NCBI GenBank assembly: GCA_900498245.1
Contig: LS998015.1
Location: 2,094,276 to 2,124,220 of the forward strand
Origin: Candidatus Zixiibacteriota bacterium
GTDB taxonomy: Bacteria > Zixibacteria > MSB-5A5 > GN15 > PGXB01
Direction: 5' to 3'
Length of the DNA stretch: 29,945 bases
In this document: positions 1 through 29,945 of the stretch, one piece after another
How the letters are laid out: each line of letters begins with the position of its first letter
How positions within the stretch are numbered: position 1 is the first letter of the stretch
Position numbers and translations under genes: made by a program
The notes under the pieces: model-generated
Database searches by the model: none
What the model was told of the DNA's origin: nothing
Seen by the model: only the letters and a program-made list of their open reading frames with translations

Positions 1-677
1 TATTTCTTTCCGTTAATTTCAAAAGGGGTATCGACGGCATCGCGGGTGGTTCCGGGAACACTCGAGACTATTACCCGCTCCTGACCGATTAATTTATTTA
101 TGAAGGACGATTTACCCACATTGGGCCGCCCGATGACCGCAATGCGAATCGATTCATCGATTGGAGTCGAATCATCCGAGGGAGGCAAAAGTTCAACAAT
201 TCGATCCAGCACATCGCCCACTCCGCGGCCGGTTGTCGCCGACACCGCCAGGGGCTCGCCCAGACCGATTCGTTCAAACTGAAAGCGCTCCTGTTCTAGA
301 AACTCATTATCGGCCTTGTTGGTCAGAAGCAATATGCTCTTGCCCGACGACATCAGGGTTCGGCCGATTTTTTCATCGATATCATTCGGGCCGGTCTGGC
401 TGTCGACCACCAGTAGAATTAAATCGGCCTCGGCAATCGCCGCCTCGGACTGTTCCAGAACCGTTCTTTCCATGCTTTTCTTCGTCCCGGGAACCATCCC
501 CCCGGTATCGACCAAATAGAAATTCCGCCCTGACCAATCGCACAAGGCGTAATTGCGGTCCCGCGTACTGCCCGATTCATCATCAACGATTGCCGTTCGC
601 CTTTTGAGGAACCGGTTGAAAAGTGACGATTTCCCCACATTGGGGCGCCCAATTATGGCAACCAGGGGTGTTTTCAT
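1..677 (-). CDS. der: GTPase Der (EngA), N-terminal part, cut by window edge
   Basis: Der is an essential double-GTPase that binds the 50S ribosomal subunit and is needed for its assembly. Reading the minus strand from ATG at 677 gives 225 complete codons. The first G domain has a P-loop GRPNVGKSS near residue 10, a DTGG switch near residue 58 and an NKAD specificity motif near residue 121. A second P-loop, again GRPNVGKSS, appears near residue 184, followed by PGTTRD near residue 209. Two tandem G domains are the signature of this family. The rest of the second G domain and the KH-like domain lie beyond position 1. The start codon overlaps the stop of the DUF512 gene as ATGA, which suggests translational coupling. 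The DUF512-der pairing is, to my knowledge, common in bacteria. Confidence 0.96.
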   Translation of the reverse strand, partial: MKTPLVAIIGRPNVGKSSLFNRFLKRRTAIVDDESGSTRDRNYALCDWSGRNFYLVDTGGMVPGTKKSMERTVLEQSEAAIAEADLILLVVDSQTGPNDIDEKIGRTLMSSGKSILLLTNKADNEFLEQERFQFERIGLGEPLAVSATTGRGVGDVLDRIVELLPPSDDSTPIDESIRIAVIGRPNVGKSSFINKLIGQERVIVSSVPGTTRDAVDTPFEINGKK

Positions 678-1957
678 GACCAGGCCTCTTTCAAAGTATC
701 AATCATGCTATAATGCCCTTTTATGATATGGCATCGGGTCGAATCTCTTAATTCATCGAATGAAATATTGTCAAGGAAGAGGTTGTCGCCATTAAGGCAA
801 TTGGGCGGAAGCATGAATAAGTCATAGTGACCCCGATGCGATTTGATAGCCGCTTTCAGATCCTGCCCCGTCAAAAGGCCGCTCACCGTGACAGTCTCCC
901 CCCAGAATCTATTTTCTACAGGTAATATGTCTATTTTCTGATACAGATTTTTTTTCAGATAAGCAATGATATGACGTTTTAGAATATCATGGGCGGATGT
1001 CCCTGTCAAAATGACGGCCCGGATAGATTTATCGGGCGGCGTCAGGGATTTTTTCCTTCGATTAAAATCGATTAACAGCGACCGGATCATGCCGATTCCA
1101 TTCTCAAATTGCGACATCTCTTCATATTCTGAAATCTTAGGTATATTCGTGTCCGACAAAATATAAAACTCATCCGCGGCAAAGACAAATCGGCTCCCCA
1201 GTTCGGTCAAATATTTCTTTTGCTTTTTATGCAAAAAATGCAAAAGTTCAGAGGCCGTTTCACGATTATAGGGCACCAATTTGGGTAGCCGTTCACGATA
1301 GCGGGTCAGCCCGACCGGGACAATCCCTAAAGTCTTCACGCCGGGATAGAGTCGGGCCAGGTCATCCATGGTCTTTTCCAGGTGTTCCCCGTCGTTAATC
1401 CCGGGACAGATCACCACCTGAGCATGAACAGTAATTCCCTTCGCGGTCAAATATTTCAATTGAGGCAATATGGCCGGAAGTTTTTCATTTTTAAATATGC
1501 AACGACGGAGCGTTTCATCGGTGGCATGTACCGAGACATAAAGGGGCGACAATCGCTGATCGACTATTCTCTTCATATCAGTCGCACTGAGATTCGCTAA
1601 TGAAATAAAATTTCCATGCGTGAAGGAAAGCCGGTAATCATCATCCCGGACATACAGGGCGTGGCGCATCCCCTTCGGCTGTTGATGGACAAAGCAAAAG
1701 AGGCACTTGTTCCGACAGGTTATGATTCGATCCTCTTCGAAAGTCAGGCCGACTTCCGAGCAGGTTTCAAATTTGAGGGTGAATTTGATTTTTTCGCCCT
1801 GCAGCCCCTCAAACTCAAAGGCTACAGCTTCCTCGGCCATTTTGAAACGGATATCGATATTGTCCTGGATCGGTTCGCCATTGAGGGACAGAAGCTTGAA
1901 ACCGGGCCGGATCAAACCGAAAAGAGGGGATTGGGGATCGATTGCCGTGACCTTCAT
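674..1957 (-). CDS. DUF512 family PDZ/radical-SAM-like protein
   Basis: This 427-residue protein belongs to the DUF512 family. An N-terminal PDZ-like segment (residues 1-60, with a GxxLLSLNGEPI-like core) is followed by a radical-SAM-type cysteine cluster C-R-N-K-C-L-F-C-F (Cys81, Cys85, Cys88), which would hold a 4Fe-4S cluster. The C-terminal DUF512 region contains an LTGTSAHD-like motif and a final GDNLFLD segment. The biochemical role is unknown; radical-SAM chemistry is inferred from the cysteine motif. An in-frame extension to 2005 would run into the tRNA-Gly gene, so the start is placed at ATG 1957, matching the usual family start MKV. No Shine-Dalgarno sequence lies in the 15 bases between this ATG and the tRNA end. 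The stop overlaps the der start. Confidence 0.88.
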   Translation of the reverse strand: MKVTAIDPQSPLFGLIRPGFKLLSLNGEPIQDNIDIRFKMAEEAVAFEFEGLQGEKIKFTLKFETCSEVGLTFEEDRIITCRNKCLFCFVHQQPKGMRHALYVRDDDYRLSFTHGNFISLANLSATDMKRIVDQRLSPLYVSVHATDETLRRCIFKNEKLPAILPQLKYLTAKGITVHAQVVICPGINDGEHLEKTMDDLARLYPGVKTLGIVPVGLTRYRERLPKLVPYNRETASELLHFLHKKQKKYLTELGSRFVFAADEFYILSDTNIPKISEYEEMSQFENGIGMIRSLLIDFNRRKKSLTPPDKSIRAVILTGTSAHDILKRHIIAYLKKNLYQKIDILPVENRFWGETVTVSGLLTGQDLKAAIKSHRGHYDLFMLPPNCLNGDNLFLDNISFDELRDSTRCHIIKGHYSMIDTLKEAWS

Positions 1958-1972
1958 AAAAGTAATAATAAA

Positions 1973-2044
1973 AGCGGGCGATGGGGGTCGAACCCACGAC
2001 GTCAAGCTTGGGAAGCTTGCATTCTACCGCTGAATTACGCCCGC
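1973..2044 (-). tRNA. tRNA-Gly, anticodon CCC
   Basis: Reading the minus strand from 2044, a complete cloverleaf can be folded by eye. The acceptor arms GCGGGCG and CGCCCGC pair over all 7 bp. The D arm is ATTC/GAAT. The anticodon stem CAAGC/GCTTG encloses the loop TTCCCAA, giving anticodon CCC. The T arm GTGGG/CCCAT has loop TTCGACC. The discriminator base is T (U in RNA), normal for bacterial tRNA-Gly. CCA is not encoded. It sits between the prenyltransferase stop and the DUF512 start in the same direction, so it may be cut out of a longer transcript. Confidence 0.96.
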
Positions 2045-2104
2045 TTGTTAAAATCTCACTCGGAATCTATTTTCTTTGGCCCGTTAAGTCAAGGAGTTTA
2101 ATCC

Positions 2105-3025
2105 CTACCCTTTGAACAAGGCTCCGGCCACACAACCTATCGACATTAGAACGCCCATCAGGGAATGGACCTGAATCGTACCGGCCTGTGCCGGGATAAT
2201 TTCCTTTATTTTTTCATAATTGCGGGAAAAGGTCCGAAGAGTCTTTAGGGCCACCGGGAACGATAGAAGCGCCACAAGAGCGTAGGGCGTGAGCAATCCG
2301 GCCACTACCGGTATCACCACCCCGATATAACTGCCAATCATTAAAAAATAATATCCATAGGTGGCATTTTTCTTACCCCAGTGCACGACCAGATGATTCT
2401 TCTTCACCGCCCGATCGGCATCATGATCAGGATACTCGTTGATGTACAATATGGCAGTGATAAGGAAGCCGATAGGAAATGAAGTCCAGAAGGATGACCA
2501 GGAAAAATGCCCGGTCTGAACAAAATAAGCTCCCATGACGGGCAAAATGCCAAAATTTATCAATATCATTAATTCGCCGAGCCCATTATAGGCAAAAGCG
2601 AAACGCCCGGCCGTATAGAAGAAGCCGCCCACAAAGCCAGCCGCGGCCAGAATCAGTATCCAGTAGCCCGGTGTCTTGGCCGTCAAATAAATCCCTGACG
2701 CCAGCGCTAGCCCATAACAGACCATCGCCCCGGTTAATACCGCACGCGGCGACAGTATTTTATTCTGAATCGCCCGACTGCCTCCGGAAAACGGCGTAAA
2801 ATTGGGATTGATGTCATCATCGGTGGTTTTATGATCAAAATAATCATTCGAGAGATTGGCGGCCGCGTGGGCAAATATCCCGCCGATTAATGTCACGGCA
2901 AATAGTCCCCAGTTAAAATGGCCCGTCTCGTAATATCCCAGCGCCGCACCGAAAATAATCGGCATAGCGATTCCGGTAAAAAAAGGGGCCCGAACCGCCA
3001 TTATCCATTTTTTTACACCATTCAT
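2105..3025 (-). CDS. menA: UbiA-family prenyltransferase, MenA-like
   Basis: This 306-residue polytopic membrane protein is of the UbiA superfamily, most like 1,4-dihydroxy-2-naphthoate prenyltransferase. That enzyme attaches the isoprenoid tail during menaquinone synthesis at the inner membrane. The two Asp-rich prenyl-diphosphate/Mg binding motifs are visible: NDYFDHKTTDD at residues 60-70 and NEYPDHDAD at 196-204. Between and after them are alternating hydrophobic stretches consistent with 8-9 helices. The start is placed at ATG 3025 rather than ten codons upstream because GGAGG lies about 10 bases before it. Other menaquinone genes are not in the window, so another aromatic acceptor cannot be excluded. 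It is 66 bases downstream of tatC and probably co-transcribed. Confidence 0.85.
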   Translation of the reverse strand: MNGVKKWIMAVRAPFFTGIAMPIIFGAALGYYETGHFNWGLFAVTLIGGIFAHAAANLSNDYFDHKTTDDDINPNFTPFSGGSRAIQNKILSPRAVLTGAMVCYGLALASGIYLTAKTPGYWILILAAAGFVGGFFYTAGRFAFAYNGLGELMILINFGILPVMGAYFVQTGHFSWSSFWTSFPIGFLITAILYINEYPDHDADRAVKKNHLVVHWGKKNATYGYYFLMIGSYIGVVIPVVAGLLTPYALVALLSFPVALKTLRTFSRNYEKIKEIIPAQAGTIQVHSLMGVLMSIGCVAGALFKG

Positions 3026-3091
3026 TCTATTAAATCCTCCGTAGATCGACTGCAATTATTACGAATTCCCGGGGTATTAACTTTGCGATTT

Positions 3092-3847
3092 TCAGTCTTC
3101 CGCTTCCTTCTTGCGGGCGGTAACCCTTACTACAATAATCGTTACCTCGTAGAGTATATACATCGGGACCGCCAGAAGCAATTGGTTAAATATGTCCGGA
3201 GTCGGTGTGACGATTCCGGCGAAGGCCACTATCAGAACGATGGCATAGGCCCTCCCCCGGTTCAGAGTATGCGCCGAAATTACTCCGACCCGCCCCAAAA
3301 AATACCCGACTATCGGCAATTCAAAAGATAGACCGAAGGCCAGAAGCATAAATCCGGCAAAGGATACATAACTCGAGACGGTTATGATCGGTGTCATCTC
3401 CCCTTGCGCGAAATTGACCAGGAATTCTATGGCAAATGGAAGAACCACGAAGAAACAAAATGAGGCTCCCGCTAAAAACAGCAGGACCGAAATAAGCACC
3501 AGCGGGGAAACCATCCGCTTCTCTTTGGGATAAAGCCCCGGCGCTACGAATTTCCATATTTGATAGAAGACAATCGGAAGAGCCGCCACGATGCCGGTAT
3601 AAATCGAGATTTTAAGATAAGCCATGAAAGAACCGGTGACTTCCGTGAAATGAAGTTTGACTCCGCCTAGCGGGCGAATGGCAAACTTGAAAATGTGTTC
3701 CGAGAAATAGAAGGCGATTATGGTTGTAACGGCAACCGCCAGAATGGATTTTATCAGGCGACGGCGAAGCTCTTCCAGATGCTCCAGAAAGGGCATTTCC
3801 CCCTTTTTCCTTGGAGCCGAATCGATAAGTTGTTCTTCTTCATCCAT
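3092..3847 (-). CDS. tatC: Sec-independent protein translocase TatC
   Basis: TatC is the core receptor of the twin-arginine translocase, which exports folded proteins across the inner membrane. The hallmark N-terminal motif PFLEHLEELRRRL is followed by about six hydrophobic helices. The conserved FxxYxPF-type region appears in degenerate form around IYTGIVAALP and FYQIWKFVAPGL. The length of about 250 residues is normal. The start is uncertain: ATG 3847 is chosen over an in-frame TTG at 3868, and neither has a strong ribosome binding site. No tatA or tatB lies beside it, so its partner must be encoded elsewhere. The neighbour downstream is the MenA-like prenyltransferase. Confidence 0.93.
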   Translation of the reverse strand: MDEEEQLIDSAPRKKGEMPFLEHLEELRRRLIKSILAVAVTTIIAFYFSEHIFKFAIRPLGGVKLHFTEVTGSFMAYLKISIYTGIVAALPIVFYQIWKFVAPGLYPKEKRMVSPLVLISVLLFLAGASFCFFVVLPFAIEFLVNFAQGEMTPIITVSSYVSFAGFMLLAFGLSFELPIVGYFLGRVGVISAHTLNRGRAYAIVLIVAFAGIVTPTPDIFNQLLLAVPMYILYEVTIIVVRVTARKKEAED

Positions 3848-3937
3848 TTCAGGCCGAATTTGCGTCAAAAACTGACCGAAGTCAACCGGTTTTTAAGGTT
3901 GCCCTCTTAAGATTAATGGCATAATCTTTTTGAAGTA

Positions 3938-3979
3938 ATCAATTGAAATAAAGGCCGATGCCATCCGCAGGCATCGGCC
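3938..3979 (-). terminator. Rho-independent terminator of the beta-propeller/dockerin gene
   Basis: A perfect 10-bp inverted repeat GGCCGATGCC / GGCATCGGCC (3953-3962 and 3970-3979) encloses a 7-base loop. On the minus strand it is followed directly by TTTATTTC. It lies 25 bases past the stop of the gene ending at 4004 and before tatC. Confidence 0.8.
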
Positions 3980-4003
3980 GGAGAATCTGCGTAATTTATG
4001 ATC

Positions 4004-5554
4004 CTAGCGACAGAGCGGTTCGGGTCCGCCCCGGTACAAGAAGTTTACCAGCCGCGCTACGTCCAGAATATTGGTGGCACCGTTGCCATCGGCATCGCTG
4101 GCCGACAGGACTCTGGGAGCCGGCCCCTGTTTATACAAATAGCGGATGAAATATGAAATATCCAGAATATTTATTACTTCATTTCCATCGCCGTCGCCAC
4201 ATATGTAATAGCAATGCTTGATGGAAACGGCATCTTCTCCGGTGGCGGGAAAATCGGCCGCCCCAGAAATAAAAATATTACCTGCCGGATCGATACCCAT
4301 ATCGCCCGCAAAGAAGTTCGGAGACAGAGTCAACGGGCAGGTTCGTTTCGCAATCAGGGCTCCCGATTCATCGAATCTCAAGACCTCGTAATTATTATGA
4401 TAAGAGTAAGCCGAGTCAACTGAGTGCAATAGATAAGTATTATTACTGCTATCGGACATTATTTTGACCGGCCCATAGACTCGATTGGCGGGCGCGGCAT
4501 AATTATCGGACCAAATTTCATCGCCCTCGGCACTATATTTTGTGATAATAATGCCTGAACCAAGTTGACGATAGCTCTGATTGGGATGTGAAATTATTAC
4601 ATTACCGGAATTGTCGACCGCTAATTCCCCCGTTTCAATTGCCCCATTTAAAGCGATGCTAAACGAATGATCGCCATTCCCGGCATATTTTATCAGGTAA
4701 TTTTGACCTCCTGATCTTGAAAATGCATAAAGATTCCCATCCCCATCAATTGTTAGTTTCGATCCGCGGCCGAGCGTATCGGCCATTGCCGTCGTATCGA
4801 CCCAGGCGGTCGTCCCTTCAGCATGATACTTTATAACGACATCCCGATAATGCCAATTTTCATCCGGAATCGACCCCGAAATGTAGGCATTGCCGGCCTC
4901 ATCGACTACCAAGTCCTCAAGAACATCATCGTTTATGTAAGATTCATTTGCTCCACTGGTCCAGAGAACTTCTCCTTCAGGAGTCAATTTTACCACCAGA
5001 AAGTCCGCTCGATTCGCGCCATTGTTTCGCATGCCAGCCGCATAGATATTCCCATCGCCGTCAATGGCAAGCCTTCTGCAAACATCATTCGAATACTCAT
5101 TTCCCGCAATCGGACCCGCGGTAGGATAGACATATGACCAAAGCGAATCGCCGTCGGTGCTGTATTTAATGACGCTGAAATCCCAGGCCGTGTTTGAATT
5201 TACACTCGTACTGAGACCGCCGACATAAATATTCCCAGACCCGTCATAGACTATATCCCACAAATGCCCGAGGACATCGGAAAATTGACCCACGTCCCTT
5301 ACCCAGACTCTTTCCCCTTCCGAGGAGTACTTAATTATCAACCCGTGATTGATAGGATATCCGGTTCCCGGAACAGGAGGATGGGATACCAGCCCCGCAG
5401 TGTATATGTTGCCGTTCTCGTCCATTGCCATGGAAAAAGTGACATCAGCATAGTCTCGCTCGGATGAAAAGTTTTTAAACCAGAGAACATCTCCAGCCGT
5501 CGCCAGGCAGGCCGGGCCCAGCACCAGAAGGATCGCCATTAAGATTTTTAACAT
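4004..5554 (-). CDS. Secreted beta-propeller (SBBP-like) protein with C-terminal dockerin repeats
   Basis: This 516-residue exported protein has a signal peptide (residues 1-21, MLKILMAILLVLGPACLATAG). It is followed by many repeats of about 50 residues carrying the pattern D-GN-IY-AG together with I-KYS-EG, typical of SBBP beta-propeller domains. The last 65 residues hold two dockerin-type calcium-loop repeats, DGDGNEVINILDISYFIRYLY and a second DADGNGATNILD copy, each ending in GPxP. The function is unknown; a cell-surface or secreted propeller is inferred. The start is set at ATG 5554 because GAGGAG sits 7 bases upstream; a longer reading frame to 5620 lacks this. It is probably monocistronic, with a promoter near 5666-5694 and a terminator at 3938-3979. 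Confidence 0.85.
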   Translation of the reverse strand: MLKILMAILLVLGPACLATAGDVLWFKNFSSERDYADVTFSMAMDENGNIYTAGLVSHPPVPGTGYPINHGLIIKYSSEGERVWVRDVGQFSDVLGHLWDIVYDGSGNIYVGGLSTSVNSNTAWDFSVIKYSTDGDSLWSYVYPTAGPIAGNEYSNDVCRRLAIDGDGNIYAAGMRNNGANRADFLVVKLTPEGEVLWTSGANESYINDDVLEDLVVDEAGNAYISGSIPDENWHYRDVVIKYHAEGTTAWVDTTAMADTLGRGSKLTIDGDGNLYAFSRSGGQNYLIKYAGNGDHSFSIALNGAIETGELAVDNSGNVIISHPNQSYRQLGSGIIITKYSAEGDEIWSDNYAAPANRVYGPVKIMSDSSNNTYLLHSVDSAYSYHNNYEVLRFDESGALIAKRTCPLTLSPNFFAGDMGIDPAGNIFISGAADFPATGEDAVSIKHCYYICGDGDGNEVINILDISYFIRYLYKQGPAPRVLSASDADGNGATNILDVARLVNFLYRGGPEPLCR

Positions 5555-5665
5555 TATTGTCTCCTCGCCCGATTTTAACAATTCTTTTAGAGGAAACGAT
5601 TCCCTCCCTCGTTCCTGCAATTAATGACCTATTTAACAGAAAGACACGTCCCAGTTTCCATATTA

Positions 5666-5694
5666 AATAAATGCAATTTTACAATATTTGTCAA
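5666..5694 (-). promoter_or_regulatory. Candidate sigma70 promoter for the beta-propeller/dockerin gene
   Basis: On the minus strand, TTGACA (5694-5689) is followed after 17 bases by TTTATT (5671-5666, 4 of 6 consensus matches). The predicted leader to ATG 5554 is about 105 bases. The -35 box is perfect and the -10 box weak. Confidence 0.45.
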
Positions 5695-5763
5695 GGACAA
5701 ACTTATTATAGGAGCATAATCGCACGGTGCTCATGACGGAGCCATGTGCGGGAGGTAAGGATT

Positions 5764-6213
5764 TCAGCCAAGAAGCTTCTTCAACTCTTCCATAAATTCC
5801 GTCTTGTCTTGAAATTTGCGATAGACTGAAGCAAAACGGACATAGGCGATTTCGTCGGTTTCTTTCAACTTCTCCATCACCAGTTCGCCTATATACTTGC
5901 TGGTAACTTCGCTTTTGGACTGCTCTTGCAGACGGGCCTCGATTTCATCGACAATAGATTCAATTTTCTTATCGGTTACGGGCCTTTTGTTGCAGGCCAG
6001 TTTTATTCCGTGTATCAGTTTCTGGCGATCGAATGGCTCATGGCGATGATCCGACTTGACCACCGTCAAGGTTACATTCTCAATGTACTCATAAGTGGTG
6101 AACCGCTCGTGACACTTAAGGCACTCGCGGCGCCGCCGAACCGCCCGCCCGTCCTGAGCCGCCCGGGAATCGACAACTTTGTCTTCCTCATATCCGCAAA
6201 AAGGGCATTTCAT
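5764..6213 (-). CDS. nrdR: Transcriptional repressor NrdR
   Basis: NrdR represses ribonucleotide reductase genes in response to ATP/dATP status. The 149-residue protein has an N-terminal zinc ribbon with Cys3, Cys6, Cys31 and Cys34 and an RRRREC basic stretch. An ATP-cone domain covers roughly residues 46-136, including the segment [16 protein letters not shown]. Length and motif order match the family. Its ATG overlaps the stop of the dCMP deaminase gene by 4 bases (ATGA), so the two are translated together. This pairs a dNTP-sensing repressor with an enzyme of dUMP/dTMP supply. No NrdR-box pair was identified in the window, so its targets are elsewhere. Confidence 0.96.
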
Positions 6214-6710
6214 TTTGGAAAGTCCTTTATCGGTTCGCCAAATTTAGGCAGTTCCATATGATGTACCACTACTCCCGCCTCTTCCATCATGCTTTTGGAT
6301 AACTCATCAGGATACCCCTCGGTAATGTATATCTCCTTTATTCCCGCATTTATCAGCATCTTGGCACATAGAATACAGGGGAAGGTGGTGGCGTAAAGCA
6401 CCCCTCCCTCGATCGAAACTCCGGAGGTGGCCGCCTGAATGATGGCATTTTGTTCGGCATGAATGGCCCGGCATAATTCGTGCCTTTGCCCCGACGGTAT
6501 CCCCATTTCTTCCCGAAGACAGCCGATATCAAGACAGTGCCGCAATCCGGCGGGTGAGCCATTGTACCCGGTCGCCAGCACCTTCTTATTTTTGACAATA
6601 ACCGCCCCAACTTGCCGGCGCAGACAGGTGGAACGGGTCGCCGCCAGTTGGGCGATCCGCATAAAATATTCATCCCACGAGGGACGATGAGGATTGACTC
6701 TTTCCGTCAT
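6210..6710 (-). CDS. dCMP deaminase (ComEB-like)
   Basis: The enzyme deaminates dCMP to dUMP, feeding thymidylate synthesis in the cytoplasm. The 166-residue protein carries the zinc-dependent cytidine/deoxycytidylate deaminase signatures: His84-Ala-Glu86 (AIHAEQNA) and Pro111-Cys112-x-x-Cys115. The family-typical N-terminus [12 protein letters not shown] supports the start at 6710, though no clear ribosome binding site precedes it. The start is 11 bases after the stop of the SAM hydroxide adenosyltransferase gene. Its stop overlaps nrdR. Confidence 0.93.
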
Positions 6711-6721
6711 AACGCGCCAAT

Positions 6722-7528
6722 TTAGCGCGCCCGCACTCGGGGCGCAATTAAAATCTTCGCTGCTGAACGATCCCTTATCGCGAAATATGCCGCCGCCGAA
6801 CCTTCGCGAACGGCGATTTCCAAATATCCAAAAGAATTGACATAGCAGACCGGTTTACCCGGCCCAACCGAACCGAAAGTCTTCTTTACCGGGCCAATTA
6901 AAATATCATTCAAAAATACCATGCCTTCATGCGGGAGCCTGTCTTGCCGGAGAGACGTAACCAGATTGCCGAAATGATCGATATAAATAACTCTTCCGGC
7001 AATAATCCCCTTGGCTCCCTTAATGGCTTTTCCTTGAAGCCTGATTATTCTCTTCCCAACAACAGATGCGCCTTTGATTGGGCCGCCCAGAGACAGATAG
7101 GCCGCCGCCGGGCCAAAAATATCTCGGGCGTGAAACGTATTTGAAATTTCGATGGCTGACTCACTTTCCCGGTTCAGGGAATATACCCTTTTTATCTGTG
7201 TCTTCGCTAAGAAAGAAAAAAGGCCGTTATCGGGTCCTACAAAAAAGTATTTGCCGGTTTCTATAATTATCCCCTTCCGCTTCATCCCGACACCCGGATC
7301 GACGACTGCCAGATGAATTGTCCCTGCGGGAAACGATTCATAAGCGGTCTCCAGCAGATATTTCCCTGCCCGGATATTGTAAGGAGGCACATCATGGGTC
7401 AAATCAATTACTTCCGCACGGGGATTAATCTTCGCAATCACCCCCTTGACAATGCCGACATAATTATCTTGAAGACCAAAATCACTCAAAAAGGAGATTA
7501 TCGGCCTTTCACAGTTCACAACTGCCAT
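6722..7528 (-). CDS. SAM hydroxide adenosyltransferase (DUF62 family)
   Basis: This 268-residue protein belongs to the family that includes fluorinase and chlorinase. Ordinary members hydrolyse S-adenosylmethionine to adenosine and methionine using hydroxide. Visible motifs are the N-terminal [13 protein letters not shown] (Asp16, Asp21), [26 protein letters not shown] and [12 protein letters not shown] (His133, Arg135, Asp136). These include candidates for the Asp/Arg/His residues reported for hydroxide-using members. A halogenase is unlikely because those are rare, but the halide-pocket residues were not aligned. The gene start overlaps the upstream PPC-domain gene by 13 bases, indicating tight co-translation. 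Confidence 0.9.
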
Positions 7529-7941
7529 AAATGATGGCCGTCCTGGAGTTCCTTTTCCCGGTACAACTTCTCCGTGAAAACTTTCAGGAATATTTCCACC
7601 GTAATAAGAACAATTCCCTCAAACAGGTGCCCGGCGCGAGTATCATGCTCTGAATCGGATACCGTTATATGGCAATGTATGACAGGAAGATCGGAATCCT
7701 GACTATAGGTGATATTTCCCGTCATCACGGCGATATCGAGCTTGTCTTTATATACTTTCGTGATATAACTTCTGGTGGCGTAGTTGTAAGTTCCGATGCT
7801 GGCCGAGTCCAGCGCTCCCAGGCCGTGAAACATCCCTCCGGGAATATCATTGTCCAGTACGAATTTGGCCAGCGTAGCGATAATTTCCTCACCGTCTTCG
7901 AGGCGAATCAGATACCCGTCATTATCACGCCGATACCGCAT
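7516..7941 (-). CDS. PPC/DUF296-domain protein
   Basis: A 141-residue single-domain protein of the PPC (plants and prokaryotes conserved, DUF296) family. It shows the conserved core GMFHGLGALDSASIG and the histidine cluster HCHITVSD...GH (His89, His91, His105), which binds metal in characterised members. Bacterial PPC proteins form trimers; plant homologues carry AT-hooks, which are absent here. The cellular role is unknown. GAGGAAA lies upstream of ATG 7941. The cutA stop overlaps this start by one base (TAATG), and its own stop lies inside the next gene. Confidence 0.85.
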   Translation of the reverse strand: MRYRRDNDGYLIRLEDGEEIIATLAKFVLDNDIPGGMFHGLGALDSASIGTYNYATRSYITKVYKDKLDIAVMTGNITYSQDSDLPVIHCHITVSDSEHDTRAGHLFEGIVLITVEIFLKVFTEKLYREKELQDGHHLWQL

Positions 7942-8255
7942 TACTTGGTTTCCTCATCGATCCAGTCGAGATAATCCGGATTCCCCTCGGCGATATTGAG
8001 CGATATCACTTCCGGGACATCATAAGAATGTTTTTCTTTGACGAATTTTATCAGGCTTTCGACCTTTTTGGTGGCCGTTTTAATGATAAGGAGCGCTTCT
8101 TCATCCTTGACAATTTTGCCTTTCCAGCGGTAAATCGAATGCACGCCTCCCGTAATGTTAACACAGGCCGCCAGTCGGGTGTCGATAATTTCATGCGACA
8201 GTTCTTCGGCCTTGTCTTTAGGCACCGTGACAAATACGACTCTGAATGCGGACAT
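7941..8255 (-). CDS. cutA: CutA1 divalent-cation tolerance protein
   Basis: A 104-residue CutA1 family protein, a very stable small trimer once linked to copper tolerance but with no settled function. Conserved features seen are VFVTVPKDKAEELS at the start, RLAACVNI with Cys31, IYRWKGKI, and the signature HSYDVPEVISLNI near the C-terminus. AAGGAAG precedes the ATG at a suitable distance. It lies 14 bases after the MTH1187-type gene and overlaps the PPC gene by one base, so it belongs to a string of four small conserved genes. Confidence 0.95.
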   Translation of the reverse strand: MSAFRVVFVTVPKDKAEELSHEIIDTRLAACVNITGGVHSIYRWKGKIVKDEEALLIIKTATKKVESLIKFVKEKHSYDVPEVISLNIAEGNPDYLDWIDEETK

Positions 8256-8269
8256 AATTCTTCCTTATT

Positions 8270-8575
8270 TTACGATTCTATTTTTCTTTTCAATTTATTT
8301 TCAATGGCTTGCACCTTTCCGGTCAGCCGTTTCTTGGCCCCTTTACGATCATCCATTGTCAACACCATATAAATGCGCTTGTTGCTCCGGCGCAGTTTTA
8401 AACGGCACTTATTGATCAGGTTCATTATCTCTTCCCATTCCCCCTCCACCACGGTCGCCATGGCCGTCAACTTATACGGGAGACCGGAGCGATCAATAAT
8501 ATCTATCACCTTGGCCACCTCCGCCGAGGCCGATTCCTTATTCCCCACAGGAAACATCGAAAACTGTATCAGCAT
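8270..8575 (-). CDS. MTH1187-type thiamine-binding domain protein (UPF0045)
   Basis: A 101-residue protein resembling the MTH1187/YkoF-type family. Its ferredoxin-like fold binds thiamine or a related ligand in some members. Recognisable segments are the start MLIQFSMFPVG, a central VIDIIDRSGLPYKLTAMATVVEG and the following EWEEIMNLI. An earlier in-frame start at 8635 is rejected because GGAGG lies 5 bases before ATG 8575 and because the family begins with this strand. It is the first gene after the glyA terminator and may start a new transcript that runs through cutA to nrdR. The ligand is inferred from family knowledge only. Confidence 0.78.
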   Translation of the reverse strand: MLIQFSMFPVGNKESASAEVAKVIDIIDRSGLPYKLTAMATVVEGEWEEIMNLINKCRLKLRRSNKRIYMVLTMDDRKGAKKRLTGKVQAIENKLKRKIES

Positions 8576-8649
8576 AAATACCTCCGGCCGGATTCTAAAG
8601 ATTAAACACTCCGGCATCAAATATAAAATTATCAAACCCCCCGTTCAAT

Positions 8650-8690
8650 ATAAGAATAAAAAACGGCCGCCCCTAAATCGAAGCGGCCGT
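8650..8690 (-). terminator. Rho-independent terminator of glyA
   Basis: ACGGCCGC (8663-8670) and GCGGCCGT (8683-8690) form a perfect 8-bp stem with a 12-base loop. On the minus strand they are followed by TTTTTTATTC. It lies 31 bases after the glyA stop, so ilvE-rpiB-glyA is probably a separate unit from the genes below it. Confidence 0.85.
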
Positions 8691-8720
8691 CAGGACTTTA
8701 AAATAATCGGCCTATGGCGC

Positions 8721-9971
8721 CTATTGGGCTTTCCTTTCACCGTAAAGAGGGAAACGGTCGCACAACTCCTTAACGTCTCTGGCCACTTCCTTATGAACCT
8801 CTTCATTATCAAGGTTTTTAATCACCCTGTCAATGTATCCGGCAATTATTTTCATCTCCGCGACACCCATTCCCCGAGTGGTTATGGCCGGAGTTCCTAT
8901 TCTTATGCCCGATGTCACAAACGGCTTCTGTGGGTCAAAAGGAACCGTGTTTTTATTCACGGTGATTCCGGCGGTATCCAGGGACTTCTCTATCTTCTTC
9001 CCGGTCAAACCGGATGCGACAAAGGAAACCAGCATAAGGTGAGTATCTGTTCCTCCGGAGACGATATGATATCCCTTTTCTTTCAGGGCATTGGCCAGAG
9101 CGGAGGCATTCGCTACAATCCGCTTTTGATATTCTTTGAACTCCGGAGTCAGAGCTTCCTTAAGCGCCACCGCTTTGGCCGCAATAATATGCATCAGCGG
9201 CCCTCCCTGAATTCCCGGCATTACCGTCCTGTCCAGATCGGCGGCATACTTCTCCTTGCACATAACCATACCGCCCCGGGGCCCGCGCAGTGTTTTGTGC
9301 GTGGTCGTGGTTACGAAGTCAGCGTAGGGAACCGGGGACGGATGGAGACCCGCCGCTACCAATCCCGCAATATGAGCGATATCAACCATCAAATAGGCCC
9401 CGCAGCCATCGCACGCCTCTCGGAATTTCTTGAAATCAAGGAAACGAGGATAAGCGGATGCGCCCGCCACTATTAATTTGGGCTGGACTTCCTTGGCTTG
9501 GGCGATCAATTTGTCATAATCAATAACTTCGGTATCCTTTTCCACTTGATAGGAATGAAACTGAAACAATTTCCCCGAAAAATTGATCGGATGACCATGC
9601 GTCAAATGGCCGCCATGGGACAGATCCAGTCCCATAACTCTTTCACCCGGATTCAAAATGGTGAAATACACCGCCATATTGGCCTGAGAGCCGGAGTGCG
9701 GTTGAACATTGACATGCTCGCACCCGAATAATTGCTTGGCCCGGTCCCGGGCCAGATTTTCGGCTTTATCGACAAATTCGCATCCGCCGTAATACCGCTT
9801 TCCCGGATATCCTTCGGCATATTTATTGGTCATCACCCCCCCGGCCGCTTCCAAAACGGCCTCGGAAACAAAATTTTCGGAGGCGATCAACTCCAGTTTA
9901 TCCGATTCCCGGTTAACCTCACCCATGATGGCGTCATAAATCTCGGGATCGATTTTTTTTAAGTATGACAT
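8721..9971 (-). CDS. glyA: Serine hydroxymethyltransferase
   Basis: This PLP enzyme interconverts serine plus tetrahydrofolate with glycine plus 5,10-methylene-tetrahydrofolate. It supplies one-carbon units, including for the thymidylate step downstream of dCMP deaminase. The 416-residue length is standard. The PLP lysine is Lys226 within [14 protein letters not shown]. Other conserved segments are LIASENF, the [13 protein letters not shown] loop, the HSGSQAN region and DIAHIAGL. The start has GTAGG upstream. rpiB lies just before it in the same direction, an order seen in many bacteria. Confidence 0.98.
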
Positions 9972-9999
9972 ATTTACCTACCCGTTACACATTCATATT

Positions 10000-10031
10000 T
10001 TAAAGGCGGATTGGATATTTCCCAATCCGCC
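10000..10031 (-). terminator. Hairpin between rpiB and glyA, possible weak terminator
   Basis: GGCGGATTGG (10005-10014) and CCAATCCGCC (10022-10031) make a perfect 10-bp stem with a 7-base loop. On the minus strand the next bases are TTTAAAATATG, a poor U-tract. It may give partial termination or protect the rpiB message. Confidence 0.5.
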
Positions 10032-10063
10032 GTTCCTTGCCGTCCAATCAGAGAAATCGAATT

Positions 10064-10504
10064 TCAACAAGTCTCGGCGTCATTGATTTTTTTTACTCGC
10101 CGTTCATGCCTTCCCCCTTCAAACGAAGTTTCCAGCCAGGTCTTGACAATTTCCTCCACTTCGTTATCGGGAGTATATTTCTGAGACATGGTCAGGACAT
10201 TGGAATCATTGTGCAGACGTGCAAAATAGGCCATGTCTTTATTCAGAGCCAGGGTGGCCCGAATTCCGTGCACTTTGTTAGCCGCGATTGTCATTCCATT
10301 GCCGGTCCAGCAAATGGCCACCCCGCGATCGGTCTCGTGCGCTGCCACGGAGCGGGCCACTTTCAGTCCGAAGTCAGGATAATCGACAGATTCTTTTCCG
10401 GTCGTCCCGAAATCGAGCACCTGGTGCCCCAATCTTTGAAGTATCGCTTTAACCTTTTCTTTCAAGTCAAAGCCGGCATGATCGGAACCGATTGCTATCT
10501 TCAT
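10064..10504 (-). CDS. rpiB: Ribose-5-phosphate isomerase B
   Basis: RpiB interconverts ribose 5-phosphate and ribulose 5-phosphate in the pentose phosphate pathway. The 146-residue protein begins with the family motif IAIGSDHAGFDLK. It has the active-site segment AICWTGNGMTIAANK with the catalytic Cys65, and ends with a typical RHERRVKKI tail. In most homologues the residue after the cysteine is Gly (CGTG); here it is Trp (CWTG), and GIG is GNG, a modest departure next to the active site. GAAGG precedes the start. It lies 4 bases after the ilvE stop. Confidence 0.95.
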   Translation of the reverse strand: MKIAIGSDHAGFDLKEKVKAILQRLGHQVLDFGTTGKESVDYPDFGLKVARSVAAHETDRGVAICWTGNGMTIAANKVHGIRATLALNKDMAYFARLHNDSNVLTMSQKYTPDNEVEEIVKTWLETSFEGGRHERRVKKINDAETC

Positions 10505-10508
10505 AGAC

Positions 10509-11453
10509 TTATACCTTCACGCCCTTTTTGGCCGAGACATAAGTCAGCCAGCCATAAACGTCTTCGGCCCGCCCTTCGATAATTTCGAAAAATCGATTCT
10601 GCAATTTCTCGGTAATCGGCCCCCGGCGTCCCGCACCAATGACAATACCGTCGATCTCAGATATCGGAGAAACCTCAGCGGCTGAACCGGTGAAGAATAC
10701 CTCATCTGCGATGTATAACGCTTCGCGCGGAATATTTTCTTCAATCACCTTTATACCCATATCTTCGGCCAGTTTGATAATCGTGCGGCGGGTAATTCCA
10801 GGCAGAATTGATGCCGAAAAGGGCGGCGTCACCAGCACTCCGTTGCGGACAATAAAAATATTCTCGCCCGATCCTTCCGAGACATTTCCGTAAATATCGA
10901 GGGCAATTCCCTCCACACAACCGCGCGCCAGGGCTTCCATTTTTATCAGTTGTCCGTTCATATAATTGGCGCCCGCCTTGGCCATCATCGGCGTGGTATT
11001 GGGGGCATTGCGGTTCCACGACGAAACGCATACTCTTACGCCTTTCTCCATCGCCTCGGGGCCGAGATACTTGCCCCAATTCCAAGCCGCGATGGCGACA
11101 TCGATAGGGCATTTGCCAGGATCGACCCCCAGAGAGTCATAGCCGCGGTAAACGACAGGTCGAATATAGCAATCTTCGAGCCCGTTTACGACCACCAGTT
11201 CCAGGACGGCGTCGAAAATCTGCTGTTTTGTAAAGGGAATGACCATACGATAAATTTTGCACGAATCCCAGAGACGGTCGATATGCTCCATCAGACGAAA
11301 ACAAGCCGGCCCCTTGGGAGTTTTATAACAGCGCTGTCCTTCGAATATCGACGATCCATAATGGACAACATGGGACAGAACATGTATTCGGGCATCGTCC
11401 CACTTGACCATTTTGCCGTTCATCCATATGTACTCGACTTTATTAAAGGCCAT
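10509..11453 (-). CDS. ilvE: Branched-chain amino acid aminotransferase
   Basis: A class IV PLP aminotransferase that interconverts Leu/Ile/Val with their 2-oxo acids. Counting from ATG 11453, the 314-residue protein has the PLP lysine Lys159 in [12 protein letters not shown]. Other conserved segments are [13 protein letters not shown] at the entrance strand, EGSGENIF near the middle, and the phosphate-binding region [12 protein letters not shown] 11453 is preferred over a start 12 codons upstream because AGGAGG sits just ahead of it. It heads the ilvE-rpiB-glyA string. Since leucine transamination feeds isovaleryl-CoA metabolism, it may connect with the MCC-type cluster at 22.6-27 kb, though it is not adjacent. 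Confidence 0.95.
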
Positions 11454-11858
11454 GATTCCTCCTGAAATATTAGACGATAGATTCTCCAAATTCCTTATAA
11501 ATATATATTTTCCTTGGACCTATTTCAAGACCAATAAAAAGAAAATGGTGATCGCAGGACGGGCCCCGGAATCGCATTTTGCCGCAATTCAATTCCAATA
11601 ATCCGAAGAAAAAGGTTCATCTCTCCGCTAATTGGCCAAAATATGATTGTCATCTTTTAATATTCTACCATTTTATCCATCAAATAATTATCATAGAAGA
11701 TAAATAGTGTGACAAACAAGGCGCTCACTAACCGGATTCATATTTTTTTATCAAAATATGCAGAGAGTGAACGCGACAAGATCGGCAATTGGCCGCCTTT
11801 AGTGTTCAGTAGGCGGAATTCGTAAATCCAATCCGCGGGTCGCGGCCGGAAGCTGGAA
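11454..11858. other. Divergent intergenic region between ilvE and the exported GT-like gene
   Basis: About 400 bases without a convincing gene. It is AT-rich in the middle and must hold the ilvE promoter (minus) and that of the plus-strand gene at 11859. A minus-strand TATATT-like element near 11500-11510 could serve ilvE, but no full promoter with good spacing was found on either strand. No terminator, RNA or repeat was recognised. Confidence 0.5.
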
Positions 11859-12935
11859 ATGAAAAAGAAAATGAGATTATTCAGACCGCTATTATTGGCG
11901 CTGTTTTGTCTGATGATGATAGAATCCAGATTTACACACGGGGAAACAATGAGATATAGTAACGAAAATCAAAAGAAAAGAAATGATGCCGAAAAGGACG
12001 CCGCAGAGCCGCTCAGTCGTCAATATCGCGTTATCTTCGCGGCCTATGCCGAAAATAGTTCGGATGTACGCTGGCTATTGCACTGCGCCGAAAGTCGGCG
12101 CCATTTTGCAGGTTCTTTCAATGATTGCCCGTTTTGGATATATCTGCCCGATTCCCTCCTTTCCGGTACCGACAAATTACCGACCACTGAAACTGCGATG
12201 AATATAGAGTTCATTGAATGCACCGCTCCCGAAAAAACGGCCGATTACTTTTTTGGAGGGAAACCATACGCCGCCGCTAAATGTGAAACAAGAGCAAAAG
12301 ATTTGACTAATGTCGTGGTCTGGCTCGACCCCGATACTATTTTTCTTGATGAGCCGGCGGATTTCGTCCTTCCTGAAAAGATCTGCTTGAAATATCGCCC
12401 CGTGATGCATAAGAATATCGGGCTCCTGTTCTCTGACTCATTGGATCAATACTGGAGCCGCGTGTATGAATTGCTTTCCGTCCCGGAATCGACCCTCTTC
12501 CCCATGACGACCGCCGCCGGAGGGGAAATTATCCGGCCCTATTTCAATGCCGGTCTTCTGGTCCTGAATCCCCGATGCGGCCTCCTTGCGAAATGGGCCG
12601 ACTATTTTGATACTCTTATCGGCGATTCATTAATCGCCAATCTTTGCCGTCAGGATAAAAGGAAAAACATATTTCTCTTCCAGGTTGCTCTGACGGCCGA
12701 TATTCTAAATTCAATCGGACGAGATAAAATGGAGGAACTCTCCGATAGATATAACTACCCCATATTTTTCAATATCATGTTCGGCGCGTCCAAACCATTT
12801 GATTCGATAGATAGTGTCATCACTATTCGCCACGAAGGCTTTTTCTCGAAACCATTCCCTGACTGGGATCAAAAATTGAAAGGCGCGCCGGAGAAGATCC
12901 TTTGGCTGAAAACAAACCTCTGCACTGCAGAATAG
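11859..12935 (+). CDS. Exported GT-A/GT8-like glycosyltransferase-fold protein, function unknown
   Basis: A 358-residue protein with a basic N-terminus (MKKKMR) and hydrophobic core (residues 9-21) that looks like a signal peptide or anchor. The mature part resembles nucleotide-sugar transferases of the GT8 type. VVVWLDPDTIFLDEP at 152-166 supplies a DxD metal motif (Asp157, Asp159) after a hydrophobic strand. RPYFNAGLLVLNP at 226-238 matches the YFNAGxxxxN segment of GT8 enzymes, and a late IRHEGFF could be the second metal ligand region. Cytoplasmic nucleotide sugars make an exported enzyme odd, so it may be membrane-anchored facing inward, or not an active transferase. The ribosome binding site is weak (GGAAG). 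It has no operon partner. Confidence 0.6.
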   Translation: MKKKMRLFRPLLLALFCLMMIESRFTHGETMRYSNENQKKRNDAEKDAAEPLSRQYRVIFAAYAENSSDVRWLLHCAESRRHFAGSFNDCPFWIYLPDSLLSGTDKLPTTETAMNIEFIECTAPEKTADYFFGGKPYAAAKCETRAKDLTNVVVWLDPDTIFLDEPADFVLPEKICLKYRPVMHKNIGLLFSDSLDQYWSRVYELLSVPESTLFPMTTAAGGEIIRPYFNAGLLVLNPRCGLLAKWADYFDTLIGDSLIANLCRQDKRKNIFLFQVALTADILNSIGRDKMEELSDRYNYPIFFNIMFGASKPFDSIDSVITIRHEGFFSKPFPDWDQKLKGAPEKILWLKTNLCTAE

Positions 12936-13018
12936 TCAGTCGTAACTAATTCTGTAATTGTGAATTGCCGGTTGCGCTCATTTAATTGACCGCCGGAAAA
13001 GTCGGCCCGAATAAATCC

Positions 13019-13047
13019 TTGACTGAATATTTGTGTAAAAATATAAT
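13019..13047 (+). promoter_or_regulatory. Near-consensus sigma70 promoter of doxX
   Basis: TTGACT (13019-13024), a 17-base spacer and TATAAT (13042-13047) give 11 of 12 consensus matches at ideal spacing. The expected transcript start, near 13054, leaves a leader of about 22 bases containing AAAGGAGA before ATG 13076. Confidence 0.85.
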
Positions 13048-13075
13048 GATCCAATCAGTTACAAAGGAGATCTTA

Positions 13076-13480
13076 ATGAGTAAATCCGGTTTCCTACAAG
13101 GTTGGGATCCCCAGGTTCTGAGTATTCTCCGCATTATGGCGGGATTTCTTTTACTCTTTCATGGCACCATGAAATTATTCAACTTTCCGGCCAGTACTCC
13201 CCCCATGCAAATCGAGCTTTTTTCGCTTATGGGATTGGCGGGAGTTCTGGAGGCATTTGGCGGCTTTCTTCTTTTTCTCGGCCTTTTTACCCGCCCGGTC
13301 GCCTTTATTCTATGCGGGGAAATGGCTGTGGCCTACTTCAAAGCACATGCCCCGCAGGGATTTCTGCCAATCATCAATCACGGAGAACTGGCCGTCATTT
13401 ACTGTTTCGTGTTTTTATATTTGACTTTCGCCGGTGGCGGGCCATGGAGTCTTGATAGTGTTCTGCGGCGCGTAAAGTAG
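13076..13480 (+). CDS. DoxX family membrane protein
   Basis: A 134-residue inner-membrane protein of the DoxX family with four predicted hydrophobic helices. The first helix carries LRIMAGFLLLFHGTMKLF, the typical family start, followed by GLAGVLEAFGGFLLFLGLFTRP. The AHAPQGFLPIINHGE segment before the last helix is also characteristic. Members are linked to redox or sulfur metabolism but the reaction is usually unknown. The start is ATG 13076, with AAAGGAGA upstream, not the longer frame from 12986, which would run through the promoter. It appears to be transcribed alone. Confidence 0.9.
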   Translation: MSKSGFLQGWDPQVLSILRIMAGFLLLFHGTMKLFNFPASTPPMQIELFSLMGLAGVLEAFGGFLLFLGLFTRPVAFILCGEMAVAYFKAHAPQGFLPIINHGELAVIYCFVFLYLTFAGGGPWSLDSVLRRVK

Positions 13481-13572
13481 ATTAATTTGGTTTTGCATCT
13501 GTCAAAGGGTAATTAAATTTTCCCTTAGCCAAACCGCAGAGCGACCGTTATTCACTCTATTGATTTTTTCGA

Positions 13573-13600
13573 TTGACAGATTTCGCCATGAGCCTAAATT
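13573..13600 (+). promoter_or_regulatory. Candidate promoter of the TSP3/dockerin gene
   Basis: A perfect TTGACA (13573-13578) is followed after 16 bases by TAAATT (13595-13600, 4 of 6 matches). A better-looking TATAAA starts at 13600, but the spacing to it (21 bases) is too long. The gene start is at 13640. Confidence 0.5.
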
Positions 13601-13639
13601 ATAAATAGGCTTTAATCTTAAATCACAAGGAGTGGACCT

Positions 13640-14851
13640 ATGAGTAAGAACCTCATATTTTTATTCTTGCTCACTTTTATGCTCGCTTCCGCCGCCCAGG
13701 CCCTTGACTTTCGGGCGACAATCTCAGGAGCCGGCGTATGGAACGACGGCGGGACGCTCAAAATCCTGCCGGATCGGGAGTTTCAAATCCAGGTATATGC
13801 CACGAACAACGACATTATTCAGCCTCCGCCTTACGAAGAGCGAGTGACCTGGTCGACGCCCTTTACATTTACGGGCGATGTCGGCATTCAATGGTTAGAC
13901 GCCATCAGCGATGGGACATTTTACGGCGATGATGCCACCATGCTAAAGTTTTCTACCAGTCAATTTGTAGGCTTCTGGGACCTCTTGAAAGGTGTTTACT
14001 CAGAATCGCGGGACGGCATTTTACCGGATCGTTTTAATATCACCGGCGTCGCCAATAATCTCGGCTATCCGCCCGGTTTGGGAGAAATCCTGGTCTTATT
14101 TTGGCGCGCCCGCGTTTCGGCGACCACGGGGCAGATCTGTATTGAACAGGGGACCATGGAGAATGATACTTACAATTGGCTTATGGATCCGCCGGTACCG
14201 TCATTTTCGACCGTATGCTGGAGCGTCCAAATCAATCCTCTCGACAGGGATAATGACGGTATTCCCAACACTTCCGACAATTGCCCCGACACCTATAATC
14301 CCGGACAGGCCAATGCCGACGGTGATTCTTACGGCGATGCCTGTGACGCCTGTCCCCATGATGCCCAAAATGATGTTGATCAGGACGGAATCTGCGGTGA
14401 TGTCGATCCCTGCCCTCTCGACCCCCTGAACGATGTTGATCATGACGGTAAATGCGGCAATGTTGATAATTGTCCGACTGTCGCCAATGCCGATCAAAAA
14501 GATACCGATCACGACGGGTTGGGCGATGCCTGCGATCCGGATGACGACAACGACGGTGTTCCGGATGAGACCGATAACTGCCCCCTGATCGCCAATCCGG
14601 ACCAGCATGACAGCAACGGCAACGGCATCGGAGACGCCTGCGAGTATGTCTGCGGTGATTCCGATGATGATGGGCTGGCCAACATTCTCGACGTTGCCTT
14701 CCTTATAAAATATTTTTATAAAGGAGGTCCGGCGCCGAACCACCTGGCCGCCGCCGATGTCAATTGCTCAGGAAGTTTGAATATCCTGGATATAGCATAC
14801 TTAATAAACCATTTGTATCGAAACGGACCGGAACCAAATTGTTGCGGCTAA
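13640..14851 (+). CDS. Secreted protein with thrombospondin type 3 repeats and C-terminal dockerin
   Basis: A 403-residue exported protein. Signal peptide residues 1-21 end in AQA. Residues 22-198 form an unrecognised domain shared with the next gene. Residues 202-334 hold calcium-binding thrombospondin type 3 repeats of the form DxDxDGxxDxxDNCP, with regularly spaced cysteines. Residues 338-402 hold two dockerin-like repeats with NILDVAFLIKYFYKGGPAP and NILDIAYLINHLY. A calcium-stabilised, cell-surface or secreted role is inferred; no enzyme motif is seen. AAGGAG lies 7 bases before the ATG. The dockerin tail resembles that of the propeller protein at 4004-5554, so both may be handled by the same partner. 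Confidence 0.88.
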   Translation: MSKNLIFLFLLTFMLASAAQALDFRATISGAGVWNDGGTLKILPDREFQIQVYATNNDIIQPPPYEERVTWSTPFTFTGDVGIQWLDAISDGTFYGDDATMLKFSTSQFVGFWDLLKGVYSESRDGILPDRFNITGVANNLGYPPGLGEILVLFWRARVSATTGQICIEQGTMENDTYNWLMDPPVPSFSTVCWSVQINPLDRDNDGIPNTSDNCPDTYNPGQANADGDSYGDACDACPHDAQNDVDQDGICGDVDPCPLDPLNDVDHDGKCGNVDNCPTVANADQKDTDHDGLGDACDPDDDNDGVPDETDNCPLIANPDQHDSNGNGIGDACEYVCGDSDDDGLANILDVAFLIKYFYKGGPAPNHLAAADVNCSGSLNILDIAYLINHLYRNGPEPNCCG

Positions 14852-14891
14852 ATAGCCAATTATATGATTTGGGCCGTCCCTATACATTTGG

Positions 14892-14920
14892 TTGCAAATT
14901 TTATGAAAGGCTCTTATATT
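14892..14920 (+). promoter_or_regulatory. Candidate promoter of the paralogue gene
   Basis: TTGCAA (14892-14897) is followed after 17 bases by TATATT (14915-14920), each 4 or 5 of 6 consensus matches. It lies about 38 bases before ATG 14958, between the two paralogous genes, so the second copy may be expressed independently. Confidence 0.5.
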
Positions 14921-14957
14921 GTATAGTTATTCGAACCTAATGCCGAGGAGCAACTTG

Positions 14958-15590
14958 ATGAGAAAAACCCTTACGATTCTTTTCGCCCTTTCCTTCCTGA
15001 TTGTCTCAGCTGGATGGGGAGTGACCTTTCGGGCCGCCATATCCGGCGACAGTGTCTGGAATGACGGCGGCGCGCTGAAGATAAGTCCTGAAAGCGAATT
15101 TAGAATCGAAGTATATGCTACCAATAATGATACTATTATGCCGCCACCTTATGTGCAGAGGGTAAGTTGGTCAAGCCCCTTTGCCTTTACCGGGAACGTT
15201 AAGATCCAGTGGCTGGATACTATCTCCAATGATACCCTGTATAGCGATCTGGCTACGCTGTCAAAATTCTCCACCACTCAATTTGCCGATTTCTGGGATA
15301 TATTTAAGGGTGTTTATGCCGAGTCACGCGACGGCATTCTGCCGGATCGTTTCGATATTATCGGTGTCGCCAACAAGCTTGGATATCCGCCGGGATTGGG
15401 GGAAATTCCTATAGTTTTCTGGCGCGCTAAAGTGATTTCGGATACGGGACAAATCTGTATTGAGCAGGGCAATATGCGAAATGACTCGTACGATTGGATA
15501 TTCGATGAACCCAAGCCCAAATTCGCTACTGTCTGCTGGAAAGTTGAAAGGAATCCGTCCCCCGACAAAAAGGGAGAGCCGCCAAAATAA
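14958..15590 (+). CDS. Secreted paralogue of the preceding gene's N-terminal domain
   Basis: A 210-residue exported protein with a signal peptide of about 22 residues (MRKTLTILFALSFLIVSAGWG). The mature part aligns without gaps to residues 24-200 of the preceding protein. By hand count about 122 of 177 positions are identical. It stops just after that domain with a charged, Pro/Lys-rich tail (PSPDKKGEPPK) in place of the TSP3 repeats and dockerin. The function of the domain is unknown. The shared motifs VWNDGG, VYATNND, FSTxQF, ESRDGILPDRF, LGYPPGLGEI and GQICIEQG define it. GAGGAG lies 8 bases before ATG 14958; a longer frame from 14919 is rejected because it begins inside the promoter. A strong terminator follows. 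Confidence 0.85.
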   Translation: MRKTLTILFALSFLIVSAGWGVTFRAAISGDSVWNDGGALKISPESEFRIEVYATNNDTIMPPPYVQRVSWSSPFAFTGNVKIQWLDTISNDTLYSDLATLSKFSTTQFADFWDIFKGVYAESRDGILPDRFDIIGVANKLGYPPGLGEIPIVFWRAKVISDTGQICIEQGNMRNDSYDWIFDEPKPKFATVCWKVERNPSPDKKGEPPK

Positions 15591-15631
15591 TCCCGTATTT
15601 TGTCTTGTGTTTTTTGAAGACTGCAAACAGG

Positions 15632-15670
15632 AAGATCGGCGAAAGCGATATTTCGCCGATCTTTTATTTA
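15632..15670. terminator. Bidirectional terminator between convergent genes
   Basis: A perfect 13-bp stem, AAGATCGGCGAAA (15632-15644) with TTTCGCCGATCTT (15651-15663), has a 6-base loop. On the plus strand the stem ends in a T-rich run (TTTTATTTA). It ends the paralogue gene and probably also stops the acyl-CoA dehydrogenase operon, whose last stop is at 15682. Confidence 0.85.
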
Positions 15671-15681
15671 CCCCGGAGAAT

Positions 15682-16824
15682 TCACGAAACGGATTTTATT
15701 AATTCCCTGGCGATGACAAGACGCTGTATTTCCGATGTCCCCTCCCCTATTTCACAAAGTTTGGCATCGCGCCAGATTCTTTCGGCGGAGAACCTCCCGG
15801 TATAGCAGCCGATCCCGCCCAATATCTGTATCGCTCTGGCGGCAGTTCGCGTCCCCACTTCCCCGGCATATAACTTCGCCATCGCCGAATCCTGAGTAAA
15901 AACCACCCCGGCATCTTTCTTGGCCGCGGCCCCATAGACCAGATATCGCGCCGCTTGAATCTCGGTCGCCATATCGGCCAACTGCCACTGGATCGCCTGG
16001 TACTCGGCGATTGGCTTTCCGAATTGCTGACGTTCCGTCGCATACTTGAGGGCACAATCCAAGGCCCCCTGTGCCAATCCAAGCGCCATAGCGGCAATTG
16101 ATATCCGGCCGCCGTCGAGAGTGATCATGAATTGCTTGAATCCCTCGCCCAACTTGCCCAACTGATTCTCTTTCGGAATTTTCAGATCGGTAAAATGGAG
16201 AAAGGCCGTGTCGCTCCCACGCAGGCCCATTTTATTCTCCTTCTTGCCGATATCGTATCCCGGCCATCCCTTTTCTAGAATAAATGATGAAATGCCCTTT
16301 ACTCCCGGTTCGTCGGAAGTACGGGCGGTGGCGATCGAAGCGAAAGCGTGCGAAGCGGACGTAATAAAGCATTTGGTACCGTTCATTACCCAGTGATCAC
16401 CTTTTAGTTCGGCTTTGGTCTTAGTGGCCCCGGCATCCGATCCCGCTTCCGGCTCGGTCAGACCAAAGGCAATTAATTCCGCGCCGGTTCCGCGCGGCAG
16501 ATATTTCTTCCTCTGTTCCTCGGTGCCGAATTTGTAAATCGGAAAGAGTCCAAGTGAGTTATGCGCCGCAATGGTGATTCCGGTCGAGCCACAAACTCGC
16601 GACAACTCCTCCACCGCAATCGAATAGCAGGTAGTATCTACCGGTTTCCCCCCATATTCCTCCGGAACAACCATCCCCATCAGCCCCATTTCGGCCAACG
16701 ATTCCAGATGCCGGCCCATAAATTCTTGCTTTTGATCCAATTCGGCCGCAAAAGGTGCTATTTTTTCCAGAGCGTAGGCCCGAATCTTTTCCCTGAACTC
16801 ATGATGTTTTTTCTCGAGAAGCAT
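15682..16824 (-). CDS. Acyl-CoA dehydrogenase (short/medium-chain type)
   Basis: A 380-residue FAD enzyme that oxidises acyl-CoA to trans-2-enoyl-CoA, passing electrons to ETF. Seen are the FAD/substrate segments GLTEPEAGSDAG and FITSASHA, the helix LDGGRISIAAMALGLAQGALD, the RQQFGKPIAEYQAIQWQLADM region, and the C-terminal GEGTSEIQRLVIAREL. The catalytic glutamate is Glu361 in that last motif. This position is characteristic of short/medium-chain enzymes. Classical isovaleryl-CoA dehydrogenases lack it there and use a Glu in another helix. The start has AAGGAG ahead of it and lies 2 bases after the previous stop. It is the last gene of the operon. Confidence 0.95.
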   Translation of the reverse strand: MLLEKKHHEFREKIRAYALEKIAPFAAELDQKQEFMGRHLESLAEMGLMGMVVPEEYGGKPVDTTCYSIAVEELSRVCGSTGITIAAHNSLGLFPIYKFGTEEQRKKYLPRGTGAELIAFGLTEPEAGSDAGATKTKAELKGDHWVMNGTKCFITSASHAFASIATARTSDEPGVKGISSFILEKGWPGYDIGKKENKMGLRGSDTAFLHFTDLKIPKENQLGKLGEGFKQFMITLDGGRISIAAMALGLAQGALDCALKYATERQQFGKPIAEYQAIQWQLADMATEIQAARYLVYGAAAKKDAGVVFTQDSAMAKLYAGEVGTRTAARAIQILGGIGCYTGRFSAERIWRDAKLCEIGEGTSEIQRLVIARELIKSVS

Positions 16825-16826
16825 TG

Positions 16827-17966
16827 CTACTCCTTCAATAGATCGCGGGCGATTGTCATTTTCTGCGCTTCCGTCGTTCCTTCGTACAATTCGGTAACGC
16901 GGGCATCCCGGAAATATCTCTCCACCGGATATTCTTTCATATAGCCATATCCGCCGTGAATCTGCACCGCTTCATTTACTACGAAATTGGCCATCCGACT
17001 GCAGAACAATTTTGCCATCGAGGCTTCCCGTACGATCGGCTTCCCTTCGTCTTTCAGAGCCGCCGCCCGATAGGCAAGAATTCTCCCCGCTTCAATTTCG
17101 GTCGCCATATCGGCCAATTTGAATTGAATTGCCTGAAAATTGGCGATCGGCTGCTTGAATTGCTTCCGCTCCTTGGCATATTTGATCGCTTCCTCAAGAG
17201 CGGCGCGGGCAATGCCGATGGCCTGGAAGGAAACGCCGATCCGCCCGGAATTCAAAATGGAAAGGGCCATCTTGAACCCCTGCCCCGGAGCGCCAATCAT
17301 ATTTTCCTTAGGAACTTTCACATCCAAGAAAGATACCTCGCGGGTATCCGAGGCTCTCATTCCGCATTTATTTTCGGGGGCGCCGATTGATATTCCCGGT
17401 GTATCTTTATCGATTGCGAAACAGGAGATCCCTTTGTTGCCCGCCGACGGATCAGTTACGGCAAAGACAATAAATATTCCCGCAAATCCCGCATTAGTGA
17501 CAAATGTCTTGGTGCCGTTTATCAGGTAATGATCCCCCTTTTCAACCGCCGACGTCATGATGCCGGAGACATCGGTGCCGGCATTCGGCTCGGTGATACA
17601 ATATGACCCTACCATGCCGGTTGCCATCTGGGGAAGATATTTCTTCTTCAGAAAATCCGAAGCATACTTATGGATTATTTCACAGCAAAGAGAATTTTGA
17701 ACCGAAATCAAAATGCCGACTCCGGCACAGGCCGAACAAATCTCTTCAAGGGCACCGACAAAACTGACTGTCGAAAGCTCCAGGCCGCCGAATTCTTCGG
17801 GAAGCATCATTCCCAGATAACCCAATTCCGCCAATTCCTCCACCAGTTCCCCGGGAATTCCGTCTTCTTCGTCATATTTCATGGCATTGGGAACAAGCCG
17901 TTTCCGGGCAAACTCCCGAGCCGTCTCCTTAATCATCAGATCGTCTTCAGACAGGCCGTAATCCAT
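16827..17966 (-). CDS. Acyl-CoA dehydrogenase (second, divergent copy)
   Basis: A 379-residue acyl-CoA dehydrogenase. The segments CITEPNAGTDVSG and FVTNAGFAGIF mark the FAD-binding middle domain. The helix LNSGRIGVSFQAIGIARAALE and RKQFKQPIANFQAIQFKLADM mark the C-terminal domain. The final motif YEGTTEAQKMTIARDLL carries the catalytic Glu362. It is clearly divergent from the next gene rather than a recent duplicate. AAGGAG sits 7 bases before the ATG. It lies 15 bases after the 3-hydroxyacyl-CoA dehydrogenase stop. Substrate chain length cannot be read from the sequence; butyryl-CoA or a branched short acyl-CoA is plausible from context. Confidence 0.95.
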   Translation of the reverse strand: MDYGLSEDDLMIKETAREFARKRLVPNAMKYDEEDGIPGELVEELAELGYLGMMLPEEFGGLELSTVSFVGALEEICSACAGVGILISVQNSLCCEIIHKYASDFLKKKYLPQMATGMVGSYCITEPNAGTDVSGIMTSAVEKGDHYLINGTKTFVTNAGFAGIFIVFAVTDPSAGNKGISCFAIDKDTPGISIGAPENKCGMRASDTREVSFLDVKVPKENMIGAPGQGFKMALSILNSGRIGVSFQAIGIARAALEEAIKYAKERKQFKQPIANFQAIQFKLADMATEIEAGRILAYRAAALKDEGKPIVREASMAKLFCSRMANFVVNEAVQIHGGYGYMKEYPVERYFRDARVTELYEGTTEAQKMTIARDLLKE

Positions 17967-17981
17967 AAATAATCTCCTTAA

Positions 17982-18869
17982 TTACTTTTCATATATAAAG
18001 AATCCGCGCCCGGTCTTGCGGCCCAGATATCCAGCTTGAACCATCTTCCACAAAAGCGGGCAAGGACGATACTTCGAGTCGGAAAATCCCTTATATAGTA
18101 CTTCCATAATCGCCAGACAGACATCGAGCCCGATAAAATCAGCCAGAGTCAGCGGCCCCATGGGATGATTCATGCCCAATTTCATTACCGTATCGATATC
18201 CTCGGCCGACGCCACCCCTTCCATCAAGGCGTAAATCGCCTCGTTTATCATCGGCATCAGGATACGATTGGAAATGAAACCGGGAAAATCGTTCACCTCC
18301 ACCGGTGTTTTCCCCAGTCTCCGCGATAATTCCTGCGTCAAATGAAACGTTTCATCGCTGGTGGCGATGCCCCGTATCAATTCCACCAACGACATCATCG
18401 GCACCGGATTCATGAAATGCATCCCTATTACCCGTTCGGCGCGGCGGGTAGTTGCCGCTAATTGCGTGATTGGCAATGACGAAGTATTAGAAGCGAGAAT
18501 CGCACCGTTGGTGCAAATCATATCGAGTTGCTTGAAAACCGCAATCTTGGCCTCCAGATTCTCGTATATGGCCTCCACTATCAATTGCGCCTCTCGAAGA
18601 TCGTCCAATTTGGTGCCGAAATAAATCCGGTTCAGCGTATTATTCTTGTCCTGTTCGGTAATCTTTTCTTTCTTGATCATCCGGTCCAAATTGACTGTAA
18701 TCGTCTTCTTGGCTTTTTCCAGTATCTCATTCGAAGTATCCACAAGTATTACATCATATCCGCCCTGGGAACAAACATGAGCGATACCGTTCCCCATGGT
18801 TCCACCGCCAACCACGCCTATGATTTTGATGTCATCCAAATGCATATCCATAAACCCTGCCATTTTCAT
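17982..18869 (-). CDS. hbd: 3-hydroxybutyryl-CoA dehydrogenase
   Basis: The enzyme reversibly oxidises (S)-3-hydroxybutyryl-CoA to acetoacetyl-CoA. The 295-residue protein has the NAD(P)-binding motif GVVGGGTMGNGIAHVCSQGG near residue 18, the catalytic-His region GMHFMNPVPMM, the NDFPGFISNRILMPMINEA helix, and the MNHPMGPLTLADFIGLD dimer domain. The single-domain length matches bacterial Hbd rather than fused FadB. The start is uncertain by a few codons. ATG 18869 forms an ATGA overlap with the thiolase stop, while Met7 (18851) has a better AGGG ahead. Confidence 0.95.
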   Translation of the reverse strand: MKMAGFMDMHLDDIKIIGVVGGGTMGNGIAHVCSQGGYDVILVDTSNEILEKAKKTITVNLDRMIKKEKITEQDKNNTLNRIYFGTKLDDLREAQLIVEAIYENLEAKIAVFKQLDMICTNGAILASNTSSLPITQLAATTRRAERVIGMHFMNPVPMMSLVELIRGIATSDETFHLTQELSRRLGKTPVEVNDFPGFISNRILMPMINEAIYALMEGVASAEDIDTVMKLGMNHPMGPLTLADFIGLDVCLAIMEVLYKGFSDSKYRPCPLLWKMVQAGYLGRKTGRGFFIYEK

Positions 18870-20056
18870 GTCAATTCAATAGCCATGGCTACCGCATGAC
18901 CGCCTCCGAGACACAAAGTCGCCAAACCATTCTTCTTACCGCGATCCTTTAAGGCGTAAATCAAGGTCGCGAGAATTCTGGTCCCCGAGGCCCCAATGGG
19001 GTGACCCAGCGCCACCGCCCCGCCATGAACATTGACCCGGTTCCAATCCCAGCCCAGTTCTTTCCCGTCGGCCAGGGCCTGAACCGAGAACGCCTCATTG
19101 GCCTCAATCAGGTCGAAATGATTGACGTCTACCCCCATCTTATTGCAGAGTTTATTGACCGCACGTATCGGCGCAAAAAACAGAAGTTCCGGCTCAATTC
19201 CGGCCGTTGTGTATTCGACCACTCGCGCCAGGGGGGTCAGATTATTTTCCTTCATAAATTTCTCGGAAACGATTACCGACGCCGCCGCCCCGTCATTCAA
19301 GCCGGGCGCATTGCCGGCCGTCACCGTTCCATCCTTTTCAAACGCCGGTTTCAACTTGGCCAGACCTTCCACGGAAATATCGGCCCGCGGGCATTCATCG
19401 ACCTCAAAAATTTTCGGATCGCCCTTCTTCTGCGGAATGGCAACCGGAAATATTTCATTCTTAAATTTCCCTTGAGAAATTGCGGCCAGGGCCTTTTTAT
19501 GGGAATTGTAGGCGAATTCATCCTGCTCTTCCCGTGAAATACCGGCTTTGCGGGCCGTCAATTCGGCCGCACTGCCCATATGCCAGTTCTTGAAAGCGCA
19601 CCACAGGCCATCAAGCACCATCGAATCTTGAAGTTTCTTATCTCCGAATTTCAGTCCGCCCTTGGCGCCGTGCAGAACATACGGCGTTCCCGACATCGAT
19701 TCCATTCCACCCGCCACCACGCACTCCTGATCCCCGGCCCGTATTGACTGCGCCGCCAGCATGACCGCTTTTAGACCCGAGCCGCAGACTTTATTTATAG
19801 TCATAGCCGCTGTTTCCGCCGGCACTCCGCCCCAGATCGCGGCCTGCCGGGCCGGGGCCTGCCCCACGCCCGCCTGAACCACTTGTCCCATAATAACTTC
19901 ATCTATCTTCTTGGGGTCGATTTTAGCCCGCCCAACGGCCTCTTTGATCGCCAAAGAACCCAACTGGGTTGCCGTAAAACCTGATAATCCTCCCAGAAAA
20001 GTTCCAATCGCCGAACGACAGGCGGAAACAATATACGCTTCGTTTCTATTAGCCAT
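18866..20056 (-). CDS. atoB: Acetyl-CoA acetyltransferase (thiolase)
   Basis: A 396-residue biosynthetic-type thiolase that condenses two acetyl-CoA to acetoacetyl-CoA or cleaves it. All catalytic residues of the classical family are present: Cys91 in NKVCGSGLKAV, the NEAF motif near 319, His352 in GHPIGASG and Cys382 in CLGGGHA. AGGAGG lies upstream of the ATG. It heads the operon with hbd and two acyl-CoA dehydrogenases, forming a four-carbon CoA module. An enoyl-CoA hydratase for the same module is not in this operon; the nearest crotonase-fold gene is at 24620-25402. Confidence 0.96.
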   Translation of the reverse strand: MANRNEAYIVSACRSAIGTFLGGLSGFTATQLGSLAIKEAVGRAKIDPKKIDEVIMGQVVQAGVGQAPARQAAIWGGVPAETAAMTINKVCGSGLKAVMLAAQSIRAGDQECVVAGGMESMSGTPYVLHGAKGGLKFGDKKLQDSMVLDGLWCAFKNWHMGSAAELTARKAGISREEQDEFAYNSHKKALAAISQGKFKNEIFPVAIPQKKGDPKIFEVDECPRADISVEGLAKLKPAFEKDGTVTAGNAPGLNDGAAASVIVSEKFMKENNLTPLARVVEYTTAGIEPELLFFAPIRAVNKLCNKMGVDVNHFDLIEANEAFSVQALADGKELGWDWNRVNVHGGAVALGHPIGASGTRILATLIYALKDRGKKNGLATLCLGGGHAVAMAIELT

Positions 20057-20175
20057 AGATTCCTCCTGATTATTTAATTGCTTTTGTCTTTAATCTCATA
20101 AATTTATATTCCCGAAGCGGATAAATCAAGTGAAAGATGTCACAAATACTGCTGAAAAAACTTTGTTTTTTTTTG

Positions 20176-20205
20176 TTGACATCTGGGCTCAATTTCGATT
20201 TTATT
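20176..20205 (+). promoter_or_regulatory. Candidate promoter of the beta-barrel gene
   Basis: A perfect TTGACA (20176-20181) is followed after 18 bases by TTTATT (20200-20205). The same weak -10 hexamer occurs at the propeller gene promoter near 5666. The leader to ATG 20280 would be about 65 bases. Confidence 0.4.
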
Positions 20206-20279
20206 CACGCCGATAAAATTAACTCACGGAGGAGTCCTCAACAAGGATTTCGAAAAGAGACTTAATGAAAGGAGATTTT

Positions 20280-20876
20280 ATGAAGAAACTCGCGTTGGTA
20301 GGATTGCTTCTTATGGTCATGGCCGTCTCGGCCGTCGCCCAGACTTCCCCCATCGACAAGAAGAGCTGGTTCCTGGGCGGATCTGTCTATTTTGAAACCC
20401 AGAGTGGCGACCTTTATAAAGTCGGCGACAAGAGTCCGTCAACCATTAATATCGGGCCGTCATTCGGCTATTTCATAGCCCCCAGCATATTTATCGGAGC
20501 CGATGTGCTTTACAACCAGTATAAGGTTGGGGATGCCAAGACCACCGCTCTCGGCCTGGGACCCGTTGTTGGCTATTATTTCAATATGAACAAGGCCCGC
20601 ACGGAAGTTAAAGGCTCCGTTTATCCTTATATCAAGGGCTTTTTCCAGTATGCGAGCTATAAAGATGAAACCGGTATCGAAACGAGCAAGATGACCGGCA
20701 CCAGTTTCGGCGCGATGGGCGGCATCAATTATATGCTGTCCGAGGCCGTCGGGCTTGATATCGCCGTGAAATTCAGCTCCGACAAAGCCAAGCAGAAAGA
20801 GCCGGTGGAAGGCGAATCAGTATCTGGATCCACCATCATGGTTGGCGCCGGCGTAACTTATTTTATTTGGAAATAA
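20280..20876 (+). CDS. Outer-membrane beta-barrel protein
   Basis: A 198-residue exported protein. The signal peptide MKKLALVGLLLMVMAVSAVAQ ends at residue 21. The mature part alternates hydrophobic and polar residues with Gly/aromatic-rich strands (FLGGSVYF, IGPSFGYF, LGLGPVVGYYF, FGAMGGINYM). It ends in a beta-strand with aromatic residues (GVTYFIWK), the usual barrel-assembly signal. This fits a small 8-stranded outer-membrane barrel of the OMP_b-brl or OmpW kind; ligand or function cannot be told. AAGGAG lies just ahead of ATG 20280, so the longer frame from 20265 is rejected. Confidence 0.85.
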   Translation: MKKLALVGLLLMVMAVSAVAQTSPIDKKSWFLGGSVYFETQSGDLYKVGDKSPSTINIGPSFGYFIAPSIFIGADVLYNQYKVGDAKTTALGLGPVVGYYFNMNKARTEVKGSVYPYIKGFFQYASYKDETGIETSKMTGTSFGAMGGINYMLSEAVGLDIAVKFSSDKAKQKEPVEGESVSGSTIMVGAGVTYFIWK

Positions 20877-20900
20877 CATCTCTGTGAGTTAAATAAAAAG

Positions 20901-20926
20901 CCGGGCCACGGGGCCCGGTTTTTTTT
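20901..20926 (+). terminator. Rho-independent terminator of the beta-barrel gene
   Basis: CCGGGCC (20901-20907) and GGCCCGG (20912-20918) form a 7-bp GC-rich stem with a 4-base loop followed by eight T. It lies 25 bases after the stop. Confidence 0.92.
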
Positions 20927-20961
20927 ATACTACTCTTTTGCCGAAATCAATAATTGTATTG

Positions 20962-20997
20962 AAAATAAAAGGAGGCCCGGCAAATATGCGGGGCCTC
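20962..20997 (-). terminator. Terminator of the small minus-strand gene
   Basis: On the minus strand, GAGGCCC and GGGCCTC (20997-20991 and 20978-20972) pair, extended inward by GC/GC across a mismatch, with an ATATTT loop. CTTTTATTTT follows. It lies about 36 bases past the stop at 21034. Confidence 0.8.
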
Positions 20998-21033
20998 ATA
21001 CGCCAAGTTCCATATTCATGCCGGGCGGCTCGA

Positions 21034-21321
21034 TCAGAAATTGACGGCCAGATCCAGATTCGAGCAGATTTCACGCGCCTTGTTCAGTGGAATCCACGGG
21101 TCCTCGGCGATGCGGGTCACGAAATTCTCATCCCGGCTGACAATATTCATGGTCGGACTGTGGCCGAGTGAGACGCCTTCTTCCGGGACACGATATAGCC
21201 ATCCGGTATCGTGACAGTAATAAGCGCCTGGTTCGGCGATTTCGTTAAAGGGGATTGTTACCTTACGAGACAAAGTCCTGGTTCCCTCGAGTTGCTGTGT
21301 GGTAAGATGCTTGGAAGTCAT
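21034..21321 (-). CDS. Small protein of unknown function
   Basis: A 95-residue protein that I do not recognise. It has no signal peptide or membrane segment. Visible features are a polar N-terminus (MTSKHLTTQQLEGTRTLS), a central GAYYCHDTGWLYRVPEEGV with one Cys, one His and aromatic residues, then MNIVSRDENFVTRIAEDPW and an ICSNLDLAVNF tail. It is a credible gene because AAGGAGG lies 5 bases before ATG 21321 and a good terminator follows its stop. It stands alone between two outer-membrane barrel genes on the other strand. The three charged motifs look like a compact cytoplasmic domain, but no function is proposed. Confidence 0.7.
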   Translation of the reverse strand: MTSKHLTTQQLEGTRTLSRKVTIPFNEIAEPGAYYCHDTGWLYRVPEEGVSLGHSPTMNIVSRDENFVTRIAEDPWIPLNKAREICSNLDLAVNF

Positions 21322-21542
21322 CCTTCCTCCTTTGTTTCTCCTCACTTCACGGCTGCCCCGATGCCATGTTCCTTCAATAGCACCTCGGACCGCCCGAAAG
21401 TAAAGGAAGTTTAAAACATCTTAACCTTGAACAAAATATTCAATAAACTCACTCTTTGTATTATGATTAATATTTCGCTTTGTCATAAAATTTTACGCTT
21501 CACTCTCAAAAAGGTTTGTAAAATTACGACAATATTAAGGCA

Positions 21543-21559
21543 ATGATACATTGTATCAT
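21543..21559. promoter_or_regulatory. Palindromic operator candidate
   Basis: ATGATACA-T-TGTATCAT is a perfect 8-bp inverted repeat around a single base. A second TTGTATCAT half-site occurs at 21710-21718, beginning on the last base of the TATAAT hexamer. The repeated half-site near a promoter suggests a dimeric repressor; the regulator is unknown. Confidence 0.4.
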
Positions 21560-21704
21560 GATAATTTATTTTTTGCTCCGAAAGAATAATTCAATAAATT
21601 GAATTTTACTTAACGAACTCAAGATCAGGTCGCACAATTCATTGACTTCGAATAATATCCCGTCGCGAGTAAACGCGCTATGAAGATTTATAAATCGTCT
21701 TTTG

Positions 21705-21718
21705 TATAATTGTATCAT
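21705..21718 (+). promoter_or_regulatory. TATAAT -10 box with overlapping operator half-site
   Basis: TATAAT (21705-21710) matches the -10 consensus, but the -35 region (GAAGAT, 21682-21687) is poor. TGTATCAT immediately follows, matching the half-site of the palindrome at 21543. An activated or repressed promoter for the barrel gene at 21891 is a reasonable guess. Confidence 0.35.
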
Positions 21719-21890
21719 TTATTCCTGTTTGGCTATTTCAATTTCATTTTATTCCCTTTCCGGGGGGGGAAGGAAAACATTGCGTGAACCCGGTTCTTGT
21801 GCCTGCGTACAATAAATTATCAAATTATTGTTAATGAGATTCCCAGGCCCAACTGGGGATGTGGTCTTTGCTTTAGAAAGGAGGATGTCC

Positions 21891-22508
21891 ATGAAGAAAC
21901 TAACCCTTCTGACTGTGGTTCTTCTGGCATTTTCGGTTTCATCGTTTGCGGAGACTATGTGGCGGCCGGTGCTCTATTTGGGGGGCGGAGCGAGTGTTCC
22001 CACCGGGAATTTCAAGGATGGCTTCAAAACCGGGTACAATTTCGCCAGCAGTTTCGGTTTCGAATATCATTCCTCGCTGGAACTTCTCGGCGAATTATCC
22101 TACAGCCGCTTCCCGCTCGATCAGACCAAATCCCTGGCCACGGAACCGCTGGGAACATCGGTCGACGGCGGCGCGGCTCGTGTGCTGAATATCGGCGGTG
22201 CGGTGCGCTATTACTTCACACCCGGTAGCGCCTTATCCAAATTTAGACCGTACATACTGGGCCGCCTCGGAGTGGCGCATTTATCTCAAGCCGATATGAC
22301 CATTGTCGGTCTCGATGGAACTACCATCAATTCGTTCTCCGGATCCACCAAGTTTACCTATGCCATCGGAGCCGGAACCAATATTGATCTAAATCGCAAT
22401 TTAGGGCTATGGGTGGAAGGAAAATTCGATGGTATCAGTACCCCCCTGCATAAAACTGATTATGTCCCTATCCAGGCCGGTATTCGATACATTTTTGGAA
22501 AGGAATAA
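21891..22508 (+). CDS. Outer-membrane beta-barrel protein
   Basis: A 205-residue exported protein. The signal peptide is about residues 1-19 (MKKLTLLTVVLLAFSVSSF). The mature part shows barrel strands rich in Gly and aromatics, such as LYLGGGASVP, FASSFGFEYH, LLGELSYSRF, IGGAVRYYF, YILGRLGVAHL and FTYAIGAGTNI. It ends in AGIRYIFGKE. The pattern matches outer-membrane beta-barrel domain proteins (OMP_b-brl). It is similar in design to the gene at 20280 but not an obvious duplicate. AAAGGAGG is 7 bases before ATG 21891, so starts at 21828 and 21885 are rejected. Confidence 0.85.
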   Translation: MKKLTLLTVVLLAFSVSSFAETMWRPVLYLGGGASVPTGNFKDGFKTGYNFASSFGFEYHSSLELLGELSYSRFPLDQTKSLATEPLGTSVDGGAARVLNIGGAVRYYFTPGSALSKFRPYILGRLGVAHLSQADMTIVGLDGTTINSFSGSTKFTYAIGAGTNIDLNRNLGLWVEGKFDGISTPLHKTDYVPIQAGIRYIFGKE

Positions 22509-22528
22509 ACGATTTGACTATATGAAAA

Positions 22529-22560
22529 AAGCCGGCCCCGAAATGGGGCCGGCTTCTATT
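22529..22560. terminator. Bidirectional terminator between convergent genes
   Basis: AAGCCGGCCCC (22529-22539) and GGGGCCGGCTT (22545-22555) form an 11-bp stem with a GAAAT loop. CTATTTTT follows on the plus strand and TTTTCATATAG on the minus strand. It serves the barrel gene and the carboxylase operon ending at 22596. Confidence 0.88.
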
Positions 22561-22595
22561 TTTGACACAGCTATGATGCCATCGACGGCAGTTGC

Positions 22596-23108
22596 TTATT
22601 TATTGTTTTCGGGGTCGCTTTCTATCTCCAGTTCGATTATGGGAATATCTGTTCCCACCTGATCTCCGTCGCGGAAATTGATTTTCTTAACTGTTCCCGC
22701 GGCGGGGGAATTAACCTGGTTCTCCATTTTCATCGCTTCGACAATCACCATTGGCTGTTTTGCCGAAATATTATCTCCTTCAGCAACCAGAATCTTCACC
22801 ACTTTTCCCGGCATCGGGGCAAAAATCTTGTCCTTGGCCAGGGCCGCCCCACCGGCCACAGAATTGGCCGTGTCGTCCAAATTAATGGCCAGTTCCAGAA
22901 GCAATCCTTCAACGTCGAGATAGGCCTTATCCTTCTCGATTACACAGCAAACCATTTTTCTGGCCCCGTTCAAATCGACAGCAAATTTGCGAGGCGTGAT
23001 TTCCTTGACAGAATAGCAATTCTCCCCGATTTCGATTTCAATCCCTTTCGGGGTGACATTCATTTTGGCTTCGATCAAGTCGTCTTCGAAACGGAAATGG
23101 TTAATCAT
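22596..23108 (-). CDS. Biotinyl (BCCP) subunit of an acyl-CoA carboxylase
   Basis: A 170-residue protein whose C-terminal half is a biotinyl domain. The biotin attachment motif EAMKMENQV places the carrier lysine at Lys127, flanked by MPGKVVKILV and the SPAAGTVKKINFRDGDQV hinge strands. The N-terminal 80 residues are a beta-rich segment of the type that joins biotin carboxylase to the carrier in methylcrotonyl-CoA carboxylase alpha subunits. Its ATG overlaps the biotin carboxylase stop (ATGA). Together the two make 674 residues, about the length of a single fused MCC alpha subunit. It is the last gene of the operon. Confidence 0.9.
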   Translation of the reverse strand: MINHFRFEDDLIEAKMNVTPKGIEIEIGENCYSVKEITPRKFAVDLNGARKMVCCVIEKDKAYLDVEGLLLELAINLDDTANSVAGGAALAKDKIFAPMPGKVVKILVAEGDNISAKQPMVIVEAMKMENQVNSPAAGTVKKINFRDGDQVGTDIPIIELEIESDPENNK

Positions 23109-24619
23109 TTGGACATCCTCACTCCGATTTCCCAGGGGCCGATTGTTTGCCAGGGGGAAATATCAGCGACTTTCGTCCCCTTGATTGTCGGCAGGGATTT
23201 TTGCATCAGTGCCACGGATATCGCCGCGGCCCCGATTTCGACGGCTGGAACAATATCCACCGTCCGATCCGTCATATTCTTCTCGATAAAATCAGTATAG
23301 GTGCGCCCGGCTTTGAATTCCGGATGGTTGAGGACATCGATCATGAAACGCCGCGAAGTCTTAATCCCGAGAATCCTATAGTCTTTCAGGGCATTTATCA
23401 TTTTGGCGATGGCCAGATCCCGGGTCGGCGCGTGGACTATTAGTTTTGCCAATATGGGATCATACTCCACCCCAATTTGCGAATCGCGGCAAACTCCCGA
23501 ATCGACCCGGATTCCCGGCCCGAACGGTTCTTCGTAGTATAGAATCTTTCCCGAAGATGGCAAAAAGTTGTTTTCTCCGTCTTCGGCATATATTCGGCAT
23601 TCGATAGAATGTCCCCTCTGCGCCGGTCTCAATAGATAATCCGAAATTTTTTCGCCGGCCGCGATCCGAATCTGTTCGACCACCAGATCGGCCCCGGTTA
23701 CCATTTCGGTGACAGGATGCTCTACTTGAATGCGGGTATTCATCTCCAGGAAATAGAAACCACCGTTTTTATCAAACAAGAATTCCACCGTCCCGGCATT
23801 TCGATATCCGGCCGCCGTCGCCACCCGCACCGCCGCCGCCCCCATCTGGGCCCGCAGGGCCGGCGTCAGGGCCGTCGACGGCGTTTCCTCGATTATTTTC
23901 TGATGGCGCCTCTGAATGGAGCATTCCCTCTCAAAGAGATGAACCGTATTCCCGTAATTATCACCCAATACTTGAAACTCGATATGCCGCGGGTTTTCAA
24001 TATACTTCTCCAGGTAAACCGTATCGTCGCCGAAGGCATTCTTGGCTTCGCGCATGGCGGCTTCGACCGATGCTTTAAGATCCTCCCTTTTGTGAACTAC
24101 TCTCATGCCTTTGCCGCCGCCGCCCGCCGCCGCTTTTATTAGGACTGGATAGCCGGACTCTTCCGCCGCCCGCTCGAAAGCACCCAGGTCGGCTCCGGCA
24201 TTCTTCATTCCCGGAATAATCGGCACGCCGGCTGTCGCCATTTTTATCCGTGATTGAATCTTGTTCCCCAGCAGCCGCATCGCTTCCGCCGATGGCCCGA
24301 TAAACGTAATTCCGGCCTTTTCGCAGGCTTGCGGGAAAAGGGGGTTCTCGGCCAGAAAACCATAGCCGGGATGAATGGCGTCACAACCGTGCCCCTCGGC
24401 CGTATTTACAATTTTCTCGATATCAAGATATGATTCCCGCGGAGGTGGCGGGCCGATTTCCACCGCTTCATCCGCCACGCGGGTATGCACCGCGTTTCTA
24501 TCGGCCGTGGAGTAAATGGCCAGTGTCGGAATATCCAGAAGCCGACAGGCCTGGAGCACCCGCACTGCTATTTCACCGCGATTCGCAACTAATACCCGTT
24601 TAAATAATCTTTTCGTCAT
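23105..24619 (-). CDS. Biotin carboxylase subunit of an acyl-CoA carboxylase
   Basis: A 504-residue biotin carboxylase that uses ATP and bicarbonate to carboxylate biotin. Seen are the N-terminal LVANRGEIAVRV, the HPGYGFLAEN loop near 84, the ATP-grasp glycine loop GGGGKG at 166-171 with Lys162 ahead of it, and EMNTRIQVEHPVTE at 292-305. After the normal catalytic core (about 450 residues) is a tail (DISPWQTIGPWEIGV) resembling the linker that continues into the carrier part of MCC alpha. The start follows the hydratase stop directly (TAGATG). Neighbours point to 3-methylcrotonyl-CoA as substrate. Propionyl- or acetyl-CoA use is less likely given the partner beta subunit. Confidence 0.93.
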   Translation of the reverse strand: MTKRLFKRVLVANRGEIAVRVLQACRLLDIPTLAIYSTADRNAVHTRVADEAVEIGPPPPRESYLDIEKIVNTAEGHGCDAIHPGYGFLAENPLFPQACEKAGITFIGPSAEAMRLLGNKIQSRIKMATAGVPIIPGMKNAGADLGAFERAAEESGYPVLIKAAAGGGGKGMRVVHKREDLKASVEAAMREAKNAFGDDTVYLEKYIENPRHIEFQVLGDNYGNTVHLFERECSIQRRHQKIIEETPSTALTPALRAQMGAAAVRVATAAGYRNAGTVEFLFDKNGGFYFLEMNTRIQVEHPVTEMVTGADLVVEQIRIAAGEKISDYLLRPAQRGHSIECRIYAEDGENNFLPSSGKILYYEEPFGPGIRVDSGVCRDSQIGVEYDPILAKLIVHAPTRDLAIAKMINALKDYRILGIKTSRRFMIDVLNHPEFKAGRTYTDFIEKNMTDRTVDIVPAVEIGAAAISVALMQKSLPTIKGTKVADISPWQTIGPWEIGVRMSK

Positions 24620-25402
24620 CTATTCACCCGCCCATTTCGGTTTTCTTTTTTCAAGAAAGGCATTCATCCCCTCTTGTCCCTCGCTTGAAATCCGCAGACG
24701 CGCGATCATCTCGGCCGTATACGGTTTATATTCCGCTTCCGTCATGTTGGGCACGGCCGAAACCAATTTTTTGGCCACTCCCACTGCTTCCGGGCCCGAC
24801 GATTTGATCGTCTTCAACAAATCCTCTATCGCATCGTCCAATTTGTCATCGGCCACAAATCTGTTTATTAGGCCCGCCTGAAAAGCCTTCTCCGAGTTCA
24901 TCCGCTCGCCGGTTATAAAAAACTCCCGGGCCTTGCCTTCGCCGATTTTTTTCACCACATACGGTCCAATGCAGGCCGGAACCAGCCCGATCTTCACTTC
25001 GGAAAAAGAGAATTTCGCCGATTCCGCCGCTATCGCGATATCGCAAACCGCCACAAATCCGACTCCCCCGCCAATGGCGGCACCGTTAATTTTGCCGATT
25101 ACCGGGCAGGGGAAATTATAGATAAGAGCAAATAGATCCGCCAGAGCCGTCGCCTCTTTCAAATTTTCTTCAAATGACTGGGTGATAACTTTTTTCATCC
25201 AGTTGAGATCAGCCCCCGCGCAAAACGACTTTCCCTCACCCGAAAGAACGACCGCCCTGATCGATTTGCTCTTGCTCAATTGAGTAAAGAGGTCCGTCAT
25301 CTCATAAATGACCGTGTCATTGAAAGCGTTATGGACTTCGGGACGACAGAAAGTGATACCCGCAACGTCGTCTTCTGAACGATAGTTAATAGTACTGTAC
25401 AT
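24620..25402 (-). CDS. liuC: Enoyl-CoA hydratase family protein, methylglutaconyl-CoA hydratase-like
   Basis: A 260-residue crotonase-fold protein, by context the hydratase that interconverts 3-methylglutaconyl-CoA and HMG-CoA. The oxyanion-hole segment SFCAGADLNWM and the GGGVG turn are present. The second catalytic glutamate of crotonases is kept as Glu135 (FSFSEVKIGLVPA), but the first is replaced by Gly115 in GGGVGFVAVCD. The C-terminus has the usual EGMNAFLEKRKPKW. An earlier start at 25450 would overlap the carboxyltransferase gene; ATG 25402 lies 4 bases after that stop. The gene order beta-carboxylase, hydratase, alpha-carboxylase is that of leucine-degradation (liu) clusters. Confidence 0.85.
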   Translation of the reverse strand: MYSTINYRSEDDVAGITFCRPEVHNAFNDTVIYEMTDLFTQLSKSKSIRAVVLSGEGKSFCAGADLNWMKKVITQSFEENLKEATALADLFALIYNFPCPVIGKINGAAIGGGVGFVAVCDIAIAAESAKFSFSEVKIGLVPACIGPYVVKKIGEGKAREFFITGERMNSEKAFQAGLINRFVADDKLDDAIEDLLKTIKSSGPEAVGVAKKLVSAVPNMTEAEYKPYTAEMIARLRISSEGQEGMNAFLEKRKPKWAGE

Positions 25403-25406
25403 CGCT

Positions 25407-27014
25407 CTACATCCTGAATACACCGTATTGCTGATCTGGAATTTCGCCATTTAGCGACATCGATATGGCCAGCGCCAGTGCTTCCCGCGTTTCCGTCATA
25501 CCAATTATGCCGTCATCCCAGAGTCTGGCCGTCGAATAATACGGCAATGACTCCGCCTCATATTTCTCGATAATGGGACGACGGATTTCATCGATCTGCT
25601 CCGGTGTCAACTTGGTCCCGCCCCGCTCCAATTGGTGTATCTTCACGGTAGCCAGCACATCGGCGGCCTGTTCCCCACCCATCACGCATATTTTTGAATT
25701 CGGCCACATCCACAAAAGCCGCGGGAAATACCCCCGTCCGCACATAGCGTAATTGCCCGCGCCGTAAGAGCCGCCGACAATAACCGTGAATTTGGGCACC
25801 TGGGCGTTGGCCACGGCATGCACCATCTTGGCGCCATCGCGGGCGATACCGCCGGCTTCATATTGCCGCCCGACTATGAACCCGGTAATGTTCTGCAAGA
25901 AGAGAATCGGGATCTTGCGCATGGTGCAGAGCTCGATAAAATGCGCCCCCTTAAGCGCTGATTCCGAGAACAGCACGCCGTTATTCCCGAGTATTCCGAC
26001 CGGATACCCCATTATCCGCGCGAATCCGCAGACCAAGGTTATCCCGTACAATTCTTTGAATTCGTGGAACTTGGAGCCGTCAACCAGCCGCGCGATAACC
26101 TCGCGAATATCGTATTGCTTGCGAATATCATTGGGCACCACGCCGAAAAGTTCGTCCGGGTCATAATACGGTTCTTCCGGCTCTTCTCTTTCCAGTTCGA
26201 ATTTCGGCCGACGATTCAAATTTTCGATAATATTGCGGCAAATCGCAAGGGCATGACGATCGTCCTGAGCATAATGATCGGTCACTCCGGAAACACGGCA
26301 GTGCACATCGGCTCCGCCCAATTCCTCGGCCGTGACCACTTCACCCGTAGCGGCTTTCACCAAGGGCGGGCCGCCGATAAAAATCGTCCCCTGATTACGG
26401 ACAATTACCGTTTCATCGGACATCGCCGGAAGGTACGCCCCCCCCGCCGTGCATGAACCAAGAACCGCCGATATCTGCGGAATTCCTTTGGCCGACATCC
26501 GGGCCTGATTATAAAATATCCTTCCGAAATGATCTTTGTCGGGGAAAACACCGGATTGAAGCGGAAGGTAAATGCCGCCGGAATCGACCAGATACACACA
26601 GGGGAGATTGTTTTCCTCGGCGATCTGTTGAGCCCGGCCATGTTTTAAAATAGTAATGGGGTAGTAGGTTCCCCCTTTGACGGTGGCGTCGTTGGCAATC
26701 ACCATCACTTCCCGGCCGTGCACCACTCCGATTCCCGTGATCAATCCCGACGCCGGGGCGTCATCGTCATACATATCGTAGGCGGCCAGCGATGACAATT
26801 CCAGAAACGGCGTATTCTTGTCGAATAACAGCCCCACCCGGTCGCGCGTCAGAAGTTTGCCCCGTTCCAGGTGCACCTTGCGGGCCTTCTCCGTCCCCCC
26901 CTCTTTGACTTTCTCCAACCGCATCTTCAAGACCAGATGCTGCTCTTTATTCTTTAAATAATTATCCCGGTAACTGTCGGAACTTGTACTTACCTTCGAT
27001 TCTATCCTATACAT
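25407..27014 (-). CDS. liuB: Methylcrotonyl-CoA carboxylase beta (carboxyltransferase) subunit
   Basis: A 535-residue carboxyltransferase that moves CO2 from biotin to 3-methylcrotonyl-CoA, giving 3-methylglutaconyl-CoA. The sequence has the MCC-type signatures [20 protein letters not shown] followed by [37 protein letters not shown] and [14 protein letters not shown]. In the second half are [42 protein letters not shown] and GGEQAADVL. The [18 protein letters not shown] stretch separates MCC (and geranyl-CoA carboxylase) from propionyl-CoA carboxylase, which has ARIQEGV there. The ribosome binding site is weak (GGG). An 80-base gap with a hairpin separates it from the DUF35 gene. Confidence 0.93.
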
Positions 27015-27053
27015 TTATACCCAATCCCAGTCGATTCAGGATTTAAGGGACAT

Positions 27054-27081
27054 TGGCCGGGATAATTTCTTATCCCGGCCA
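27054..27081 (-). other. Intercistronic hairpin without U-tract
   Basis: TGGCCGGGATAA (27054-27065) and TTATCCCGGCCA (27070-27081) form a perfect 12-bp stem with a TTTC loop. No run of T follows on the minus strand, so it is not a standard terminator. It lies between the DUF35 and carboxyltransferase genes and could be an RNA processing or stabilising element. Confidence 0.6.
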
Positions 27082-27094
27082 TGTTGACAAACGA

Positions 27095-27490
27095 TTAGTA
27101 CCACTTGGGTACGAATTTATATCCGTAACTGAGAACCCCCTGATGGCCGTCGGTCTGCACTCTGCGAAATTCGATATTGATATCCATCCCAACCTTGATT
27201 TTATCGACATCGCAATCGGTCACCTGGGCCAGCAGTCTGACACCGTTGGTCAGTTCAGCGATACCGATAGCGTACGGGGCCTCATCAGTAAATTGCGACG
27301 GAGCCACGCGGATAACGCTGAAAGAAACCAATTTCCCCGTATCGGGAAGAATGACTTTTTTAAATTCCCGATGCCCGCAGACAGGGCAGATTAGGCGTCT
27401 CGGAAACACGACTTTTCCGCACTTCTTGCATTCCCCGGCTTCGAGACGATACCGATGCGGATATTCTCTATGGGCACGTGCTGGAAACAT
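27095..27490 (-). CDS. Zn-ribbon OB-fold protein (DUF35), partner of HMG-CoA synthase/thiolase
   Basis: A 131-residue DUF35 protein. A rubredoxin-like zinc ribbon CKKCGKVVFPRRLICPVCG (four Cys) is followed by an OB-fold with GKLVSFSVIRVAP, PYAIGIAEL and RLLAQVTDCDVDKIKVGM. In archaea such a protein scaffolds the acetoacetyl-CoA thiolase and HMG-CoA synthase in one complex with a shared CoA site. Here it directly follows those two genes and overlaps the thiolase stop by one base (TGATG), so the same role is likely. It has no catalytic residues of its own. Confidence 0.93.
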   Translation of the reverse strand: MFPARAHREYPHRYRLEAGECKKCGKVVFPRRLICPVCGHREFKKVILPDTGKLVSFSVIRVAPSQFTDEAPYAIGIAELTNGVRLLAQVTDCDVDKIKVGMDINIEFRRVQTDGHQGVLSYGYKFVPKWY

Positions 27491-28650
27491 CAGATCACCT
27501 CCAGGATATGAACCAGAGTTGAACCGCCCGAACCGCCCATATTCTGGGCCAGCCCCACTTTCGGCGCCTTTTTCAGTTGCCGTCCATTTTCCGCAGTTCC
27601 GCTCAGTTGCTTGACCAATTCAATTATTTGACCGATACCGGTCGCTCCGACTGGATGGCCCTTTGACTTCAGGCCGCCCGATGTGTTAATCGGAAACCTG
27701 CCCTCCAATCCCGTTTCGCCCCTTAGTGCGGCCTCGCCGCCCTTTCCTGCCGGGAAAATTCCCAGCGACTCGGTCACCACTATCTCCGCAATCGTGAAAC
27801 AATCATGCACCTCGGCGAAATTTATATCCTTAATCGTTTTGCCGGCCATCTTGAACGCCCTCTCGGCGGCCAGAGTGGTCGCCCGAAGCGTCGTCATATC
27901 TTCGCGCGAGTGCAGGGCAATCGAATCGGTGGCATGTCCGGAGCCGATTATCTTAATAATCGGCTTTTTCAACTTCTTGGCGATTTCGACAGTCGTCAGG
28001 ATGACCGCCGCCCCCCCATCGGTAATAGGCGAGCAATCCATTATTCTCAAGGGACTGGCGACCATGACCGATTCTTCGACTTCTTCTTTGCTCGTCTTAA
28101 AGGGGTATTGCGCATACGGGTTCATCGCACCGTTAAAATGGTTCTTGACCGCCACCGCCGAAAGCATATCCCGGGTTGTCCCGTACTTCTGCATATGCGC
28201 AACCGCCAATAGGGCATATAGCCCGGGGAAAGTCGCGCCGTGAAACACTTCATATTCCTGATCGGCCGCCGTCGCCAGCGCATACGTTGCCCCGTCGCCG
28301 GACACATCGGTCATTTTCTCCACCCCTCCAGCCAGCACGATATCCGACATTCCCGAAGCCACCTCGATAAAGGCCGTCCGGAAAGCCAAACCGCCTGAAG
28401 CGCAGGCCGATTCGACCCGCGACGCCGGAAGACCTGCCTGACCGAGATAATCGGCCAGAAGCGAGCCCAGATGCTCCTGCCCGGCGAAAAGCCCGCCCGA
28501 CATACAGCCGACTACCATCGAATCGATATGATCGACTCCAGCATCATCGATCGCGGCCAGGGCCGGTTCCACAAAGACATCGCGAAGTGATTTCTCCCAC
28601 AATTCCCCCCATTTATTCAATCCTACGCCAACTACTGCTACATCTCTCAT
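27490..28650 (-). CDS. Archaeal/SCP-x-type acetyl-CoA acetyltransferase (thiolase)
   Basis: A 386-residue thiolase of the SCP-x/archaeal branch that likely makes or cleaves acetoacetyl-CoA. The nucleophile Cys83 lies in [12 protein letters not shown]. In place of the classical NEAF motif is HDCF (His282). His332 sits in [15 protein letters not shown]. The C-terminal second cysteine motif of classical thiolases is replaced by [10 protein letters not shown]. These are traits of the archaeal form that works with HMG-CoA synthase and DUF35. It is clearly different from the classical thiolase at 18866-20056. AGGAGGTGA precedes the ATG. It lies 13 bases after the HMG-CoA synthase stop. Confidence 0.92.
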
Positions 28651-28663
28651 GCTCCGTCACCTC

Positions 28664-29713
28664 CTAATCATTCTTCCGTATTTTATGCCGGAATTTGGCA
28701 TAGGTACCGTATTCAACAAAACTGATATTTTCGTCAAGCAGTTTGGTCGTCCTGACCGCCTTGTCCCGAACTTCATTAATGCGGTCGGTCACCTTCCAGA
28801 CAAACCCGTCGGATCCGGCGCCGGAACCGTATGATACCATCAGGATCATATCTCCCGGCTTGGCGATATCAAGAGTGGCTGTCAATCCGATCGGCGACGA
28901 ACCTGAATAAGTATTGCCCAAGCGCGGTGTCAGCCAGCCCGGCTCAATCTGTTCCTTCTTGAATCCGAGCATTTTGCCCACCCGCATCGGGAACTTCCCA
29001 TTGGGTTGATGAAACACGACATAGTTGAAATCTGAGGGCTTCATTCCGACCTTCTTCATGATTCCATTGGCACAACCGGTGACATGCTTGAAATAGGCCG
29101 GCTCCCCTGTAAAACGGCCGCCGTGTTGCGGATAGAATTGATATTCCCGCCGCCAAAAATCGGGCGTGTCGGTCATGAAAGAATAGGTCTCAATCGCTTC
29201 CGCGATGATGTTCTCCGCACCCATAATATAGGCCGCCGCTCCGGCCGAGGCCGAATACTCCAAGGCGTCTCCCGGGGCTCCCTGCGAAGTATCAGCACCG
29301 ATCGCGAGAGCATATTTAACATATCCGGACTTGACTAATCCCAGGCAGACAAACATTGCTTCCGACCCGGCCTTGCAGGCAAACTCAAAATCGGCGCAAT
29401 GAATCTCCGGGGTGGCGCCTAGCGCCTCGGCCACGACTGTCCCGGACGGTTTGACCGCATAAGGGTGGGATTCAGAACCGACATAGATCGCCCCGATGTC
29501 AGCCGGATCGATTTTTCCGGCGCGCAACAGCGCGTTGCGGGCCGCCGTCACGGAAAGAGTTATTGTATCCGTGTCGGGTGACGGGACCGATTTCTGGGTC
29601 AGCATCAATCCTTTTTTATAACTTGGCGCATCCGCTCCCCAGACTTTGGCGATTTCTTCGACCTTTATCCGGTGGCGCGGTATGTGCGCTCCATATCCGA
29701 CGATACCTACCAT
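28664..29713 (-). CDS. Archaeal-type hydroxymethylglutaryl-CoA synthase
   Basis: A 349-residue HMG-CoA synthase that condenses acetoacetyl-CoA with acetyl-CoA. The catalytic triad is visible: Glu81 in [12 protein letters not shown], Cys113 in [11 protein letters not shown] and His235 in [11 protein letters not shown], at nearly the positions of the S. aureus enzyme (Glu79, Cys111, His233). The length (about 350) and the motifs ACKAG and HQPNGKFP are those of the archaeal form; eukaryotic and typical bacterial MvaS forms are longer or differ there. It is the first gene of the trio, with GAGG 5 bases before the ATG. HMG-CoA reductase is not in the window, so it need not serve mevalonate synthesis. 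Confidence 0.93.
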
Positions 29714-29736
29714 GGTAACCTCGCTGTTTATATATT

Positions 29737-29752
29737 GTTAATCCAAATTAAC
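29737..29752. promoter_or_regulatory. Palindromic operator candidate upstream of the HMG-CoA synthase operon
   Basis: GTTAAT-CCAA-ATTAAC is a perfect 6-bp inverted repeat, 23 bases before the HMG-CoA synthase ATG. On the minus strand an AT-rich TATATA lies immediately downstream and could be a -10 box. A dimeric regulator of the operon is possible. Confidence 0.35.
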
Positions 29753-29764
29753 GAAAATAATACG

Positions 29765-29945
29765 GGCTCTTCCCCGTTTTAAGCGTTTATAATACTTAAT
29801 ATTACCCCAATTGGCAAGGAGAATTAGAATCAGGGGCCAAATCTTTAAGACTGACGATTATTGCTGTATCAAATTGACATTTTTAGCGGTCACGGCACTT
29901 TTCGAATTGGCCCCGCTCGGGAATCATCACCGCATTCTGCGGCCG
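29765..29945. other. Right-edge non-coding segment with inverted repeat, possibly mobile-element end
   Basis: No complete gene. GGGGCCAA (29833-29840) and TTGGCCCC (29907-29914) are inverted copies 66 bases apart. On the minus strand a short open frame (from the window edge, ending in CRDR) stops near 29883. The arrangement of GGGGCCAAAT and AAATTGACAT recalls the non-coding ends found beside REP-associated (Y1) transposase genes, but no transposase motif is in view. Confidence 0.3.

Follow-up and report, generated by a model that had tools for sequence, protein, structure and literature searches.

An archaeal-type HMG-CoA synthase complex encoded together with methylcrotonyl-CoA carboxylase in a Zixibacterium probably serves leucine degradation

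The archaeal complex of thiolase, HMG-CoA synthase (HMGS) and DUF35 protein, known from the Methanothermococcus structure 6ESQ, feeds mevalonate synthesis, and its thiolase has a CoA-binding site in common with HMGS, an enzyme taught as being committed to synthesis. HMG-CoA is also an intermediate of the Pseudomonas liu pathway, in which it is reached through methylcrotonyl-CoA carboxylase (MCC) and the hydratase LiuC and cleaved by the HMG-CoA lyase LiuE. A similar carboxylase-hydratase-lyase logic is followed by the acyclic terpene utilisation (Atu) pathway, whose AtuA has been described to act as a lyase on a homologue of HMG-CoA, releasing acetate (PMC4847356). In the alternative isovaleryl-CoA pathway of Myxococcus (MvaS, LiuC, AibA/AibB and AibC), HMG-CoA synthase and LiuC connect HMG-CoA with isovaleryl-CoA; LiuC reportedly works there in the reverse direction (PMC9636800), and AibA/AibB are employed (PMC7756340). 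Here we analysed a 29,945-nucleotide stretch of DNA, hereafter the window, from the genome of a Zixibacterium. A tightly packed operon of seven genes, located at 22596-29713 on the minus strand, encodes in this order HMGS, an SCP-x thiolase, a DUF35 protein, MCC-beta, a LiuC-like hydratase, a biotin carboxylase and a biotin carboxyl carrier protein (BCCP) (Table 1). No description of this joining of the HMGS/thiolase/DUF35 trio to MCC was found in the open-access literature, including for Aminicenantes in connection with leucine and HMG-CoA.

Table 1. Operon genes and neighbouring genes in the window, with the matches on which their assignments are based.
Feature	Coordinates	Strand	Basis
Archaeal-type HMG-CoA synthase (first operon gene)	28664..29713	-	TIGR00748, 552 bits; 6esq_I, E 7e-138
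SCP-x-type acetoacetyl-CoA thiolase	27490..28650	-	PRK06064, 516 bits; PDB 7yvy, 6esq_A E 6e-108
DUF35 scaffold protein, zinc ribbon and OB fold	27095..27490	-	PF12172, PF01796; 6esq_E, E 7.5e-32
MCC-beta (carboxyltransferase)	25407..27014	-	PF01039; 3u9r, E 5e-225
LiuC-like hydratase, putatively of 3-methylglutaconyl-CoA	24620..25450	-	Crotonase family; PRK07468, PRK05674
Biotin carboxylase, half of split MCC alpha	23105..24619	-	PRK08654, PRK08591, three Pfam domains
BCCP, second half of split MCC alpha	22596..23108	-	PF00364; EAMKMEN motif
Acetyl-CoA C-acetyltransferase (thlA)	18866..20056	-	TIGR01930, 454 bits; synteny
3-Hydroxybutyryl-CoA dehydrogenase	17982..18869	-	PRK05808, 453 bits, over cut-off
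Acyl-CoA dehydrogenase 1, LYEGT	16827..17966	-	PF00441/PF02770/PF02771; short-chain acyl-CoA dehydrogenase relatives
Acyl-CoA dehydrogenase 2, IGEGT	15682..16824	-	Short-chain acyl-CoA dehydrogenase relatives
Branched-chain aminotransferase	10509..11489	-	TIGR01122, 437 bits, over cut-off

As a preliminary description of this DNA had proposed, the trio is of the archaeal type, with HMGS, thiolase and DUF35 protein each clearly akin to its 6ESQ counterpart, the genes adjacent and the catalytic residues kept. Chains of 6ESQ are the top PDB matches of HMGS and of the DUF35 protein, and the second match of the thiolase, 3 bits behind 7yvy. HMGS retains catalytic Glu81, Cys113 and His235, the PRK06064-type thiolase has Cys83 and His332, and the DUF35 protein carries zinc-ribbon cysteines at 21, 24, 35 and 38. 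The three proteins would presumably form a physical complex in bacteria as well. The trio might instead act as an acyltransferase like PhlABC, or as some other system of thiolase and DUF35 protein, devoid of HMG-CoA chemistry; PhlA and PhlB do share homology with the HMGS and DUF35 subunits. We consider this extremely unlikely, for the window HMGS scores far over the TIGR00748 cut-off of 353 bits and retains the catalytic Cys and Glu that PhlA is missing (PMC6392133).

The trio had been described as running into MCC beta, a hydratase and MCC alpha parts; all seven genes were found, the alpha parts being separate biotin carboxylase and BCCP genes. The MCC set is complete, with an MCC-type carboxyltransferase whose top PDB match is the Pseudomonas MCC-beta, a biotin carboxylase (PRK08654, 629 bits; PRK08591, over its cut-off; three biotin-carboxylase Pfam domains) and a BCCP with its biotinylation motif. 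The hydratase matches PRK07468 (268 bits) and the gamma-carboxygeranoyl-CoA hydratase model PRK05674 (231 bits), both under the curated cut-off, and its gene context points to 3-methylglutaconyl-CoA as the substrate. Because its open reading frame overlaps MCC-beta, the hydratase probably begins at an ATG further into the frame. The branched-chain aminotransferase of the window probably catalyzes the leucine entry step, and an IlvE-like gene is the last gene of the cluster at loci L097, L193 and L210. The set of thiolase, 3-hydroxyacyl-CoA dehydrogenase and two acyl-CoA dehydrogenases (15682-20056) accompanies the cluster in relatives. Both acyl-CoA dehydrogenases have the catalytic Glu at the butyryl-type place, and neither, including the second, is recognisably isovaleryl-type. 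In Eisenbacteria locus L184, the acyl-CoA dehydrogenase beside MCC, considered as a candidate isovaleryl-CoA dehydrogenase, has Gly in place of the usual Glu, but its top PDB matches are general acyl-CoA dehydrogenases. Genome-wide questions were addressed by family searches, which returned several candidate genes in the window genome, both for the E1 component of 2-oxoacid dehydrogenase and for 2-oxoacid:ferredoxin oxidoreductase.

We also asked whether the seven genes stay together in other genomes, and found the order from HMGS to BCCP kept across Zixibacteria families, Aminicenantes, Eisenbacteria and Coatesbacteria. HMGS and MCC-beta lie at most 15 kb apart in 49 of the 75 Zixibacteria genomes that have both, against about 0.9% expected per genome; in 24 of the other 26 the two genes are on different contigs, so that linkage cannot be judged there. 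This linkage is not due to chance. Distances for HMGS and MCC-beta correlate (Spearman 0.55, with none of 500 permutations equally high), a correlation to which common genome ancestry also contributes. At three Zixibacteria loci (L091, L098 and L099) and three Eisenbacteria loci (L167, L173 and L184), leucine dehydrogenase is encoded immediately upstream of HMGS or one gene further, and the same loci carry propionyl-CoA carboxylase, methylmalonyl-CoA mutase, epimerase and often butyrate kinase.

The window contains neither an HMG-CoA lyase nor an HMG-CoA reductase, in agreement with the preliminary description; LiuE is missing from the cluster, and ScoA had no match in the window genome at 1e-30. 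Of the 101 Zixibacteria genomes that are MCC-positive, 77 carry the trio but no true HMG-CoA lyase, two have the lyase only, two have both and 20 have neither; the trio is also present in 15 MCC-negative genomes, mostly incomplete bins. ScoA was found in four of five lyase genomes and in one of 92 trio genomes. Outside known Zixibacteria, none of the 26 genomes in which trio and carboxylase are linked has an HMG-CoA lyase over the cut-off. In one relative, a positional exchange was observed: the cluster of G009 (CT-ECH-BC-BCCP-[HMG-CoA lyase-ScoA-ScoB]-thlA-hbd-acd1-acd2-ilvE; locus L210) has no trio and is otherwise collinear with the window, lyase and 3-oxoacid CoA-transferase taking the place of the trio.

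One gene of the window genome (G000:C1:551413) passes the HMG-CoA lyase model NF004283 with 280 bits against a cut-off of 246, and its catalytic motifs are retained in the alignment. Its product could in principle cut HMG-CoA, and leucine-derived HMG-CoA might be cleaved by this or some other enzyme while the trio makes HMG-CoA otherwise and owes its position to history. We regard this as unlikely. The gene lies far from the leucine cluster, in an operon with class-III CoA-transferase and LeuCD-like genes, which is a citramalate-type context; it occurs in only 12 of the 77 MCC-positive trio genomes, and NF004283 has no match in G077, G078, G083 and G085, relatives with near-complete genomes that share the trio-MCC operon of the window. 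Members of its class adjoin or are coupled with a class-III CoA-transferase, with LeuCD-like genes too where the locus extends far enough. Alignment and neighbours place the gene in a second, CoA-transferase-coupled class rather than with the true HMG-CoA lyases.

A further explanation is that the trio supplies mevalonate for isoprenoids and sits beside a liu operon by accident. HMG-CoA reductase does occur in 14 of 132 Zixibacteria, most of which have no IspH; in four of these, G119-G122, the trio is on one contig and MCC on another, and the reductase lies near the trio at loci L181 and L185. The trio may therefore serve isoprenoids too in the 13 trio genomes with a reductase, but the reductase is absent from the other 81 of 94, and reaches a high score in only three of the 26 linked-cluster genomes outside known Zixibacteria. 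The preliminary description had tied this explanation to a lyase in a separate leucine cluster together with a complete mevalonate pathway; in the window genome, a PF00368 search returned no HMG-CoA reductase, the MEP enzyme IspH is present, and the lyase-like gene belongs to the CoA-transferase/LeuCD operon. An accidental isoprenoid supplier is accordingly very unlikely.

The linked leucine genes and the missing HMG-CoA lyase suggest instead that a complex built for synthesis is run backwards. We consider it likely that the operon encodes the lower part of leucine (isovalerate) degradation, with the trio making the final cut in the cleaving direction. Isovaleryl-CoA would be oxidised to 3-methylcrotonyl-CoA, which MCC would carboxylate with consumption of one ATP; HMG-CoA would then be produced by the LiuC-like hydratase. 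With CoA, HMGS would convert HMG-CoA to acetyl-CoA and an acetoacetyl group that the thiolase would immediately split into two more acetyl-CoA, this downhill thiolysis driving the uphill reversal of HMGS. The net yield would be three acetyl-CoA with one thioester saved and no free acetoacetate, so that a CoA-transferase would not be needed. Compared with the Pseudomonas liu pathway, the Zixibacterium cluster has MCC alpha split in two genes and the trio instead of LiuE, without 3-oxoacid CoA-transferase; compared with the archaeal complex, its trio is accompanied by MCC and a hydratase instead of HMG-CoA reductase and is probably reversed. This interpretation is supported by gene content, by the kept linkage and by the fact that most carriers are without HMG-CoA lyase, 3-oxoacid CoA-transferase and HMG-CoA reductase. 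Of the two directions put forward in the preliminary description, degradation is favoured by comparison across genomes, through the exchange in G009, the leucine dehydrogenase before HMGS and the lyase count outside Zixibacteria; it is from such genomic context that we infer reverse catalysis. HMGS is generally held to drive condensation strongly, so reversal requires a low acetyl-CoA/CoA ratio or a build-up of HMG-CoA, and the thermodynamics are tight.

The distribution of AtuA bears on the direction of the pathway. AtuA is found in 35 Zixibacteria genomes, next to MCC-beta where inspected, and adjoins MCC in 15 of the 20 MCC-positive genomes with neither trio nor lyase; it is absent from the window genome, and in relatives it stands beside the HMGS trio or without it. 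The opposite direction, put forward in the preliminary description as a route to isovaleryl-CoA in which MCC substitutes for AibA/AibB, would convert three acetyl-CoA to HMG-CoA, followed by dehydration, reversal of MCC with formation of ATP, and reduction. Every intermediate lines up, HMGS is normally synthetic and LiuC has its reversed precedent in Myxococcus (PMC9636800). Nevertheless, this synthetic route is improbable: MCC is an ATP-driven carboxylase, the relatives' clusters include leucine dehydrogenase, propionyl-CoA carboxylase and methylmalonyl-CoA mutase, and the G009 version employs HMG-CoA lyase and 3-oxoacid CoA-transferase. Many relatives have MCC without HMGS, and in the 15 that have AtuA a synthetic route makes no sense. 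The Zixibacterium locus differs from the Myxococcus pathway in having the MCC biotin carboxylase for the AibA/AibB decarboxylase, of which none was seen within the window's cluster, and in its catabolic context.

Since the predicted fold of AtuA matches citramalate lyase, AtuA is a candidate for a third exit from HMG-CoA. With phylogenetic correction, the comparison of AtuA with trio loss comprises 2-5 independent pairs and is underpowered. We tentatively propose, at a confidence just short of even, that relatives use three interchangeable exits: HMG-CoA lyase with 3-oxoacid CoA-transferase; the reversed, thioester-keeping trio, across several uncultured phyla; and AtuA, acting as an HMG-CoA:acetate lyase and yielding acetoacetyl-CoA and acetate.

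If the channelled complex does reverse, textbook leucine degradation gains a second, thioester-saving ending. This could be of importance to bacteria limited in energy, since the thioester that is kept offsets the ATP consumed by MCC. AtuA, whose family takes its name solely from its pathway, would gain a testable substrate, and annotations that now take the trio for mevalonate synthesis would be corrected across many uncultured phyla.

The union of an archaeal-type HMG-CoA synthase (HMGS), an SCP-x-type thiolase and a DUF35 protein (the trio) with a 3-methylcrotonyl-CoA carboxylase (MCC)/hydratase module, proposed in the preliminary description, was confirmed by gene order, model scores, structure matches and a residue check showing preserved catalytic residues. 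The module comprises a carboxyltransferase (CT, MCC-beta), a LiuC-like hydratase (ECH), a biotin carboxylase (BC) and BCCP; protein identities rest on curated models and solved structures. The window occupies 2,094,276-2,124,220 (29,945 bases) of a single-contig 3.51 Mb genome, whose relatives are labelled Candidatus Zixiibacteriota. Upstream of the HMGS start lie unrelated genes, with a ClpB/DnaJ/DnaK run (named by sequence reading alone) from 0.9 kb into neighbourhood L087, and HMGS is therefore the first gene of the unit. Two ORFs of about 200 residues in the gap between BCCP and thlA resemble secreted or outer-membrane proteins; similar small ORFs occur at the equivalent gap in neighbourhoods L126 and L192-L200.

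Features of the window, its genome (G000) and one relative
Feature	Coordinates	Strand	Identification
HMGS, thiolase, DUF35, CT, ECH, BC, BCCP, consecutive in that order	window 29713-22596	minus	
HMGS			TIGR00748, 552 bits; 6esq_I, E 7e-138
Thiolase			6esq_A, E 6e-108, narrowly second to 7yvy
DUF35			top structure match 6esq_E, E 7.5e-32
CT			Pseudomonas MCC-beta 3u9r, E 5e-225
Gap ORF	window 20265-20876	plus	
Gap ORF	window 21828-22508	plus	
Lyase-like gene	G000 551413-552285		280 bits, HMG-CoA-lyase model
Lyase-like, class-III CoA-transferase, LeuC-like, LeuD-like operon	G000:C1:551413-555371 (= L086:9911-13871)		
AtuA of a relative	L192:7572-9371		PF07287

The order of the seven genes was repeated among 38 neighbourhoods of relatives, often with thlA-hbd-acd1-acd2 (thiolase, 3-hydroxyacyl-CoA dehydrogenase, two acyl-CoA dehydrogenases) next; in some of these the trio stood alone, mostly on short contigs or in Zixibacteria family f2. 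Scanning 84,980 species genomes yielded 80 loci, with identical gene order in Aminicenantes, Eisenbacteria and Coatesbacteria and an alternative order, HMGS-thiolase-DUF35-ECH-BC, in bins labelled Phycisphaera/Phycisphaerales and Deltaproteobacteria; these labels are the submitters' own, and one is plainly wrong (L112, labelled 'Ignavibacterium', has an MCC-beta identical to that of Zixibacteria genome G077). No more than 15 kb separates HMGS from MCC-beta in 49 of the 75 Zixibacteria genomes with both genes (about 0.9% expected per genome); in 24 of the other 26 the two are on separate contigs. Five neighbourhoods (L091, L098, L099, L163, L184) hold a branched-chain catabolic supercluster of propionyl-CoA carboxylase, methylmalonyl-CoA mutase, epimerase, leucine dehydrogenase, butyrate kinase, trio and MCC.

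Two readings had been offered, leucine degradation with the HMGS complex reversed and isovaleryl-CoA synthesis from acetyl-CoA, and four lines of evidence point to the catabolic direction. First, the cluster of Zixibacteria genome G009 (PCC-MCM-epimerase-CT-ECH-BC-BCCP-HMGL-ScoA-ScoB-thlA-hbd-acd1-acd2-ilvE) is collinear with the window's, lacks the trio and carries after BCCP an HMG-CoA lyase and both 3-oxoacid CoA-transferase subunits. Second, an ELFV-family leucine dehydrogenase lies upstream of HMGS in Zixibacteria (L091, L098, L099) and Eisenbacteria (L167, L173, L184), accompanied by genes for propionyl-CoA carboxylase, methylmalonyl-CoA mutase and the epimerase and, in many cases, for butyrate kinase. 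Third, most MCC-positive genomes (77 of 101, counting partial trios cut by a contig end) have the trio without a true HMG-CoA lyase, the remainder having lyase alone (2), both (2) or neither (20); at 90% completeness or more (n=72) the respective numbers are 54, 2, 1 and 15. ScoA is found in 4/5 lyase genomes versus 1/92 trio genomes. Fourth, 15 of the 20 genomes with neither trio nor lyase retain MCC together with AtuA; MCC therefore works without HMGS, which fits a degradative route with another exit and does not fit the synthetic one. Leucine degradation is the best supported reading.

AtuA (about 600 residues) immediately precedes MCC-beta in many relatives, among them most of the loci inspected, and occurs in 35 of 132 Zixibacteria genomes; its gene lies outside the window, the instances coming from L192 and 34 other Zixibacteria genomes. 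In the acyclic terpene utilisation (Atu) pathway, AtuA is described as a lyase that releases acetate from a homologue of HMG-CoA (PMC4847356). The sole significant fold match of its predicted structure (mean pLDDT 70) was citramalate lyase 9evf_A (E 2e-20), making AtuA a candidate HMG-CoA:acetate lyase that could, by analogy, cut HMG-CoA into acetoacetyl-CoA and acetate. AtuA is associated with trio absence (odds 9, p 5e-5) in genomes mostly from two families, for which a tree-based test is underpowered.

HMG-CoA lyase, missing from the window, has a single match above cut-off in the whole genome, and this protein may have HMG-CoA activity, but its operon is read as citramalate-type. It belongs to a second class (18 genomes, 268-283 bits plus one fragment), apart from five genomes scoring 360-407 bits whose genes adjoin biotin carboxylase or BCCP genes. 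A class-III CoA-transferase is next in every second-class case, followed by LeuC in many whose locus extends enough; the pair of lyase-like and CoA-transferase genes was found again in 17 other Zixibacteria genomes. The nearest models of the operon's CoA-transferase are succinate-glutarate and formyl-CoA transferases, both under cut-off. The operon resembles a citramalyl-CoA lyase route, perhaps one for isoleucine or citramalate metabolism. Four genomes with a full trio-MCC operon (G077, G078, G083, G085; 95-100% complete) gave zero HMG-CoA-lyase matches.

That the trio supplies isoprenoids is unlikely in the window's genome: HMG-CoA reductase was not found there in a search of 132 genomes (14 positive), and the genome has IspH, a MEP-pathway enzyme with matches above cut-off in 106 of the 132. 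Dual use is likely in the 13 of 94 trio genomes with a reductase. Among 26 genomes outside known Zixibacteria, selected for a trio linked to carboxylase genes, no HMG-CoA lyase passed the cut-off (highest score 63 bits, cut-off 246; genome completeness not estimated), and three high-scoring HMG-CoA reductases were found. In two loci from bins labelled Deltaproteobacteria (L181, L185), a reductase lies a few kb ahead of HMGS, and in one of them the trio is followed by the hydratase and a biotin carboxylase; the trio may serve both isoprenoids and leucine there. Several genomes of Zixibacteria families f9, f10, f15 and f17 have the reductase without IspH, a pattern suggesting that the mevalonate pathway took over from the MEP pathway within the phylum.

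In the archaeal complex, thiolase and HMGS have a common CoA site and the acetoacetyl group stays unreleased (PMC12329534). During leucine degradation, reversed HMGS would transfer an acyl group from HMG-CoA to CoA and hand the acetoacetyl group to the thiolase. Acetoacetyl-CoA thiolysis should yield roughly 25 kJ/mol, and HMGS reversal should cost about 25 kJ/mol or more, so that the two steps together would be close to equilibrium or uphill and a low acetyl-CoA/CoA ratio would be needed; these energetics are the weakest point of the proposal. The route would be a variant of the known leucine pathway, new as far as the open-access literature searched, though an earlier description is possible, and the reversed complex would gain one thioester relative to lyase plus CoA-transferase.
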